Below are positions 1 to 64,000 of a DNA stretch of 64,000 bases, one piece after another (positions within the stretch are counted from its first letter, which is position 1; the number at the start of each line of letters is the position of its first letter). This DNA comes from Chryseobacterium luteum (GTDB taxonomy: Bacteria > Bacteroidota > Bacteroidia > Flavobacteriales > Weeksellaceae): assembly GCF_000737785.1 (NCBI RefSeq), contig NZ_JPRO01000002.1:186001-250000 (forward strand), written 5' to 3'. The position numbers were made by a program, and so were the translations under genes. The notes beneath the pieces are model-generated. The model was not told where the DNA came from, did no database searches, and saw nothing but the letters and a program-made list of their open reading frames with translations.

Positions 1-794
1 AAAAATTTCTGCATATAGGTTGTGTATGTATAGAACGCCAGGGTTCCGCCCAAAGTGAGGCCTATTACAGTAATCAAAGCTTTGGGATGTTTGAGAAGTT
101 CTGTTACTGTTCCTTTTTTCTTTTCACTGACCTCTTTTTTATTTTCAAATGCTTCGGTCTCGTGAAGATTGGCTCTTAAATACAGGGCAATCACAGAAAG
201 CAGTGCTCCGATCACAAAAGGGATTCTCCAGCCCCATTCTTCAAGCTGGGTTTCCGTTAAAAGAAGTTTCTGCAGAATCAACTGGATTCCCAATGCAATC
301 AGCTGTCCGCCTATAAGGGTTACATATTGAAAGCTTGAATAAAAGCCTCTGCGCTTTTCTGATGCCATTTCGCTGAGGTAAGTGGCCGAAACACCATATT
401 CCCCGCCGACACTCAGTCCTTGTAATAACCTGGCAATGAGCAGTAATGCAGGCGCCAGGATTCCGATAGTCTTATAGGTTGGGGTAAGGGCAATAAGAAG
501 TGAGCCGAAAGACATCAGCAGTACGGAAAGAGTCATTGCTTTTTTTCTCCCGACCTTATCGGCAATACTTCCGAATATCCAGCCGCCGATCGGCCTCATC
601 AAAAATCCTACGGCAAAGATTCCCGCCGTATTCATCAGCTGGGCATTAAGATCCGAATCCGGAAAAAATGAATGAGAAAAATAAATAGCAAAAGCGGCAT
701 AAGCATACCAGTCGTACCACTCAACAAGATTTCCGATAGATCCGCCTACAATGGCCTTAATTCTTTGGGCAGTGGTGATAGATGATGAATTCAT
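1..794 (-). CDS. MHS-family MFS transporter, C-terminus beyond window
   Basis: Inner-membrane major facilitator of the metabolite:H+ symporter type (KgtP/ShiA/ProP-like), probably importing an organic acid or similar small solute with protons. The protein starts [18 protein letters not shown] and soon shows [18 protein letters not shown], the typical first helix of this family. The loop [13 protein letters not shown] is the MFS signature between helices 2 and 3, and [12 protein letters not shown] is the family helix 4 motif. About 264 codons are visible and the frame is open at base 1, so roughly the C-terminal 40 percent is missing. The substrate cannot be read from the sequence. It is followed on the same strand by an unrelated barrel protein after a gap of about 110 bases. 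Confidence 0.9.
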
Positions 795-903
795 AGATTT
801 GGCTTATATGCAATGAGCGTTTTTTGCGATAACCAAGATACAAATTTTGCTAAAAAATAAACCGTCCTTAAAAAGAACGGTTTTGTAAGGTTAAATATCA
901 TTT

Positions 904-1656
904 TTAAAATCTGTATCCAATGGATAGTCCGCTTCTGAAGCCTGCCCAGGGACCGTCTACTTTTATTTTTGCTCCATTGGCATTCGTTTCCACGGTGTAA
1001 TCTACAAAAGGGATATCAAGATTTTCAATTTCCTGTTTAAGCTGTGCCTGCATTTCCGGGGTCAGCACGTAATTGCTGGTCATTGTGAAATCGCCTTTTC
1101 CACTTCCATAATGGGCGCCGGCAATCCAGAAATCAAGGACCAGGTTTTGGCTTCGGGTAAGGAAAAACTGTACGCCAACCATTAAGCCGCCGCTGTTTCC
1201 GCTGGTACTTCCCTGGCCTTTGAGGGGAATCTGGTAGGTATTCCCGTCTACAGCATCATAATCGTAATAGAAATCAAAGCTATTGGAAGAAACATCCGAA
1301 TAGCGGTAATAGGGGGCGAAATAAAATCCTTTACCATAGCCTTTTCCGATGTAGAATCTGGGTTCGATGGTGAAGTTGGTTGACTTTACTCTCAGATTTT
1401 GAAATCTTTTTTCATCTTCATCTTTCAGAAATGAGTTAATGAAAGGTACTTTTCCCTGCGTCATTGTTCCGAAACCGATGTTAAGAGAAAACCATTGGTT
1501 GATGGCTCTTTCATAAGACAGGTTGATGTTCCTGAATGCATAGGCTGTGACGTTGGTCTTAATGATATTCATTTTTTCCGGGGAAACAGGCTGAATTTCC
1601 TGTGCGTCTGCTTCTGAAAACAGGAAACAGGGGATTAAGATGAGGAACTTTTTCAT
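904..1656 (-). CDS. Secreted outer-membrane beta-barrel protein, DUF3575-like
   Basis: Predicted outer-membrane protein of 250 residues. The start at 1656 gives a clean signal peptide (MKKFLILIPCFLFSEADAQ); an upstream in-frame start would put extra residues before it. The segment NIIKTNVTAYAFRNINLSYE resembles the DUF3575 family of Bacteroidota barrel proteins. The chain alternates short amphipathic strands and ends GLSIGYRF, with the terminal Phe typical of BAM substrates. No enzymatic motif is visible. It stands alone: about 270 bases separate it from the next minus-strand gene. Function is unknown; a structural or sensing role in the envelope is only a guess. Confidence 0.75.
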   Translation of the reverse strand: MKKFLILIPCFLFSEADAQEIQPVSPEKMNIIKTNVTAYAFRNINLSYERAINQWFSLNIGFGTMTQGKVPFINSFLKDEDEKRFQNLRVKSTNFTIEPRFYIGKGYGKGFYFAPYYRYSDVSSNSFDFYYDYDAVDGNTYQIPLKGQGSTSGNSGGLMVGVQFFLTRSQNLVLDFWIAGAHYGSGKGDFTMTSNYVLTPEMQAQLKQEIENLDIPFVDYTVETNANGAKIKVDGPWAGFRSGLSIGYRF

Positions 1657-1992
1657 GATTATATATTTTGGGGTGTAGAATAGTATCAGCAAAAACCAGG
1701 CAAAAATTGAATAATATTTCAATATGATTTAATTTTTAACTTAAAAACAATAATATGGTTGTTGTTTTTGTTATATGGTTGATTGAAAAAAATAAGGATT
1801 CACAATACTTACCATATCATACAGCAGAAGATTTTAACCGAAATTTTAATTCAGCTTTTTTGCTTACTATAATCTGAGTTCGGGATTTAGAATTCAAATA
1901 AACTCAGTGATAAATAAGGATTTTAATCGTATTTGCTGATGAAAAAGCCAATTGATATTCTTAGTGATTTTATTCCTCCTCATGAATTGTTC

Positions 1993-2748
1993 TTATTCAT
2001 ATTCCTTTAAATAGGTTACCATTTTTTTCTCCACGAAATCAAACAGTGAATTCGCAATTTTTATAACTTTGGGAGGTGCATTTTCATGGGCAAAAATGTA
2101 AATGCTTTGATTTTCCAAACTGTACAGTAACCGATCTCCGTCACCGTACAGCCAGAATTCTCCCAGAACAAGGTATTGCTTTCTTTGAATCGTTTCGGCA
2201 GCTAATTCATTAAAATCAATTTCCAGACCTTCCAGTTTTAACACTGATATATTTCGATACCATATGATTAAATCTTCAGGAAGCTGTATGGAAAATTCTT
2301 TTTCAGTATTTTGAATAATCTCCTGCTGTACACCTGCTTCGATGATGTCAGAGTTGCTGTATGATCTGGTTAATTGTCTGAAAAATTTTGGATAGGTGTT
2401 TTTTAGATATCCGAATTTATTTTCAACGTCTTTCTGAAGCTGTTTTTCTTTTTGTTTTTCGGCTTTACAGAAATCATCAAATTCTTTCTCCCAGCCCTGT
2501 TTGTAAAGGTCAGAAAGAGTAACATCAATTTTTAACGATTTTAGCCAGTCAAAAGCGGCCAGCTGCCCGATGTATAAATTTCTGATCCCGCTGAAACTTT
2601 CTTTGGGCTTTATTTTAAGAAATGCAGTTCTTCCGCATATTTTTTCCACGGTATCTTTATGATCCGTAAACCAGCCTGTCCATTCGTGTGCGGTGAGCTT
2701 CCCTTCTGAAAGGCTGGTGAATTTTTCGATAAGTTCCTGTTGTGTCAT
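1993..2748 (-). CDS. SMI1/KNR4 (SUKH) domain protein
   Basis: A 251-residue cytoplasmic protein whose C-terminal half fits the SMI1/KNR4 (SUKH) fold: EKEFSIQLPEDLIIWYRN matches the first helix and loop, and GDGDRLLYSLENQSIYIF followed by AHENAPP matches the central strands. The N-terminal 110 residues are helical and charged, with no family I recognise. SUKH proteins often act as immunity proteins in contact-dependent or polymorphic toxin systems, but many are stand-alone and no toxin lies next to it here. The next gene upstream on this strand, a DUF4272 protein, is 12 bases away, so the two are probably cotranscribed. Confidence 0.7.
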   Translation of the reverse strand: MTQQELIEKFTSLSEGKLTAHEWTGWFTDHKDTVEKICGRTAFLKIKPKESFSGIRNLYIGQLAAFDWLKSLKIDVTLSDLYKQGWEKEFDDFCKAEKQKEKQLQKDVENKFGYLKNTYPKFFRQLTRSYSNSDIIEAGVQQEIIQNTEKEFSIQLPEDLIIWYRNISVLKLEGLEIDFNELAAETIQRKQYLVLGEFWLYGDGDRLLYSLENQSIYIFAHENAPPKVIKIANSLFDFVEKKMVTYLKEYE

Positions 2749-2760
2749 CTGTCAAATGGA

Positions 2761-3399
2761 TTAGGTATCACATGAAACATCATCCCAATCCTGATCCATA
2801 TAAGTGATCAGCCAGTTTAAGGCATAGTGCCTCTCATAGACGATGCCGGGATCTACCGTGGTCATTTCAATATTGTTGATACGGGCGTCTACACATGCCC
2901 AGTCATACCGGTAATATAAATCTGCAGCATCGAGTATTTCAGATTTTGAACGCAGCTCATGAGGCCCATTAATGAAATCATTAGGATCGCTGTCGCCGCC
3001 AACAGGATAGTTTTCGGCAGGAATATCATTCAGATCGCATAATTCATCAGGAAAGGGCAGGGTGTCCACTTTTTTTAATGCCCACAATAAGACCCAGATG
3101 CATTCACATTTCCAGCTTTCCTGCGCCTTTTTTTGTTCCGTGGGATCATTTAAAAAATCTTTTTCATCCGGAGTGGTGGAGTCCCAAAGATCACAGCCTT
3201 TCAGATAATCAATTGCTTCTTCCGCATCCATCGCATCAAAAGCAATAAGGTTCGTAACAGCGAGAACGGTTACTCTGGTGGCCATTTCTTCAGAAGTTCT
3301 AAGTGTTGTTTCTTCGTCTGTTTCTATGTGGGGAAGGTTAAAATTAATTTTTATTCCTTCTTTTTTGAGAATTTCCTCGTTTTTTTCTTTTCTTGTCAA
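2761..3399 (-). CDS. DUF4272 domain protein, TTG start
   Basis: A 212-residue protein matching DUF4272 in layout: a charged N-terminal helix, LPHIETDEETTLRTSEEMA, a helical middle, and an acidic C-terminus with YYRYDWACVDARIN. Its function is not known; the family is often found near SMI1-type proteins, as here. The only reasonable start is TTG at 3399: no in-frame ATG lies between it and the upstream stop. It is immediately preceded by a truncated DUF2200 remnant, so the original start region may have been rearranged. The acidic tail ends DWDDVSCDT. Confidence 0.65.
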   Translation of the reverse strand: MTRKEKNEEILKKEGIKINFNLPHIETDEETTLRTSEEMATRVTVLAVTNLIAFDAMDAEEAIDYLKGCDLWDSTTPDEKDFLNDPTEQKKAQESWKCECIWVLLWALKKVDTLPFPDELCDLNDIPAENYPVGGDSDPNDFINGPHELRSKSEILDAADLYYRYDWACVDARINNIEMTTVDPGIVYERHYALNWLITYMDQDWDDVSCDT

Positions 3400-3410
3400 C
3401 TCTTTTTTCT

Positions 3411-3533
3411 TTAAATTATTGTCTGGTATATATCATGAATTCCGGATTTTGTACATCCTTTCTTTTCTGCTTTTTGGATATAATGAAGATAAACGCTTGC
3501 AAAAGCTGTGGCATAAATTCTGGTGTTGTGCAT
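3411..3533 (-). pseudogene. Truncated DUF2200 protein (N-terminal 40 residues only)
   Basis: The 40-residue reading frame begins MHNTRIYATAFASVYLHYIQ and continues KAEKKGCTKSG. This is the characteristic start of DUF2200 proteins (MxNTRIYxxxFASVYPxY...KAEKKGRTK). Full-length family members are about 115 residues; here the frame stops right after the first conserved block, and the downstream DUF4272 gene begins 12 bases later in another frame. The DUF2200 invariant core (WLTGY) is absent. I read it as a deletion remnant, although a short translated product cannot be excluded. Confidence 0.7.
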
Positions 3534-3557
3534 GGCTTTTAATTGATGATCACTCCG

Positions 3558-4349
3558 TTAACGATGCTTTCCTTCGAGCTCTTTAAGAATGTCATTAAGA
3601 ATCCGGTTAAATTCTTCAGGGTTTTCCAGCATTGGGTAGTGGCCCGTTCCGGCTATTTCGACGTAATCATAATCTTTTAAATATTTTCTGTTGTTTTCTA
3701 TATGGGTAGGAGAATTGTCTGAGTTAATAGCTCTTACCGGAACCTGAACGTTTGAGGCTGCTTCCCTGAAATCTGTTTTATACAAAGGCCGGAGAAGCTC
3801 AACCGCTTTTTCTGATGTATTCCGAAGGAATTCGTTTTGAAGTGTCTGCCGTACATCAGATGGTGTTTTTTCTGCAAAAAGATATTGAGGAAGAATATTT
3901 TCCACTGCATTTTTAAAATCATTGTGGTAATGCACGAATAAAAGCTGCTCTGCCTGTTCATCCGTAAAGGTTTCATCAAGATCTTTTACGGTGTCTACCA
4001 GAATAAGGGCTTTTACCTCAGGTATTTTCAGAGAAGCTTCAAGAACATAGGCTCCGGACATGGAGTGACCTATAAGAATGATCTCCTGTGAGTCGATCTG
4101 GTCTGCCACTGCTTTGATGTCATCTGTGTATAGTCTGCTGGACCATTCTTTTCTGGACGTGTCAGATTTTCCGTGTCCTGCAAGATCCATCTGCACGATA
4201 TGGTATTTTTCCCTGAAATATTCCTGCTGGCCGTTCCACCATTCTGCATTGCCGAGCCAGCCATGTACAAACAGGAGCGAAGAATTTCCCTGTCCGCTTT
4301 CTTTATAGTGAATATTCTGTCCGTCCGAAGAATGTGCGTATTTTTCCAT
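3558..4349 (-). CDS. Alpha/beta-fold hydrolase
   Basis: A 263-residue cytoplasmic hydrolase with no signal peptide. The oxyanion segment is LLFVHGWLGNAEWWNG (about residues 25-40), the nucleophile elbow is IGHSMSG with Ser96, and the catalytic His lies in GTGHYPMLENPEEF near the C-terminus. The elbow reads G-H-S-M-S-G, with Ser in place of the usual second Gly of GxSxG; this is tolerated in some esterase subfamilies. The substrate is unknown; the family contains esterases, haloperoxidase-like enzymes and lactonases. The DUF2200 remnant lies 24 bases downstream on the same strand. Confidence 0.85.
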   Translation of the reverse strand: MEKYAHSSDGQNIHYKESGQGNSSLLFVHGWLGNAEWWNGQQEYFREKYHIVQMDLAGHGKSDTSRKEWSSRLYTDDIKAVADQIDSQEIILIGHSMSGAYVLEASLKIPEVKALILVDTVKDLDETFTDEQAEQLLFVHYHNDFKNAVENILPQYLFAEKTPSDVRQTLQNEFLRNTSEKAVELLRPLYKTDFREAASNVQVPVRAINSDNSPTHIENNRKYLKDYDYVEIAGTGHYPMLENPEEFNRILNDILKELEGKHR

Positions 4350-4376
4350 ATTTAATTTATTTTTCTGTGATTGAAT

Positions 4377-4502
4377 TTATTTGTTTTTGGGTTCGTAGAT
4401 CAGCTGTACAATTCCAGTCTTTCCTTCAGTGAAAATGCTAAACGCCCTTAAGACAGAACGTTTGGCTTTATAAATTTTACCATTTCCATATCTGCGGTTC
4501 AT
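4377..4502 (-). other. 41-codon reading frame overlapping the 3' end of the propeller gene
   Basis: An ATG at 4502 opens a frame one base out of register with the end of the upstream propeller gene and runs 41 codons (MNRRYGNGKIYKAKRS, then VLRAFSIFTEGKTGIVQLIY). The composition looks protein-like, not random. It may be the lost C-terminus of the propeller protein after a frameshift, the tail of a deleted gene, or chance. I cannot choose between these from sequence alone. Confidence 0.25.
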
Positions 4503-5721
4503 CCTTCCATATCAGCAGCCTGAATTCTTCATAATGATTCCCATTACCTATGGTATGAGTATCTCTTCTGCCTTTCTCTAATTTTAACTTGTGTAAAATA
4601 CCGGAATGAGCCGCCACCCATAATGTTTTCTCATCATCTGAAAGGGTCATGCCGGAAATAGTAGAGCCCAGAAAATGTCTCCAAAGTCTGTTTCCGTTCC
4701 TGTCAAAGGCTTTGATATACCCGTAAGCATCGCCAAGGATGTAATATTCTTTCGCAGCTGTACCTGTGTAAACCCTCATTTCTTCATCAATAACAGTGTA
4801 ATCATCGCTTTCTGTATATGCTTCGATATCGGCTCCTGTGTATTGATCGGAATTGATTGCTATGGTAATCCCATTATAAAAATGACAGGAATTGGTAATC
4901 AGCTGGCTGTCATCTTTTGAAAAAAGGCAGAAATGCGGATATGAAGATTGTGCCCCGACGGAACCCAATGTATTGCCTTCCGCATCTAAAATTCTATGGT
5001 CATAGCTCTGGTCGCCGACTGCGATGTAAGCATTATCATTGGAAAGTGCAGCGTTTTCCATGTCGATATCCGGAGTCCAGTCTTCCTCGTTGTCTTCGTT
5101 GAGGGGATGAATGAGTTTTTCTTCGTTCCGGGAGATCAGATAGATTCCGAATGACGTGACCAGGAGGACTTTGCTGCCGTCATTGAATGGGATGAGTTCT
5201 GTAATACCGGAATCTGCCGCCTGGCTCATTTGGAATTCGCTGATGAGCTTGCCGTCCCAACCTTTGTGTAATGAAATTTTACCGTTTGTGGCTATAGCAA
5301 AGATATTTCCCTGCTTGGATTTTCCGATGGCCTGAATGTTTTCATCAAGTTTTGTCACCTGATCCTGATCCAGCAGGTAGGCCTGTCTTTTTTCGTAAGA
5401 AGTTCCGGTAAGGAAAACTATCTTTTCTCCGGAAATAAATTGAAGCTGTTCAATGCTTTGTGCCCTGTTTTCCAATAAAGGAATAACAGGGGTGTGGGCT
5501 GGTGGAAAATGTGTCCTGAAGTTTTCTGTATCTCCGTTCCGGTTGGCTGTCTTAAGCAGGTTGAAAACAGCTTCTGCAAGGTTTGATCTTTTATCTTCCG
5601 GTTCTTCGCCTTTCCAGTTTTCCCAACCGTTTTTTTCACCGAAATCAACCATTTCATTAATTTCTGTGGCATACTGTTCTCCTTTCGAGAACCATTCTTC
5701 CTGGATCTTAGTGTTCTGCAT
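4477..5721 (-). CDS. WD40/PQQ-like beta-propeller protein
   Basis: A 414-residue protein without a signal peptide. From about residue 85 on it consists of repeated strand-turn-strand units such as IVFLTGTSYEKRQAYLLD, NIFAIATNGKISLHKGWDG, YYILGDAYGYIKAFDRNGN and TLWVAAHSGILHKLKLEKG, a pattern typical of WD40 or PQQ-like propellers. The first 80 residues are helical and acidic. No catalytic residues can be assigned; such proteins usually serve as binding platforms. The C-terminus, EPQIWKW, stops abruptly, and a protein-like frame continues in +1 register, so a late frameshift is possible. Confidence 0.65.
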   Translation of the reverse strand: MQNTKIQEEWFSKGEQYATEINEMVDFGEKNGWENWKGEEPEDKRSNLAEAVFNLLKTANRNGDTENFRTHFPPAHTPVIPLLENRAQSIEQLQFISGEKIVFLTGTSYEKRQAYLLDQDQVTKLDENIQAIGKSKQGNIFAIATNGKISLHKGWDGKLISEFQMSQAADSGITELIPFNDGSKVLLVTSFGIYLISRNEEKLIHPLNEDNEEDWTPDIDMENAALSNDNAYIAVGDQSYDHRILDAEGNTLGSVGAQSSYPHFCLFSKDDSQLITNSCHFYNGITIAINSDQYTGADIEAYTESDDYTVIDEEMRVYTGTAAKEYYILGDAYGYIKAFDRNGNRLWRHFLGSTISGMTLSDDEKTLWVAAHSGILHKLKLEKGRRDTHTIGNGNHYEEFRLLIWKDEPQIWKW

Positions 5722-5785
5722 AATTGATGATTAAGTAAATTTGAGATATTTTAACGGTAATATCATATTTAAGAAATTAGAAATA

Positions 5786-6550
5786 CTATTTGAAATTAAC
5801 TCTTTCCTCATGGGAGCCTTTGATCTTACCGCTGCTTCCTTTCAACAGATGAGGATTAACCGTTCCGGTTTTTTCTGCTGTAAATTTAAAGCTTATGATA
5901 TCCAGTGTATCACCGGGCCTGGAGAATTGTTCTTTTTTTATGGTATAATTTCCTGAAGGACCAATCTTTATAGTGTCTTCAGCCTGTTGCACAAAGGTTT
6001 CTATATTGCTTTTTTCTTTGGTCTGAATTTTAACACTTTTAGAGAGATAGAGGACATTGACATCCTGAAGGCCGGACCATTGTATCGAATAATCCTGATT
6101 CAGTGGAGCATCTTCTTTATAAACGATATTCCTGGAGCTGCTCAGTTTCAGGGAAGGGATACTGGCCAGAAAAAACTTTTTCCCATTCGACATCTGGATC
6201 TGAAGATCATACCTGCCATTTTCCGGAGAGATATTTTCAGCGTGGTAAAAGTAGTTTTTACTGTAATACAGCTGCTGTTTGATTCTGTATTCTACTGTTT
6301 TACCATTGACGGCTATTTTCACAGAGTCGTTGCCAAATTCTTTTCCTTTTTCATCATATAGGGTTACAGAAAGGGAGTTTTCATTTTCATCCGTTAAACT
6401 TTGATACATGTCAATCTCAGCTTTTATGCGAGAAATATCTTCGATTTTAGATGCAGGAACCGGTACTGGTCCGGAACAGGAATTGAGAAGGAAATACATA
6501 CAGCACAGCAGCATAAAAAGCTTTGTCTTTACTTGTCTATTGGTTTTCAT
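5786..6550 (-). CDS. Hypothetical lipoprotein
   Basis: A 254-residue protein with a lipoprotein signal: a basic N-terminus (MKTNRQVKTK), a hydrophobic core and the lipobox LLNSC. The mature part is predicted mostly beta (NSLSVTLYDEKGKEFGND, RYDLQIQMSNGKKFFLAS), suggesting one or two immunoglobulin-like sandwich domains at the periplasmic or outer surface. I do not recognise a family. It is a single gene, with about 145 bases before the next minus-strand lipoprotein. Confidence 0.7.
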   Translation of the reverse strand: MKTNRQVKTKLFMLLCCMYFLLNSCSGPVPVPASKIEDISRIKAEIDMYQSLTDENENSLSVTLYDEKGKEFGNDSVKIAVNGKTVEYRIKQQLYYSKNYFYHAENISPENGRYDLQIQMSNGKKFFLASIPSLKLSSSRNIVYKEDAPLNQDYSIQWSGLQDVNVLYLSKSVKIQTKEKSNIETFVQQAEDTIKIGPSGNYTIKKEQFSRPGDTLDIISFKFTAEKTGTVNPHLLKGSSGKIKGSHEERVNFK

Positions 6551-6695
6551 AATATGATATTTGGTGGTGGAAATCGTTTCCGGAGCGTTAAATTACGAAA
6601 AGTAACAGAACAGGAACATCTGTGAAACTGTTTAATTGATAAAATGTGAAAAATATTAGTTCAAAATGTCTTCATAAACTTATGAGATAAGTGCA

Positions 6696-7214
6696 TTAAA
6701 GACCGTAATAATTCCTGAAGTCCTTTTTTTCAAGGATCTTCCAGTTTTCAGCAGTAAAATCTACAACGGCGCCTTCGCTTGTTTTCCCGTCTGCTGTCAG
6801 CTCATAGAAATCACAGCCCCAGTCTTTGCTCATCATGGTATAATGAGGCCTTACAAAATATTTGAATCCATAAATTTTTTTAGCAGGTTTATTTTTAATA
6901 TTTACAAAAACGGTATCCGTTAAGTTTATTTCATCTTTAACAAAATAATTTCTTTGATGTCTTAAGGAATCATAAATAACATCGGGTATTTTATCACTGT
7001 ATTTCCGTATGGTTTGATTTCCTCTTTTTATGAGAATATTGATGGAGTCTGCATCTTTTGGAAAGTATCCGAAGAAGGAAATATGAAAACCGTCAATTTT
7101 AGTTTTAGTTGCGCATTCTTTTTCAGCTTTAGCCAGCCTGTCCTTATCACTTTCACAGGAAAGTAAAAGTAGGGTGATTAATACTAAGAATGTAGTTTGA
7201 AGAGATGTATTCAT
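6696..7214 (-). CDS. Hypothetical small lipoprotein
   Basis: A 172-residue protein with the lipobox LLLLSC at the end of a short hydrophobic segment, so it should be lipid-anchored in the envelope. The mature part holds a Lys/Glu-rich start (ESDKDRLAKAEKECATKTK) and a beta-rich middle with two cysteines, one in KDWGCDFYELTADGK. I do not recognise a family. It ends 18 bases after the GNAT acetyltransferase gene on the same strand begins its stop region, so the two may share a transcript. Confidence 0.65.
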   Translation of the reverse strand: MNTSLQTTFLVLITLLLLSCESDKDRLAKAEKECATKTKIDGFHISFFGYFPKDADSINILIKRGNQTIRKYSDKIPDVIYDSLRHQRNYFVKDEINLTDTVFVNIKNKPAKKIYGFKYFVRPHYTMMSKDWGCDFYELTADGKTSEGAVVDFTAENWKILEKKDFRNYYGL

Positions 7215-7232
7215 CAGCTTTTTTAATGGAAT

Positions 7233-7766
7233 TCAATTTATTGATTTGGGCAGCGACCAATAGATCATGCCATTTTCCTGCTTTATTTCAGTAAAGTTTA
7301 ATTTCTTCAGAAAATGAATAGAATTTGTATTTTCTGATAAACATCTTGCTGTAACTTCATTGATCATCCCGGTAGAAAAAGCCCATCGCATCAATTCTGT
7401 TACGGCTTCTTCGGCATAACCTTTCCTTCTTTCTTCTTTGGTGATTCCGTATCCGATGTCAATATTTCTTTCTTCGGAATTATATCCTTTAAACCCTGCA
7501 TCACCGATGATTTCGAAGGTGTCGTTTTTAATAATCATCCATGATTCAAAGCCTGTAGGTTCCTCCACTTTTGAGAGATTCTCAATGATCCTGGGCAGGG
7601 TTTCTATGACATCAGGATATGGCCAGCCTTTTCCTTTTTGTAATCCCAGGGCGAAAATATCACTGAAATCGTCTTTCAGAACGGACTCACAGATTTTTGC
7701 TGTAAACGGGATAAGAATTAATCTTTCTGTGGTAAGTCTGTCTATGGGTAATTTTCGTACTGTCAA
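7233..7766 (-). CDS. GNAT-family N-acetyltransferase
   Basis: A 177-residue acetyl-CoA dependent N-acetyltransferase of the RimJ/RimL type. It opens with LTTERLILIPF, has the middle strands SWMIIKNDTFEIIGDAGFKG, the cofactor-binding motif A around EERRKGYAEEAVTELMRW (R-x-x-G-x-A), and the typical close SENTNSIHFLKKLNF. The start is TTG at 7766, because no in-frame ATG precedes the TERL motif. The acceptor may be a protein N-terminus, a small amine or an antibiotic; the sequence does not show which. Confidence 0.85.
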   Translation of the reverse strand: MTVRKLPIDRLTTERLILIPFTAKICESVLKDDFSDIFALGLQKGKGWPYPDVIETLPRIIENLSKVEEPTGFESWMIIKNDTFEIIGDAGFKGYNSEERNIDIGYGITKEERRKGYAEEAVTELMRWAFSTGMINEVTARCLSENTNSIHFLKKLNFTEIKQENGMIYWSLPKSIN

Positions 7767-7873
7767 AATGTTTGTTTTTTTAAAGGAAAACCCTCTGCAA
7801 TGTTTAATTAATGAGTTTTTTTTAATAATTATATCCGACTATTTCAAAGCCTGCTTTTTTAACAGGTATTTTA

Positions 7874-8290
7874 TCAGTCCTCAATAGCTTCAATGCCTTG
7901 CTGTCTCAGTTTTTCAAGGTGATCCTTCATGGTTTTGAGCTGCTTCGGTGAATGTCCCTGCCATTCTGTAACTTCTCCGGTCACTTTAAAAGGATATTGG
8001 GAGCGGTAAGACCGGGTAGGATTGCCGGGGAATTTCTTGTCTGTTAAATTAGGATCGTCTTCAATAGGACCTGTTGGCTCCACGATATAAATTCTCTCTT
8101 TTCCTTCTCCATAAGCCAGCTCTGCACCCCACGTTGCCGCTTCCAAAGTCGCTGAAAGGTAGATGTATTTTGCCTTTCTTTTGGTGCCATAGTTTGAGCT
8201 GAAACCTATTTCGATGAGATCTCCGGTTTTAAGATCGGCTCTGGTGCCGTGGTAGTAGATGGGAGTTTCTTCAATAGGGTCTGAATTCAT
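7874..8290 (-). CDS. arr: Rifampin ADP-ribosyltransferase Arr
   Basis: A 138-residue enzyme that transfers ADP-ribose from NAD+ to the C23 hydroxyl of rifamycins and so inactivates them. Family landmarks are all present: IYYHGTRADLKTGDLI near the start (catalytic His), YIYLSATLEAATWGAELAYG, the strand RIYIVEPTGPIEDDPN, and KKFPGNPTRSYRSQYPF. The length is normal for Arr. It lies among chromosomal genes with no integrase, IS element or attC site next to it, so it is probably resident, as in other environmental bacteria. Resistance in this host has not been shown. Confidence 0.93.
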   Translation of the reverse strand: MNSDPIEETPIYYHGTRADLKTGDLIEIGFSSNYGTKRKAKYIYLSATLEAATWGAELAYGEGKERIYIVEPTGPIEDDPNLTDKKFPGNPTRSYRSQYPFKVTGEVTEWQGHSPKQLKTMKDHLEKLRQQGIEAIED

Positions 8291-8367
8291 AATGTATTTT
8301 TAGTAAAATAGGGATGGTGTTTATTTACCGGGGTTAACCGGAACTTCATTCGGTGTTGCAGATAGAT

Positions 8368-8928
8368 TTACATGCTCCAAATATTCCATTTTGATTTTAT
8401 GGCGGAAGGGTTTAGCTCTTCAACTTTCCGGTAAAATTCAAGAAAATTTTTATTCCAGATGGTGTAATTGTGTGCGAATTTGAAGACAACTTCTTCGTTG
8501 TTGTTATTGATTTTTATCTGCCAGATGCTGCTGTTATTAATCTTAACAGATGTTTTACTTATTTCAGTGATATCTTTCAGATTAAATTTTGCTGTCTGAT
8601 GATGGGGATTAACGGCGTAAAAGTTTTCATGATCAAAATAAAATTCATGATCTGAAATGATTTTCTTTTCAAGTCCGAACAGAAATGGTCTTGCTGAGAT
8701 TTTATTTAAATGCTGAAAATCTGAATTGGTATAATTCAGCTTGTTATTTTCTTGCCTGATGCCGGACCTATTTTTTTTGTAAACTATACGAACAATCAGA
8801 AAAGCGAAAACGACGCCTAAAAAAACGATTACAGACAGATAAGTATTTCCTTTCTGCGACATGGTTAAAGTAATTGTTGTAATTAAAACTGCATATATAA
8901 CGGATATTATAAGTATATTTTTTATCAT
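8368..8928 (-). CDS. Small membrane protein with two N-terminal helices, PH-like tail
   Basis: A 186-residue protein with two adjoining transmembrane segments (IKNILIISVIYAVLITTITL and TYLSVIVFLGVVFAFLIVRI) followed by a basic linker and a soluble beta-rich region ending in a helix. The order strand, strand, FNLKDITEISKTSVKINNSS, strand resembles bacterial PH-like domains of membrane proteins, as in the gene at 15212-15784. No enzymatic motif is seen. Function is unknown. Confidence 0.6.
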   Translation of the reverse strand: MIKNILIISVIYAVLITTITLTMSQKGNTYLSVIVFLGVVFAFLIVRIVYKKNRSGIRQENNKLNYTNSDFQHLNKISARPFLFGLEKKIISDHEFYFDHENFYAVNPHHQTAKFNLKDITEISKTSVKINNSSIWQIKINNNNEEVVFKFAHNYTIWNKNFLEFYRKVEELNPSAIKSKWNIWSM

Positions 8929-8997
8929 AAATGGATTAAAATTAGAAAATTAGAATAACTGAAAAAGGTAGAGGGTTCTGCCGGTTCTCTAAAAATA

Positions 8998-9393
8998 TTA
9001 TTCATTGATCACCGTTAGAGTTTTTTTACTTTTTAACTGAAATACGTTTCCTTCAGGATCTGTTCCGTCGCATAGCCAGAAATTATAATTTTCAAAGGTT
9101 TTGATTTCTCTCATTTCAATATTTTTAGACAGAAATTTATTTCTTGCTGTTTCTATATCAGCATCAATTTCAAAAACGAGTTTTGTATTGTTATCAAATC
9201 TATAACCTGCTTCTATTTTTTCGAGATATGGCTCTCCCATCTTATGGAAACCAATGTTTACTGCTCCTGCATTCAAAAGAGCCCAGACCGGATCTTCTTC
9301 AATTACTTTTAAACTGAAGTTTTCAACATAGAAGTTTTTAAGCAATTCAACGTTTTGAACATACAGTATGATGGTGTCAAAGGTTGCATTCAT
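8998..9393 (-). CDS. VOC-family (glyoxalase/bleomycin-resistance fold) protein
   Basis: A 131-residue protein with the paired beta-alpha-beta-beta-beta layout of the vicinal oxygen chelate superfamily: ATFDTIILYVQNVELLKNFY at the start, then AGAVNIGFHKMG, KLVFEIDADIETARNKF and WLCDGTDPEGNVFQLKSKK at the end. Members include glyoxalases, ring-cleavage dioxygenases and antibiotic-binding proteins. One candidate metal ligand, the Glu in DPEGN, is visible, but the full ligand set cannot be assigned, so the activity is undetermined. Confidence 0.8.
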   Translation of the reverse strand: MNATFDTIILYVQNVELLKNFYVENFSLKVIEEDPVWALLNAGAVNIGFHKMGEPYLEKIEAGYRFDNNTKLVFEIDADIETARNKFLSKNIEMREIKTFENYNFWLCDGTDPEGNVFQLKSKKTLTVINE

Positions 9394-9490
9394 AAGTGGA
9401 TTTTAAGGTGAATAAATATAACAAAAAAAGGGTTTAAAAATAGAACAGCCTGATAGCTTATGGTCTCATTTTAATTTAAAGTGAATATTC

Positions 9491-9613
9491 GTCAGTTCGA
9501 GTAGATTTTTGGAGAAAATCGTATCGGGAAGTTTGTGATTTTTGAGGTGTCTGTGGTTCACGGGTTCTCGATACATTTTTCTCCGCTTCGCTGCGAAAAA
9601 CACTCGAACTGAC
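9491..9613. repeat. REP-like palindromic intergenic repeat
   Basis: The outer arms gtcagttcgagt (9491) and actcgaactgac (ending 9613) are inverted copies, and the symmetry continues inward (tcgtatcggg against ttctcgataca). The right half contains an inner hairpin, ctccgcttcgctgcg. The whole element folds into one long imperfect hairpin between a VOC gene and a DUF2461 gene. A reading frame across it is an artefact of the palindrome. Elements of this type are common as dispersed repeats in Flavobacteriia. Confidence 0.75.
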
Positions 9614-9660
9614 GGAGGAAATTTGGTATCGGGTATTAATTTTTTAAATAACACCAGCTT

Positions 9661-10320
9661 CTAAACTAAAGGTTCCCCATTTAAGTCCGTGGTAAGCACT
9701 TCACTCATGTAATCGAAAAACGGACGCATGGCTAGTAGAGTGAGCAGAGCCTCTTTCTGAAAGCTGCCGGACAGAACTTCCTTATCCGTGAATTTCCTCA
9801 TCACTACGTATTGTTTTTTCCTGATTAAATCTATGGCGGGATGGTTTTTATCAAAACCTCTGGGAGCTGTTTTTACAGCGTCTCCCTTGATTTCTCCGAA
9901 GTATTTTATGAACGTTTCATCAGAAGTGATCTTTTCTATTTCTGCTGTATTAAGCTCGAATTCTTTACGGATACGGAGCAGATCTTTGGCTTCAGGTCCC
10001 CAGAAACCGCCTCCCACGAAACTGTTATTGGGTTCCAGATGGATATAATATCCTCCTCTCAGCATCGGTTTTGAACGGGAATATCCAACCCCGAAATTGG
10101 TTTTGTACGGTGTTGCGTCCTTAGAAAAACGGACATCCCGGTAAATCCTGAAAATATGGATTCCTTTTAAATGATCATGTTCCTGAAGCTCGGTATAGAT
10201 CTGGTTGAAAAAAACTTTGTTTTCTTTGATCACCGAATCATATTCCGCTTTATGCTGGGTAAACCATTCACGGGTGTTGTTTTTTTCTAAATGTTTTAGG
10301 AATTCAAAGGTTTTCTTCAT
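9661..10320 (-). CDS. DUF2461 (TIGR02453) family protein
   Basis: A 219-residue protein matching DUF2461 along its full length: FLKHLEKNNTREWFTQHKAE at the start, the central HIFRIYRDVRFSKDATPYKT, GGYYIHLEPNNSFVGGGFW, and APRGFDKNHPAIDLIRKKQY. The family is widespread in bacteria and fungi and has no proven biochemical role; the conserved Arg, Asp and Lys residues of the RDVRFSKD block suggest a binding pocket. It is a single gene just past the palindromic repeat at 9491-9613. Confidence 0.88.
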   Translation of the reverse strand: MKKTFEFLKHLEKNNTREWFTQHKAEYDSVIKENKVFFNQIYTELQEHDHLKGIHIFRIYRDVRFSKDATPYKTNFGVGYSRSKPMLRGGYYIHLEPNNSFVGGGFWGPEAKDLLRIRKEFELNTAEIEKITSDETFIKYFGEIKGDAVKTAPRGFDKNHPAIDLIRKKQYVVMRKFTDKEVLSGSFQKEALLTLLAMRPFFDYMSEVLTTDLNGEPLV

Positions 10321-10353
10321 GATGGTAAAAAATGTGAATATTGGAGAGTTAGA

Positions 10354-11007
10354 TTAGTAGTCTGTAAATTTTATTTCAACTTCAGGAAGTTTTTTCAGTA
10401 CTCTTGTCTTTCGGATTGTTTCAATCATGTTTTCTGTAAATTGATCTTTACCGGCTGAATGGCCAATCAGGAGACTTACGTGGTTTTTTAGTTCATTGAG
10501 CCATTCTCCGGCATGACTGGCTTCTAATAACTTTTGATAATAGTGATTTCGTTCAACCAAATCATCAATCAGCCCACATACGGTTCCTTTGTGATAGCTT
10601 CCCCAAATTTCCTCACTTGTGTAGGTTTGGTTCAGAATGAACGATTTGGCTTTCTGAAGATTTTGGAGATTTTCTCTGTATTCCAGGGCTTTGCTCAGTG
10701 CAATTTTACAGAAATTTTCAACTTCCCTTGAAAACTGGTCTTCATTTCCATTATATTCTACAAAATCAACATCCTGCCTATACCCTATGTCAAATGAAAA
10801 ATAGACCTGTTCATGCCAATGGAAGTTGACCCCGATATTTAGAGTAGTTCCCTGTCTTCCTGTAAATGGCTGAAACTCGATTACGGTGGTGTACCAGCCA
10901 CGATCGTCAAGCCAGATTCTGGATTTTCCCTTTTGCTTTATACCGTAAGGGGTCAGTATTTTTTTTGCAGTTTTACTGATAATTTTTGAATGGTCCGGTG
11001 GTGTCAT
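10354..11007 (-). CDS. DUF4304-like protein
   Basis: A 217-residue soluble protein. The N-terminal half resembles DUF4304: KKILTPYGIKQKGKSRIWLD, then WYTTVIEFQPF, then GTTLNIGVNFHW, which are the successive strands of that domain. The C-terminal half is helical and less conserved (NLQKAKSFILNQTYTSEEIW). Function unknown; DUF4304 proteins often occur with SMI1-type immunity-like genes, several of which lie nearby. It lies 37 bases from the next gene on the same strand. Confidence 0.55.
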   Translation of the reverse strand: MTPPDHSKIISKTAKKILTPYGIKQKGKSRIWLDDRGWYTTVIEFQPFTGRQGTTLNIGVNFHWHEQVYFSFDIGYRQDVDFVEYNGNEDQFSREVENFCKIALSKALEYRENLQNLQKAKSFILNQTYTSEEIWGSYHKGTVCGLIDDLVERNHYYQKLLEASHAGEWLNELKNHVSLLIGHSAGKDQFTENMIETIRKTRVLKKLPEVEIKFTDY

Positions 11008-11044
11008 ATTGTAGTTTTAAATCGGCTGGCAGTTCAATCTTTTT

Positions 11045-11635
11045 TTAATTCTCCTTCTGAATCATGAAGCCATGAGACTGCAGATATTCATCCAGGTCAA
11101 CATCAAAAGGAATCACGTAATTATTATCCAGATCAAACATTCCACTTTCGCCGTCTGAAGATTCTAAAAATCCCAGCATCTTAGATTGGGTTTGTTCTTT
11201 GGCATTTTTCCAGCAGTTCATCAGGAAATCAATTTCCAGGCCGGACTGGTTTTCCCAGTAATGGGCGTAATCCAAATGGTCGTTTTCATCCAGATAAGCC
11301 GAATAATCAATATTGTTTTCTTCCAAAATCTTTTTGCATAATTCCTGAACATCAGCAGGGGAGTAGTCCTGAAATGAATGCTCTTTCAAATGAAGTTCTG
11401 CAATCTGAATGGTCTTGTCGGTATCATAATATTCGTAATGAGGCAGTGCAAATAAAAAGCTTAAAGGACTTGAAGCATAATAATACAGGCTGATCACCTC
11501 AATTTTTTTGTCATCTTCCCTGAATTTATATTTTGAACTGAATACATCTGCAAGGAAACTGGTGACTGTTTTTTCCCTGGGAAGCAGGAAGGTGTTTTTA
11601 AAGGCTTCATCTATTTTTGTTTCTATTTTCTTCAT
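11045..11635 (-). CDS. Hypothetical acidic cytoplasmic protein
   Basis: A 196-residue acidic protein without signal peptide or membrane segment. Visible traits are an N-terminal basic helix (MKKIETKIDEAFKNTFLLPR), a Tyr-rich stretch (ISLYYYASSPLSFLFALPHY), a DxxD-rich middle (YSAYLDENDHLDYAHYW) and a C-terminus with FDLDNNYVIPFDVDLDEYL. I do not recognise a family. It is probably cotranscribed with the DUF4304-like gene 37 bases downstream. Confidence 0.6.
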   Translation of the reverse strand: MKKIETKIDEAFKNTFLLPREKTVTSFLADVFSSKYKFREDDKKIEVISLYYYASSPLSFLFALPHYEYYDTDKTIQIAELHLKEHSFQDYSPADVQELCKKILEENNIDYSAYLDENDHLDYAHYWENQSGLEIDFLMNCWKNAKEQTQSKMLGFLESSDGESGMFDLDNNYVIPFDVDLDEYLQSHGFMIQKEN

Positions 11636-11937
11636 GCTTCAATTCATTTTTTATGATTGTAAAAGTAGAGAAAAGGCTTTGAAAAAATTGGCGATCAGAC
11701 GAAAAAATCTAAGGAATTGTATGTTTTTTTTTATTCCGACGAAAGCAAAGTTACATCGCTGATTAGGCGTTAAAATTAATCTTTACGTTAAAGAAACTCA
11801 GACAAAAATTTATTAAATAAAAACTAAGTGAAGATAAGAGGCTGTTTGAATTTTTAAAATCCCGCAGATTTGGCAGATTACACAAACTTTTATAAACTAT
11901 TCATTTCTACAGAAATTACGAAAACTCTGCGCAACCT

Positions 11938-12120
11938 TGTTTTTGATCAAACAAGGACTCCGGAAGTCACAAACACCTATGTTTGTCATAAAATGACTTG
12001 TTGTTTGGTTACAAACAATAGTGTTTATAACCAAACAACATCTCCGGAAGTCACACGCAGTATTGCGGGAAACCAAAGAAGCTGGTATTTTGTTTCCAAC
12101 AATATTGTTTGTAACCAAAT
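11938..12120. repeat. Array of nested palindromes in a 585-base gene-free region
   Basis: The gap 11636-12220 has no convincing gene. Its second half is a string of hairpins: ttgtttggtta/taaccaaacaa around caaacaatagtgttta (11998-12047), acaaacacctatgtttgt, and a diverged copy near 12085-12120 with caacaatattgtttgtaacc. The spacer ctccggaagtcaca occurs twice. Short frames on both strands here are palindrome artefacts. Related motifs recur near 15885, so this is a dispersed repeat family. The first half of the gap (11640-11930) shows nothing I can assign. Confidence 0.7.
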
Positions 12121-12220
12121 ACTGATTTTTATGTATTAAAACCCTTTAAAAATTACATTATTAGCAATTTAAATATGCAATATGTTGAAATAAGCGTGGA
12201 TGCTTGCGTAAATGAGTATT

Positions 12221-12628
12221 TTATTTCTGAATAAATTGCTCAAGTTTGGCCATCATTTCATCTTTTTCTTTCAGCATTCTTTCGTACAGGGCAATTTTTT
12301 CTTCGTGTAGCTGTAGAACTTTATCTATAGGGTGGAATGAAGGATTGTAGTTGATGCCGTTAAGTATAGCACCATTGTCAAAGGTGTTGGCAATAATATT
12401 TATAGCTTGTTCTTCATCCATATTTTCGATAGCTTCCACGGGAACCTTCAGGATGTGGGAGATTTTTTCTAAAATATCCTCTTCTACAGTTTCTTTCTGC
12501 TCCAGGAGTGAAATTTTCTTTTGGTTCCAATCTTCACCAAGATCAAAAGCCAATGCTTCCTGCTTCATACCCAACATCTCACGAAAACGTTTGATATTTC
12601 TGCCCTGGTGTATTTTTTTGTTTTGCAT
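12221..12628 (-). CDS. XRE-family transcriptional regulator
   Basis: A 135-residue DNA-binding protein. Residues 8-65 form a helix-turn-helix of the Cro/C1 type (GRNIKRFREMLGMKQEALAF, then WNQKKISLLEQKETVEEDIL). The rest is a linker with a predicted C-terminal coiled coil (VLQLHEEKIALYERMLKEKD), which probably mediates dimerisation. It is a free-standing gene, and its regulon cannot be read from the sequence. Similar short XRE plus coiled-coil regulators are frequent in Chryseobacterium-like genomes. Confidence 0.85.
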   Translation of the reverse strand: MQNKKIHQGRNIKRFREMLGMKQEALAFDLGEDWNQKKISLLEQKETVEEDILEKISHILKVPVEAIENMDEEQAINIIANTFDNGAILNGINYNPSFHPIDKVLQLHEEKIALYERMLKEKDEMMAKLEQFIQK

Positions 12629-12735
12629 ATTTGTGTGAGTTATAGAAACAAATATAGGTAAAAGTTGGGGGATAAAAAATGGAGGAGTGGGGTAATTTAT
12701 TCTTGGTTGGAAAAAAGGTTTGGTTAGAATTTTCC

Positions 12736-13482
12736 CTACACAATGTTTTTAATATCATTTAATATTTTAATGTATTCTTGGTATTCTTTTTTTAATTTGT
12801 CTTCTTCTTTTCTTGCCAGTTCATACAATTCACTTCTATTTAATGACATAATATCTTGAGGTTTCTTTGGAGTATGAGACATAAATTTAACATATAAATT
12901 ATTTACTTCAGTATTTTGTTTTGTTAAGTGCTGTATTTTTGATATTTCCTTAGTGAAATTAGAGAAATTTTCTGCTATTACATTTTCTATAATTATTGCT
13001 TTATTACCAGATTCAATATGGTAATTATAAAATTTATTTACATCATTTAAATTGGGGGTTTCTAAATTTTCTTCATATTGATATTGAGCATACCAATAAT
13101 GTTTATGAACTTTATGCATTGCAAGTTCATTATAATTATGTCTTAAAAGATATGTTAATTTTTCAAGCTCTGATTTAGATTCAAGAATCTGATTATCATT
13201 ATCCTTTTTATTTTTTTTATTTTCAAAATAAATTTGTGTTCCTAATGTTAAAAATGCACCGATAAGTAAAGGAATTAATGTATCCCAAATAGATTGTTTT
13301 GCCTCGTTTTTTGTAGAAAGTTTTTTAATATAGTTTTCTAACACTTCATTTTTTAATTCAACCTTTTGATATTCAACTTTAGTAGGTGTAAAGTGAATAT
13401 TTGTTTTATTAATTGTATCTTTTTTTTGAGAAAATATGATTGTAAAAATCAAAAAAAAGATAGTGAAAAATATTTGTTTCAT
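12736..13482 (-). CDS. Membrane-anchored hypothetical protein with coiled coil
   Basis: A 248-residue protein with a signal-like N-terminus (MKQIFFTIFFLIFTIIFSQ), a single transmembrane segment at about residues 66-83 (WDTLIPLLIGAFLTLGTQIY) and a long Lys/Glu-rich helical tail. The topology suggests a short outer segment and a cytoplasmic coiled coil. No family is recognised. Its coding region is more AT-rich than its neighbours and the gene is flanked by non-coding gaps, which fits acquired DNA, though no mobile element touches it. Confidence 0.55.
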   Translation of the reverse strand: MKQIFFTIFFLIFTIIFSQKKDTINKTNIHFTPTKVEYQKVELKNEVLENYIKKLSTKNEAKQSIWDTLIPLLIGAFLTLGTQIYFENKKNKKDNDNQILESKSELEKLTYLLRHNYNELAMHKVHKHYWYAQYQYEENLETPNLNDVNKFYNYHIESGNKAIIIENVIAENFSNFTKEISKIQHLTKQNTEVNNLYVKFMSHTPKKPQDIMSLNRSELYELARKEEDKLKKEYQEYIKILNDIKNIV

Positions 13483-13649
13483 ATGTTTGTTTTGAATTGT
13501 TAAAGTTTTAGTTTCAATGTATGTTGGAATTATAAGTTTATTAAGAATTAGGTAAAACTACAAATGACTGCAATTTAAAAAACGAAAGCAAAAAGATCAA
13601 GATAGATTCCTGTTGTTTTCTGCCACTCTTTGGTTTAACTCATTAAATT

Positions 13650-14345
13650 CTATCCAAATATTTTTTTCCAAAAACCTCCTTTGGGCTTATTATTCTGTTC
13701 GCTGAAATATGGTGTTGGAGTATTAATGTCACTGTTATCTTTTGTCAAATTTTTAATTCCATTATACAAAGGCTGTTCATTTTTTGTAATGGTGGATATG
13801 GAGGTCAGAGGATAAAATTTTTCGGAGGCATCCATTCCAACCGGGAAGTTTGTTCTTTTTAACCAAAATGGCTCCAGCAGATCACTTATGGGTTCCATGT
13901 GTATTTTATTATCAAAGCTTTGTCTTGCTTTTTTAATGAAGTCTTCGTCCCAGTTTGAGGTGACGCTCTCAAAATATTTTAAACTTTTTGCAGGGATGTG
14001 CAGCAAAAAAATTTGAGTTTTACCTTCAAGTTGATAGATATCAAGAATTTTGAAATAGCTGTCAAGGTTTAAACAACAATGGCCAAACCTTTCATTGTCC
14101 GGATTTACTTCATACAGTTTTGCTGCTTTTGCAGAGGCAATTAAAAATCGGGTATTAAACTTAATTCCACCGCCTCTGATACTTACATCAAGAAAAAATC
14201 CGTTTCGGATGAGTTTGCCTTTTGTGAATTTTTCGGCTACAGAAGGGTTTAGATCACAATCTTTATAATATAATGTGGCTCCGGGATAGGTCCAGTTTAT
14301 TATTTCTTCATTGTTTTCAAAAAGACCATTTCCGATTTCTGTCAT
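13650..14345 (-). CDS. Hypothetical protein
   Basis: A 231-residue soluble protein without recognisable family. It has a beta-rich first half (GFFLDVSIRGGGIKFNTRFL), a segment NERFGHCCLNLDSYFKILDI with a Cys pair, the block AKSLKYFESVTSNWDEDFIK, and a low-complexity polar C-terminus ending GGFWKKIFG. It lies at the edge of the region with attC-like relics: the next gene upstream ends in an attC half-site. Whether it is cassette-borne is not clear, since no complete attC follows it. Confidence 0.5.
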   Translation of the reverse strand: MTEIGNGLFENNEEIINWTYPGATLYYKDCDLNPSVAEKFTKGKLIRNGFFLDVSIRGGGIKFNTRFLIASAKAAKLYEVNPDNERFGHCCLNLDSYFKILDIYQLEGKTQIFLLHIPAKSLKYFESVTSNWDEDFIKKARQSFDNKIHMEPISDLLEPFWLKRTNFPVGMDASEKFYPLTSISTITKNEQPLYNGIKNLTKDNSDINTPTPYFSEQNNKPKGGFWKKIFG

Positions 14346-14420
14346 ATGTTTGATTATTTTTTATTAAAGATTAAATTTCTTGCGAAATATAAACGTGTAT
14401 TTACTACAAAAATCTCAATC

Positions 14421-14440
14421 TTGCCAAACGCCTGTTGTAC
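14421..14440 (-). other. attC-like half-site relic
   Basis: The bases ttgccaaacg cctgttgtac match the gene-proximal half of the attC-like sites found at 22.7-25.5 kb (tgccaaactgctgttatg, cgccaaacggctgttatg). They sit 5 bases past the stop of the gene at 14446-15039, exactly where an attC would be. The distal half (cataacgtttcgggg type) is missing, so the site looks truncated. Confidence 0.5.
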
Positions 14441-14445
14441 TTTCG

Positions 14446-15039
14446 TTATTCTGGTATTATTGGTTCGGCATTATGATAATATTTCATATTTTCCCAATCA
14501 ACATCAGGTAGATTCATAAATTCTTCAGCAGTAAAAGACTCTTTAAATTCATTGATATATTTAAAATGTTTTGGATTTAACGTATCTATACTGCTAACTT
14601 TACTTTTGCTGTAATACCAAAATGTATATAATTTTTTACCATTTTTATCATAAAAATATTTATTAGTTTCTTCTTCACCACCAACTATTGAGCTGACATA
14701 AATTTCTCGATTATTTTTGTCAATAACTGAAAAGCTATCATTTTCATCTTTAATTCCAGCATAGTAATCTGTATGCGTTCGTTTAAAATAGTCTCCAATT
14801 TTTTCTAACTCAATCATTTCAACGGAAGAAATTTCAAAGTTTTCTTTTAAAATATTCTCAGGATTTTCGGTTTCGTATAAATAATAAATCAGATGAGTTA
14901 TTTTTTCATTTAAATACTCTTCTTTCTTTTTTATAAAGCCATTTTTATAATAAACTTTTAAATATTTTCCAGAAAAATTGATGAAATTAAAATCTATTTC
15001 ATTTTCAAAATAATCTTCATATTTAATTTCAAATTCCAT
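14446..15039 (-). CDS. Hypothetical cassette-type protein
   Basis: A 197-residue acidic protein, rich in Tyr, Glu and Asn, with no signal peptide or membrane segment and no recognised family. It begins MEFEIKYEDYFENEIDFNF and contains YFYDKNGKKLYTFWYYSKSK, a strand-turn-strand pattern. Its position between an attC-like half-site (14421) and a complete attC-like site (15073-15207) suggests it arrived as an integron cassette. Its AT-rich composition agrees with the cassettes further along. Confidence 0.5.
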   Translation of the reverse strand: MEFEIKYEDYFENEIDFNFINFSGKYLKVYYKNGFIKKKEEYLNEKITHLIYYLYETENPENILKENFEISSVEMIELEKIGDYFKRTHTDYYAGIKDENDSFSVIDKNNREIYVSSIVGGEEETNKYFYDKNGKKLYTFWYYSKSKVSSIDTLNPKHFKYINEFKESFTAEEFMNLPDVDWENMKYYHNAEPIIPE

Positions 15040-15072
15040 GATGTTTATTTTTTAGCGTTTTTTTATAATGAT

Positions 15073-15207
15073 GCCCAACGGTTTCGGGGCTTGGCATTCG
15101 GGCGGGATTTCTTGCACAAAAGTTAAGCTTTGCACTAATACCAAATTTATAACAAAAAAGTTCAAGTTTGCACTTCAGCCCGTCTGACAACCCTTTTTGG
15201 CGGCAGT
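15073..15207 (-). other. attC-like recombination site (relic array)
   Basis: The left end, cccaacggtttcggggcttggc, matches the conserved cataacgtttcggggcttggcg of the sites at 23.9 and 25.4 kb. The right end, cttcagcccgtctgacaacc, pairs with it imperfectly. The site lies right after the stop of the gene at 15212-15784, the normal place for attC. The gene-proximal core is degenerate (ctttttggcgg where other sites have cttgttatg), so it may no longer recombine. Confidence 0.6.
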
Positions 15208-15211
15208 GCTT

Positions 15212-15784
15212 TTATTCGCTCAATTTCCTTTTGATTGTTTCCCAGGCAGTTTGTTCATACTCAAATGCGATTTCTTCATTTGTCGTTATTTTATTGTGAT
15301 TTAACAATTGTGCAATCAACGATAAACTTTTTGGCTTTTTAAGACCTTTCTTTGAAATAATGATGAATGTATTCACTCTTGCTCCTTTGTTGGTTAGTGC
15401 GTTTTTTCTTTCGGGTTCTTGTGTAAATTCAAAAGAAATTGATTGTCTTCCTGCTGAATGCCGGCTTCCTACCTTTAACAATTTTGCAGATTGTATTTCT
15501 GTCCATATTATTTTTCTTTTCCAAAAAATTGAATAAGCAGAAATTCCATCCCTATTTATTTTTATAACAGGCAAAAAGGTTGATGTCAATAGCCAAATGT
15601 CAAGGATTAAAATTATTACTATACCAATGAAGCCGATAAAATTTTCATACAGATAAAATCCTATTCCGCTTTCAGCAATATTGAAAATTCCAACTGCTAA
15701 AAATTGCAAAGTAAATAAAATCATCAAAATTGTTATGATGCTTAAAAACGAAACTTTTGTGAAAATTCTGTAAATCGATTTCAA
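15212..15784 (-). CDS. Two-helix membrane protein with PH-like domain, cassette-borne
   Basis: A 190-residue protein. Two hydrophobic segments (VSFLSIITILMILFTLQFLA and FIGFIGIVIILILDIWLL) are followed by a beta-rich part beginning PVIKINRDGISAYSIFWKRK and WTEIQSAKLLKVGSR, a common pattern for bacterial PH-domain membrane proteins. Start is TTG at 15784; I see no in-frame ATG. An attC-like site follows its stop, and a truncated attC half-site precedes its start, so it behaves as an integron cassette. Function unknown. Confidence 0.6.
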   Translation of the reverse strand: MKSIYRIFTKVSFLSIITILMILFTLQFLAVGIFNIAESGIGFYLYENFIGFIGIVIILILDIWLLTSTFLPVIKINRDGISAYSIFWKRKIIWTEIQSAKLLKVGSRHSAGRQSISFEFTQEPERKNALTNKGARVNTFIIISKKGLKKPKSLSLIAQLLNHNKITTNEEIAFEYEQTAWETIKRKLSE

Positions 15785-15820
15785 TATTTTTTATGTTTTT
15801 ATACGTTTCAGTCAGCATTA

Positions 15821-15895
15821 CCGCTAACGGTTTGAAGTCTCCCGCAGTTTGCTGGAGACCACCGGAGGGGCTCCGTTGGTTACAACCAATAGTGA
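15821..15895. repeat. attC half-site fused to a palindromic repeat
   Basis: ccgctaacggtttg (15821-15834) is the distal half of an attC-like site. It runs directly into a palindromic repeat: gtctcccgcagtttgctggagac, then ggaggggctcc, then ggttacaacc followed by aatagtgattgttt. The latter motif recurs in the hairpin array at 11938-12120. The junction suggests that the repeat truncated an older attC. Confidence 0.5.
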
Positions 15896-15935
15896 TTGTT
15901 TCTATAAAAGGATTTATTGCTGAAGTAAGGATGTT

Positions 15936-16409
15936 CTATTGAGTATAATTTCCTGAAATAATATGATCTTCCATTACTCCCACAATCTCAGAAACAGGAA
16001 CTTTGAATATCCCGGCTTCTCCTTTGTCAAACTCTTTTTTCCAATAAGAATATCCATCCATTTCAAGAGAATCGGGCATTTTGCCGTTTTCATTGTGTAG
16101 TTTGATGATACTTTTGTTCAGTGCTTCTTCAGAAATCGGAATGTGGCTTAATTCATTTGCAAAACCTTCAGAACTTTTTGGATTTTTCATCTTTAATCCA
16201 CTAACTGAAATATGAATGACTTTCCCGGTTTGAGGATATTCTTCAATCTTCAAAATTTTTAGAGTCGATTTTTCTTCTCCAGTACGGGTTTTGTATTTCC
16301 ATTCCTGGCCTACACGGTATTTATTAGCCTCCGAATTATCTTTACAATGGCTTAGAAATAGACTGGCAATTATTAAAACGAGAAAACGAATCATAGAATT
16401 GATATTCAT
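15936..16409 (-). CDS. Hypothetical lipoprotein
   Basis: A 157-residue protein with a lipoprotein signal peptide (MIRFLVLIIASLFLSHC; the lipobox Cys follows LSH, which is slightly unusual). The mature part starts with an acidic spacer and then YRVGQEWKYKTRTGEEKSTL, a strand pair often seen in small Bacteroidota lipoproteins. No family is recognised. It starts 16 bases after the Kelch gene ends on the same strand, so the two are probably cotranscribed. Confidence 0.65.
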   Translation of the reverse strand: MNINSMIRFLVLIIASLFLSHCKDNSEANKYRVGQEWKYKTRTGEEKSTLKILKIEEYPQTGKVIHISVSGLKMKNPKSSEGFANELSHIPISEEALNKSIIKLHNENGKMPDSLEMDGYSYWKKEFDKGEAGIFKVPVSEIVGVMEDHIISGNYTQ

Positions 16410-16425
16410 ATCTGAAAGCTTATTA

Positions 16426-17601
16426 TTATCTTATAATTCTAACCTGTTGTAAAATTCCTTTCTCATTTTTATAACTGAAAATATAAGTTCCGGTTCGTAC
16501 TTTCGATAAATCTATATTTTTATTATAATAGGCAAACCCTTTGCTGATTGGCTTTCCATCTATTGAGAAAACGGTGTATTCAAATTGATTGCTGTTATTT
16601 TTATTACTGATGACAAAACCGTCTCTGGCTGCGTTGGTATACACCTTTGTTTTCAATACTTGATCTTCATTGTTTTCATTTGCAGAGAGTATATCTTCGT
16701 TAATATCTGCCACTTGTATGCTTTTAATAGCTGAGCTGGTGAGAGACGTGGTACTTCCACCGATGATGTATAATTTATTATTGTATACTTCCGCTGCAGC
16801 GTGTCTTCTGGGAATCATATTGGATGATAACTGATGTAACTTGTTGGTTGTAGTATCAAAATAGGCCAGAAAAGTCTGATTATTAAAACCACCTACAATG
16901 AAAATCTTATTACCGGATACAGCCAATGCGTGTCCGGATATACCAGCAGGCATCGTATACTGATCAATCCAAAGATTAGTTTTGAGATCATAAACATTGA
17001 TCAGACGAGATGGGGTCCCGTTAAAACCACCAATTACATACAATTTATCATTAACAATTTTGCCCTTTGCTTCTCTGGCTGTAGGCATATTGGGTAATGG
17101 ATTCCATGTATTGGAAGCAATATCATAATACTGGAATTTATTAGAAAATACAGTGGTTGCAGCTCCATTGAGTCCGCTTCCACCAAATACATATATTCTG
17201 CCATTATGGATTGCTGAGCCTGAATTTCCTGTATAGGAATGATTCACAGCTCCCTTCGTTACTGTACTGGTTGCAAGGTCTACAATTTCAAGATGGCTGT
17301 TTCCCCAACCGTTAAAAATATAAATTTTATTATTGTAAGTTTCGGAATTAGCAAATCTTTTCGGAAGTAGAGTAGAATTGAGAACACTCCAGCTGTTATT
17401 GGGAATATTATATTTTTCAACATACTTTGCATCACTTGCTTTTTCATGATACCCATTGCTCACATAGATATTATCATTCACGATTACACTGGTTATGGCA
17501 CCTCTGCCTGCAGACATATTGGCGAGATTTTTAAATTGAAGGGTTTGTGCGTGAGATAACCATGAGCTCAACAATGAAAGGATTACTAATTTTATTTTCA
17601 A
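16426..17601 (-). CDS. Kelch-repeat protein with type IX secretion sorting domain
   Basis: A 391-residue secreted protein. A signal peptide (MKIKLVILSLLSSWLSHAQ) is followed by Kelch repeats, each with the NxxIYxxGG pattern: NNKIYIFNGWGN, NGRIYVFGGSGLNG, NDKLYVIGGFNG, GNKIFIVGGFNN and NNKLYIIGGSTT, together a six-bladed propeller. The last 75 residues (TAARDGFVISNK through GTYIFSYKNEKGILQQVRII) form a T9SS type A C-terminal domain, which directs export through the Bacteroidota type IX system to the cell surface. The start codon is TTG. Ligand unknown. Confidence 0.85.
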   Translation of the reverse strand: MKIKLVILSLLSSWLSHAQTLQFKNLANMSAGRGAITSVIVNDNIYVSNGYHEKASDAKYVEKYNIPNNSWSVLNSTLLPKRFANSETYNNKIYIFNGWGNSHLEIVDLATSTVTKGAVNHSYTGNSGSAIHNGRIYVFGGSGLNGAATTVFSNKFQYYDIASNTWNPLPNMPTAREAKGKIVNDKLYVIGGFNGTPSRLINVYDLKTNLWIDQYTMPAGISGHALAVSGNKIFIVGGFNNQTFLAYFDTTTNKLHQLSSNMIPRRHAAAEVYNNKLYIIGGSTTSLTSSAIKSIQVADINEDILSANENNEDQVLKTKVYTNAARDGFVISNKNNSNQFEYTVFSIDGKPISKGFAYYNKNIDLSKVRTGTYIFSYKNEKGILQQVRIIR

Positions 17602-17769
17602 TGGTATTAAGATTTAGTGTTTGGTTTCCTTAATTTTCTGTTCAAAATTCGGGATTGTTTTTAGCACCGAATATCAATAGAACATCTAAGTTCAAATATA
17701 GGAAAAAAGTGTAAGCAAATTCTTTCGGTTAGCTTTTTCAAAACCCCAAACATACATATATTTTTTGCG

Positions 17770-17852
17770 GAAAACTTTGCTCTTCAAGGTCTCCAGGCTT
17801 GGGATTTATTTGACTGGCGTAAAACTGGGAGACTTTGCAGAGCTGGGATATC
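17770..17852. repeat. Inverted-repeat intergenic element
   Basis: Two inverted copies of a segment around gctcttcaaggtctcc and ggagactttgcagagc flank a spacer of about 40 bases. The same pair, in slightly different form (gaagtctccagactttggag and ctcaaagtcgggagacttta), occurs at 22245-22335, and gtctcc/ggagac also occurs at 15838. This marks it as one member of a dispersed palindromic family. The rest of the gap 17602-17853 shows no gene. Confidence 0.6.
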
Positions 17853-17853
17853 T

Positions 17854-18378
17854 TTATTTCTTCTCTCTCCTTTCAAGAATAAGATGCGCTGCATCCAGCA
17901 TTTTAGTAAGATGAATGTAAGGACTCACTATATTCCTTTCCGGCAGGTTGTCATGAACTCCGAGTGAGAAATAGACCATCCCGGACATAAAATAATCAAA
18001 TTCCTTGATGCTGTATTCTCTGAATGCTTTTTTAAAAACCAACAGAGGGTTTTGGTATTCCTTCTCCGAAAGCAAGCCAAAAACCAACGGAGAGACCTCT
18101 TCCAACTGAGTATTAACGGCCCATTTCTTTTCCTTCAGCGTGATAAGATAACCTGCCCGGACAAACGACTGCATCGACTGGCGAAAGTGAAATATAACGG
18201 ACGGATCTTCTTTGATCCGGCTATTTCTTTTTACCGCATAATTCATAATGCTGTTTAATTTCTTTTTAGAGGCAGTCAGGTCATTGAGCTGAAAAAAGGC
18301 CTCCATCATCTGTACTGCAGAGTATTTCTTACCAACTCCCGAAAATGGGCATTGGAGGTCTGTTCTGGTTTTTTTCAT
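17854..18378 (-). CDS. Hypothetical protein
   Basis: A 174-residue basic, helical protein with no signal peptide. The N-terminal part has LQCPFSGVGKKYSAVQMMEA and a Lys-rich helix (NDLTASKKKLNSIMNYAVKR); the C-terminus has KMLDAAHLILERREKK. The family is not recognised. A small, doubtful frame precedes it by 20 bases, and both lie downstream of an operator-like region next to a divergent XRE regulator gene, so they may be controlled by that regulator. Confidence 0.5.
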   Translation of the reverse strand: MKKTRTDLQCPFSGVGKKYSAVQMMEAFFQLNDLTASKKKLNSIMNYAVKRNSRIKEDPSVIFHFRQSMQSFVRAGYLITLKEKKWAVNTQLEEVSPLVFGLLSEKEYQNPLLVFKKAFREYSIKEFDYFMSGMVYFSLGVHDNLPERNIVSPYIHLTKMLDAAHLILERREKK

Positions 18379-18398
18379 GTTTTCTGTTGTGTCATTTT

Positions 18399-18671
18399 TT
18401 ATTGGCTGTAAAGGAGGAAGTCAGGGCAATGCCTGAACTTCCTGCCATACCAACCAAGGGTAATAGGATAGAATTTGTATTTTTCTGAAAGCACTAAAGC
18501 CGCAATGGATTGTACACCCCATTGTAACATATCATGATACTTTATGTGGTGAAGCTGGCTTAGAAAAAGATGATTGTAGAAAAGCAGAACAGCATGAAAT
18601 AAAATGGCATGGGACTCTACAATATCCAACTTGAGGTACTGGTATACCTGTACACAGATAAGAGAGCCCAC
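18399..18671 (-). CDS. Doubtful small ORF, 90 residues
   Basis: A GTG-started frame rich in Leu, His and Tyr (SHAILFHAVLLFYNHLFLSQ). It has no recognised family. In its favour: it sits 20 bases before the next minus-strand gene and behind a plausible promoter. Against it: a weak start codon and unusual composition. Treat as uncertain. Confidence 0.3.
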   Translation of the reverse strand: MGSLICVQVYQYLKLDIVESHAILFHAVLLFYNHLFLSQLHHIKYHDMLQWGVQSIAALVLSEKYKFYPITLGWYGRKFRHCPDFLLYSQ

Positions 18672-18779
18672 GCCTAGGTCGTGAGCTGTTTACTTATCCT
18701 CTCGTATACTTTTAAATTACCAGTTTTCAAGTTGAGATTCTAAGCAATAGCTTCTATATTTCTTTGAAGTATCGCAAAG

Positions 18780-18846
18780 CTACATTTATTGTAGCTTATT
18801 GTACAAATATAATATAATTTCTGAATTGTAGGTTAATTCAACTACA
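18780..18846. promoter_or_regulatory. Operator-like region between divergent XRE gene and 18671 frame
   Basis: Four half-sites of one motif lie here: ctaca at 18780, tgtag at 18790, tgtag at 18827 and ctaca at 18842, giving one inverted pair on each side of a minus-strand -7 box (TATATTTG, complement of 18804-18811). Such flanking pairs fit binding by a dimeric XRE repressor, presumably the product of the adjacent plus-strand gene. Inferred from symmetry only. Confidence 0.45.
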
Positions 18847-18881
18847 TTTTTTTAATGTAAACTTTCCAAATTGCTTTGACA

Positions 18882-19127
18882 ATGGTAATTGCAATGGATA
18901 AAATTGAATTTCGAATAGCTTTCGGGAAAAGAGTTGAAAAATTTAGAAAGAAGGTGGGATTAAGCTATCGGGAGTTAGCTCAAAAATGTGATGTAGACCA
19001 TAGTAATATCAGTAAAATTGAAAAAGGAGAAGTTGATTTAAGAATTTCAACAATACAGGAACTAGCTAAGGGCTTAGAAGTTCATCCTCAAGAATTATTT
19101 AATTTTAAAATAGATGAGAAATCCTGA
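18882..19127 (+). CDS. Small XRE-family transcriptional regulator
   Basis: An 81-residue protein consisting almost entirely of one helix-turn-helix domain: FGKRVEKFRKKVGLSYRELA, then KCDVDHSNISKIEKGEVDLR, then STIQELAKGLEVHPQELFNF. This is a Cro/C1-type DNA-binding domain. An internal ATG at 18894 (MDKIEFR) is an equally good start. It is the only plus-strand gene in the first 26 kb and is transcribed away from the minus-strand genes at 18378-18671, with symmetrical operator-like sites between, so it is probably autoregulated and represses its divergent neighbours. Confidence 0.85.
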   Translation: MVIAMDKIEFRIAFGKRVEKFRKKVGLSYRELAQKCDVDHSNISKIEKGEVDLRISTIQELAKGLEVHPQELFNFKIDEKS

Positions 19128-19160
19128 CAAAAGTTGATTTTTGTATTTATTAATCTATCA

Positions 19161-19280
19161 GGTAACGTTTTAGGTGGGACTTTTAGCACTGAACTTCATT
19201 AAAATTACAGAACTTTGATTTAGCACTTCACTTTCATAGAAGCACTGAATCCCCACTTGCGTGTAGGTATTGTTATACCT
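19161..19280 (-). other. attC-like site of second cassette array
   Basis: The left end ggtaacgttttaggtggg and the right end ccccacttgcgtgtaggtattgttatacc form imperfect inverted halves (aggtgggac against ccccactt). The taacgttt and tgttata cores are as in the other sites. The middle carries ttagcactgaact and ttagcacttcac, the ttagcac element also seen in the sites at 22.7 and 24.6 kb. It lies 20 bases past the stop of the PIN-like gene. Confidence 0.65.
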
Positions 19281-19300
19281 TAGAGTTTCTTGTCGATTCG

Positions 19301-19810
19301 TTATTTTGTTAACGAACATTTAAACTTAATGTCCATCTCGTCTATGAACTGAAAATCATTTATCCAACGCACACCCATATTGTCGCAAACATTTGGAATT
19401 TTAATTTTGTTAGAGTTCAATGCAGTTACTTTTTCTTCTTTTGTTACTACGGTGGCATTTTCATATATGGAGTGTGCAATTACCCAAGGGTCAGCCAAAG
19501 ACCGAGCCTTAGTATTGTCAACCAAGTTTATATGATTTGGATTTGATGAATAGATTTTTTTCAAACAATTTGCAACTTGTTCACTAACTTTCTTAATTGG
19601 GATTTTACTATTTTTTAACCATTTAGAAAGGTCGTCTTCAGTTCTTACTATTTCTTCATAAACATATTCAGGAATAAAAATCTTTTCTTGTTTTCCAAGT
19701 TCTATTAATATTTCCCAATAGTCTGGACAAAACTTTGGATTGTAATATTTTTGCCATGCTTGAATTAGCACATTGGCATCTAAACAATATTTATTTGCCA
19801 TTGTGTTCAT
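19301..19810 (-). CDS. PIN-like DUF4411 protein (toxin-like)
   Basis: A 169-residue protein that fits the DUF4411 PIN-like family: KYCLDANVLIQAWQKYY at the start holds the first acidic residue of the nuclease site, EYVYEEIVRTEDDLSKWLK the second, and RSLADPWVIAHSIYENATVV with TKEEKV supplies the rest. Such proteins are predicted metal-dependent RNases. The gene overlaps the upstream ImmA/IrrE gene by four bases, the standard arrangement of this putative toxin-antitoxin-like pair. An attC-like site follows it directly, so both genes form one two-gene cassette. An alternative start lies at 19801 (MANKY). Confidence 0.8.
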   Translation of the reverse strand: MNTMANKYCLDANVLIQAWQKYYNPKFCPDYWEILIELGKQEKIFIPEYVYEEIVRTEDDLSKWLKNSKIPIKKVSEQVANCLKKIYSSNPNHINLVDNTKARSLADPWVIAHSIYENATVVTKEEKVTALNSNKIKIPNVCDNMGVRWINDFQFIDEMDIKFKCSLTK

Positions 19811-20985
19811 CTTATTAATTGAGATTCTAATTTTTGAAATTTATTTACTTGAACATTTAAAAGATTACTTGCTAAAGTTGGTTCAATATATCCTCCTCGA
19901 AATGCATCCAAAACGGTTTGTGTAAACAACCTACTATTTCTATTAAGTTGTAATAAAAAATAATTTGGACCGCCAGTCTTTTCTTTATCTTTTTGTTTTG
20001 CTTTCTTGTCTGCTTCTTTTCTTAAATATTCGGCAAAATCAATGTCTGCTTGTTTTTTGAGTTTCTGATAAGTAGGCACTGAAATAATATTTAGGTTTAA
20101 AGCTCGTACTAATAATGCAAATGAACTGACACCTAATTGTTTCGCAATTTTTAATATATCTTTTGAAGATTGAAACAATGAGATATCAAAATCCAATATT
20201 ATTTCCTTGGGCATAAGTGCATTTGCAGCTACTTCGTTACAAAATAATTCGACTGGATGAAATTTATCCTTTTGTTTCAAATTAGGTTCAACTTCGTTTG
20301 AAATACCTGTTTCTGCAATCCATATGTGTGCTAATTCATGAACTAAGGTGAAAAGTTGTGGTGCTTTCCAATCTTCTGAATTTACAAATATGAATGGAGC
20401 ATGAGAGTCAGCAATTGCAAAGCCTTGTAATTCTTCAGAGTCTAATTTCAATCTAGAATGAATGAAACTTGTCCGTGATATAAATATTCCATTAGTTTCC
20501 GCTGCGTCTATCCACTCTTTTATTGGATTGTCGGATTTGTAGAATAATGGATTAATATTTAAAGTTTGTAGTATGTCATTTGCAACTTTTTGAGGGTTGT
20601 CATTTATGTTAAATCGCCCAACAAAAGGTAGTTTTTCTTCTTGATTTTCAGAATAAACATCACTTAACCACGCCTGTTTTTGCTGTATTTCTCTAATAAT
20701 AAAAATTGAAGAAGTTGTCAACGATTTTGAACCCGATTTTCTAAAGTCTTGTAAAGGTTGAAAGTCTCTAGGAATATCAGGTAAAAAGAAAAGAGCAAAA
20801 GGTCTTTTATATGATTTAGCTAATGTTTGTGCTTGTCGAATAGTTGGTTGGCTGAATCCAGCTTCCCAATCCCTCAACTTTTCAACAGACACAGAGATTT
20901 TGGCAGCAGCAATTTCCTCGGTCATTCTTGCCGATTCTCTTGCCCATTTTAGAACATTTGGTGTTATGTATGCTTTGTCTGCCAT
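19807..20985 (-). CDS. XRE plus ImmA/IrrE metallopeptidase protein
   Basis: A 392-residue fusion. Residues 8-60 are a helix-turn-helix (NVLKWARESARMTEEIAAAK and WEAGFSQPTIRQAQTLAKSY); the middle and C-terminal parts are a COG2856/ImmA-IrrE zinc peptidase with the motif LVHELAHIWI (HExxH) and a downstream Glu in LFCNEVAANALMP. In related systems the peptidase cleaves or senses a partner repressor. Here the partner is the DUF4411 PIN-like gene that overlaps its stop by four bases. It is the first gene after the second attI-like copy (21072-21178), so it could be expressed from the -7 box inside that site. Confidence 0.85.
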   Translation of the reverse strand: MADKAYITPNVLKWARESARMTEEIAAAKISVSVEKLRDWEAGFSQPTIRQAQTLAKSYKRPFALFFLPDIPRDFQPLQDFRKSGSKSLTTSSIFIIREIQQKQAWLSDVYSENQEEKLPFVGRFNINDNPQKVANDILQTLNINPLFYKSDNPIKEWIDAAETNGIFISRTSFIHSRLKLDSEELQGFAIADSHAPFIFVNSEDWKAPQLFTLVHELAHIWIAETGISNEVEPNLKQKDKFHPVELFCNEVAANALMPKEIILDFDISLFQSSKDILKIAKQLGVSSFALLVRALNLNIISVPTYQKLKKQADIDFAEYLRKEADKKAKQKDKEKTGGPNYFLLQLNRNSRLFTQTVLDAFRGGYIEPTLASNLLNVQVNKFQKLESQLIR

Positions 20986-21071
20986 TATGGGGTCAAAAGT
21001 ACAAATTTTATAGTTAATTTTATCAAAATACTGCTGTTTTGATTTAGCACTATCGTTTTTTTAGCTGAGAT

Positions 21072-21178
21072 AGAACATCCAAATTTATGCATTGCGCCAA
21101 TATACAATACATATAATTGCGCTAATGTTGTTTTAGTTTTACAATCTATTTGTTAATAATAAAATTACAATCTAAATA
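21072..21178 (-). other. Second attI-like copy, integrase missing
   Basis: About 100 bases (21077-21178) repeat the attI-like region at 26223-26325 with most positions the same by eye: ccaaattta, attgcgc, attgcgctaatgttgtttta and ctatttgttaat are all shared. On the cassette strand both carry gcgcaat repeats and the -7 box TAAATTTG (complement of 21080-21087). Beyond 21178 the similarity stops and no recombinase follows; a terminator and an unrelated secreted-protein gene occur instead. The whole gap 20986-21302 holds only this site and the terminator. Confidence 0.65.
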
Positions 21179-21214
21179 TACTATTTCCTTACGGAAAACC
21201 ATAATACAGAAAAA

Positions 21215-21241
21215 AACCGCTCTACAAAGAATAGAACGGTT
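21215..21241 (-). terminator. Terminator of the 21303-21842 gene
   Basis: Stem aaccgctcta / tagaacggtt with a seven-base loop; read on the minus strand it ends in a run of six T. Nearly the same hairpin stands at 22111-22137, on the other side of the gene. Confidence 0.75.
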
Positions 21242-21302
21242 AATATATTAATTGTCTTATTGATAGAAAAAGCAGTAAGCAAAAAGTTTTTTGTTTTTAG
21301 AA

Positions 21303-21842
21303 TTAAAACTTTTCATCAGCACCTTTTTTCGTTGAATTGTATTCAACTAATGTTTTAAATGCTTTTTCTAATCTTTCAACTAAAGCTTGGTCTGTACCAA
21401 AGTTAAAAGGTGATCTATACTTATTATAGTTAGGCCCACTTATAGAAATATAGTTGTAATAATTTCCTTCGCCTGCCCTGTCATAATCACAGTGAGCAAA
21501 AAGTTGATTATTTCCCGAAACAAAAAAATCAGAGTATTCATTCTTCATTCCAGTAACCTTATTCATGTCATAGCTATATTCACAAAATTTATTAATTCCA
21601 TAGTTGCTTCTATAAACAAAAATCCCGTCTTTATAAGAAACAAAAGTTCGGTCATTATATGTGGCTAAATTTTCTTTCATTTTTCCTGCAATCCAATCCA
21701 TAGTTTCCTGCTTGGTGGGTTTTGCGGTTTTGTTTTCGGTGGATGGTTTGGTAGGTTTTGCAGTTGTTTTCTTTTGGGCATTTACACCCATGCTTGCAAC
21801 TGTTACTAATAATACAATTGCTAACTTTAATTGTCTGGTCAT
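21303..21842 (-). CDS. Hypothetical secreted protein
   Basis: A 179-residue protein with a classical signal peptide (MTRQLKLAIVLLVTVASMGVNAQ) and a Lys/Thr/Pro-rich linker (KPTKPSTENKTAKPTKQETM) before a compact Tyr-rich domain (SYKDGIFVYRSNYGINKF through YNYISISGPNYNKYRSPF). It is likely periplasmic. No family is recognised. It occupies the position that the integrase holds in the neighbouring platform, flanked on both sides by near-identical terminators that look like copies of the groEL terminator, so it is probably an insertion. Confidence 0.6.
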   Translation of the reverse strand: MTRQLKLAIVLLVTVASMGVNAQKKTTAKPTKPSTENKTAKPTKQETMDWIAGKMKENLATYNDRTFVSYKDGIFVYRSNYGINKFCEYSYDMNKVTGMKNEYSDFFVSGNNQLFAHCDYDRAGEGNYYNYISISGPNYNKYRSPFNFGTDQALVERLEKAFKTLVEYNSTKKGADEKF

Positions 21843-22110
21843 TGTTTTTTTATTTAAATTAATGTTTATTGCTGTTTTAAGGTGTCTATTCTGTTTATTT
21901 GGTTGTGTTGATTTTTAATTAAGTTGATATATAGAGTAATATTTTTGCAAGCGATCTTTTGTTATGGTAATTATTGTTCTTTCAAACCTTCTGTTGATTT
22001 AGCTTCTTTCACAAATGTTAAATGTATGAGTTGATGGAAGTGGAAATATTCTCTCATCGATAATTTGTATTTTTTTATAGATCATTGTTACTCGTCAAAT
22101 ATAATAAAAA

Positions 22111-22137
22111 AACCGCTCTGCAAAAAGTAGAGCGGTT
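22111..22137 (-). terminator. Displaced copy of a groEL-type terminator
   Basis: Stem aaccgctct / agagcggtt followed on the minus strand by a T run. It stands about 30 bases beyond the groEL 3' remnant at 22167-22235, the same distance and orientation as the hairpin at 27194-27222 past the real groEL stop. Confidence 0.65.
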
Positions 22138-22166
22138 AGTATATAAATTGCCTCGGTCGCTGACCG

Positions 22167-22235
22167 TTATATCATTCCTAGCATTCCACCTCCCATTGGC
22201 ATAGCAGGTTCAGCGCTTTTCACTTTAATGATTAC
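22167..22235 (-). pseudogene. Remnant of the groEL 3' end
   Basis: On the minus strand this reads [20 protein letters not shown] followed by MI and a stop, against [20 protein letters not shown] and MM at the true GroEL C-terminus (27251-27319). The DNA agrees closely (cattccacctcccattggc is shared, then atagcaggttcagcgct). Only about 23 codons remain; upstream the similarity ends at a palindromic repeat. It marks a duplicated groEL end about 5 kb from the gene. Confidence 0.85.
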
Positions 22236-22244
22236 ATAGCTGTT

Positions 22245-22336
22245 CTCCGAAGTCTCCAGACTTTGGAGCATATTTTTAAAAGGGGAGTGTTTTTTATTTT
22301 ATGCGCTCAAAGTCGGGAGACTTTACGCAGCGGGGT
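22245..22336. repeat. Inverted-repeat intergenic element
   Basis: gaagtctccagactttggagc and, inverted, gcgctcaaagtcgggagac with ttta, flank an AT-rich spacer with a T run. It is another copy of the family at 17770-17852. It abuts the groEL remnant. Apart from these elements the gap 21843-22348 shows no gene. Confidence 0.6.
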
Positions 22337-22348
22337 ATAGGTTTGAAA

Positions 22349-22687
22349 TTAATTCTTAAGTAAAATATTTGGCTTTAATTGTTTTTTAGAAGTCACTGTC
22401 GATAATATTTGCATATTTTCCAGATTTGCAAAGGTCTGTAAAGTGGTGAAATGTAATAAATTGTACTTGATTGCATCTTCGAACTGGTTGATTGTCTCTT
22501 CGAACTGGTTAATCGCTTCTTCGAAACGCCTGAACGCCTCAACGTAATGCTTGATTGCCTTCACGAAGAAGTTGACATCTTCAACGAATGAGTTGAAACT
22601 TATGTTGAAATGATTGAAGGTCTTATCGAAATGGTTTTTCGTGGTTTTTTTTGCTTTTAAGGCATTGGGGAAACTCTTTTGCTGCAC
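22349..22687 (-). CDS. Heptad-repeat coiled-coil ORF
   Basis: A 112-codon frame with a GTG start. Residues 18-75 consist of about eight seven-residue units of the form aromatic-x-x-x-hydrophobic (KTFNHFN, ISFNSFV, EDVNFFV, KAIKHYV, EAFRRFE, EAINQFE, ETINQFE, DAIKYNL), so the DNA is a diverged 21-base tandem repeat. If translated, it would form a helical coiled coil. The weak start makes a real protein uncertain. It lies between the last attC-like site and the groEL remnant. Confidence 0.4.
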   Translation of the reverse strand: MQQKSFPNALKAKKTTKNHFDKTFNHFNISFNSFVEDVNFFVKAIKHYVEAFRRFEEAINQFEETINQFEDAIKYNLLHFTTLQTFANLENMQILSTVTSKKQLKPNILLKN

Positions 22688-22726
22688 CGAAAGTATAAGT
22701 CACGGATTGGAAATCCGCAACATCTA

Positions 22727-22858
22727 GTTAACGGTTGGCAGCTTGGCGAAGTGGCGGAAATCGAAGCATAAATGTTTTGTTTTGCACAAAAGTTCAATCG
22801 AAGAACTGCCGTGGAATTTAGCACTGAGCCCGCCATTTTGCCAAACTGCTGTTATGTG
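22727..22858 (-). other. attC-like site 4 (after the ParA-like cassette)
   Basis: Left end gttaacggttggcagcttggcg, with agtggcgg next; right end cccgccattttgcc followed by aaactgctgttatgtgc. The halves are inverted and imperfect (ttggcgaagtggcgg against ccgccattttgccaa), the hallmark of attC. The variable middle contains ttttgcacaaaagttcaatcg and tttagcactga, motifs shared with the other sites. It begins 9 bases past the stop of the ParA-like gene. Confidence 0.75.
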
Positions 22859-22866
22859 CTGCTTTT

Positions 22867-23889
22867 TTATAATTTAGTTACAACACCACTTATTGCATCT
22901 ATACAGTTTTGCCAATTTGGGTCTTGAATTTTTGTTTTATTTCCAAAAAGATGATGATCACCTTTTACTAGCATTGAAAAAGGAGTTGCTTCTGCAAATG
23001 CAACAACTCCAGTAGTTTGAAAATCTCTTACATCAACTACACCATCTGAAATATTGTTAAATGTAAAATGTTGCGGATGAGAAGCTAAAACTGCATTTAA
23101 GTCATTATCTATTGATGTTAAAACTGAAGCGTATGCAGATGCTGGTCCCATATATTGCGTAAGTCGATTTTTAATTATAAGATGTATTTTTGGTAATTGT
23201 CTACCAGCAGTCGTTAGCTTTGTATGAAATGCATACTGATTATATATAGCTGAAGGTAAATTTAATCCATAAACAAGTGAATAGATATTTGTTAATGCTC
23301 TTCTTGAACTATCATCTGCCATAACAGGTGCAATAATTCTATCTGTAGCTGCTAATGCAATTTGTGTATAAATAGCAAAACTCGGATTTGTGTCTATGAA
23401 CACATCATCATAAGAATTTAATTGATTTGATGCGTTAACTAAATCATTTACCCAATCTATAATTTTTAAATATGTATCGATTCCTGGTATTTGAGTTATT
23501 GATAATGCTGAAATTGAATTTGATTGTAATTCTACAATTCTGTCTCCTGCAATTAAGTCAATATTTACTGGTATTTTGGAATTTACTGCGCTTGGATTAC
23601 TTATGTAATTTGAAGCATTTATTGTTGGTGTATTGTATGGATTAGAAAATCTATCTTGAAAATATCCACCAATTGTACATACAGAAGTTGGTGTGGTTAA
23701 ATTATTTAGATTTGTAGAACCATTTCCAAGAAGTCCGCCCATAAAAAGTTCAGATAGATTTGCTTGTGGGCACAAGTCTATTGTTAAAATTTTTTTTTCA
23801 GGGAATTTGATTGCATATTCAGTAATTGTTTGAAATGCTAAACTTGATTTACCAGTTCCGCCTTTGTTGTTCCAAAATGTATATTTCAT
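22867..23889 (-). CDS. ParA/MinD-like ATPase, cassette-borne
   Basis: A 340-residue P-loop ATPase. The deviant Walker A motif is at the very start (TFWNNKGGTGKSSLAFQT, residues 4-21), the A' region is ILTIDLCPQANLSELFMGG, and the Walker B-like segment is YDDVFIDTNPSFAIYTQIAL. Family members position plasmids, chromosomes or protein complexes. Here no parB, parS or plasmid gene is adjacent; it is a single-gene unit with an attC-like site at each side. It may act in partitioning, defence or protein placement; sequence alone does not decide. Confidence 0.85.
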   Translation of the reverse strand: MKYTFWNNKGGTGKSSLAFQTITEYAIKFPEKKILTIDLCPQANLSELFMGGLLGNGSTNLNNLTTPTSVCTIGGYFQDRFSNPYNTPTINASNYISNPSAVNSKIPVNIDLIAGDRIVELQSNSISALSITQIPGIDTYLKIIDWVNDLVNASNQLNSYDDVFIDTNPSFAIYTQIALAATDRIIAPVMADDSSRRALTNIYSLVYGLNLPSAIYNQYAFHTKLTTAGRQLPKIHLIIKNRLTQYMGPASAYASVLTSIDNDLNAVLASHPQHFTFNNISDGVVDVRDFQTTGVVAFAEATPFSMLVKGDHHLFGNKTKIQDPNWQNCIDAISGVVTKL

Positions 23890-23935
23890 AATTTTTCTAT
23901 TTTAGTTTTTGTTTATCGTTTGAGTTAAAGTTGCA

Positions 23936-24068
23936 CATAACGTTTCGGGGCTTGGCGTCAGTGGCGACTTTTGTAATAATTTGTTCTAAAGATAAGCAAA
24001 ATTTCAACTTAGTAATTTCCGGCTAAGAAAAACTAAACCAGCCATTGCGCCAAACGGCTGTTATGGGC
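23936..24068 (-). other. attC-like site 3
   Basis: Left end cataacgtttcggggcttgg, continuing cgtcagtggcgac; right end agccattgcgccaaacggctg followed by ttatgggc. Inverted halves: cttggcgtcagtggc against gccattgcgccaaac. The left core taacg is followed, across the junction, by the start region of the ParA-like cassette; the right core gttatg is three bases from the stop of the gene at 24071. Confidence 0.8.
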
Positions 24069-24070
24069 AG

Positions 24071-24568
24071 TTATTGTATAATTAAAACACCTTCCGATTT
24101 TGATTCAATTCCAAATTCTTTTAATTCATCTTCGCAGGAAACTCTGATTACGTGAAACTTTACAATACAATCGTCGTAAATATCTATTTCATTTCCGTTC
24201 AATGTTTCACCAAAATAAATTAACACTCGAAAATCTTTCTGATAATGCTTGTTAAGTTGCTCATATATTCTTTTTCCGCATTCTACTCCAATTTTTAATT
24301 TTTCAAACTCATCTAATTTTTCTGAAACATAATCGCTGATATTTATGTCATTTAGAAATATTTCATATTCAGATTTCTTGAGTTCGGAATCAAGTTCTCC
24401 AGGACCAAAATATTGATAATCTTTAAATAAAATACAACCTTCTTCTTCTCTAAAACCCGAATTAATAAGTTCGTCTAATTCATTTGGTAAACTTACATTT
24501 TGAGATGTAAATTCAATTTTTCTATTTTTGAGAATAGACATCATTAATTTGTTTGTTGTAATTTTCAT
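24071..24568 (-). CDS. Hypothetical cassette protein
   Basis: A 165-residue acidic protein with no recognised family. I start it at 24568 (MKITTNKLMMSILKNRKIEF), because upstream codons run into the attC-like site of the previous cassette. Visible features are LPNELDELINSGFREEEGCI, which resembles a short helix-loop before a strand, and the acidic middle ELDSELKKSEYEIFLNDINI; the C-terminus is beta-rich (FHVIRVSCEDELKEFGIESK). It forms a single-gene cassette between attC-like sites 2 and 3. Confidence 0.6.
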   Translation of the reverse strand: MKITTNKLMMSILKNRKIEFTSQNVSLPNELDELINSGFREEEGCILFKDYQYFGPGELDSELKKSEYEIFLNDINISDYVSEKLDEFEKLKIGVECGKRIYEQLNKHYQKDFRVLIYFGETLNGNEIDIYDDCIVKFHVIRVSCEDELKEFGIESKSEGVLIIQ

Positions 24569-24590
24569 CTTGAGTTCCGTAATAATTGCC

Positions 24591-24680
24591 CATAACGTTT
24601 CGGGGCGATGGTGGGAAATCGAAGAACAAATGTTCAAATTAGCACTGAAGCCCCACTTTTGCAAAACCCTTGTTATGCGA
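24591..24680 (-). other. attC-like site 2 (short form)
   Basis: The shortest complete site, about 90 bases. Left end cataacgtttcggggcgatgg with tggg next; right end gccccacttttgcaaaaccc followed by ttgttatgcgacg. Inverted halves: ggggcgatggtggg against ccccacttttgc. The middle is only gaaatcgaagaacaaatg and a ttagcactga element. Confidence 0.8.
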
Positions 24681-24687
24681 CGTTTTT

Positions 24688-25401
24688 TTATTCCATAAAA
24701 ATATCATCACTTGGAATAAGTCCATTTTTTTTAGCTTGTTCAAAGTCATTTTGAGAGATAAATATAACATTTGCTATTTGGTCAATCGCTGGTAAAGCAA
24801 TAAATTTTTTGTTATTATTTGTTTTTGGCAATAATTGTTCATTAATTAATTGTTCAATAAAATTTGTATCAATCCAGTCTTGAATTTCATTGATGTCAAC
24901 GGTATATTTTAATTCTTCGTTTTTATTTGTCAAGATTGTTATATTGATTAAATTTCTTTTTTCAACAACATTTATTTTTTTGATTTGATTTTCAATTTCA
25001 GCAATTTTAATCATTTCTTTTAGAAGATTTTTGTAAGATTCTGCGGTTTCAAAACCTTCAGTGTCAAAACTCAAGTCTTCTAACGCTAAAAAAGAATAAT
25101 TTACTTCTAAATCGTTCTCAAGAATTTTAATAATTTCTTTCTTTTTATCTTCGTTTTTTTCATCAAACCAACTAAAACTTTTTAACACTTTTATATATTC
25201 TGATTTGCCTTTTGCTGTTAAAATTCTATATTCATCAATTCTTATTGAATCATTTTCAAAGCCGAATTTAGAAACACCTTCATTTGGCAAAGCTGGTAAA
25301 ACTTGTTTTGAAAACATTTCATTTTTTGTTTGTGAGCAAGATAATACAGTAAATAAAATACTTAATGTCGTGAATATTTCTTTTAGTAGGGTTGTTTTCA
25401 T
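24688..25401 (-). CDS. Hypothetical lipoprotein, cassette-borne
   Basis: A 237-residue protein. The start at 25401 gives a lipoprotein signal (MKTTLLKEIFTTLSILFTVL then SCSQ); codons further upstream lie inside the attC-like site of the preceding cassette. The mature part is Lys/Glu/Asn-rich with predicted alpha/beta structure (YRILTAKGKSEYIKVLKSFS, NVVEKRNLINITILTNKNEE). The C-terminus, LPAIDQIANVIFISQNDFEQ, has no recognised motif. Family unknown. It is a single-gene cassette; an envelope lipoprotein as cassette cargo is common in integron arrays. Confidence 0.65.
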   Translation of the reverse strand: MKTTLLKEIFTTLSILFTVLSCSQTKNEMFSKQVLPALPNEGVSKFGFENDSIRIDEYRILTAKGKSEYIKVLKSFSWFDEKNEDKKKEIIKILENDLEVNYSFLALEDLSFDTEGFETAESYKNLLKEMIKIAEIENQIKKINVVEKRNLINITILTNKNEELKYTVDINEIQDWIDTNFIEQLINEQLLPKTNNNKKFIALPAIDQIANVIFISQNDFEQAKKNGLIPSDDIFME

Positions 25402-25412
25402 AAAATGTCGCA

Positions 25413-25540
25413 TAACGTTTCGGGGCTTGGCGAAGGCGGGGATTTTTAGCACAAAAGTTCAATAGAATTACTACCGTTGAACCTTGCACAAAAGCTCAAT
25501 CGAAGAACTTCAGCCCCGCTTTTGGCAAACCCTTGTTAGC
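25413..25540 (-). other. attC-like site 1
   Basis: Left end taacgtttcggggcttggcg with aaggcgggg next; right end cttcagccccgcttttggca followed by aacccttgttagcc. Inverted halves: cttggcgaaggcggggat against ccccgcttttggcaaac. The stop codon of the first cassette gene (25536-25538) is formed by the taaca of the right-hand core itself. The middle repeats acaaaagttcaat and acaaaagctcaatcgaagaac. Confidence 0.82.
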
Positions 25541-26207
25541 CACAGTTTTTATTTTCGGTTAGTTCTTGTTTCAAATTGTCTGTAACTAAGTTGTTTGTAG
25601 TTAAATAACAACTCATTGTTTTTAAAAACTTCTTTGCTTGTTTTAAATAGTCTTTGTCAAATTTTGTATTGTCAACTATTTCTAAATTTCTATACGCTCT
25701 CAAAATAAATCGTCCAGCACCTTCAAAATGCTTACTTATAAATAGCGTCCCAATCAAAGACACGTAAGATACAAACTCGTATTGAATATGATTTCTTTTT
25801 AGATACTCAATTGGTAATTGCTCATTCATACTTTGAAAAGGGGAAATAATTCCAATGTCTTTCAAGTATTTTTCTTTTTCAATTACAAACCAGTCGTCCA
25901 ATATTTCTCCGTTCAAATCGGTTTCAAGTTGGTAGTAACCAATTCCTTCTAAATTTTCAGTCCAATATTGGTTTTCAACATACAAACCTATTTTAGTTCT
26001 GATAATTGAAGTGCCATTTCGTCTGTCAATGTGATAGACAAATCCATCGAACTTTGTAATGATTTCGTCTTGCCTAAAACCTCCTAAAAAGTCCTTATCA
26101 TCTGAGTTGTTAGCAAAAATTTTGTCAAGAGTGTCAAACGCAGTCTTTTTTAAGTCAAATGACTTAACTCTTTCTTTCAATAATAGTTCAAGTTCTTGGT
26201 CTGTCAT
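25536..26207 (-). CDS. Hypothetical protein, first cassette
   Basis: A 223-residue soluble protein of unknown family, next to the attI-like site and therefore the cassette most likely to be expressed. The ATG at 26207 (MTDQELELLLKERVKSF) is preferred over a TTG further upstream that lies across the recombination point. Features: KFDGFVYHIDRRNGTSIIRT and VENQYWTENLEGIGYYQLET, a beta-rich middle; helical C-terminus with KDYLKQAKKFLKTMSCYL. Its stop codon lies inside the attC core, a sign of cassette origin. Confidence 0.65.
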   Translation of the reverse strand: MTDQELELLLKERVKSFDLKKTAFDTLDKIFANNSDDKDFLGGFRQDEIITKFDGFVYHIDRRNGTSIIRTKIGLYVENQYWTENLEGIGYYQLETDLNGEILDDWFVIEKEKYLKDIGIISPFQSMNEQLPIEYLKRNHIQYEFVSYVSLIGTLFISKHFEGAGRFILRAYRNLEIVDNTKFDKDYLKQAKKFLKTMSCYLTTNNLVTDNLKQELTENKNCG

Positions 26208-26215
26208 AAAATTGT

Positions 26216-26325
26216 GGCTAACGTCCAAATTTACGCAATGCGATAATATGGACTATACACAATTGCGCTAATGTTGTTTTAATTTTAGTTATCTATTTGT
26301 TAATCATAAAATTAAAATTTATTAT
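26216..26325 (-). other. attI-like site with embedded cassette promoter
   Basis: Between the integrase ATG and the first cassette. On the cassette strand: gcgcaat direct or near-direct repeats, then TAAATTTG (complement of 26226-26233, a perfect Bacteroidota -7 box), then GGACGTTAGCC with the presumed crossover at the GTT. A near-copy exists at 21077-21178. A -33 TTG at the usual distance is clear in the second copy (tattgtat) but not in this one. In integrons the Pc promoter also lies in or beside attI, so first-cassette transcription from here is plausible. Confidence 0.65.
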
Positions 26326-26331
26326 ATTTGG
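26304..26331 (+). promoter_or_regulatory. Probable integrase promoter
   Basis: A perfect -7 box TATATTTG at 26324-26331 with tttg about 17-19 bases upstream, in the spacing normal for the Bacteroidota primary sigma factor. The integrase ATG follows 22 bases later. Confidence 0.6.
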
Positions 26332-26352
26332 ATAAACGCACAAACTTTAAAA

Positions 26353-27186
26353 ATGAATAAAAATTATGTAGAAGATTTTGCTACGATATTGCGCCTTCAG
26401 CGGTATGCAAAAAGCAGTATTAAAACCTATACCTCTCATTTGTCTTATTTTTTGAAACTCTCCGCAAAGTTTCAACCTGAAGATATCACACAAAAACAAT
26501 TGGAAGATTTTGTTATCTGGCTCGTTGAAAAGAAAAAAGTGGGATCATCTTATCAAAAAGCAATGATTTCTACTATTGTGAAATTTTATAAAGAAACTTT
26601 TCAAAGAACAATTAATTTAAAACATCTTTACCCTCAAAGAAGTGAAAATAAATTGCCGAAATTTTTAACTAAAATGGAAGTGAAAAAGATTTTAGATTCT
26701 ACTTCCAATATAAAACATAAAGCAATTCTTACAACCATTTACTCTTGTGGTCTCAGATTAGGCGAATTATTAGAACTTAAAATTTCTGATATTAAAACAG
26801 ATCAGAATATTCTGCTAATCAGACAAGCAAAAGGAAATAAAGATAGAGTAGTAATGCTCTCCTTCAAACTTATTGAGCTACTGAGAGAATATTATAAAAT
26901 CTATAACCCTACAAAATATTTATTTGAAGGTTCTGAAAATGAAAAATATTCTCAGAGAAGCGTTCAGCAGATTATGAAGTCATCACTGAAAAAATCTGGT
27001 GTAGATTCTCCTGCCTCCGTTCACACGTTGCGGCATTCTTATGCGACACATCTTTTAGAAAACGGGACAAATATTAGAATCATTAAAGAGCTTTTAGGAC
27101 ACAATAATATCAAAACAACGGAGATTTATACACATATTACGGATGTCAGCAAAAATAATATAAAAAGTCCTTTAGATTTTCTATAA
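26353..27186 (+). CDS. IntI-like tyrosine recombinase without the IntI-specific insert
   Basis: A 277-residue site-specific recombinase. The N-terminal SAM-like domain (YAKSSIKTYTSHLSYFLKLS, residues 18-37) aligns with IntI and XerC. NKLPKFLTKMEVKKIL matches the IntI block RLPVVLTPDEVVRIL. All catalytic residues are visible: Arg135 (SCGLRLGELL), Lys160 (RQAKGNKDR), His224 and Arg227 (VHTLRHSYATHLL), His250 (LLGHNNIKTTE) and Tyr259 (IYTHI). The C-terminus KSPLDFL copies the SPLD ending of IntI. The extra segment of about 20 residues between the second and third boxes of true IntI proteins is absent (NPTKYLFEG instead). The gene is divergent from the cassette array and ends 64 bases from the groEL stop. 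Confidence 0.88.
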   Translation: MNKNYVEDFATILRLQRYAKSSIKTYTSHLSYFLKLSAKFQPEDITQKQLEDFVIWLVEKKKVGSSYQKAMISTIVKFYKETFQRTINLKHLYPQRSENKLPKFLTKMEVKKILDSTSNIKHKAILTTIYSCGLRLGELLELKISDIKTDQNILLIRQAKGNKDRVVMLSFKLIELLREYYKIYNPTKYLFEGSENEKYSQRSVQQIMKSSLKKSGVDSPASVHTLRHSYATHLLENGTNIRIIKELLGHNNIKTTEIYTHITDVSKNNIKSPLDFL

Positions 27187-27193
27187 AATATAA

Positions 27194-27222
27194 AAAACCG
27201 CCCAGAAAATCTGAACGGTTTT
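27194..27222. terminator. Bidirectional terminator between integrase and groEL
   Basis: Stem aaaaccg / cggtttt around a 15-base loop. On the minus strand (groEL direction) it is followed by a run of T; on the plus strand by ttttaaattt. It serves the convergent groEL and integrase genes. Confidence 0.7.
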
Positions 27223-27250
27223 AAATTTATATTTTCTCAGCGACACACTG

Positions 27251-28992
<1,742 letters not shown>

Positions 28993-28995
28993 TTA

Positions 28996-29274
28996 TTACC
29001 CGATGATTCCCAACAGATCTCCTTCCTTAACGATTAAAAAATCTTTCCCTTCCAATTTTAATTCAGAACCTGAATATTTTCCATAAAGAACTTTGTCACC
29101 TACCTGAACAGTTGTAGGCTCATCTTTTTTACCCGGGCCTACTGCTACTACTGTACCTTCCTGTGGTTTTTCTTTTGCGGTGTCCGGAATAATAATACCT
29201 GAAGCTGTTTTAGTTTCTGCAGCGATCGGCTCGATCAAAACTCTGTCTGCTAATGGTTTAAAGTTTACTGACAT
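28996..29274 (-). CDS. groS: Co-chaperonin GroES
   Basis: A 92-residue co-chaperonin that caps the GroEL ring. The N-terminus [20 protein letters not shown], the mobile loop ([19 protein letters not shown]) that docks on GroEL, and the conserved strands [11 protein letters not shown] and [14 protein letters not shown] are all present. The length is normal. It is the first gene of a two-gene operon with groEL 120 bases downstream. No CIRCE element is seen upstream. Confidence 0.98.
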
Positions 29275-29381
29275 AATATATTTATTTTTTAATTATTCTG
29301 TAATGTAATTGTCTAAATGTGTGCCAAGCAACGGAAACGAAATTTTTGGCAGATTTTTGTTTGGGGATGTGAAATTTTGGC

Positions 29382-29416
29382 AGAAAAAAAGTCACCCCTG
29401 TTTGTGAGGTGACTTT
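29382..29416 (-). terminator. Terminator of the M1 peptidase gene
   Basis: Stem aaagtcacc / ggtgacttt with an 11-base loop; on the minus strand it is followed by a T run. It ends the peptidase transcript before groES. Confidence 0.8.
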
Positions 29417-29487
29417 GATATGTTTAATGAACCGGATGCTTTGTAAATCCTTGTGTTAATTTTTTAGCTCTTATCTGAATTCAGGTT

Positions 29488-31878
29488 TTAGTCTTTCTTG
29501 CCTGCTGCCTGCATTGGGTTTACCTTTCGGGTGGCTCCTCCTCTTACCGGGCCTTCTTCCTGTTTCTGTTTAAACAGCTGGAATTTTGAAGCCTGGCCTT
29601 CTGTACCGCTGCTGTTCCATAAGTTATTGGAAGTGTCAATATCCGCAGTTTCTCTCATCGGGTCAAGCTGTATCGATTTTATTTTTTTATCAAAATAATA
29701 AGTTTTTGAAACTTTCTGTTCGTTCTGTCTCCATATCTGGGCAGATGACTTATCATAAAGCTTCGATCCGTCTTCAAAAGTGAATTCAAGGATGATCGGC
29801 ATTACCAGTCCGCCTTTATTCACAAAATCAATCTGGTAGCCCGTAAAATTTTTGAATTTCTCCTTATCCACGGCGTCCAGAGGAAGTGTGGCTTCCGTCT
29901 TTAATGTATATTCCTTCTCGGCATCCACTTTTTCCTGGCCTCTGTCATACCTGTAATAGAAGTCCTGCAGATCCTTATCCTTATCTACATAGAATGTGAT
30001 GTTTTTATCCTCTTTGTTTCTGATTTTTGAAATATCTTCAAACGGGTTCTGAAGTGGCTTTTCCACTTTATATTTTGTTTCATTGGCTTCCTTTGGCGGT
30101 GTATTGAGGTCCGGAACGGCAACCGTTACTTTATCGATGGCAATATCTACCGGATCTGTTCCGTAAAACCAGCCTCTCCAGAACCAGTCCAGATCCTCAC
30201 CGCTCGCATCTTCCATTGTACGGAAAAAATCTGCAGGTTCAGGATGCTTGAAAGCCCATCTTTTGGCATATGTTTTAAAAGCTTTGTCAAATAATTCTCT
30301 TCCCATGATCGTTTCACGGAGAATATTTAATCCTGTAGCTGGTTTTGAGTAAGCGTTCGGACCAAACTGAATGATGTTTTCAGAATTGCTCATAATCGGT
30401 TCCAGCTGGTCTTTCGGCAGCTTCATATAATCTGTGATCGTCCATGCCGGACCTCTTTTTGAAGGGAATTTGTTATCCCATTTCTCTTCCGTAAGATATT
30501 CTGTGAATGTATTCAGTCCTTCATCCATCCAGCTCCACTGTCTTTCATCGGAATTGATGATCATCGGGAAGAAATTATGTCCTACTTCGTGGATCACAAC
30601 TCCTATCATGCCGTTTTTAGTTCCTTCAGAATAGGTTCCGTCCTTTTCCGTCCTTCCGAAATTGAAGCAGATCATAGGATACTCCATTCCGTTGGCCGCT
30701 TCTACAGACTGCGCCACAGGATACGGGTAAGGAATTGTGAATTCAGAATATGTTTTGATGGTGTGGGCCACTGCTTTTGTAGAATATTTTCTGTAAAGAG
30801 CATAAGCCTCTTTTGGATAGAAACTCATGGCCATCACTTTATTGTTGTTTTCAGGAATTGTAACGCGCATTCCATCCCAGACAAATTTTCTGGATGAGGT
30901 CCATGCGAAATCTCTTACATCATCAGCCGAAAACACCCATGTTTTTCGCTGTTTGGAATGATTTTTTTCAGCCTTTTTCGCTTCATCCAATGTTACGATC
31001 TCGATAGGTTCGGCAGCGCTTTCAGCTTTTCTGTACCTGGCCATCTGGTCCGAAGTTAAAACCTGCTCATAGTTTTTACATTCGCCGGTTCCGCCTACAA
31101 TATGATCCGCAGGGACATTCATTGAAACTTTAAAATTTCCGAACACCAACGCGAATTCACCGCGTCCTGTGAACTGATGGTTCTGCCATCCGTGAAAATC
31201 GCTGTACACACACATTCTTGGATACCATTGAGTCATTGTATACAGGTCGTTCCCGTCTTCAGCGAAATTTTCATAACCGCCGCGGCCGCCCATTTTAATC
31301 CTGTTCGGGATATTATAGTTCCAGTCTACCTTAAAGACCAGTTTTTCTCCTTTCTTTAAAACCTTCGGCAGATCGATGCGCATCATCGTTTTGTTCACCG
31401 TATATTTCAGAGGACTTCCGGAGGCATCAGTTACCTTTTCAAGGTTCACACCATAGCCGTTGTCTTTTGCCGGAAGATCAGTTACTTTGAGCTGCTGGTC
31501 ATTGGAAGAAGCCGGAAGGGTAGAGGAAGACCCGAACCCTGCATTTTTAACATTGGATTGTTGATTTTCGTCCAGCTGAAGCCAGATATAATCCAGATCA
31601 TCCGGAGAATTGTTGTAATAGGTAATGGTTTCCGAACCTTTCAGGTTTCTTTTGTCTTCATCAAGGTAAGCCGTAATATCGTAGTCAGCCCTGTTCTGCC
31701 AATATCCCTGTCCAGGTGCTCCTGAAGCTGTTCTGTAAATATTGGGAGTAGGAAGAATGGTTCCAAGCTGTTCGAACCTGTTTCCGTGGTTACTTCCGGG
31801 ATTATTCTGGATATTTTGTGCGGCAAAGCCTGCATATGCAAATACTGAAAATGAAAATAGGGCTGCTTTTAATTTCAT
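29488..31878 (-). CDS. M1-family zinc metallopeptidase, exported
   Basis: A 796-residue aminopeptidase-type enzyme. A signal peptide (MKLKAALFSFSVFAYAGFAA) sends it to the envelope. An N-terminal saddle domain (about residues 60-330) precedes the thermolysin-like domain: GMEYPM (397-402) in place of the GxMEN exopeptidase motif, zinc ligands His430 and His434 in VVIHEVGHNFF, and Glu453 in WMDEGLNTFTE. It lacks the usual C-terminal helical repeat and ends in a beta-rich tail with KVNPMQAAGKKD. Role: probably degradation of extracytoplasmic peptides. The tail residues are unlike a T9SS signal. Confidence 0.93.
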   Translation of the reverse strand: MKLKAALFSFSVFAYAGFAAQNIQNNPGSNHGNRFEQLGTILPTPNIYRTASGAPGQGYWQNRADYDITAYLDEDKRNLKGSETITYYNNSPDDLDYIWLQLDENQQSNVKNAGFGSSSTLPASSNDQQLKVTDLPAKDNGYGVNLEKVTDASGSPLKYTVNKTMMRIDLPKVLKKGEKLVFKVDWNYNIPNRIKMGGRGGYENFAEDGNDLYTMTQWYPRMCVYSDFHGWQNHQFTGRGEFALVFGNFKVSMNVPADHIVGGTGECKNYEQVLTSDQMARYRKAESAAEPIEIVTLDEAKKAEKNHSKQRKTWVFSADDVRDFAWTSSRKFVWDGMRVTIPENNNKVMAMSFYPKEAYALYRKYSTKAVAHTIKTYSEFTIPYPYPVAQSVEAANGMEYPMICFNFGRTEKDGTYSEGTKNGMIGVVIHEVGHNFFPMIINSDERQWSWMDEGLNTFTEYLTEEKWDNKFPSKRGPAWTITDYMKLPKDQLEPIMSNSENIIQFGPNAYSKPATGLNILRETIMGRELFDKAFKTYAKRWAFKHPEPADFFRTMEDASGEDLDWFWRGWFYGTDPVDIAIDKVTVAVPDLNTPPKEANETKYKVEKPLQNPFEDISKIRNKEDKNITFYVDKDKDLQDFYYRYDRGQEKVDAEKEYTLKTEATLPLDAVDKEKFKNFTGYQIDFVNKGGLVMPIILEFTFEDGSKLYDKSSAQIWRQNEQKVSKTYYFDKKIKSIQLDPMRETADIDTSNNLWNSSGTEGQASKFQLFKQKQEEGPVRGGATRKVNPMQAAGKKD

Positions 31879-31945
31879 TACCGAATTGATTTAATAATTA
31901 TCAAAGATAATAATAAGTAGTTGAAAAGTTAAAAATGTTTCAATG

Positions 31946-32527
31946 TTAAAACGGAATTCTCTCCAAAGCCATTTTTAAAGATAAAGCAAATACTCCGGAA
32001 GATACAAAAAGGATCCAGTCCTTCTTGTTAACCTTAAAAATGTTCAGCAAAATAAATAAAAGGATAAGAATGGCTGATACAATGACGATCTGCCCCAGTT
32101 CCAGCCCGATATTAAAGCCTAACAAAGGAACAGCAATGCTCTGGCTTTTGGCGATCATTATCCTTGCCGTATTCGCAAACCCCATTCCATGGATGAGGCC
32201 AAAGATCAGGGCAAGATAATAATTGGCCCGCATCAGCGTCTGCTTTTTATTTTTCATCAGAATGTTATCCAGAGAAGTCAGAACAATAGTCAAAGGAATT
32301 AAAAACTCCACCCAGGCAGAAGGTACCCTGAAGACATCAAGAATGCTCAGGGCAAGTGTAATGGAATGCCCGATGGTAAAAGCTGTCACAAGAATCAGTA
32401 TTTTTTTCCAGTCACTGTAAGAATATACGGCAATCAGGGCCAGAACAAAAAGCTGGTGGTCCAGTGCGTCCAGAGAAATAATGTGTTCCCAGCCGAGGTT
32501 TAAATAAAATAGAAAATCCTGCATCAT
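31946..32527 (-). CDS. HupE/UreJ-family membrane protein
   Basis: A 193-residue integral membrane protein with about six helices. LDALDHQLFVLALIAVYSYS contains the conserved His of the family; VTAFTIGHSITLALSILDV and LALIFGLIHGMGFANTARI carry the other two histidine motifs (GHS, HGMGF). HupE/UreJ members are nickel or cobalt permease-like or accessory proteins; in Bacteroidota they usually occur with an M1 peptidase and a DUF6702 protein, as here, not with hydrogenase or urease. The substrate is therefore open. Confidence 0.85.
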   Translation of the reverse strand: MMQDFLFYLNLGWEHIISLDALDHQLFVLALIAVYSYSDWKKILILVTAFTIGHSITLALSILDVFRVPSAWVEFLIPLTIVLTSLDNILMKNKKQTLMRANYYLALIFGLIHGMGFANTARIMIAKSQSIAVPLLGFNIGLELGQIVIVSAILILLFILLNIFKVNKKDWILFVSSGVFALSLKMALERIPF

Positions 32528-32592
32528 AACGTAAAAATATAATGCGTACGAAAATAATGATTAATTTCGAACAAATTTTAAGGTCAGGACAT

Positions 32593-33093
32593 ATGAAGAA
32601 TTTATGGCTTTTTTTATTACCGGCATTTTTGTTATTTTCTTTTTCAAAAGTGAAGCATCCTTATCATGTGGGTTCTGTAGAAGTTAATTATAATGCCAAA
32701 TCACAAACTTTTGAGATCACTGGCAGGTTTTTCCTGGATGACCTGGAAAACGGACTGGGCAAAAAATACGGAAGTTCTTTCCATTTTAATGACGAAAAAT
32801 ATAAAGCCAGGCTTAATGAGGCACTGGAAAAGTACTGTGCAGACTATTTTAAATTAAAAGCTGACGGCAGGTTTTTAAAAGTAAATTATGTAGGGTATGA
32901 GGAAGACAGTGAGTCGGTCAATGTTTTTCTTGAATCGGAAACGGTGGCGTCGCCTAAAAAAGTAGAGACGGCAGTCAGTTTTCTGTACAATCTTTATGAT
33001 GATCAAATCAATATTGTTCATCTGATTGTGAATGGTGAGAGGAAAAGTGAAAAGCTTACCTACCCGAACCGTTATCTGTACCGGCAGTTTTAA
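32593..33093 (+). CDS. DUF6702 family exported protein
   Basis: A 166-residue protein with a signal peptide (MKNLWLFLLPAFLLFSFS); the ATG at 32593 is preferred because longer starts place residues before it. The mature part begins VKHPYHVGSVEVNYN, the sign of DUF6702, and continues FEITGRFFLDDLENGLGKKY and ending strand VIHLIVNGERKSEKL-like text (INIVHLIVNGERKSEKLTYP). Function unknown. It is divergent from the HupE/UreJ gene with a 65-base shared upstream region, and such neighbours are conserved in flavobacteria. Confidence 0.8.
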   Translation: MKNLWLFLLPAFLLFSFSKVKHPYHVGSVEVNYNAKSQTFEITGRFFLDDLENGLGKKYGSSFHFNDEKYKARLNEALEKYCADYFKLKADGRFLKVNYVGYEEDSESVNVFLESETVASPKKVETAVSFLYNLYDDQINIVHLIVNGERKSEKLTYPNRYLYRQF

Positions 33094-33202
33094 TTTCGCG
33101 CTGTTTTTTAGTTTTTCATCAGATTTAACTATTAAAAACTTATAATTGGGTAGTATTTAGTTAATTAATTAATATTTTTTTTATTTTATATTTAAAAATA
33201 GT

Positions 33203-33576
33203 TATATTTGCATGTGTTTGCTTCAGTATAACTGATTTTTGGTTAATGATTTTAAATGAATCTGATCAAAACTTTAAAATTTACGGATGTGAGCCATGGA
33301 AGTTTTTGAATATGTCAGGTATTGCGCTTAAGTAGAGATTGAATATTTTTTTCTAAATTTACTCTGATAATGATTGTTTTTAATTGATATTCAGCAGAAA
33401 TTAGAAATAAAAAGGGGATTCGTCAGAAGGCAGCGAAATGCAAGCTTTCTAAACATTTAAATCACCCAGCCAATAGTTAAACGCGATGTAAAAATTCCCA
33501 CTACCATATTTAAGGCAGCAGATTCTAACAACACAAATTGTTAACAAGCACTTACGTTCCCTGTAGGTGTTTTTTA
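33203..33576 (+). ncRNA. Possible orphan structured RNA
   Basis: The 480-base gap 33094-33573 holds a perfect -7 box (TATATTTG, 33203-33210) and, about 340 bases later, an intrinsic terminator on the same strand (cacttac / gtaggtg at 33549-33569, then seven T). No gene on this strand lies between; only a 17-codon frame starts at 33256. The downstream gene is on the other strand, so this is not a leader. It lacks the marks of tmRNA (no 3' CCA acceptor) and RNase P RNA (no gaggaaagtcc). 6S-like or a novel RNA is possible. The -33 box is poor. Confidence 0.35.
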
Positions 33577-34170
33577 TTTATGATCCATTTGAATCAGGGT
33601 ATTGATTCCTTTGGCGTGAGCAAGAAGATCAGGAAAAAAATTGTTGTAACACTCCTGGAGAAAAGGTTTGTTGTCCAGGAATGCTTCGAAAACGGGAATA
33701 TCCGGACTCAGGTATTTTGCTTTATTAAGAACATTGCGCATGCTGAATCTGATGGTCTGGTCCTTACGGTAATTAAACAGCCAGTCATCCTGTTCCATTT
33801 TAGCCAGCATTATCTTGAAATTTTCAGGAAGCCATTCATCATGTTCATTCAGAACTCTGTAGACCCGCAGGGAATGGGCTTTCCATTCAGCTAAAGAATG
33901 CAGGGAAAGATCGGTGGCCACGAAATAATCCATGGCAACATCCACAAAAGCACCTGCATAGAGCCTTACCAGCGGAGAAAATGCCTTTTTCGCTTCGTGT
34001 ATGGCGGGATGAGAATCTGTAAATGTATCCACTGCCCTGTGCATGGTAATTCCGTCCTGGATATCTTTCGGAAAGGAATACCGGTCTTTGTTCCGGATAA
34101 AATCTTCAAGAAACTGTCCTACGATCTGTCCGTCCGAAAAAGCGAGAAAAGAATGAGCTAAATAATTCAT
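33574..34170 (-). CDS. AcpH-like acyl carrier protein phosphodiesterase
   Basis: A 198-residue protein of the ACP phosphodiesterase (AcpH) family, which removes the 4'-phosphopantetheine group from acyl carrier protein. It starts MNYLAHSFLAFSDGQIVGQF and contains ITMHRAVDTFTDSHPAIHEA and GAFVDVAMDYFVATD, the His/Asp blocks of the HD-type metal site. The length is typical. Its stop lies four bases past the terminator of the plus-strand RNA candidate. It overlaps the VanW gene by four bases at its 5' end. Confidence 0.9.
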   Translation of the reverse strand: MNYLAHSFLAFSDGQIVGQFLEDFIRNKDRYSFPKDIQDGITMHRAVDTFTDSHPAIHEAKKAFSPLVRLYAGAFVDVAMDYFVATDLSLHSLAEWKAHSLRVYRVLNEHDEWLPENFKIMLAKMEQDDWLFNYRKDQTIRFSMRNVLNKAKYLSPDIPVFEAFLDNKPFLQECYNNFFPDLLAHAKGINTLIQMDHK

Positions 34171-34874
34171 AAACGAATATAAAAATTTTTAGACAATAAC
34201 CTGCCATCTGCAAAAGTCTCTACCCAAACTCCTTTTTCTGCTTCTGTGTATTTGAAATTAATAGGGTTTAAAATGATCTTTTCCGGAGAAACCAAATGGA
34301 GGTGAAGCTCATTGTCATTCACGAAACTTTGAAACTGAACAGGATATTGAAACTGGTTTTGGATCTGGAGATCTTTATACCCATAGACTACCGTACAGTC
34401 CGAACCTAATGGAGTAAACCGCTCATGTTCTTTATAAATATCTATAGAATGTGGATGTCTTTCAATAATCCTAAGCCCTGCCTGCAGAGCAGCATAATAC
34501 AGGATGGATGAAAACTGACAGATTCCGCCACCGAATCCGCTAGATATATTGTTTTTAATGAGATTTCTGCCTTCTTTAAAATGATTCTTTTGAGTCGGGT
34601 TTCCTATTAATTTCCAGAAAGAAAATACTTCACCGGGCTGAATTATCAGGTTGTGGATCTTATCACTGACCACTTTTAAATTGTGGACTTTATTTTCACT
34701 GAATACTCCCTTTTTTATAACCTGTTTGAGTTCGATGACGTGCCCACCGATTCTTTCGGTGCCATATTCACTGGCATACCGATACCGGGATTGCTGCCCA
34801 TCAAAATAACGTTGTAATAATCTGATCCGCAGTTTCAGGGGATCCGGTAAAAGTTTTTTCAATACCTGTTTCAT
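34167..34874 (-). CDS. VanW-family protein
   Basis: A 235-residue protein that fits the VanW family: VIKKGVFSENKVHNLKVVSD, the central LIIQPGEVFSFWKLIGNPTQ, and FGGGICQFSSILYYAALQAG, the conserved GGG-C block, are all there. VanW was named from vancomycin gene clusters but its role is unknown, and most members, including this one, are not near resistance genes. It overlaps the downstream AcpH-like gene and is overlapped by four bases by the upstream methyltransferase gene, so the three form one transcription unit. Confidence 0.9.
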   Translation of the reverse strand: MKQVLKKLLPDPLKLRIRLLQRYFDGQQSRYRYASEYGTERIGGHVIELKQVIKKGVFSENKVHNLKVVSDKIHNLIIQPGEVFSFWKLIGNPTQKNHFKEGRNLIKNNISSGFGGGICQFSSILYYAALQAGLRIIERHPHSIDIYKEHERFTPLGSDCTVVYGYKDLQIQNQFQYPVQFQSFVNDNELHLHLVSPEKIILNPINFKYTEAEKGVWVETFADGRLLSKNFYIRL

Positions 34875-35539
34875 TTCTTTTCAAGTACTACAACGTTATA
34901 GGAAGCCCATTTTTTCAGAAAAGTACGGCAGAGCAGAATATCTAAGGGCAGAAAAAGTTTCCTTAAGCGATCGGGAAGTCTATGAACAGGAAAGAGCAAA
35001 ATACCGATGGTGTTTTTTATATGCCATTTTTCATTTGACAATATTGAAATTTCAGAGGTTGTAAAACTATTCCCCGCGTGCCATTCTTCCTGAGGTGAAA
35101 CCGTTTTTCTCCGGGCTTTTGTAGGATAGTCAAAGATTAAAATTCCATGATTTCCTAATTTTCGAAAACATTCGTCAAGGAATTTTTTTGTTTCTTCCTT
35201 TGTCTGATGCATGATCACATGAAAGCAGAATATACAGTCAAATTTTATATCAAATGGAATTTCTGAAATCTCACCGACAGCTGTTATCTTTCCCGGATTT
35301 TTTTCCGATGCAATCCTGAGCATTTTTTCACTGAAATCTACGCCATGCGTAGCCAACCTGAGCAGTCTGCCCGTTCCGCATCCCAGATCCAGAATTTTGG
35401 AATAGTCTTTATCCTTGAAAAAAGAATTTAAAAATAAGTTCTCCTGCTCATCAATATACCTTCCGTAAGAATTCCCGAACCGGTTTTCTTCATAGGTTTC
35501 TGCAAGATGATCATAGTATTCATGGATACTGTTTTTCAT
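34871..35539 (-). CDS. Class I SAM-dependent methyltransferase
   Basis: A 222-residue methyltransferase. Motif I is KILDLGCGTGRLLRLATHGV, with the Gly-rich loop that binds S-adenosylmethionine. Motif II lies in FDCIFCFHVIMHQTKEETKK and motif III in CFRKLGNHGILIFDYPTKA. It resembles the methyltransferase type 11/25 group. The acceptor is not evident. It overlaps the VanW gene by four bases, so translation is probably coupled. Confidence 0.85.
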   Translation of the reverse strand: MKNSIHEYYDHLAETYEENRFGNSYGRYIDEQENLFLNSFFKDKDYSKILDLGCGTGRLLRLATHGVDFSEKMLRIASEKNPGKITAVGEISEIPFDIKFDCIFCFHVIMHQTKEETKKFLDECFRKLGNHGILIFDYPTKARRKTVSPQEEWHAGNSFTTSEISILSNEKWHIKNTIGILLFPVHRLPDRLRKLFLPLDILLCRTFLKKWASYNVVVLEKK

Positions 35540-35617
35540 TATTTTAAATTCTTTCGTGAAAATAATTAATCATGCATTGTTCGTCAATATCTATTCCAAC
35601 TTTTTCCGAAACTGGTA

Positions 35618-36967
35618 TTAAAAAATTCTTTCGTGGAAATCCTCAATTTTGCTCACTTCTTCAATCTTGATTCCAAATTTTCTTTTAGGAATTTTGTTGA
35701 GGTTCGAAACAAATATTTTTTCATAGCCTAATTTTTCAGCCTCTGTAATTCTCTGTTCAACCTGTGCTATGGGACGGATTTCTCCGCTTAACCCAATCTC
35801 TCCTGCAAAACAGAAATGCTCGGAGATCGCAATATCTTCATTGGAAGACAGGATGGAAGCCACCACCGCAAGATCCAGGGCAGGATCATCCGTTTTGATT
35901 CCTCCAGTAATATTTAAAAAGACATCTTTTGCACCCAGCTGGAAACCTGCACGTTTTTCCAAGACGGCCAGCAGCATATTCAGTCTCTTTGCATCAAATC
36001 CGGTGGAACTTCTTTGAGGAGTTCCATAAACGGCTGTACTTACCAAAGCCTGAATTTCAAGCAGCATCGGTCGGTTTCCTTCCAAAGTTACGGCCACCGA
36101 GTTTCCGGAAAGCTCTTCAAATTTTTTGGTGATAAGGATTTCGGAAGGATTCCTGATCTCTTTCAATCCCTGGGAAACCATTTCATAAATTCCGATCTCG
36201 GAAGTAGATCCGAAACGGTTTTTATTGGCTCTGAGCAGTCTGAAAAGGTGATTTCTGTCGCCATCGAAATTTAAAACCACGTCTACCATATGTTCCAGCA
36301 CTTTCGGTCCGGCAATCTGGCCATCTTTCGTGATATGGCCTACCAGGAAAACAGGAATGTTATTTTCCTTTGCATATTTAATGATTTCATTGGAGCATTC
36401 CCTGATCTGGGAAACGGTTCCGGGCGAACTTTCTATCAGCTGCGACTGAAGCGTCTGGATAGAATCGATGATCATAAAATCCGGTTCCAGTTTTTTGGCT
36501 TCATGAAGGATCTTTTCCAGTGACGTTTCGGTAAAAAGAAAACAGTTCGGGTTCTGAACATCTGTGAGCCTGTCCGCTCTCATTTTGATTTGTGAAGCAC
36601 TTTCTTCCCCGGAAACATAAAAGACTTTTTTCTTCATCTTTAAGGCCAACTGGAGCAAAAGGGTAGATTTCCCGATTCCGGGCTCACCACCGATTAAAGT
36701 TACTGAACCCAATACGATACCTCCTCCCAGAACCCGGTTCAGTTCTTCGGAAGGTGTTTTTATTCTCGGTTCTTCGCTGGTCACCACTTCAATAATGTTG
36801 ATGACATGCTGTTTTGATTTTGAAAAAGGGGGCGTTTTGGATGAGGTTTTCTCTACCACTTCCTCCACAAGAGTATTCCATTCTCCGCAGTTTTTGCATT
36901 GCCCCATCCATTGGGAATATTGGGTTCCGCAGTTCTGACAGAAATATGCTGTTTTCAGTTTTGCCAT
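35618..36967 (-). CDS. radA: DNA repair protein RadA
   Basis: A 449-residue recombination protein that drives branch migration of RecA-made intermediates. The N-terminal zinc finger has Cys10, Cys13, Cys24 and Cys27 (FCQNCGTQYSQWMGQCKNC). The RecA-like ATPase holds Walker A GEPGIGKS at 94-101, and the RadA-specific KNRFG motif lies in RANKNRFGSTSEIGIYEM. The C-terminal domain is Lon-protease-like without protease activity. Full length for the family. Confidence 0.97.
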   Translation of the reverse strand: MAKLKTAYFCQNCGTQYSQWMGQCKNCGEWNTLVEEVVEKTSSKTPPFSKSKQHVINIIEVVTSEEPRIKTPSEELNRVLGGGIVLGSVTLIGGEPGIGKSTLLLQLALKMKKKVFYVSGEESASQIKMRADRLTDVQNPNCFLFTETSLEKILHEAKKLEPDFMIIDSIQTLQSQLIESSPGTVSQIRECSNEIIKYAKENNIPVFLVGHITKDGQIAGPKVLEHMVDVVLNFDGDRNHLFRLLRANKNRFGSTSEIGIYEMVSQGLKEIRNPSEILITKKFEELSGNSVAVTLEGNRPMLLEIQALVSTAVYGTPQRSSTGFDAKRLNMLLAVLEKRAGFQLGAKDVFLNITGGIKTDDPALDLAVVASILSSNEDIAISEHFCFAGEIGLSGEIRPIAQVEQRITEAEKLGYEKIFVSNLNKIPKRKFGIKIEEVSKIEDFHERIF

Positions 36968-37022
36968 ACTGCGAAGTTAAAAAAAATGAATCTCCTTTCA
37001 GAATTTTAATTAATTTTCAGAT

Positions 37023-37454
37023 ATGAAAAATATTTTAATGAGAAGTCTGGTTATATTTATTGTAATGAGTCTTCTTAATGCCCAGTTCAGCGAATGGACC
37101 TTGCATTTTTTAAAAGAAAAATCAGACGGAATAGTCATGGTGCCAATTGGTGTTTTGGTGGATTGCCTGATTGTAACGATTGTCAGTTTTATTACGGTAT
37201 TACTATTCAGAAAGAACTACAGTTCAGTTTTAAGAATTGCGGTTTTATTTGAAATTATTTATTTACTCACATTAATCATTTCAGGAACAAATCCCTTTGC
37301 CTATTTTTCAAATAAAACAGATGCAGGACTTCTAGCTTTATTCATTTATATAAATTCTTTCGTTGTATTTCTTATCGTATGTATTTTCCATTTGATCTAT
37401 TTTAAAATAATTGCATCCAAAATTAAAAACTATCCTACATCAAGAACCAGATAA
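37023..37454 (+). CDS. Hypothetical four-helix membrane protein
   Basis: A 143-residue protein with about four hydrophobic segments (LVIFIVMSLLNAQ, VLVDCLIVTIVSFITVLLF, IAVLFEIIYLLTLIISG, FVVFLIVCIFHLIYFKIIA). It lacks recognised motifs, so only an inner-membrane location can be inferred. It is transcribed towards the YceI gene, which starts about 40 bases later, so the two may share a message. It is divergent from radA. Confidence 0.65.
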   Translation: MKNILMRSLVIFIVMSLLNAQFSEWTLHFLKEKSDGIVMVPIGVLVDCLIVTIVSFITVLLFRKNYSSVLRIAVLFEIIYLLTLIISGTNPFAYFSNKTDAGLLALFIYINSFVVFLIVCIFHLIYFKIIASKIKNYPTSRTR

Positions 37455-37494
37455 TCAATATGTATTATCTTTACTCAACTAAAAATAAGTTATA

Positions 37495-38064
37495 ATGAAA
37501 AAAGTACTTTTATCTTTCGTTTTTACGCTGTTAAGCGTTCTGAGTTTTGCGCAAACCGAATGGGCGGCAGATCCTATGCATTCTTCTGTAAATTTTAATA
37601 TCAAACATATGGGTATTAGTTTTGTACAGGGAAGGTTCGATTCATTTAAAGGAAGAGTAACCGCTGAAGGCACTAATTTGGATAATGCTGTTTTTGATTT
37701 TGTAGTAGAAGTGAATTCTATTAATACAGGTGTAGATATGAGAGATAAGCACCTTAAAAGTGCCGATTTTTTTGATATCGATAAATATCCTGCAATGAGT
37801 TTTAACAGCACATCCATCACCAAAAACAAAAATAATACCTACACACTGAAAGGAAACTTAAAAATTAAGGAAACTGTAAAAGAGATCAGTGTTCCCGTAA
37901 CGTTTGGAGGTGTTGCTAAAAACCAGCAGGGAAAAGAAGTGATGGGTTTCCAGACCAAATTCACAGTGAACCGCTTAGACTATGGGATTAAATACGACCC
38001 GACTGGTGCAGGTGTAGCTAAAGATGTAGAAGTAAGCTTATACTTTGAGTTGGTAAAACAATAG
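37495..38064 (+). CDS. YceI-family lipid-binding-like protein, exported
   Basis: A 189-residue protein with a signal peptide (MKKVLLSFVFTLLSVLSFAQ) and a YceI lipocalin-like barrel: WAADPMHSSVNFNIKHMGIS, FDSFKGRVTAEGTNLDNAVF, INTGVDMRDKHLKSADFFDI, YPAMSFNSTSITK, and the closing MGFQTKFTVNRLDYGIKYDP. YceI proteins bind long polyisoprenoids or lipids in the periplasm; the exact ligand here is unknown. A strong terminator follows. Confidence 0.93.
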   Translation: MKKVLLSFVFTLLSVLSFAQTEWAADPMHSSVNFNIKHMGISFVQGRFDSFKGRVTAEGTNLDNAVFDFVVEVNSINTGVDMRDKHLKSADFFDIDKYPAMSFNSTSITKNKNNTYTLKGNLKIKETVKEISVPVTFGGVAKNQQGKEVMGFQTKFTVNRLDYGIKYDPTGAGVAKDVEVSLYFELVKQ

Positions 38065-38090
38065 TTCTATTACTAATTGAGTATAAAAAA

Positions 38091-38121
38091 GGTTTTCCAA
38101 TCTCTTGGAAAACCTTTTTTT
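38091..38121 (+). terminator. YceI gene terminator
   Basis: Perfect ten-base stem ggttttccaa / ttggaaaacc with a four-base loop (tctc) and seven T, 27 bases past the stop. Confidence 0.92.
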
Positions 38122-38129
38122 ATTAGAAT

Positions 38130-38204
38130 TTAACTCGCGTAGATTCAGTTGATTAGGTAGGTTTAACGCAAGCATCTGTTCCATCTGCTCAATCTGCGCG
38201 AGAT
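38130..38204. repeat. Inverted-repeat intergenic element
   Basis: tcgcgtagattcagttgatt and, inverted, atctgctcaatctgcgcgag form imperfect arms around aggtaggtttaacgcaagc. The wording (agattnagcagat) is common in Bacteroidota intergenic repeats. It separates convergent genes. Confidence 0.5.
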
Positions 38205-38216
38205 TATTTTTTAGTT

Positions 38217-39911
38217 TTAAAAATTAATCTTCCCTGAAGAAACCGTGAAAATGCCATAATCATCGATCACCATATTCTCCTTTTGGATACCGCTGTATTT
38301 CATCACCCTGTCAAGCTCTTTCTGCGAACGTCTCCTCATGATCCAGTCCTTGTTCTGATGGTTATTCAAAACATAAGCAATCATCTTCAGCTGCGGATGC
38401 CACGGCTGTCCTGTATAAACAACAAAAGAATTTTTTTCAGAGATAGAAGTGACTCCTTTAACAGCTTTAACGGCCATTTCATTGTCTCCGAACAGTTCAA
38501 GAATTCCGGAAATAATGGTGATATTCGGTTCAAAATCCAGTTTTTTATAGGTTTCAGGATCAAAACAGTCAAAATTGGTAAAACGGACGTTCTGATAATT
38601 TTTCTCTTTGATTACCTGTTCTCCGATTTCGATATTGGCTTTTACGAATTCATTGATAACGATTTCGGCATTAGGATATCTTTCTTTAATATCGAATAAA
38701 TAATTTCCCGTTCCGCCTGCAATATCAAGAATTTTAATTTTCCGGCCTTCCTTTTTGAGACTTTGGATGTTCTTCTCCAAAAGCTGGATCAGATGTCCCT
38801 TACGGATTCGGATACCTTTCCACCCGATGGCATTGAGGTAATTTTTATCCATCATTTTTCCAAAACCGAATTTTCCGCCTGGCTGATTCTGGTAGACATA
38901 ATGAAGCGAAGCACCGGAATCAAAGCCGTGTTTCAGTCCAATGGCCATCCCGTTACTTATCTTTCCGATATTGTTGAGCGAAAATTTCTGAAACTTAAAA
39001 TTCAGATTATTGCCGATATTCTTCTGAAGGTCTTCATATTCCTTTACCGAAAAGCGGTCAGGATGAAGAGAATTCGTTTTAGAGGTTCTGCCGAAACATT
39101 TTCCGGCAAAATCTGCAACCTTGTCGTATACTTTTTCTTTTCCGGTATCAAACAGAATCCCGTGGAAAAATCCGGGCAGCACTTCGTATTTTTTCAGATC
39201 CGTATCCAGTTTATCATAAAATATCTTCTGTTCCTTATTGAAAACCACATGGTCTTTTTCCGCAACCAGAATCAAAGTTGGTGTATCAATAGCTTCGGCA
39301 TCTTCTACCAGGCGTTTTCCGGCTTTTGCAAGGTCTATGAGAAGTTCAGCGTCTATAGATCTTGTGATCAGAGGGTCGGTGTCATAAGCTTTCTGCTGTT
39401 CCGGGTCGTGGGTCAGCATTGTAGATTTTACATAGCTTTTGATGATCAGTCCCTTTTTCAGCTTTGTTCCAAGCGTAATCATTTCATTAGCCAGAGGAAC
39501 AATAAGGTTGATTTTGAAAGCAGGAGCCAGAAGTGCCATTCCTGCAATATCCGGAGCGAAATCGTGGACCCAGGCTGAAGCAACAACGCCTCCGATACTG
39601 TTAGCCAAAACAAAAATATCCGAAATTTTTACATCAAATTCTGATCCTAAAAATTTGGAAAAAGAATCCAGATCGCGCACATAATCCATGAAAATGGAAG
39701 ACGTTGCAGTCTCTGTATGCCCATGTCCCCGGAGATCAAAAGCAAAAATATTGTAGTTTGAAAACTGTGCCGACTGGGCAATATCATTCAGTCTTTCCGA
39801 ATGCTCGTGGCCCCGGTGGATGATGATGATGTTTTTCTGCTGAGGCTGGTAATTCCATTCACGGTAGAAAATAGTACTGCCGTCAAAACTCTTAAAGTGT
39901 CCGCTGTTCAT
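38217..39911 (-). CDS. Bifunctional alpha/beta hydrolase and SAM methyltransferase (YnbC-like)
   Basis: A 564-residue fusion. Residues 1-285 are a monoacylglycerol-lipase-type hydrolase (FDLRGHGHTETATSSIFMDY, nucleophile elbow VLANSIGGVVASAW, final His in LPGFFHGILFDTGKE). Residues 320-560 are a class I methyltransferase with motif I IKILDIAGGTGNYLFDI. The same fusion is found in E. coli YnbC, which sits in an operon with a CDP-alcohol transferase, a CdsA-like enzyme and a PAP2/dual-specificity phosphatase. The same partners are upstream here, which points to lipid headgroup or acyl modification. The exact reaction is unproven. It starts three bases after the phosphatase stop. Confidence 0.88.
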   Translation of the reverse strand: MNSGHFKSFDGSTIFYREWNYQPQQKNIIIIHRGHEHSERLNDIAQSAQFSNYNIFAFDLRGHGHTETATSSIFMDYVRDLDSFSKFLGSEFDVKISDIFVLANSIGGVVASAWVHDFAPDIAGMALLAPAFKINLIVPLANEMITLGTKLKKGLIIKSYVKSTMLTHDPEQQKAYDTDPLITRSIDAELLIDLAKAGKRLVEDAEAIDTPTLILVAEKDHVVFNKEQKIFYDKLDTDLKKYEVLPGFFHGILFDTGKEKVYDKVADFAGKCFGRTSKTNSLHPDRFSVKEYEDLQKNIGNNLNFKFQKFSLNNIGKISNGMAIGLKHGFDSGASLHYVYQNQPGGKFGFGKMMDKNYLNAIGWKGIRIRKGHLIQLLEKNIQSLKKEGRKIKILDIAGGTGNYLFDIKERYPNAEIVINEFVKANIEIGEQVIKEKNYQNVRFTNFDCFDPETYKKLDFEPNITIISGILELFGDNEMAVKAVKGVTSISEKNSFVVYTGQPWHPQLKMIAYVLNNHQNKDWIMRRRSQKELDRVMKYSGIQKENMVIDDYGIFTVSSGKINF

Positions 39912-39914
39912 AGT

Positions 39915-41216
39915 TTAAATTTTTTTCAGAAAATCCTTCAGATAAGGATGGATTACCGCATTTTTATGAATGTCTTTCATGGTTTCTGCTGCTTCATCTA
40001 CGGGTAAAGATAGAATATTTTTCATTACTAAAATACCTATAACACTGCTTCTTGTAAAGCCCATGGTACAATGGATGAATATTTTTCCTTCTGCCGGAAG
40101 TTTTTTATAGTTCTCTGTAATTTCTGTAACCAGTTTTTTTGTACTGTGTATATCAAAAGTTCCGATATCCAGAAAAGGATATGGGTGATAGGCTGATTTG
40201 TTTTTTAACCCGGATGTTTCCTCAATTTCTGCTGAAAGATCATACACCAAAGTAGAGCTGTTGATCTCAAAATAATGCAGATCTTCGGGTCCTGGCCTTG
40301 AAGAAATATAGATGCGGGGAACAATCTCCAGCGGTCTTCTGTTCTTCCTTAAAAATTTCCAGAAAATCCGATACACCATCAGATAAGGAGCATAGAAGAT
40401 ATTTCGCCACAGTGAAATATTCCCATTTTTGTCTTTTAAAAAATGGACACTGTTCTTCTGATAATGATAACCAATGATGATTGACATTACAGCAGGCCAA
40501 AATAAAATCAGCCATAAATGCCCGCAGTATTGATCCAGAAGCAATGCTGCAGAGATCAGCATCCACCCAAAAAGAAAGTAAAAATTGGCAACATGGAAAT
40601 TTCTGTATTGAAAATCATGTTGACGGTAAGGGAAAAAGATAAAACTGATATGGGCAAGAACCGTTCCCGAAAGAATATCTATGAAATGATGCTGGTAGGT
40701 CGTCAGTGTCGAGACACCCAGCAAAATAAGCCACAGCATTAAAAAGGTCCGGGCTTTTTTTAAGCTTCTGAAAACGGTCCAGAAAATAAAAGCATAAACG
40801 ATATGCAGCGACGGAGACTGGTTAAAAGGTGAATCAAATATCTTTAGAAACTGAAAGGAGTAATTTAATACAGAGCTGTTTGTCCCGGGTTTTACCAAAG
40901 AAAAACGGAGCGGAAACATAATGAAAAAAAGACCTGCAGCTATGGTTACGAAAAGCATTCTCTTTGTTAAAACTTTAAGCTGTTCATGATCTTTAGCCAT
41001 AAAAAATACTGAACAGAAAAAAATACCACTGGTCATATACGGGATAATGCTCCATGGCAGAAATGGAATATGTTTTTCAAAATCGAATACAAAAGACGGA
41101 ATTTTTTCAGCCTTTGAAGTGTACCATGCCGCAAAATTGTAAACAATTAGGAATACAATTCCACAAAGGGAGAAGGCATACAATTGCTGTTTTAAGGTCG
41201 GTCGTCTTTCATCCAT
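39915..41216 (-). CDS. PAP2 plus dual-specificity phosphatase fusion (YnbD-like)
   Basis: A 433-residue membrane protein; start at 41216 (MDERRPTLKQQ), since longer starts enter the upstream gene. The N-terminal half has about seven helices and PAP2 motifs NQSPSLHIVYAFIF and TYQHHFIDILSG. The C-terminal third is a dual-specificity phosphatase with the signature IHCTMGFTRSS (H-C-x5-R) after DLSAEIEETSGLKNK. This fusion corresponds to E. coli YnbD. It may dephosphorylate phosphatidylglycerophosphate-like or inositol-type lipids. It overlaps the SDR gene by 25 bases. Confidence 0.9.
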   Translation of the reverse strand: MDERRPTLKQQLYAFSLCGIVFLIVYNFAAWYTSKAEKIPSFVFDFEKHIPFLPWSIIPYMTSGIFFCSVFFMAKDHEQLKVLTKRMLFVTIAAGLFFIMFPLRFSLVKPGTNSSVLNYSFQFLKIFDSPFNQSPSLHIVYAFIFWTVFRSLKKARTFLMLWLILLGVSTLTTYQHHFIDILSGTVLAHISFIFFPYRQHDFQYRNFHVANFYFLFGWMLISAALLLDQYCGHLWLILFWPAVMSIIIGYHYQKNSVHFLKDKNGNISLWRNIFYAPYLMVYRIFWKFLRKNRRPLEIVPRIYISSRPGPEDLHYFEINSSTLVYDLSAEIEETSGLKNKSAYHPYPFLDIGTFDIHSTKKLVTEITENYKKLPAEGKIFIHCTMGFTRSSVIGILVMKNILSLPVDEAAETMKDIHKNAVIHPYLKDFLKKI

Positions 41217-41953
41217 TTGGCTTTCCTGTACATGATGATATTTAACAAAGGAGAAGGAAGTAAGGATAACGATTTCATCATCCATTTCATTTTTATAGGG
41301 AAAATAATCAGCTTTTCTTTTCTTTCAATGGCTTCGGAAATAATCGCTACGGCAGTTTCAATATCCGTAAGAAAAGGTTTCTTGCCCAGATCATTATTAT
41401 TCAGCTGTCTTAATTTTTCGGTGTCTACATATCCGGGAGCAATGGCCGTTACTGATATACCAAAAGGACTAAGGGCACGGCGGTATGCATCAGCAATCTG
41501 GATCACAGATCTTTTTGTTTTGGTATAAAGGCTGGAATTTTCATACTCTAGGATTCCGGAAACAGACGCAATGACCGCAATACTTCCTTTATTCTGTCCT
41601 TTCATTGCTTTTCTGGCTGCTTCAAAACAATTGACGGTTCCCAGGATATTGGTCTGAAGCATCTCTTCAGCTTCCTCATAAGAAATTTTTCCTGCGACAT
41701 CTTCTGCATAACTTCCTGCGCAGTTAATGAAAATATCAAGACTGTTTTTCCCGGTTGTAAACGAGTTCAGTGCAGCAGCAATAGAGTCTATATCACAAAC
41801 GTCAGCGCGAAATGGTTTTAAATTTTCATGACGATTTTCAGGAATCTTTTCCGGATTTCTTCCGCAGATTCCTACATCATATCCTTTTTGGAGATAATGC
41901 CGGGCAAGAGCATAGCCGATACCGGAAGTTCCGCCTGCTATAAAAACATTCAT
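41192..41953 (-). CDS. Short-chain dehydrogenase/reductase
   Basis: A 253-residue NAD(P)-dependent oxidoreductase. The start at 41953 (MNVFIAGGTSGIGYALARHY) puts the dinucleotide-binding TGxxxGxG-type motif at residues 7-13; longer starts would add about 60 residues not found in the family. The active site is in SSLYTKTKRSVIQIADAYRR (YxxxK) preceded by the catalytic Ser in IASVSGILEYENS. The C-terminal part is hydrophobic-basic (KMKWMMKSLSLLPSPLLNII), as in membrane-associated SDRs. It lies inside the lipid operon, so a fatty-acyl or lipid ketone may be the substrate. Confidence 0.88.
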   Translation of the reverse strand: MNVFIAGGTSGIGYALARHYLQKGYDVGICGRNPEKIPENRHENLKPFRADVCDIDSIAAALNSFTTGKNSLDIFINCAGSYAEDVAGKISYEEAEEMLQTNILGTVNCFEAARKAMKGQNKGSIAVIASVSGILEYENSSLYTKTKRSVIQIADAYRRALSPFGISVTAIAPGYVDTEKLRQLNNNDLGKKPFLTDIETAVAIISEAIERKEKLIIFPIKMKWMMKSLSLLPSPLLNIIMYRKAKWMKDDRP

Positions 41954-42148
41954 GAGGCTGTAGTGATTTGAATTTTGTGTAAAAATAGATTTTAAAACTG
42001 AAAACCGGAGGGTAGACTGAATTTTTATCAACACAAAAGGGCGGTTTTTTAGAAAATAAAATATTTTCAATACATCAATAGAAGCGGACTTTGGCCCGTT
42101 TAAACAAAAATAAGTACATAAGGCTTTAGTCAAAACTATCTACAAAAA

Positions 42149-43186
42149 TTATCTTCTGATCGATTTTATGGTCTGATCAAAACCATACTGCCACTGCATT
42201 TCCATATCTTCTGCAAACTGCCTGTATGTTTTCGGGAAAGAAAAATCAATTTCAAATCTCCGCCAGTTAATGCCCTTTTTAAGATAATGTCCTTTTAAAT
42301 CCTTTTTAATATCCGTTGTGTCAATCCGGAAATCCACCGGGAATTTTTCAATCTCTGAAAGTCTTTCATTACCGCTGAAACCGAGCACAGCACGTACAAA
42401 AGCTTCTTCCACAGAACTGTAAGGCTGTTTTTTTTCAATGATGATTTCGTCTGCAAGATGTTTGGCCAGTTCAATAGGAATGAGGTCAACAGCTCCACCG
42501 GCAAAGTATTTTCCCTGAAGAGAAACAGGCTCTACATAAAACATATCAGAAACGGAAATCCGGGTACTTTCCAGTAAGGAAATATCGGTTTTTATTACCG
42601 GAAGTGTTTCCACAGCACTGTTTAATACATTTTCAGATTTGATAATGATTTGTTCCGGATTGATTTTTCCTGCAGTCTCCGGATCAGTGAAAATCACTTT
42701 TTGGTAAAGCTTTCTGCTGTTTCTTTTTTGTCCTGTCTCTTTTGGATCAAAAAGCATCTCTGAACCAATGATCACTGTTGGTATTCTTTGTGAAAACTGA
42801 GCATTTTTTAATGAAGGAAAAACCATGGACAGGTCCTGAGGCATTTCGACGAGATATCTGCTGAAAACATCTTCAATAAATGGAGCGTTTCTTTTTTCTG
42901 ATAATTTCTTTAATGAGAAAAGTCCAATCTGGGAAAGCTTTTTATGCTTTGTCAGCACTGTTCCTGATACAAAACGGAAATATTCTTCTGATTTCAGGTA
43001 CTCCTTTCTGGAAATACTGTCAGGAAAAGCATTGATAACAGCTGCGGCAAATGCTCCTCCGCAGGAAGCGATCAGTACATCAGGCTTCATATCCATTTCT
43101 TCCAGGGCAGCAAACATTCCCAGGTAGATCATCAGCCGGGTTCCGCCTCCGGAAAATAGAACCGCTCTTTTAAATTTTTCACTCAT
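42149..43186 (-). CDS. Patatin-like protein with replaced catalytic residues
   Basis: A 345-residue protein with the patatin fold: oxyanion block LFSGGGTRLMIYLGMFAALE (10-29), then KPDVLIASCGGAFAAAV. The nucleophile elbow, normally GxSxG, reads A-S-C-G-G, so Cys42 stands where the catalytic Ser should be. The usual DGG with the catalytic Asp reads YFAGGAVDLIP (Ala229). Both members of the catalytic dyad are therefore changed, and ordinary phospholipase activity is unlikely. The start at 43186 is chosen because the upstream in-frame codons overlap the CdsA-like gene. It may be a lipid-binding or regulatory protein in the lipid operon. Confidence 0.8.
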   Translation of the reverse strand: MSEKFKRAVLFSGGGTRLMIYLGMFAALEEMDMKPDVLIASCGGAFAAAVINAFPDSISRKEYLKSEEYFRFVSGTVLTKHKKLSQIGLFSLKKLSEKRNAPFIEDVFSRYLVEMPQDLSMVFPSLKNAQFSQRIPTVIIGSEMLFDPKETGQKRNSRKLYQKVIFTDPETAGKINPEQIIIKSENVLNSAVETLPVIKTDISLLESTRISVSDMFYVEPVSLQGKYFAGGAVDLIPIELAKHLADEIIIEKKQPYSSVEEAFVRAVLGFSGNERLSEIEKFPVDFRIDTTDIKKDLKGHYLKKGINWRRFEIDFSFPKTYRQFAEDMEMQWQYGFDQTIKSIRR

Positions 43187-43190
43187 GATT

Positions 43191-43994
43191 CTACCTTTTG
43201 ATAAGAAGTGAAAATATCCAGAAAAAAATGGGAGCATTGAAGATCAGGCTGTCCATACGGTCCAGAAGGCCGCCATGTCCGGGAAGCAGGGTTCCGGTAT
43301 CTTTTATGCCGGCTTTTCTTTTCAGATAAGACATGAAGACATCACCGGAAAATCCTGAAATCCCCAGAATAATCCCTAAAATGGTATTAACCGGAATATC
43401 TGTCTTCAATAAGAAAAAACCTAAAATATTACTTAACAGCACAGTAAGAAAAATACCACCGATAAATCCTTCCACAGTCTTATTTGGACTTATTTGAGGG
43501 GTAATTTTATGTTTCCCAAAAAACTTGCCCATCAGATACTGGAAAACATCATTCAATTCCGTCACGACAACAATGAAAATAATAGCATTCAGTCCGGAAA
43601 CCATTTCCCTGATAAATAAAAGATGCGGAAAAGCAAATAGGCAAACCAATAAAGCCACGATTATTCCGTAAAACTGCCTTATGGATGTTTTTAATAAAAT
43701 GAAATACAACAATACAATGGCCGTCACAACAGCACTATAAATAAAATAGCTTTCAATGCTAAAAAAATATAACAGGAAAAACTGGGCGGTCCCAACAAAC
43801 AATGACGGAATAATCCGGTTCGAACTGATCCTGAACAGTCGCATGAATTCAAAAAAACACTGAAAGCTGATCCATGCAACGAAAATTTTCATGGCAAGGG
43901 GATGGGAAATCCCCAATGCGAAAACAATAATGATATAGATCCATGTTTTTACCCTTAAAGGAACGTCTGCAAATTTATTTTCTTCAGGCTTCAT
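43191..43994 (-). CDS. Phosphatidate cytidylyltransferase (CdsA-like, YnbB-like)
   Basis: A 267-residue membrane enzyme that makes CDP-diacylglycerol from CTP and phosphatidate. It has about seven helices, and the family signature is complete: SYLKRKAGIKDTGTLLPGHG followed by GLLDRMDS near the C-terminus. A second conserved block, GHKITPQISPNKTVEGFIGG (FGKHKITPQISPNKTVEG), precedes it. The gene overlaps the downstream end of the CDP-alcohol transferase gene by 11 bases. It is probably the source of CDP-activated lipid for that neighbour; the genome may also hold a housekeeping cdsA elsewhere. Confidence 0.92.
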   Translation of the reverse strand: MKPEENKFADVPLRVKTWIYIIIVFALGISHPLAMKIFVAWISFQCFFEFMRLFRISSNRIIPSLFVGTAQFFLLYFFSIESYFIYSAVVTAIVLLYFILLKTSIRQFYGIIVALLVCLFAFPHLLFIREMVSGLNAIIFIVVVTELNDVFQYLMGKFFGKHKITPQISPNKTVEGFIGGIFLTVLLSNILGFFLLKTDIPVNTILGIILGISGFSGDVFMSYLKRKAGIKDTGTLLPGHGGLLDRMDSLIFNAPIFFWIFSLLIKR

Positions 43995-44586
43995 GCAGTG
44001 ATTTCTTTAAGCGGATGTACGTGCTGATCGTCAACAGAAGAATAATAAGCCCGAAAATATATAATGAAATTCCTGAAATCTCTGCTCCGAAAAATACAAC
44101 TACACCATAGATTCCCAGGATCAGGGCGCGGTCGCTTTTTCCCATGGGGCCATCGTAGCGTCGTTCTTTTCCGACAATTTTCCCCATCAGTCCGGCAAAT
44201 TCATTGACGATGCTTAATACAATAAAGATAATGATCAGGTATAAGCTTTCAGGCTGGAATTTTAGCAGCGGAAAAAAAATGATCACATCAGAAACAATGT
44301 CGCCGACTTCGTTTAAAACTTCTCCCAATCTGCTGGTCTGGTTGAATTTTCTGGCCATCATTCCGTCCAGTGCATTCAAGGCCATTCTTACAAGCAACCC
44401 GATGGGAAGGCTCAGGAAAAACCATTCTGACTGATCTGCATTCCAGAATAATACGCCAATAATCAAAGACAGCAAGATGGAGCTTACCGTGATCTGGTTG
44501 GCGGTGACCGTGTTCTTATGCAGGAATAATAAAACCGGGGTGAGCAGCTGCTGGAATTTTGGTTTTAGTTTATATACCGAAATCAT
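43984..44586 (-). CDS. CDP-alcohol phosphatidyltransferase (YnbA-like)
   Basis: A 200-residue integral membrane enzyme that transfers a phosphatidyl group from CDP-diacylglycerol to an alcohol. The signature DG-x2-AR-x8-G-x3-D-x3-D is seen as DGMMARKFNQTSRLGEVLNE continuing VGD; the first Asp of the last pair is Asn (GEVLNEVGD). This variation is seen in some subfamilies, but the metal-binding set should be checked. It is the first gene of the operon, so the pathway probably starts here. The alcohol acceptor is unknown. Confidence 0.9.
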   Translation of the reverse strand: MISVYKLKPKFQQLLTPVLLFLHKNTVTANQITVSSILLSLIIGVLFWNADQSEWFFLSLPIGLLVRMALNALDGMMARKFNQTSRLGEVLNEVGDIVSDVIIFFPLLKFQPESLYLIIIFIVLSIVNEFAGLMGKIVGKERRYDGPMGKSDRALILGIYGVVVFFGAEISGISLYIFGLIILLLTISTYIRLKKSLHEA

Positions 44587-44691
44587 GATGGTTATGGCTA
44601 TTTGTCATTGTGTTTATCAAATATAGATAAAATTTTTGATCAGAATTTATAATTGATACAGGAGGTTTTTCCGTTTTCAAAATTTAAAAAA

Positions 44692-44722
44692 TTGCTTTGT
44701 ATCTCTTTTTCCCATAACTTTG
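44692..44722 (+). promoter_or_regulatory. Probable pyrG promoter
   Basis: A -7 box TAACTTTG (44715-44722) fits TAnnTTTG, with ttg at 44692-44694 twenty bases upstream. The start codon follows 15 bases later, leaving a very short leader. Confidence 0.5.
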
Positions 44723-44737
44723 CACAAACCTAATCTA

Positions 44738-46345
44738 ATGAGTAAAAAGAATACAAAGTACATCTTTGTGACAGGAGGTGTAACTTCATCTTTGGGAAAA
44801 GGAATCGTGTCTGCTTCTCTGGGACTTTTGTTAAAATCACGCGGTTTTAACGTAACGATCCAAAAACTGGATCCTTATATCAACATCGACCCGGGAACAC
44901 TGAATCCATATGAACACGGAGAATGCTATGTAACCGAAGATGGTGCAGAAACGGATCTGGATTTAGGTCACTACGAGCGTTATTTGGATGCTCCTACTTC
45001 CCAAAACAACAACGTTACTACAGGGAAAATCTACCAAACAGTTATTGAAAAAGAAAGAAAAGGAGATTTCTTGGGAAAAACAGTTCAGGTAATTCCCCAT
45101 ATCACCAACGAGATCAAACGCAGAATCAAAATGCTTTCCAAGCAGAACTACGATATCATCATTACCGAGATCGGAGGAACTGTAGGGGATATTGAATCTC
45201 TTCCATACATTGAAACAGTTCGCCAGTTGAAATGGGAGCTTGGTGAGAAAAATTCTATGGTGATTCACCTTACATTACTGCCTTACCTGGCTTCAAGCGG
45301 TGAATTGAAAACAAAACCTTCACAGCATTCCGTTCGTCAATTAATGGAAAGCGGGATCATGGCAGATGTCTTGGTCTGCAGAACAGAACATACGATTCCA
45401 AAAGATCAGAGAGCAAAATTGGCTCAGTTCTGTAATGTTTCTTTGGATAATGTAATTGAATGTAAAGATCTTGAAACGATCTACGAGGTTCCGATCTATC
45501 TTCAGAAACAAAATTTTGATGATGTCGTTTTAAAAGAATTAGATCTGAAAAATGATAAAGAAGCTGATCTTAAAGACTGGAAAACTTTCCTTAAAAAATT
45601 CAAAAACCCTAAGAAATCTATAGAAATTGCCTTAGTAGGAAAATATATTTCTCTGCAGGACTCTTATATTTCTATTGCTGAAGCTTTCAAACATGCAGGG
45701 GCAAGTCTTGAAACTGAAGTGAAAGTAAGATGGGTATACAGTGGAGATATCACAGCTGACAATATTAAAGAGACTTTAAATGGTGTGGACGGAATTCTTA
45801 TCGCTCCGGGTTTTGGCGATAGAGGAATAGAAGGAAAAGTACTTACTGCCCAGTATGCACGAGAAAATAAAGTTCCGATGCTGGGGATTTGTTTAGGAAT
45901 GCAGATCATGACTATTGAATTTGCAAGAAACGTTCTTGGTCATTCAAAAGCCAACTCAATGGAATTTGATACTTCTACACCGGATCCTGTAATCTCTATC
46001 ATGGAAGAGCAGAAAAATATCGTGGATAAAGGAGGTACAATGCGTCTTGGAGCCTGGAAATGTTCACTGAAGAATGCTTCTAAGCTATATGATATTTACG
46101 GAGCTAAAAATATTTCTGAAAGACACCGTCACCGTTATGAATTCAACAGTGACTATCTTCAGGAATTTGAAAAGAACGGTTTCCTGGCAACAGGTACAAA
46201 CCCTGAAACAGGTCTTGTAGAGGCTCTTGAGCTTCCTGACCACCCATTCTATGTGGGAGTTCAGTACCACCCGGAATATAAAAGTACAGTAGCAACGCCG
46301 CATCCTCTTTTCAGAGCTTTTATAAGGGCTTGCGAAAAGAAATAA
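44738..46345 (+). CDS. pyrG: CTP synthase
   Basis: A 535-residue enzyme that aminates UTP to CTP with glutamine and ATP. The ATG at 44738 (MSKKNTKYIFVTGGVTSSLG) is the usual start. The synthase domain has the P-loop GGVTSSLGKG and LDPYINIDPGTLNPYEHGEC. The class I glutamine amidotransferase domain holds the nucleophile in MLGICLGMQ and the His/Glu pair in YHPEYKS. Full length. A stem-loop terminator follows, then yidC on the same strand. Confidence 0.98.
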   Translation: MSKKNTKYIFVTGGVTSSLGKGIVSASLGLLLKSRGFNVTIQKLDPYINIDPGTLNPYEHGECYVTEDGAETDLDLGHYERYLDAPTSQNNNVTTGKIYQTVIEKERKGDFLGKTVQVIPHITNEIKRRIKMLSKQNYDIIITEIGGTVGDIESLPYIETVRQLKWELGEKNSMVIHLTLLPYLASSGELKTKPSQHSVRQLMESGIMADVLVCRTEHTIPKDQRAKLAQFCNVSLDNVIECKDLETIYEVPIYLQKQNFDDVVLKELDLKNDKEADLKDWKTFLKKFKNPKKSIEIALVGKYISLQDSYISIAEAFKHAGASLETEVKVRWVYSGDITADNIKETLNGVDGILIAPGFGDRGIEGKVLTAQYARENKVPMLGICLGMQIMTIEFARNVLGHSKANSMEFDTSTPDPVISIMEEQKNIVDKGGTMRLGAWKCSLKNASKLYDIYGAKNISERHRHRYEFNSDYLQEFEKNGFLATGTNPETGLVEALELPDHPFYVGVQYHPEYKSTVATPHPLFRAFIRACEKK

Positions 46346-46373
46346 GGTAATTGTCTACCATAAACGTCTTCTC

Positions 46374-46409
46374 ATAAACTCAGGCTGATTATTCTCAGCT
46401 TGAGTTTAT
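46374..46409 (+). terminator. Possible pyrG terminator
   Basis: Stem ataaactca / tgagtttat extended inside by ggctga / tcagct-like pairing. The following bases are tatatag instead of a clean T run, so termination may be leaky. Confidence 0.55.
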
Positions 46410-46524
46410 TATATAGTAACATGGTAATGCATAGAGTTTTGATAAAAAAACAGTATTTTTGTCAGCTCAAAAAGAAGCACAATGTGATGCTTGACTCAAT
46501 TTAAAATTTTAATATAAAAATAAA

Positions 46525-48321
46525 ATGCAACAAAACAAAGGAATCGATAAAAGTCAAATGATCAGTTTTGCGGTTTTATGTTTGGTTCTTTTCGGATTCA
46601 TGTTCTATTTCCAGAACAAGCAGTCGAAAGAAGAGCAGGTAAAAGCTCAGGAACAGAAAACTGAGCAGGTAAAAAATGCTGTAAAACAGACTCAGGCAAG
46701 CAATATCAATCCAAATGTGACTTCTGGTGCTATTCAGACTGCCAGTTTGAGCAACAAAGAACTGAATGTAGAATTCTCAAGCTTAGGAGGGCAGGTTTCT
46801 AAAGTACAGCTTTCAGAATACAAAGCATACGACCATAAAACGGATAAGGCAGATCTTCCGCTTTATCTCATCGATAAAAAGAACTCCAACTACGGCTTTC
46901 AGTTTAAAGACAAAACCGGAAAGGTTATCAATACTAAAGACTTAGTTTTTACGCCCGCTGTTAATGGGAATGCTGTAACGATGACTGCCACTTATAACAA
47001 TGCTGTTATTCAGTTCATTTATACATTACTTCCAAAATATACATTAGACTTTAAGGTAAGAACAAAAGGACTTGCTGCTGTTACTTCTGATAATAAAGCA
47101 GATTTTATCTGGGATTACAGTGTAAGAAACCTTGAAAAGGGTAGAGCACAGGAACAGTCTCACTCAGAATTCTCATATGCATTCAATAATTATAAGGATT
47201 ATGATTATGATGGAAGAACAGAGATGAGTGAAGAAAAAGAAACTCTTAACTGGATTGGTGTAAAACAGCAGTTCTTCTCATCTGTGATCGAGGCTAAAAA
47301 CGGGTTCACACAGAGTAAAGGAAATCAGGAAGCTATTGAAGAGGGCGAATATCTGAAGAAACTTAATTTTGAGGGATTCGTACAGATGACAGGCAGCGAA
47401 TTGAACCAGGACTTCACATGGTATTTTATGCCACTTGATTTACCGTTGTTAAAATCATATGACAAAAATTTTGACGAAATTTTACCATTAGGATGGTCTT
47501 TTATCGGTTGGATGAACCGTTACTTCTTTATGTGGCTGTATAGTGTTATTGCCGGGTGGGGATTATCAGCAGGCTGGGTGATTTTCTTAATGACAATCAT
47601 TGTAAAATTAATCTTATCGCCGATTATGTATAAGCAGCATAAGTTAAGCGCGATGATGAAAGTGATCCGTCCTGAAATTGACGAGGTAAATGCGAAGCTG
47701 AAGGATGCAGATCCAATGAAGAAGCAGCAGGCTACGATGGAAATCTACCGAAAGGCAGGAGTGAACCAGATGGCAGGATGTCTTCCGGCGCTGGTACAGA
47801 TCCCGATCTTCTATGCCTTGTTCCGTTTCTTCCCGAACTATATTGATTTGAGAGGCCAGGGATTCTGGTTTGCAAAAGATTTAACGGCTTATGACGATTT
47901 GATTAAATTACCATTTAAAATTCCTTTCTTAGGAGATCATTTAAGTGTATTTGCATTAGCGTGTACGATTGTAATTTTGATTTATACCGTAATGACTTCA
48001 GGAAATATGCAGCAGCCTCAGCAGGAGGGAATGCCAAACATGAAAGTGTTGATGTACATCTTCCCAATTACGTTCCTATTCTTCCTTAACACATCAGCAT
48101 CTGGTCTTTCCTGGTACTATTTCGTATCCAATGCGATCAACATTTTAATTATCCTCGTTATTAAATACGTGATATTGGATGAAAAGAAAATCCATGCGCA
48201 GATTCAGGCGAATAAAGAAAAACCGAAATCAGAAGGCAAGTTCCAGAAGAAAATGAGAGAGATGATGGAGAAAGCTCAAAATCAGCAGCAGATACAAGAG
48301 CAGCAGAAAAAAAAGAAATAA
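46525..48321 (+). CDS. yidC: Membrane protein insertase YidC
   Basis: A 598-residue insertase that places proteins in the inner membrane, alone or with Sec. The order is N-terminal helix (FAVLCLVLFGFMFYFQ), a large periplasmic beta domain (about 60-330), then the conserved core of five helices with KLILSPIMYKQHKLSAMMKV and QMAGCLPALVQIPIFYALFR. The C-terminus is Lys/Gln-rich (MREMMEKAQNQQQIQEQQKK), suited to ribosome contact. A strong terminator follows at 48340; a decayed copy of its 3' end lies 330 bases downstream. Confidence 0.98.
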   Translation: MQQNKGIDKSQMISFAVLCLVLFGFMFYFQNKQSKEEQVKAQEQKTEQVKNAVKQTQASNINPNVTSGAIQTASLSNKELNVEFSSLGGQVSKVQLSEYKAYDHKTDKADLPLYLIDKKNSNYGFQFKDKTGKVINTKDLVFTPAVNGNAVTMTATYNNAVIQFIYTLLPKYTLDFKVRTKGLAAVTSDNKADFIWDYSVRNLEKGRAQEQSHSEFSYAFNNYKDYDYDGRTEMSEEKETLNWIGVKQQFFSSVIEAKNGFTQSKGNQEAIEEGEYLKKLNFEGFVQMTGSELNQDFTWYFMPLDLPLLKSYDKNFDEILPLGWSFIGWMNRYFFMWLYSVIAGWGLSAGWVIFLMTIIVKLILSPIMYKQHKLSAMMKVIRPEIDEVNAKLKDADPMKKQQATMEIYRKAGVNQMAGCLPALVQIPIFYALFRFFPNYIDLRGQGFWFAKDLTAYDDLIKLPFKIPFLGDHLSVFALACTIVILIYTVMTSGNMQQPQQEGMPNMKVLMYIFPITFLFFLNTSASGLSWYYFVSNAINILIILVIKYVILDEKKIHAQIQANKEKPKSEGKFQKKMREMMEKAQNQQQIQEQQKKKK

Positions 48322-48339
48322 GATAACATTTTATGATAA

Positions 48340-48370
48340 CAAAAGAGAAGCAAATTTTGCTTCTCTTTTG
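48340..48370 (+). terminator. yidC terminator
   Basis: A perfect palindrome, caaaagagaagcaaa with its complement, followed by tattttt. A near-copy occurs at 48711-48740. Confidence 0.9.
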
Positions 48371-48375
48371 TATTT

Positions 48376-48513
48376 TTAATCACAAGGTTTTGGGACGGGT
48401 TGATTCATGTGTGGGCATGGTGTACCACAGGGACAGATTTGTCCACCCATAATCTGTTTTAGCTGACTTTTGCTAATTAATTTAGCATTTGCAATTTTTG
48501 TAGCGTTTTTCAT
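48376..48513 (-). CDS. Double-glycine leader peptide (bacteriocin-like)
   Basis: A 45-residue peptide: leader MKNATKIANAKLISKSQLKQ then IMGG, followed by the core QICPCGTPCPHMNQPVPKPC and D. The leader has the KxLSKxELKxIxGG look of the Chryseobacterium-type leader family, which is cleaved after GG by C39-peptidase ABC exporters. The core is rich in Cys and Pro. No exporter is nearby. A minus-strand promoter lies upstream. The peptide may be an antimicrobial, a signal, or something else; leader similarity is the only evidence. A related peptide is at 54527. Confidence 0.75.
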   Translation of the reverse strand: MKNATKIANAKLISKSQLKQIMGGQICPCGTPCPHMNQPVPKPCD

Positions 48514-48580
48514 ATTTTAATATTAAAAATTGTTTTTTTATCTCTTGATAATTCAAAAGAATTGTGAAATGTTTGTAATT

Positions 48581-48607
48581 CAAATATAAATAAAATATCT
48601 ATTACAA
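48581..48607 (-). promoter_or_regulatory. Promoter of the GG-leader peptide gene
   Basis: On the minus strand TATATTTG (complement of 48581-48588) is preceded 16 bases upstream by TTG (48605-48607). The peptide ATG follows about 68 bases later. Confidence 0.6.
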
Positions 48608-48639
48608 CCATTTTTATTTGAATTTATCAGATTTTGAGA

Positions 48640-48740
48640 AAATACTTAAAGAAGTCCTGAAAAAATTAAGAGAAATAATGGAGTAAGCTCACAGCGGTAA
48701 GTATCAACAGAAAAGAGAAGCAAATTACTGCTTCTCTTTT
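48640..48740 (+). pseudogene. Decayed copy of the yidC 3' end with its terminator
   Basis: On the plus strand the frame ends FEKILKEVLKKLREIME then stop, against KFQKKMREMMEKAQNQQ in YidC; the DNA of agagaaataatggag and taagctca matches agagagatgatggagaaagctca with few changes. A hairpin aaaagagaagca / tgcttctctttt (48711-48740) then repeats the yidC terminator. The two copies bracket the GG-leader peptide gene. The hairpin may now also serve rnhB from the other side. Confidence 0.55.
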
Positions 48741-48776
48741 TATTTATATTCAATTATAATGTAATAAATATTCTTA

Positions 48777-49361
48777 TTAATCATATTTCAGCCTGAACGA
48801 AAGTCTGTGATATTTTGTCGGTCCATATTTTATTAAAGCCTGCTGATGGGCTTTTGTGGCATAGCCGAAATTGGTGTTCCACTTGTATTCAGGATGCTCT
48901 TCGTGAAGCTCAATCATTAATCTGTCCCTATAGTTTTTAGCCAGAATAGAGGCTGCCGCAATAGACAGCACTTTTGAATCCCCTTTTATGATACACTGAT
49001 GAGGAATATAGTTATATGGATGGAATTTATTACCGTCTACTAAAATCAATTCAGGGGTGATGGTTAATTGGTCTAAAGCACGATGCATAGCATGGATACT
49101 CGCATTAAGGATATTGTGTTCATCAATAAATGCAGGGGGCAATTCTGCAATAGCATAATTTTTTACATTGTCTTTTATATAGCTATCCAGTTCCATCCTC
49201 GTTTTGAATGTTAACTTCTTGGAATCATTAACCAGATTTTGTTTAAAACTGTCATCCAGAATAACAGCTGCTGCCACCACAGGTCCACTTAGGCATCCTC
49301 TTCCCACTTCATCACATCCGGCTTCGATGTAATGATCTGTCCATTTTTGTAGTAAATCCAT
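48777..49361 (-). CDS. rnhB: Ribonuclease HII
   Basis: A 194-residue enzyme that cleaves RNA in RNA-DNA hybrids and at misinserted ribonucleotides. The signature CDEVGRGCLSGPVVAAAVIL holds the first Asp-Glu pair, LILVDGNKFHPY the third acidic residue, and AAASILAKNYRDRLM the conserved helix. The length is normal for type II. It lies convergent with yidC, and the decayed yidC copy lies between the two. Confidence 0.97.
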   Translation of the reverse strand: MDLLQKWTDHYIEAGCDEVGRGCLSGPVVAAAVILDDSFKQNLVNDSKKLTFKTRMELDSYIKDNVKNYAIAELPPAFIDEHNILNASIHAMHRALDQLTITPELILVDGNKFHPYNYIPHQCIIKGDSKVLSIAAASILAKNYRDRLMIELHEEHPEYKWNTNFGYATKAHQQALIKYGPTKYHRLSFRLKYD

Positions 49362-49923
49362 GTAATTATTTGTATCAGAAGATAAATGACTGTAAAATTA
49401 ATGAAAATTATATTTTTAAAACGTTTTATAATTATTAAAAGGTATTATTTCCATTTGAAAAACAGCGATTTTGTACCTAACATCTGTTTGTTTTTCTTAA
49501 GATATATTTCTATTGTTTTGCTTTTAGGGAGTGGAGTTTCTTAGTATTGTCATTAGGGCAAATTAACACTCGCTGCTCTATTTAAGAAGAAATATATTTT
49601 ATGCATGGCATCGCATTAATTTACAGATGATTACAAATTACTCATTTTAATGTGACTTACGGGTTTGATAATCAGTTTCTTATTATGATATTTTGTTGAT
49701 TTTCTTTATAGAAACTATCAATTAAAAGTCTTTGTATTTTCAGGAAAAAAAATATGGGTTATATGGTGTGTCTTTGTTAATTGTTTTACTTTTAACATAA
49801 TTTAATAATTTTTTTGTTTGTTATATTGAAAAATAATAAATATTTGATAATTTTTTGACATTTTGTTTTGTGCTTTTAAGAAAGTTTTACAAATTTGTAC
49901 AGTTACAAAAATTATAATTTGAT
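49362..49923. other. AT-rich intergenic region before the SusC gene
   Basis: 562 bases with no gene I can support on either strand. It contains many T tracts and is more AT-rich than its surroundings. It should hold the promoter of the SusC/SusD pair and of rnhB, but no clear TAnnTTTG box with a good -33 partner could be assigned. No tRNA, terminator or repeat was seen. Confidence 0.5.
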
Positions 49924-52900
49924 ATGAAGAAACTAACAACAAGTCTACTTGTTTTGGTATTGAGTTCCTCTATAGCTGTTGCTCAGGCACAAGAGAAGAA
50001 CGATACTATCAAAACAAAAGAAATTGAGGGGGTAGTAGTAACTGCACTCGGAATTAAAAGAGAGAAGAAAGCACTTGGGTATGCGTCCCAGGAAATCAAA
50101 GGAGATGTCCTTAGAGAAGGCGCAAATACCGGAAATTTATCTAGTCAGATGGCTGGTAAAGCAGCAGGTGTTCAGGTAGTTACAAGTTCAAACTTTGGGG
50201 GAGCTTCCAGTGTCGTTATAAGGGGGATGAAGTCCATAGGTGGAAATAACCAGGCACTTTTTGTTGTTGATGGCGTTCCAATCAGTAATAATAACAGTAC
50301 TATTTCTTCAAGCTATACAATTTTTGATGGTGGAAATTCCATATCAGATTTAAACCCAAATGATATAGAAAGTATCAACGTATTGAAGGGAGCAGCAGCT
50401 TCTGCTCTATATGGAGAAAGGGCTTCTTCTGGAGTTGTAGTTATTACAACAAAAAAAGGAAGATCTAAGAAAAATAATGAATGGGGGGTAACTCTTACCA
50501 GCGAATATCAACATGGAGAAATTGATAAATCTACATTTGCCAAATATCAAAACAAATATGGAGCAGGATATGGGGGATCTAGTTTCCTGGATAGAGATAT
50601 TAATGGAGATGGAATTGATGATCAGGTAGTAGGAACCAATAATGATGCTTCGGTAGGAACTGCTTTTGATCCAAACCTAATGGTTTATCAATGGTATTCT
50701 TTATACCCCAATTTACCTGGATATCACCAGGCAACTCCTTGGGTAGCTGGAAAACATACACCAGTTGATTTTTTTCAATCCGCACAAACTACTTCTAATT
50801 CTGTTACTATAGAAAAAGGAAATGAAAATTCAAGTGTTTTAATTAATTATAATAATTTCTTAACTACTGGTGTACTTCCTAATTCTGATCAGAAGAAAAA
50901 TACCATTTCTGCAAAATTTGATTATAAAGTGACTGATAAGCTTACTGCTACGGTTTATTCTTCATTAACTATGCAGAATACAGTAGGTAGAAATGCTACT
51001 GGGTATAATGATAATATTATCGGAGGTTTCAGACAATGGTGGCAAACGAATGTGGATATGTATCAGCTAAGAGATGCTTACTTCAACTCGGGAGGACAAA
51101 ATATTTCGTGGAATCCTAATGGTTACAGTTCACCATCCAGTTTCTTATCACCTGCTTTTTGGAACAACCCTTACTTTGACAGGTATCAAAATTACCAAAG
51201 TGATAGGAGAACTCGTTTTTTTGGATATGGAATGTTGAATTATAAGTTCTCAAATTCTGTTAGCGTAACGGGGAGGGTATCATCAGATTTCTCTAACCAG
51301 AAAACGGAAGTTAGAAAAGCTGTTGGCAGCCATGCAGAGGCGTTTGGTATTGTTTCTGGAATCCCGACTGCATTAAATCCACAGCCTAACGCATCATCAG
51401 GATATTATTTGAGCAACTTATATTCCAATGAAATCAACTTTGACTTATTTGCGAATTATAATAAGAAATTTGATAATGAAATCAATATAGGAGCAGTATT
51501 AGGAACTTCAGTGAGAAGAAATACTTTAGAGACTACAGATGCCTCTACCCAACCAGACGGAACAGGAGCTGGTTTAATTGTTCCGGGGCTGTATGCGATA
51601 AGAAATTCTGCAGGACAGGTCGTACCTACGCAGGAATATAGCGCAACCTTTACATTACCAAGAGCCTATGGTCAGTTTTCATTGGGATATCAGGATACAT
51701 ACTTCTTAGAAGCAACAGGGAGTGTAGATAAATCTTCAAACCTGCCAAGTGGTAATAACGTTTATTTTTACCCATCGGTTTCCGGTTCTGTAGTATTGTC
51801 CAACCTTGTTAAACAAGATTGGCTTTCCTTCTTGAAAGTAAGAGGAAACTGGGCACAGGTTGGTAAGACTACCGATAACTATAGATTGATAGATACTTAC
51901 AATATTAGAGGACTTTATGGTAACACTCCAATTGTAGATCCTAACAGTTATAAAAATAATCCAGGTTTAAAACCGGAAAGATCAACAGAAGTAGAAGTTG
52001 GTATGGAGGCTCGATTTTTAAATAATAGAGTAGGATTCGATGTAAGTTTATATAAAACAAATTCTAAAGATCAGATATTGTTGGTTCCTATATCGGGAGC
52101 GTCAGGTTATACATCCAAATGGTATAATGCAGGAGAACTGGAAAACAAAGGGATAGAAGTTCAACTTAACCTAGTGCCGATTAAGAGTTCAAATTTTAAA
52201 TGGGATATGAACTGGAATTGGGCGATTAATAAAAATAAGGTGTTAAGTCTTAATGAAGGGATTAAAAATCTTCAGTTAGGAAGAGGAGTTAATGATGTAA
52301 CATTCAATGCGCCTGTTGGTGAAGCTTATGGACAGATTTGGGGTACAGACTTTGTTTATTCTCCCGATGGCCAGAAAGTAATTAATCCGGAAACTGGAAA
52401 TTATGAAATGACGGCATCTAAGACTAATGTTATTGGGAATATCATGCCTCAATATACATGGAGTGTTAGAAATAGTATTTCCTACAAGGCCTTTACCTTT
52501 ACATTCCTGATTGATGGGCAGCAGGGCGGAAGTGTATTTTCAGCAGATATGCTGTATGGAACAGATACTGGTCTTTATCCGGAAACATTGGCGATCAGAG
52601 AACCAGGTGTAGTATTGCCGGGTGTGGTAATGCAAAATGGACAATATGTTCAAAATAATGTTCCATTGTCTGCGGATAATAGTCCATCAGAGACTGGTTC
52701 TCTATTGGCTTCAGGAAATTATCCTGCGAAACAATTTGTATATGATGCATCATTTATAAAATTAAGAGAAGCTGCCATATATTTTGATATTCCAAAAAGT
52801 TTATACGCCAATACCTTTATTACAGGGATGAAGTTTGGAATATTTGGTAGAAACTTATGGATTATTCATAAAAACTTACCTTATGCAGACCCTGAAGCAG

Positions 52901-53016
52901 GGTATACTGGAGGATCAGCCTTAGGGGTACAGGGAGCCAACTTATCCAGAGGATATTCTATAGGGGCAATGCCTACTACCAGAACTTTTGGAGCTAATTT
53001 TACAGTTAATTTTTAA
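49924..53016 (+). CDS. SusC/RagA-family TonB-linked outer-membrane protein
   Basis: A 1030-residue outer-membrane transporter that moves oligomers together with a SusD lid. It has a signal peptide (MKKLTTSLLVLVLSSSIAVA), a TonB-box-like start (EIEGVVVTALGIKREKKALG), the plug with SSVVIRGMKSIGGNNQALFV and NVLKGAAASALYGERASSGV, and a 22-strand barrel ending FGANFTVNF. The carboxypeptidase-like N-terminal domain found in many SusC proteins is missing. The SusD gene follows 11 bases later. Substrate unknown: no glycoside hydrolase or regulator is next to it, and peptides are possible. Confidence 0.95.
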   Translation: MKKLTTSLLVLVLSSSIAVAQAQEKNDTIKTKEIEGVVVTALGIKREKKALGYASQEIKGDVLREGANTGNLSSQMAGKAAGVQVVTSSNFGGASSVVIRGMKSIGGNNQALFVVDGVPISNNNSTISSSYTIFDGGNSISDLNPNDIESINVLKGAAASALYGERASSGVVVITTKKGRSKKNNEWGVTLTSEYQHGEIDKSTFAKYQNKYGAGYGGSSFLDRDINGDGIDDQVVGTNNDASVGTAFDPNLMVYQWYSLYPNLPGYHQATPWVAGKHTPVDFFQSAQTTSNSVTIEKGNENSSVLINYNNFLTTGVLPNSDQKKNTISAKFDYKVTDKLTATVYSSLTMQNTVGRNATGYNDNIIGGFRQWWQTNVDMYQLRDAYFNSGGQNISWNPNGYSSPSSFLSPAFWNNPYFDRYQNYQSDRRTRFFGYGMLNYKFSNSVSVTGRVSSDFSNQKTEVRKAVGSHAEAFGIVSGIPTALNPQPNASSGYYLSNLYSNEINFDLFANYNKKFDNEINIGAVLGTSVRRNTLETTDASTQPDGTGAGLIVPGLYAIRNSAGQVVPTQEYSATFTLPRAYGQFSLGYQDTYFLEATGSVDKSSNLPSGNNVYFYPSVSGSVVLSNLVKQDWLSFLKVRGNWAQVGKTTDNYRLIDTYNIRGLYGNTPIVDPNSYKNNPGLKPERSTEVEVGMEARFLNNRVGFDVSLYKTNSKDQILLVPISGASGYTSKWYNAGELENKGIEVQLNLVPIKSSNFKWDMNWNWAINKNKVLSLNEGIKNLQLGRGVNDVTFNAPVGEAYGQIWGTDFVYSPDGQKVINPETGNYEMTASKTNVIGNIMPQYTWSVRNSISYKAFTFTFLIDGQQGGSVFSADMLYGTDTGLYPETLAIREPGVVLPGVVMQNGQYVQNNVPLSADNSPSETGSLLASGNYPAKQFVYDASFIKLREAAIYFDIPKSLYANTFITGMKFGIFGRNLWIIHKNLPYADPEAGYTGGSALGVQGANLSRGYSIGAMPTTRTFGANFTVNF

Positions 53017-53027
53017 AAGAAGTCAAA

Positions 53028-54455
53028 ATGAAAAAAATAATATTTAGTCTTTTTATTGCCAGTGTGGCTTTAACTTCATGTGGAAGAGAAATTACATCAC
53101 TCAATAGCGATGAAAAAAATCCGGAGAATGTAAATCCTGATTTCTTATTTGCTTCGGCAGAAGTAGGATTGGTTACACAAATGACAACTCCAAGTGTGAA
53201 TCTTAATATTTTTAGATTTTTCACACAACAATGGACTGAAACACAATATACTGACGAATCTGTTTATAATCTTCCAAAACGAAGAGTTCCAGATAATAAC
53301 TGGAATATTCTATATGCTCAGTTAACAAAACTAGAACAGGTTAGAAGTGCGTCCAATTCTATTACCGATGCATCTGTTAAAGCAGGTAAAATAGCAACTA
53401 TTGAAGCGTTGGAAATTTATATTTACAGTGTTTTGGTAGATACATATGGAGATATTCCTTATTCTCAAGCCGTACAGGTTGATAAATATCCAACGCCGGT
53501 TTATGATGATGCTAAAACAATCTATGCAGATTTGATAAAAAGGAGTGATGCTGCACTTGCTCTATTAAATGGCAATACAACGTCAGGTTTTGGGTCTGTT
53601 GATGCTATTTTTGGTGGAGATATGAATAAAGTTAAAATGTTTTTAAACAGTACTAAACTGAGAATGGGATTAAACTTAGCTGATGTAGATAATACATTGG
53701 CAAAGACTACCGTAGAAAGCGCAGCGAGCAGTGGTGTTGTTCTTAACAATTCTCAAAATTTAGGACTTAAATTTACATCATCAGGTCAGTTTACCAGTCC
53801 TATTTTTATAGAGATGGTATCAAGTGGAAGATTTGATTTTGTGCCGGCTAATACATTAGTGGATGTAATGAATCCTGCTGCAGATCCTAGACGTGCAAGT
53901 TATTTCACAACAGCTCCTTCCGGACAATATGTAGGAGGATTGTATGGGAAACAAAATGTATATGCTAACTTTTCTCATGTAAATCCTTCTATTTTGAAAG
54001 CTGATAATTATGCATATCTTTTTGATGCTTCGGAAGTTAATTTTATGCTGGCTGAAGCGGCTGCAAGAAACTTTAATGTTGGAGGCACTGCAGCTGTTTA
54101 CTTTTCAAACGGTATAAAAGCTTCAATGGATTTTTGGGGAGTGGCAGCTGCTGATCGTGATGCTTATGTTGCTGCAAATAATTTTGCAACATTACCAGGA
54201 ACATGGAAGCAAAAAATAGGAATGGAAGCATGGATCGCCACTTACAATAGAGGATTTGAAGCATGGGAATTTTCAAGGAGGTTAGATTTCAAAGTATTTG
54301 AGAAACCTGGATCCAGAGTTGTTCCTACGAGAATTTATTATCCAATTAACGAAGGAAGTGTAAATGGTGCAAATCGTGCAAATGCATCAACTAAACAATG
54401 GGGATCAGTCAATGGAGATGTACAAGGGTCTAAAATATTTTGGGATACTCTGTAA
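53028..54455 (+). CDS. SusD/RagB-family outer-membrane lipoprotein
   Basis: A 475-residue surface lipoprotein that captures the nutrient for the SusC channel. The lipobox is VALTSC (Cys18). The mature part has the TPR-rich SusD-like 2 fold: YAQLTKLEQVRSASNSITDA, ALEIYIYSVLVDTYGDIPYS, DAKTIYADLIKRSDAALALL, and near the end GFEAWEFSRRLDF. The position directly after SusC is diagnostic. The substrate is not evident. A hairpin terminator follows within 40 bases. Confidence 0.94.
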   Translation: MKKIIFSLFIASVALTSCGREITSLNSDEKNPENVNPDFLFASAEVGLVTQMTTPSVNLNIFRFFTQQWTETQYTDESVYNLPKRRVPDNNWNILYAQLTKLEQVRSASNSITDASVKAGKIATIEALEIYIYSVLVDTYGDIPYSQAVQVDKYPTPVYDDAKTIYADLIKRSDAALALLNGNTTSGFGSVDAIFGGDMNKVKMFLNSTKLRMGLNLADVDNTLAKTTVESAASSGVVLNNSQNLGLKFTSSGQFTSPIFIEMVSSGRFDFVPANTLVDVMNPAADPRRASYFTTAPSGQYVGGLYGKQNVYANFSHVNPSILKADNYAYLFDASEVNFMLAEAAARNFNVGGTAAVYFSNGIKASMDFWGVAAADRDAYVAANNFATLPGTWKQKIGMEAWIATYNRGFEAWEFSRRLDFKVFEKPGSRVVPTRIYYPINEGSVNGANRANASTKQWGSVNGDVQGSKIFWDTL

Positions 54456-54463
54456 ATCATATT

Positions 54464-54492
54464 ACAAACCATCTTCGGGTGGTTTGTATTTC
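54464..54492 (+). terminator. SusC/SusD terminator
   Basis: Stem acaaacca / tggtttgt with loop tcttcggg, followed by atttctat. It stands 9 bases past the SusD stop. Confidence 0.75.
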
Positions 54493-54526
54493 TATCTTAT
54501 ATTTTGATACACAATAACAAAAAAAT

Positions 54527-54661
54527 ATGAAAAATTTAAAAGCACTTTCTAAAAAAGAACTTACAAAAATTCAAGGTGGCCAAGCCCCTTTATGTTGCTT
54601 AAGCTGGAATCCAGTATTGAGAGAATGCAGAAGGTGGGACGAGAATTGTCTTAATCCTTAA
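54527..54661 (+). CDS. Double-glycine leader peptide (bacteriocin-like)
   Basis: A 44-residue peptide: leader MKNLKALSKKELTKIQGG, a textbook double-glycine leader, then the core QAPLCCLSWNPVLRECRRW and DENCLNP with four Cys. It lies between the SusD and argS genes, each side closed by a terminator, so it is its own transcription unit or read from SusCD. No exporter or modification enzyme is adjacent. The core differs entirely from that of the peptide at 48376 while the leaders agree, the usual pattern for exported peptides. Confidence 0.8.
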   Translation: MKNLKALSKKELTKIQGGQAPLCCLSWNPVLRECRRWDENCLNP

Positions 54662-54668
54662 TAACTTT

Positions 54669-54696
54669 AAAGACTTCATTTATGAAGTCTTTTTTA
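54669..54696 (+). terminator. Terminator after the GG-leader peptide
   Basis: Stem aaagacttca / tgaagtcttt with loop ttta and a T run directly after; it begins 8 bases past the peptide stop. Confidence 0.88.
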
Positions 54697-54702
54697 TTTC
54701 AC

Positions 54703-54710
54703 TAAATTTG
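54703..54710 (+). promoter_or_regulatory. Candidate argS -7 box
   Basis: TAAATTTG fits TAnnTTTG and stands about 60 bases before the argS ATG. The upstream half would fall within the preceding terminator hairpin; no clear -33 TTG is seen. Confidence 0.4.
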
Positions 54711-54772
54711 TACTTTAAAATTTTGAGAAGAAAAGGCTATTTCGCATGCCCTTAAAAAAGTAATATATACAC

Positions 54773-56533
54773 ATGAATATTAAAGATACTATAGAAAAGA
54801 AACTTGCAGAGGTTATTTTAAATGTATATCAGTTAAAAGACATCAATCTGGAAGTTCAGGAGAATAAAACGGAATTTGAAGGCGATTTTACGATTGTTAC
54901 CTTTCCATTGGTGAAACAGCTCAAGAAAAATCCGGAAAGTATTGGTGTTGAATTGGGAGAAGCTTTGACTGAACAGTCTGATCTGTTTGAAAGTTTTAAT
55001 GTAGTAAGAGGCTTCCTGAATGTTAAAGTACAGAACCAGTTGTTTGTGGATAACTTCAGAACTGTAAGCCGTGATTTTGACACTATTGAAAAGAAAAATT
55101 CTACCGTAATGGTGGAATATTCTTCTCCGAATACCAACAAGCCGCTTCACTTAGGACACGTCAGAAATAACTTATTAGGGTTTTCTGTGGCTCAGATCTT
55201 AAAAGAAGCAGGATATGATGTGATCAAAGCACAGATCATCAACGACAGAGGAATCCATATCTGCAAATCTATGCTGGCCTGGGAGAAATTCGGGCACGGA
55301 GAAACTCCTGAAACAACCAATACAAAAGGAGATAAGTTTGTCGGAAACTATTATGTGGAATTCGATAAAAACTATAAAAAAGAAATTGCAGAGCTTGTAG
55401 CGCAGGAAATAGAAGAAGAGCAGGCTAAAAAAGAAGCTCCACTGATCAAAGAAGCTCAAAAAATGCTGTTGGACTGGGAGAAAGGAGATGAAGCGGTAAG
55501 AAATCTTTGGAACGAAATGAATTCATGGGTTTATAAAGGATTCAATGAGACATACCAGAGACTTGGAGTGGATTTTGACCAGGTTCAGTATGAAAGCAAT
55601 ACCTATATTTTAGGAAAAGATCTGATCCAGGAAGGTCTGGACAAAGGTATTCTTTACCAGAAAGAAGATGGCTCCGTATGGTGCGACCTTACCGATGAAG
55701 GTCTGGACCAGAAGCTTCTGCTTCGTTCAGACGGAACTTCGGTTTATATGACTCAGGATTTGGGAACGGCTGTAGAGCGTTTTAAAGGAAGCAATATTCA
55801 AAAATTGATTTATACCGTTGGAAATGAGCAGGATTATCATTTCCAGGTTCTCTTTAATATTCTGAAAAAACTTGGTTATTCCTGGGCAGATCAGTTGTTC
55901 CACCTTTCTTACGGAATGGTTGAGCTTCCGGAAGGGAAAATGAAATCCCGTGAAGGAACTGTAGTGGATGCAGATGATCTGATGGCAGAAATGCATGAAA
56001 CAGCAAAATTAAAAGCCATAGAACAAGGAAAACTTGAAGGCCTTTCGGAAGAAGCGAAAGAAGCATCTTACGAAATTATTGGCATGGGAGCCTTGAAGTA
56101 TTTCATGCTGAAAGTGGATCCTAAGAAGAAAATGCTCTTTAATCCGGCTGAAAGTATTGAATTTAATGGAAATACAGGTCCATTCATTCAGTATACCTAT
56201 GCCCGTACTCAGTCTTTGCTGGCAAAAGCCGGTTATGAGTATAAAGAAATTTCAGATGTTGCTTTAAACCAGTTTGAAAAAGAATTGATTATGCTGCTGG
56301 CGAACTACAGAACAGTCGTAGAAAGAGCTGCGGAAGCATTAAGCCCTGCATTGGTCGCCAATTATGTTTATGATTTGGCTAAATCTTATAATTCATTCTA
56401 TCAGAGTAATATCATTCTGAAACTGGAAGATGAAAATTTAAAACAGTTCCGTTTAAATCTTTCAGACCTTACCGCTAAAACGATTAAAAAATCTTTAGAA
56501 CTGCTGGGAATAAATACAGTAAACAGAATGTAA
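54773..56533 (+). CDS. argS: Arginyl-tRNA synthetase
   Basis: A 586-residue class I synthetase that charges tRNA-Arg. After the N-terminal additional domain it shows YSSPNTNKPLHLGHVRNNLL with HLGH as the HIGH motif, and ELPEGKMKSREGTVVDADDL, a KMSKS variant (KMKSR). The anticodon-binding DALR domain ends with INTVNRM. The length and order are normal. A terminator follows. Confidence 0.98.
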   Translation: MNIKDTIEKKLAEVILNVYQLKDINLEVQENKTEFEGDFTIVTFPLVKQLKKNPESIGVELGEALTEQSDLFESFNVVRGFLNVKVQNQLFVDNFRTVSRDFDTIEKKNSTVMVEYSSPNTNKPLHLGHVRNNLLGFSVAQILKEAGYDVIKAQIINDRGIHICKSMLAWEKFGHGETPETTNTKGDKFVGNYYVEFDKNYKKEIAELVAQEIEEEQAKKEAPLIKEAQKMLLDWEKGDEAVRNLWNEMNSWVYKGFNETYQRLGVDFDQVQYESNTYILGKDLIQEGLDKGILYQKEDGSVWCDLTDEGLDQKLLLRSDGTSVYMTQDLGTAVERFKGSNIQKLIYTVGNEQDYHFQVLFNILKKLGYSWADQLFHLSYGMVELPEGKMKSREGTVVDADDLMAEMHETAKLKAIEQGKLEGLSEEAKEASYEIIGMGALKYFMLKVDPKKKMLFNPAESIEFNGNTGPFIQYTYARTQSLLAKAGYEYKEISDVALNQFEKELIMLLANYRTVVERAAEALSPALVANYVYDLAKSYNSFYQSNIILKLEDENLKQFRLNLSDLTAKTIKKSLELLGINTVNRM

Positions 56534-56539
56534 AAATAA

Positions 56540-56574
56540 AGCCTCCTGGAATTTTTTCGGGAGGCTGTTTTTTT
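56540..56574 (+). terminator. argS terminator
   Basis: Stem agcctcc / ggaggct with a 13-base loop and a run of seven T, 7 bases past the stop. Confidence 0.92.
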
Positions 56575-56627
56575 ATGTGAAATGTATTAGATAAAACACC
56601 TGTTAATTTTTATCATGGAAATGGGAA

Positions 56628-57578
56628 TCACGCATCCCGAACCTCTCCACTTTCTCTCAGTTCATCTTCCTTTTTACTGTCTCTGTACAGCTTCAGGGCA
56701 GTCCATTTTGCGTGCTTGGAAAGAACAACCTTATAGCCTTTTTTGTAATTATATACCTTTGTAAACTTTGCTCCGAAAAAGATAAGCATACAGGAATAAT
56801 TAATCCACATCATAATTAAAATGACGGTTCCGGCCGCTCCGAAGGTAGATGTCGGTTTGAAATTACCAAAATAAAGGCTCAGTAAAAATTTACCCAGCGT
56901 AAATAAAATGGTGGTCAGTAAAGCGCCTTTCCATACAGGTTTCCAGCTGATTTTCACATCGGGAAGTACTTTAAACATGAGTGCAAATAAGAGCATCACC
57001 AATCCAAAACCGATCGCGAAATTCACAAACTCTACGAGCATATAGGTTTCAAAACCAAAATAACTGGTGATCCAGTTGTTGAACAGGCTGATCATCGAAG
57101 ATAAGATCATAGTGATCATCAGTAAAAAACCTAGAATAAGAATCATTCCTAATGAATTGGCTCTGTCTAAAAGAAATTTCACAAAGGCTTTTTTAGGCGC
57201 TGCTTCTACATCCCAAAGCGTATTTAAAGTATGCTGAAGCTGGAAAAACAATGTGGTAGAACCAAAAATAAGAGATCCTATCCCTACAGTTTTCATGAAA
57301 ATATTCTGCTTGTCAATGAGAGCTCCTGCAATCATTCCTTCAATACTTTTAGCAACATCCTTTCCCATTAATCCGCCGATCTGGTTGCTGATCTCGCCGC
57401 GGATCGCTTCCTCACCGAAAAAATTTCCTGCAATCCAGATAATAATAATCAATAATCCGGGGATAGAAAAGATGGCATAATAGGCCAGACTTGCCGAATC
57501 TTTTGATGCAGAAGAATCATTCCATTCAGTAAAGGTGTCTTTAAGCACCTCCCAGAAAAATTTGATAGTATTGATCAT
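56628..57578 (-). CDS. YihY/BrkB-family membrane protein
   Basis: A 316-residue inner-membrane protein with six helices in the YihY/virulence factor BrkB pattern: KDSASLAYYAIFSIPGLLII at the first helix, GSLIFGSTTLFFQLQHTLNT, and the last pair WKGALLTTILFTLGKFLLSL and FGAAGTVILIMMWINYSCML. Formerly taken for RNase BN in error; function unknown. Its ATG is two bases past the tamL stop, so it belongs to the tamB-tamL transcription unit. Confidence 0.93.
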   Translation of the reverse strand: MINTIKFFWEVLKDTFTEWNDSSASKDSASLAYYAIFSIPGLLIIIIWIAGNFFGEEAIRGEISNQIGGLMGKDVAKSIEGMIAGALIDKQNIFMKTVGIGSLIFGSTTLFFQLQHTLNTLWDVEAAPKKAFVKFLLDRANSLGMILILGFLLMITMILSSMISLFNNWITSYFGFETYMLVEFVNFAIGFGLVMLLFALMFKVLPDVKISWKPVWKGALLTTILFTLGKFLLSLYFGNFKPTSTFGAAGTVILIMMWINYSCMLIFFGAKFTKVYNYKKGYKVVLSKHAKWTALKLYRDSKKEDELRESGEVRDA

Positions 57579-57579
57579 A

Positions 57580-59904
57580 TTAGAAAGGATATCCGATGGC
57601 TATATTTAAAACTAAATTATCTTTTCTCCAGCTTGAATCCCCGAAATTAATCCGGTCAAATGCCCACCGGTCTCCTTTTTCATAATAAGGAACCCTCAAA
57701 GGCATCGCAAGGTCAAGCCTTAAAATCAGGATAGAAAAATCAAGTCTCAGGCCAACTCCGGCTCCCACTGCAATTTCACTTAAAAATTCTTTTGAAAATT
57801 TGCCTCCGGGTCTGTACTCATCAGCATTGATCAACCAAACATTTCCTGCGTCAACAAAAGCAGCAACATTCAGGAATTTATAGATATTAGCACGGTATTC
57901 AGCATTTAATTCTAATTTGATATCTCCCGCCTGATCCAACAGGAAGCCTTTTTCAATCGTTCGGGGATCAAAACTTCCCGGACCTAAAGTTCTTGCACGG
58001 AAAGCACGGATACTGTTACTTCCTCCCGAGAAGAACTGCTTGGAGAAAGGGATAAATTCCGAATTCCCGTATGGATAGGCTATCCCTCCGATAAATCTGG
58101 TAGCCAAAGAACTCTTCTCTGTAAATTTATGGTAGAACCTGAAATCATGTTCCATTTTTGCATATTGGCTGAACGGAACTCCGAAGATGTTTTTCTGTTT
58201 ATCTTTTTTGGCATTGGCTCCCGTTACCAAACCGGTAATATTTCCTGCAAGATCTAATGTTCCCTTATAATAAACCGTATTCGTTTTGGGAAGCATTGTA
58301 TTGGTATACGTGTAGGAATAAGTCGGCCCGAAAATAAGCTGCTTTTCAACCACTCTTCGTGCAGCAGGAGTAGTGGCTTGCTTACGGAATTCATCGGTTA
58401 CTTTGGCAGGAGAAACCAAAGTAATGTCAATGACTTTTAAATCATGTTCCTTTCTGGCATTCTCTTTCCAGACATAACCGAATGAGGCTGTAAAATTATT
58501 AAGGGTGTAAAGCTGGGTACGGTTTTGAAATTCATAGCCTAAAGTAATATTCGTTCTCGGAACAAAAGCACTTGAAGAATTGAAACGGAAAGGCGCAACA
58601 ATTCTTGGTATTGAAAGCTGTACATTCGTTCCTGCACGGAATAGATTTTTTGCATTTTCCTGCCCTCCCATCTGGAAATCAAAGGCTCCGTAAACAGCTG
58701 CTTTAAACTGCTCGGCTCCTCTGAAGAAATTCCTGTGGGTCCAGTTTAAGTTTAATTCACTACCCGCATAATTGGCGGAATTCGTTCGTCCCAAAGCCTC
58801 CAGCCTGAGCGACTGAATTTGCCTCGGTGTCAGTAAATAATAGGCATCAAACTGATGCTTTAATGAATCCGAAACAATGAATTCATTTTTTACAAATTTA
58901 AAGACTCCCAGACTGATCAGGCGGTTAAGCGTAAGATTATGATTGGAACGGTTATAAAGATCTCCTTTCTTAAAATACAGAGCTCTGTCGAAAATTTTCG
59001 ATTTAAATTTATGCTGAGGATCAATAACGTAAATGTCATTATATGCATATTTAGAAAGAGAATCCGCATTCATCGGAACACTGTACTTGCCTCTTTTTAC
59101 ATCCCGGATATTATAATTGGGGAAGACAATGACTTTGTCAATGCTGAACTGCTCCGTTGCCAGATCCGGAGTATTTTCTTTTAACTTTACATTAAGCTCA
59201 ACCTTGTGATTTTTACTTACCGTACTGTCAGCCTGAACAATAATATTATCAGGGTTGAAATAATAGAATCCTCTTTCTTTTAAACCGGTATCAATACGCT
59301 CTCTTTCATCTTTAATCACATCAAGATCGAAAGGCTTTCCGGATTTGAGTAAAGTTTTATTCGTTAAACTTTGAATTTCTCTGTTGACAAGGGAAGAATC
59401 CTGCTGAAACTTAACATTGCTTATAAAATATCTTGCACCCGGCTTTAAAGTATAAATTACCTTTGCTTTTTTATTTTTGGAAACCGTGTCATAAGTGGCT
59501 TTTGCATTAAAATAGCCCTTGTTTTCAGAATAATTTTCAATGATCTTTCTGTTAAATTCACGATCTACATCTCCTAGCAGAACAGGCTTTTCGCCTACCT
59601 TATATTTTAGCCAGTAATTAAAACCCTTATCTTTTTTGGGTTCTTTGGCAATATTATAAAAATACAGTCTCGGGCGCAGTCCCAATATGGTGGAATTAGG
59701 TTTAGGAACCAGATTTTCCTCCAGTGCGGACTGAAGCTCATTTTTCTCCTTCTTGGAAATAGTATCATTCTCTATTTTCACTTTCCCTCCTGCATAAAGC
59801 ATCTGACCTTCCTTCAGGAATTTCGTATTGCTGCATGAGAGAGTAGCCGCCGCAAACCCCGAAGCGAATACATATTTCCAATATATACTAAATCTGATTT
59901 TCAT
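57580..59904 (-). CDS. tamL: TamL, BamA/TamA-like outer-membrane lipoprotein
   Basis: A 774-residue protein of the Omp85 superfamily, the Bacteroidota counterpart of TamA, which works with TamB in envelope assembly. Unlike TamA it begins with a lipoprotein signal (lipobox ATLSCS). POTRA-like repeats (VIYTLKPGARYFISNVKFQQ and similar) fill the first half; the second half is a 16-strand barrel with the family segment FSGGSNSIRAFRARTLGPGS and end LVLNIAIGYPF. Its ATG overlaps the tamB stop by one base (TAATG), so translation is coupled. Confidence 0.93.
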   Translation of the reverse strand: MKIRFSIYWKYVFASGFAAATLSCSNTKFLKEGQMLYAGGKVKIENDTISKKEKNELQSALEENLVPKPNSTILGLRPRLYFYNIAKEPKKDKGFNYWLKYKVGEKPVLLGDVDREFNRKIIENYSENKGYFNAKATYDTVSKNKKAKVIYTLKPGARYFISNVKFQQDSSLVNREIQSLTNKTLLKSGKPFDLDVIKDERERIDTGLKERGFYYFNPDNIIVQADSTVSKNHKVELNVKLKENTPDLATEQFSIDKVIVFPNYNIRDVKRGKYSVPMNADSLSKYAYNDIYVIDPQHKFKSKIFDRALYFKKGDLYNRSNHNLTLNRLISLGVFKFVKNEFIVSDSLKHQFDAYYLLTPRQIQSLRLEALGRTNSANYAGSELNLNWTHRNFFRGAEQFKAAVYGAFDFQMGGQENAKNLFRAGTNVQLSIPRIVAPFRFNSSSAFVPRTNITLGYEFQNRTQLYTLNNFTASFGYVWKENARKEHDLKVIDITLVSPAKVTDEFRKQATTPAARRVVEKQLIFGPTYSYTYTNTMLPKTNTVYYKGTLDLAGNITGLVTGANAKKDKQKNIFGVPFSQYAKMEHDFRFYHKFTEKSSLATRFIGGIAYPYGNSEFIPFSKQFFSGGSNSIRAFRARTLGPGSFDPRTIEKGFLLDQAGDIKLELNAEYRANIYKFLNVAAFVDAGNVWLINADEYRPGGKFSKEFLSEIAVGAGVGLRLDFSILILRLDLAMPLRVPYYEKGDRWAFDRINFGDSSWRKDNLVLNIAIGYPF

Positions 59905-62900
59905 TATTTAAATTCTACTACCTGGTTATTTTTGTTTTCTTTTTTACGTTTGTCCTTCCTGGATTTCTGGAAAATTTCACGGAATTTATCATAATCTAAG
60001 GTAATGATAAACCCTAATCCAGTCTCTATGATCTGTCCCTGAAGAGCTACCTGGTATTCATCCTTACGGTAGGCACGAAGCATATACCTCCCGTCTTTTG
60101 AAAGGCTGTAATCTACGGTGACGTTTCCGGCAATATTGGTAGTGCTTTCATTTTGGCGTGCTTCCCCTTCCAGGGCAAAATTACTTCCCACGGAAACTTT
60201 CAGACGGTCATTCAGTAATTTTTTGCTTAATCCTACATTCAGGTCTGTTCTTGTATTTTTTGTTCCGCTTGAATAATCTTCAGAAGAGTCAAGGCCCAGA
60301 TCAATATCAACTCCTTTAATCAGTCCCGAAGCCAGATTGTTCAGCTGCTGGGAAAGAATTTTACTCACACTCTGTCTGGCCATTGTTTCAGCCGACATTC
60401 CCGCACCGGATTCAAAAGGATTTTCTCCAATGAAACGGTTCAGGAGAAGAAGTGCAAAGACCTGTTTATTCATTTCCGATTCCTGGGTCCTTAGCTGGGT
60501 GAGCTTTTGGTCTACCATATCCGTTACCGCCGACGAGACAGAATTATTTTTCTCATCCGTAGTAATATCAAACGTGATCTGCGGTTTCAGAAGCTCTCCT
60601 TTCATCTTTAATAAAGTATTGAAAGGTATTCTCTGCTTAAACTGATTCATTACAGACGCATCTTCACCGCTTACCTGTTGCTCAACGAGATCTATAGGTG
60701 GAGCCTCCGTTTTATAGACAGCCGTAATATCCAATGTTGCTGTAGTAGGTTCCCCGGTCCATGTGATCGTGCTTCCTTTCTGGATGTCAAATTTACGTTT
60801 CAGAAGACTTACAGAAAGCTCATAAGATCCTTTTTCCACTTCATATACTCCTACAAGAGTTGTTTTTCCTGACGGATCAATTCCCCCGGTCAGTTCCGCT
60901 TCACCCTGAAGTTTTACAAAATCTCCGTTCGCTTTATCAATAACAATAGACAGTTTAGCCTCTTTGCTTACTTCAATATTCACACTTACATCCATTCCTT
61001 TGAAACGGCTTTGTGCATTCAGAGAATCCGTTTTGATGGTTTTATTTAAAACTACCTGGTCCTGGTCGATAAATTCTACAATTCCGTCTCTTTCCTGCAG
61101 GGAAGGGCTCGATTGCGGAAGAACAAAAGTGAAATCCGTATCATCGGAAACCGACAGTCTGCCGTCAATTTTTGGAAGATCCAGGTTTCCACGGATATGA
61201 AGCCCTGCATCAATGGCAAGAATCCCGTACATCATCGCATCATTGGATTTTTCTGAGTTAACCACTTTGAAGTCTTTGGCATTGACATCAAGATTGAATG
61301 CGAAATCCCGGTACGTCTGGGTAAGGACCTGCCCGTTGATCACGAGAGAATTTCCATCCTTATCATTTATTTTAAACTTATTAAGCTCGATTCCCCGGCT
61401 TGTAAAATCAATATCATCATTTAGCTTTCTGAAATCACTACCTGTTTTGGCAATTTCCAGTCCCACATCATTGAATTTTACCTTACCTAAAATATTCGGT
61501 TTATCCGTATTTCCGGTGATCTTTAAATCTCCTGAAAGAAAGCCTTCTGTATTTGTTATCGCATTCATGGAAAAGCCCTGGACACTCTTCATCTGCAGCC
61601 TGTTGATTGCCATATTCAGATCAAATGTACTGGAAGAGGTATTGTAATCTCCAAGAATTTTCACATCATTATTATTACCGGAAAGGGCAACGTCGGCATT
61701 TAAAATATTCGGTGAAGTATTATTCACTTTTACCGCCAGGTTTCCAACCGGGCTTCCATACACAATCAGGTCGGAAATATTCAGATCAGAAGTAAAGGTC
61801 ATGTTTTTTGTAACATTCTTAAGCTGGGCTGTTCCGTTAATGGTTCCTTTTGCCAGAACCGTATCTTTTTTGATCAGCTCAGTAATCGTTTCAATTTTAA
61901 AATCTTTCAGGGAAACATTCAAAGGGCTAGTTGGGCGGTCTGTTTCAGACTGAAGAGAAATTTCACTTCCCGCATTGGACAGGATAAAATTATCGGCTAC
62001 AATTCCCTGGCTGCTGATCTGGATTTTATTGTTCTCTGCCACGTTCCAGTCTGCATAATTCAATTTCAAGCCGTTCGGATTCAGGGAGATTTCCGTGATA
62101 TCATTCAAAGACTTTGCATTTCCTGCAATCAGGAACTGGGTGGCATCTTTATCGTCTTTCGTGGTAATAGTATAATTGATGGTATTATCTGCAACATCTC
62201 CGCTTAATGCAATTTTTTTCAGGGTAAAGCTGGAGCTTTTTAAAGAACCGGCATTCAGGCTATATTGTAATGCCTGATTTTCATTGGTTACCCTTAAAGC
62301 AATATTTTCCAGTGAATTCTCACCGTATAACAACTGCGGGATCTGTCCGTGAATCTCAATTTTTTGAGAGTCCGCATCATAATTTCCGGTTAAATTGATT
62401 GTTTCAAAAGTTTTCAGCTCAGGAACAAATTTCCGGATCAGATCATCATTTTTTATCTTTGCATTGAATGTAAAAAACTGTCCGGGATCAATTTTCTGAC
62501 CCTTAGCCGGTTTCTGGAACTGATAATACTGATTGATAGTCTGCGTTAAGGCCCCGAAGATCTGCGTCAGCTTATATTTTCCTTTCAAAGAAACATCTGC
62601 TATCTGGGAATTGAAAATGATCTGCGTTGAATCCTGGGTAGAAGAAGCTCTCAGATTGACTTCCTGAACCGGATACACTTCTTTCGTGTCTGAGAATGCA
62701 AAATCTTTCAGGTTGAGGTAGCCGTTAAGGGCATCAGGATTGAGGCTTGAAAAATCACCGTCGATCTTTCCTGCAATGATCATCGGCTTTTCATAGAATC
62801 CAAGCTTATTCACATCAAGCTTGATTACTTCACCGTTGATCTTTACCGTAGGATTTTTTTCATCATAAACCCCGGAAGCAATTAAATTAAGATTCGCATT

Positions 62901-64000
62901 CGGGTCTTTTGAGTTTAAAGCGATATTGTAGATACCACGGTTTATTTTACCTGTTAAATTCATATTCTGGTATCGGTATCCTTTGTAGACGGCCGATGCC
63001 ACATGTCCTTTAAGGTCAGCTCTGGCATTTTTGAAATCAAAACTTTCTCCTTTTGCTGAAATCTGTGCCGTAATCGGGCCAATATCCTTATTTTTAATGA
63101 TCTTTCCGACCTGGATGGCCTGGAGATTGGCTTTTACATCATACAGCTCACGGTTTTTCCTGCTCATGTCCACATCTGCAACAATAGCCGCATTTCCAAG
63201 GGTGGAGTAGAGGTTCAGATCTGCTTTTACCACTTTGGTCGTTCCCTTTGCATTTCCTTTGATGCTGAAATGGGAAGGCAGGGAAATATTGGAAGGAATT
63301 GTATTTTTCGGAACCAGGTTATACACTGTTTTTGCTTCTGCAGAAAACTCCCCGATCCTTAGGTCATAATAAAGATTTGCAGGTTTCATCGCATTTTTGA
63401 TTCTTCCTGATGCAGCCACTCTCAGCTGGTCCAGACCTGAAATTTTAAGATCTTTGATCAGTAAATCATTAACGATTCCCTGAACATTGGCATTGACATT
63501 CAGAATAGCGTTTGGATATTTGTTGAACGGAGCTGTATTTCTTAAAGTGGGAACAATATTCAGGATATCTGCGAAACCTATTCTGGAATCTTTGATATTG
63601 GCAGAAATTTTTACGGTACCGGGATTTGAAGTTAACTGATCAAAAGAATCATAATTTAAAATGACCTCATCACGGATCAGCGTTTTCGGAGTCTGCAGAT
63701 AAAGATCTTTTAAATAAGCCTGTTTTTCGGCATATACAAAATCCGTATTGAATTTCTGGATATTCAGACCTCTTGCTTCCTGAACTTCTGCGGAATTCAC
63801 TGTTCCTGCAAAAGTATTATTCTCCATTTTGAAGCTTCTTAGCTCTACGTTCATTTTGGAAAAATTCATGTGGTTGAAATCCATTCCCTGTTTGGCAGGG
63901 GCAATGGCTGCGTTGTTGTAAACCGCTTTTACATCATTCAGGACAAGCTTTCCGAGAATCAGTTTCATGGCTTTATCCTTGTCCGAAACTTTAGAAACCT
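59904..64000 (-). CDS. tamB: TamB-family translocation and assembly protein, N-terminus beyond window
   Basis: At least 1365 codons are in the window; the frame is open at base 64000 (VSKVSDKDKAMKLILG is read through), so the start lies outside. The chain is a long array of amphipathic beta strands forming the lipid-carrying groove of AsmA/TamB-like proteins (ANLQAIQVGKIIKNKDIGPI, GVYDEKNPTVKINGEVIKLD). The C-terminal DUF490 part (VDQKLTQLRTQESEMNKQVF, LLLNRFIGENPFESG, LDLGLDSSEDYSSGTKNTRT, ALQGQIIETGLGFIITLDYD) is clear. It bridges inner and outer membranes together with TamL, encoded next. Confidence 0.95.
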   Translation of the reverse strand, partial: VSKVSDKDKAMKLILGKLVLNDVKAVYNNAAIAPAKQGMDFNHMNFSKMNVELRSFKMENNTFAGTVNSAEVQEARGLNIQKFNTDFVYAEKQAYLKDLYLQTPKTLIRDEVILNYDSFDQLTSNPGTVKISANIKDSRIGFADILNIVPTLRNTAPFNKYPNAILNVNANVQGIVNDLLIKDLKISGLDQLRVAASGRIKNAMKPANLYYDLRIGEFSAEAKTVYNLVPKNTIPSNISLPSHFSIKGNAKGTTKVVKADLNLYSTLGNAAIVADVDMSRKNRELYDVKANLQAIQVGKIIKNKDIGPITAQISAKGESFDFKNARADLKGHVASAVYKGYRYQNMNLTGKINRGIYNIALNSKDPNANLNLIASGVYDEKNPTVKINGEVIKLDVNKLGFYEKPMIIAGKIDGDFSSLNPDALNGYLNLKDFAFSDTKEVYPVQEVNLRASSTQDSTQIIFNSQIADVSLKGKYKLTQIFGALTQTINQYYQFQKPAKGQKIDPGQFFTFNAKIKNDDLIRKFVPELKTFETINLTGNYDADSQKIEIHGQIPQLLYGENSLENIALRVTNENQALQYSLNAGSLKSSSFTLKKIALSGDVADNTINYTITTKDDKDATQFLIAGNAKSLNDITEISLNPNGLKLNYADWNVAENNKIQISSQGIVADNFILSNAGSEISLQSETDRPTSPLNVSLKDFKIETITELIKKDTVLAKGTINGTAQLKNVTKNMTFTSDLNISDLIVYGSPVGNLAVKVNNTSPNILNADVALSGNNNDVKILGDYNTSSSTFDLNMAINRLQMKSVQGFSMNAITNTEGFLSGDLKITGNTDKPNILGKVKFNDVGLEIAKTGSDFRKLNDDIDFTSRGIELNKFKINDKDGNSLVINGQVLTQTYRDFAFNLDVNAKDFKVVNSEKSNDAMMYGILAIDAGLHIRGNLDLPKIDGRLSVSDDTDFTFVLPQSSPSLQERDGIVEFIDQDQVVLNKTIKTDSLNAQSRFKGMDVSVNIEVSKEAKLSIVIDKANGDFVKLQGEAELTGGIDPSGKTTLVGVYEVEKGSYELSVSLLKRKFDIQKGSTITWTGEPTTATLDITAVYKTEAPPIDLVEQQVSGEDASVMNQFKQRIPFNTLLKMKGELLKPQITFDITTDEKNNSVSSAVTDMVDQKLTQLRTQESEMNKQVFALLLLNRFIGENPFESGAGMSAETMARQSVSKILSQQLNNLASGLIKGVDIDLGLDSSEDYSSGTKNTRTDLNVGLSKKLLNDRLKVSVGSNFALEGEARQNESTTNIAGNVTVDYSLSKDGRYMLRAYRKDEYQVALQGQIIETGLGFIITLDYDKFREIFQKSRKDKRKKENKNNQVVEFK

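What the first reader, a model, noticed from the sequence alone, without database searches (positions are those of the whole stretch)
22727..27186. Integron-like cassette array driven by an IntI relative that lacks the IntI-specific domain
Seen: a plus-strand tyrosine recombinase (26353-27186) is divergent from four minus-strand single-gene cassettes, each closed by an attC-like imperfect palindrome (25413, 24591, 23936, 22727), with an attI-like region between. Known: this is the layout of integrons (intI, attI, Pc, attC arrays). Unusual: the recombinase keeps all catalytic residues, the LP.. LT..EV block and the SPLD C-terminus of IntI, but lacks the extra segment between the conserved boxes that IntI uses to bind folded attC. 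It is also in a flavobacterium, a group where integrons are poorly described. This could be a distinct integron lineage.
Basis: partly seen in the sequence, partly recalled or inferred. Interest (0 to 1): 0.92.

Follow-up and report, generated by a model that had tools for sequence, protein, structure and literature searches.

The report
Hidden integrons of the Bacteroidota
A flavobacterium, and many relatives across its phylum, carry arrays of gene cassettes beside a recombinase that lacks the extra domain by which integron integrases are recognised, so gene-catching integrons have likely gone uncounted in this phylum, where resistance genes such as tet(X2) and lnu(H) sit in the same kind of cassette.

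Summary
A tyrosine recombinase (26353-27186) faces four gene cassettes, each closed by an attC-like hairpin; two further matches lie beyond the stated range. The bases before an attC are complementary to the start of the same cassette, the mark of a circularised cassette: 65 of 84 consecutive pairs reach 6 of 8 matches (6% by chance). The attI-like region is conserved up to the first cassette. Of the 60 best recombinase hits in the family, 45 have such attC sites nearby, and 152 of 153 sites read away from the recombinase; 0 of 14 control loci have any. In 395 Bacteroidota genomes these sites go with this recombinase (odds ratio 10), not with canonical IntI. The recombinase has 21 residues where IntI has 63, and its attC sites mostly lack the one-sided bulges of canonical attC (23 of 134 against 19 of 19). 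It groups with IntI rather than XerC, XerD or XerA. Best reading: an integron lineage with a domain-less integrase that likely reads folded attC without extrahelical bases. Recombination was not assayed. On plasmids, lnu(H) and tet(X2) are full cassettes of this kind; tet(X3) keeps the upstream junction.

The parts
26353..27186 (+). Tyrosine recombinase, 277 aa, IntI relative without the IntI-specific domain; likely the integron integrase
   Evidence: PF00589 E 3e-42; NF040815 220.2 bits, cut-off 220; TIGR02249 198.3 bits, cut-off 265, in two pieces; 21 residues where IntI has 63; trees
26220..26282 (-). attI-like region; junction at the GTT 26222-26220, first cassette starts at 26219
   Evidence: conserved up to the GTT in L009, L011-L014, different beyond it; first-cassette start complementary to the bases before its own attC
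25536..26207 (-). Cassette 1 gene, 223 aa, no family match
25414..25537 (-). attC 1 (AAC to GTT, 124 nt)
24688..25401 (-). Cassette 2 gene, 237 aa, lipoprotein-like by eye; 86% identical copy in the array of L014
24594..24674 (-). attC 2 (81 nt, short loop)
24071..24568 (-). Cassette 3 gene, 165 aa, no family match
23939..24062 (-). attC 3 (124 nt)
22867..23889 (-). Cassette 4 gene, 340 aa, ParA-like ATPase (AAA_31)
   Evidence: PF13614 E 2e-13
22730..22853 (-). attC 4 (124 nt)
19154..19284 (-). Further attC-like match, 40.6 bits, after a DUF4411 (PIN) and ImmA/IrrE gene pair
15067..15208 (-). Further attC-like match, 57.3 bits

Best explanation
By its anatomy this is an integron: a recombinase gene without the IntI-specific domain, an attI and an array of mostly single-gene cassettes each ended by a foldable attC, in which the recombinase likely cuts and joins the folded single-stranded attC and the attI so that cassettes would be gained, lost and reshuffled. 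Shown by sequence: the layout, the attI/cassette junctions, the circle signature of the cassettes, different cassettes in relatives, co-occurrence of this recombinase with this attC family, absence of the domain, and the different hairpin. Inferred: that this recombinase carries out the reaction; that it acts on the bottom strand, whose arms fold more stably than the top in 124 of 134 sites (by eye, the top strand has A-C mismatches where the bottom has T-G wobbles), with an uneven unpaired spacer (most often 6 against 2 nt) next to the cut site; and that this replaces the extrahelical bases which the IntI-specific domain reads in canonical integrons.
Against: No recombination, circle or expression was seen; all is comparative. 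15 of 60 recombinase loci show no site in the fetched stretch, several at contig ends; the one odd site is that of the Riemerella-like locus L183. 81 of 166 site-bearing genomes in the phylum sample have no recombinase at E <= 1e-50 and 21 of 106 recombinase genomes have no site at 1e-6. Domain-less relatives in Bacteroides that show no sites fall inside the same IntI-like set, so the missing domain alone does not mark an integron integrase. The bulge contrast leans on a model built from sites with an even stem, and the 19 canonical sites come from two arrays and are near-copies. Related genomes are counted as independent. [quoted passage not shown] paper not held).
Confidence: 0.86

Rival explanations
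1. The array is a cassette cluster moved by a canonical IntI acting from elsewhere (CALIN), and the neighbouring recombinase is an unrelated Xer-like enzyme.
For: CALINs are a reported class in integron surveys (PMC9024848, passages); other clusters of sites in the same genome lie on other contigs; 81 of 166 site-bearing genomes lack the recombinase at E <= 1e-50.
Against: 152 of 153 sites read away from this recombinase; conserved attI-like region beside it; no canonical IntI at E <= 1e-40 in the 9 own-family genomes of the phylum sample; the sites track this recombinase, not IntI; the site model finds nothing at E <= 0.01 in the canonical arrays L204 and L209, and 4 weak matches in one (L203) of 18 canonical loci, from a genome that has both recombinases.
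Confidence: 0.06
2. The hairpins are recombination sites of XerC/XerD-type dif modules or repeats spread by a transposase, and the array only looks like an integron.
For: The fold is closest to XerA and XerH among solved structures.
Against: Sites fold as long imperfect hairpins with covarying stems, not 28-bp dif sites (recalled); the circle signature and the attI junction fit cassette exchange; no sites at the XerC, XerD and other recombinase loci tested.
Confidence: 0.03
3. A fossil: the integron worked in an ancestor but the recombinase here no longer acts.
For: Several relatives carry interrupted recombinase genes (L014-L017, L043; rows with stops).
Against: The window copy is one open frame with the conserved R135, H224, R227, H250 and Y259; its cassettes differ from those of the nearest relative.
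Confidence: 0.05

Closest known systems
Canonical integrons (IntI, attI, attC), including those of other Bacteroidota
   Same: Integrase, attI with GTT junction, cassettes of one gene plus attC, circle signature, SPLD-like C-terminal tail, grouping of the recombinase with IntI
   Different: Recombinase lacks the 42-residue segment; attC mostly without one-sided bulges and with the bottom strand the more stable; co-directional layout in 10 of 45 loci
XerA-type recombinases (NF040815, PDB 4a8e, 5hxy)
   Same: Domain make-up and fold
   Different: The two XerA rows fall outside the set that holds the window protein and IntI (100/96); here beside attI and attC arrays
Riemerella anatipestifer homology-free uptake of aph(3')-IVb, with lnu(H) and blaRATA as parallels (PMC13148043, one section and passages read)
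   Same: A gene with a 140-bp 3' region described there as attC-like integrates site-specifically; R. anatipestifer has a recombinase of this family (P0121, 98% to L183) with a site nearby
   Different: The paper names no recombinase; the link is my inference. The site near L183 has the odd orientation, and the relE-hthR-cdf locus was not recognised in the L183 stretch I listed
Recombinase-tet(X3) unit of an Acinetobacter plasmid (pAI01, L051)
   Same: The recombinase beside tet(X3) is 48% identical to ours over 96-277 and falls in the IntI-like set; a GTT junction with the same cassette start as tet(X2) precedes tet(X3)
   Different: Recombinase truncated; only the left half of a site follows tet(X3) (18.9 bits, E 0.15), and the bases before its AAC do not match the tet(X3) cassette start

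Membership tests
Integron (platform: integrase, attI, attC cassette array) | Array of mostly single-gene cassettes each ended by a foldable attC with AAC...GTT ends | tested here: met
Integron (platform: integrase, attI, attC cassette array) | Cassette circle signature (bases before the AAC complementary to the cassette's own start) | tested here: met
   65 of 84 pairs at 6 or more of 8, chance 6%; the window's three pairs 7, 7, 6 of 8
Integron (platform: integrase, attI, attC cassette array) | attI next to the integrase gene, conserved up to the junction | tested here: met
   window, L009, L011-L014
Integron (platform: integrase, attI, attC cassette array) | Site-specific recombination by the integrase | not testable with these tools
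   needs a bench assay
Canonical IntI (TIGR02249) | Score over the curated cut-off of 265 bits | tested here: not met
   198.3 bits, in two pieces
Canonical IntI (TIGR02249) | IntI-specific additional domain between the boxes | tested here: not met
   21 residues against 63
Canonical IntI (TIGR02249) | Groups with IntI apart from XerC/XerD | tested here: met
   joint branch 100/100, 100/96 with XerA and Bacteroides rows added; order inside unresolved
Canonical attC | Extrahelical bases (one-sided bulges) in the arm stem | tested here: not met
   bottom strand: 23 of 134 new sites against 19 of 19 canonical; model bias noted
XerC / XerD | Score over curated cut-off and place in that clade | tested here: not met
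   XerD 186.6 of 329.6, XerC 174.6 of 335.15 bits; trees
XerA (NF040815) | Score over curated cut-off | tested here: met
   220.2 against 220
XerA (NF040815) | Groups with archaeal XerA | tested here: not met
   the two XerA rows fall outside the IntI-like set

The most novel reading that the evidence does not exclude
A second, phylum-wide kind of integron: domain-less integrases read attC hairpins that have no extrahelical bases and choose the strand by wobble-versus-mismatch stability and an uneven spacer; this may be the ancestral state from which canonical IntI gained its extra domain, and it would be the cassette pool from which tet(X), lnu(H) and other flavobacterial resistance genes were mobilised, including the unexplained homology-free gene uptake of Riemerella.
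Probability: 0.45. Interest if true: 0.95.

Novelty: new variant of a known kind. Interest (0 to 1): 0.9.

Why it matters
One survey selected intI genes by the additional domain or patch (PMC2426708, passages) and another names that domain as a defining characteristic and dropped rows that covered it only in part from its tree (PMC9668308, passages), so these integrons would be missed or seen only as integrase-less clusters. IntegronFinder 2.0 reports, besides Chlorobi and Ignavibacteriae, one complete integron in Bacteroidetes, in Salinibacter (PMC9024848, passage), while the attC family found here occurs in 166 of 395 Bacteroidota genomes. If active, it shows that folded attC can be handled without the domain reported as necessary, gives a natural comparison for how the strand is chosen, and offers a testable source for resistance cassettes: lnu(H), arr and tet(X2) on an Empedobacter plasmid each end in a site of this family.

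Tried and rejected
Considered and set aside: XerC/XerD or dif module; phage or plasmid integrase with chance repeats; known RNA motif: no Rfam family at gathering score in the window, L014 and L083, and none at E <= 0.1 in L014 1-10000. A HARP-like N-terminal domain in the longer recombinases, suggested by eye, was not listed by Pfam in 8 proteins (weak DUF5710 in 3). A promoter scan of the attI region gave 2 hits where shuffles give 1.3: no claim made. The relE-hthR-cdf locus of the Riemerella paper was not recognised in the stretch listed. The first hand-made scans gave GC-rich chance hits in Bacteroides loci and missed true sites; the covariance model replaced them. The three low scores (L009, and two in L014) span places where the model later found further matches, one of them only at E 0.1. 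Of the 16 Bacteroides-type loci L018-L033, the 10 that I searched show no match at E <= 1. Only L204 and L209 of the 11 canonical loci scanned gave clear canonical arrays for the bulge comparison; 13 of 14 and 6 of 6 candidates there were used, picked by eye. Papers: ten searches of an open-access library listed no description of a domain-less Bacteroidota integron that I recognised from titles and abstract starts; subscription papers and preprints are not held.

Full report
What is there. The window lies in a 4.7-Mb genome of 49 contigs whose closest named recombinase relatives are Epilithonimonas and Chryseobacterium. A 277-residue tyrosine recombinase (26353-27186, plus) faces four minus-strand genes, each followed by an imperfect palindrome with AAC and GTT ends. 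Two further matches to the site model lie at 19154-19284 and 15067-15208, and the genome has 29 matches on several contigs.

Is it an integron array? In a cassette that has been a circle, the bases before the AAC of its attC pair with the bases that follow the GTT at its own start. In 20 cassettes of 9 arrays the mean is 6.75 of 9 complementary positions, against 3.56 for swapped cassettes and 0 of 10000 permutations as high. In the larger, model-derived set 65 of 84 consecutive pairs reach 6 of 8 (6% by chance), with a median cassette length of 985 bp among those 65. The region between recombinase and first cassette is conserved in the window, L009 and L011-L014 up to a GTT and differs after it. 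A matching cassette start was found in all 9 arrays, though a 7-base match within 3 kb is weak evidence alone in the distant ones.

Is the recombinase its integrase? A covariance model was built from 28 sites. In 148 genomes of the family 112 have matches at E <= 1e-6 and 84 have the recombinase at E <= 1e-50. For the 60 best of the 97 recombinase rows listed there, 45 have sites in the stretch held: 34 loci with all sites 5' and divergent, 10 with all sites 3' and co-directional, 1 odd; 152 of 153 sites read away from the recombinase. Six of the 60 loci hold training sites; without them it is 39 of 54 loci and 128 of 129 sites. Thirteen stretches had been cut earlier with sites in view; of the 46 cut 8 kb to each side, 32 have sites. 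14 control loci (XerC, XerD, other tyrosine recombinases, one canonical IntI) have none at E <= 0.001. In 395 Bacteroidota genomes 166 have such sites, 106 the recombinase and 105 canonical IntI over its cut-off. Sites go with the recombinase (85 of 106 against 81 of 289) and not with IntI (32 of 105 against 134 of 290). These genomes are related, so the p-values are too small; the contrast between the two recombinases is the point.

How it likely works. 12 of 16 stem pairs show a change on both sides with pairing kept. Folding the arms with DNA parameters, 23 of 134 new sites have a one-sided bulge on the bottom strand, against 19 of 19 canonical attC from two other Bacteroidota arrays (L204, L209); on the top strand it is 47 of 134 against 19 of 19. 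The new sites were found with a model whose stem is even, and the canonical ones are near-copies, so the size of the contrast is uncertain. The bottom strand is the more stable in 124 of 134 (mean 2.2 kcal/mol), against 6 of 19 canonical. By eye on the sequences, the top strand has A-C mismatches where the bottom has T-G wobbles. The unpaired spacer beside the cut site is most often 6 nt on one side and 2 on the other; canonical sites are uneven there too. From established knowledge of IntI (recalled), the extra domain contacts the extrahelical bases; here both are missing together. I infer that strand choice rests on stability, perhaps with the spacer.

Turnover. The nearest relative (L009) has the recombinase at 90% identity with groL on the same side, yet none of the four window cassette proteins; cassette 2 recurs at 86% identity in L014's array.

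Wider reach. A plasmid search with one attC gave 60 records. On an Empedobacter brevis plasmid arr, lnu(H) and tet(X2) each end in a site of this family, and the lnu(H) and tet(X2) cassettes show the circle signature. On an Acinetobacter plasmid tet(X3) follows a truncated recombinase of this family and a GTT junction with the same cassette start as tet(X2). It precedes the left half of a site, which the model scores weakly (18.9 bits, E 0.15) and whose flank does not match the tet(X3) start. Riemerella anatipestifer has a family member (P0121). A 2026 paper reports homology-free, site-specific uptake there of a gene with an attC-like 140-bp tail, mechanism unknown (PMC13148043, section 11 read). 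That this recombinase is responsible is my inference; the one site near its gene in L183 has the odd orientation.

Verdict. An integron in layout, junctions and inferred behaviour; not a member of IntI as defined, because the domain and score tests fail. A new variant of a known kind, activity untested.

Noticed in passing
window 22163-22236 and 27247-27320: 74 bp of the groL 3' end are repeated at 88% identity on the far side of the first four cassettes; L010 also has a groL-tail fragment between the recombinase and the intact groL. The locus may be an island at the groL 3' end.
   Followed up: partly
window 19301-20985: DUF4411 (PIN) and HTH-ImmA/IrrE gene pair, the second matching RmrA defence models, just upstream of the attC match at 19154: a likely multi-gene cassette.
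   Followed up: partly
L183 7758-8834, L083, L085, L099, L100: One group of the recombinases carries about 80 extra N-terminal residues, only weakly like DUF5710 in some; function unknown.
   Followed up: partly
L094, L095, L156, L157, L162-L165, L168, L182: Ten loci have the recombinase co-directional with the array instead of divergent.
   Followed up: partly
L050, L051, L052: Resistance genes on Empedobacter plasmids (lnu(H), arr, tet(X2)) are bounded by sites of this family; tet(X3) on an Acinetobacter plasmid keeps the upstream junction.
   Followed up: partly
G000 contigs C6, C10, C20, C24: Further clusters of sites in the same genome, away from this recombinase.
   Followed up: no
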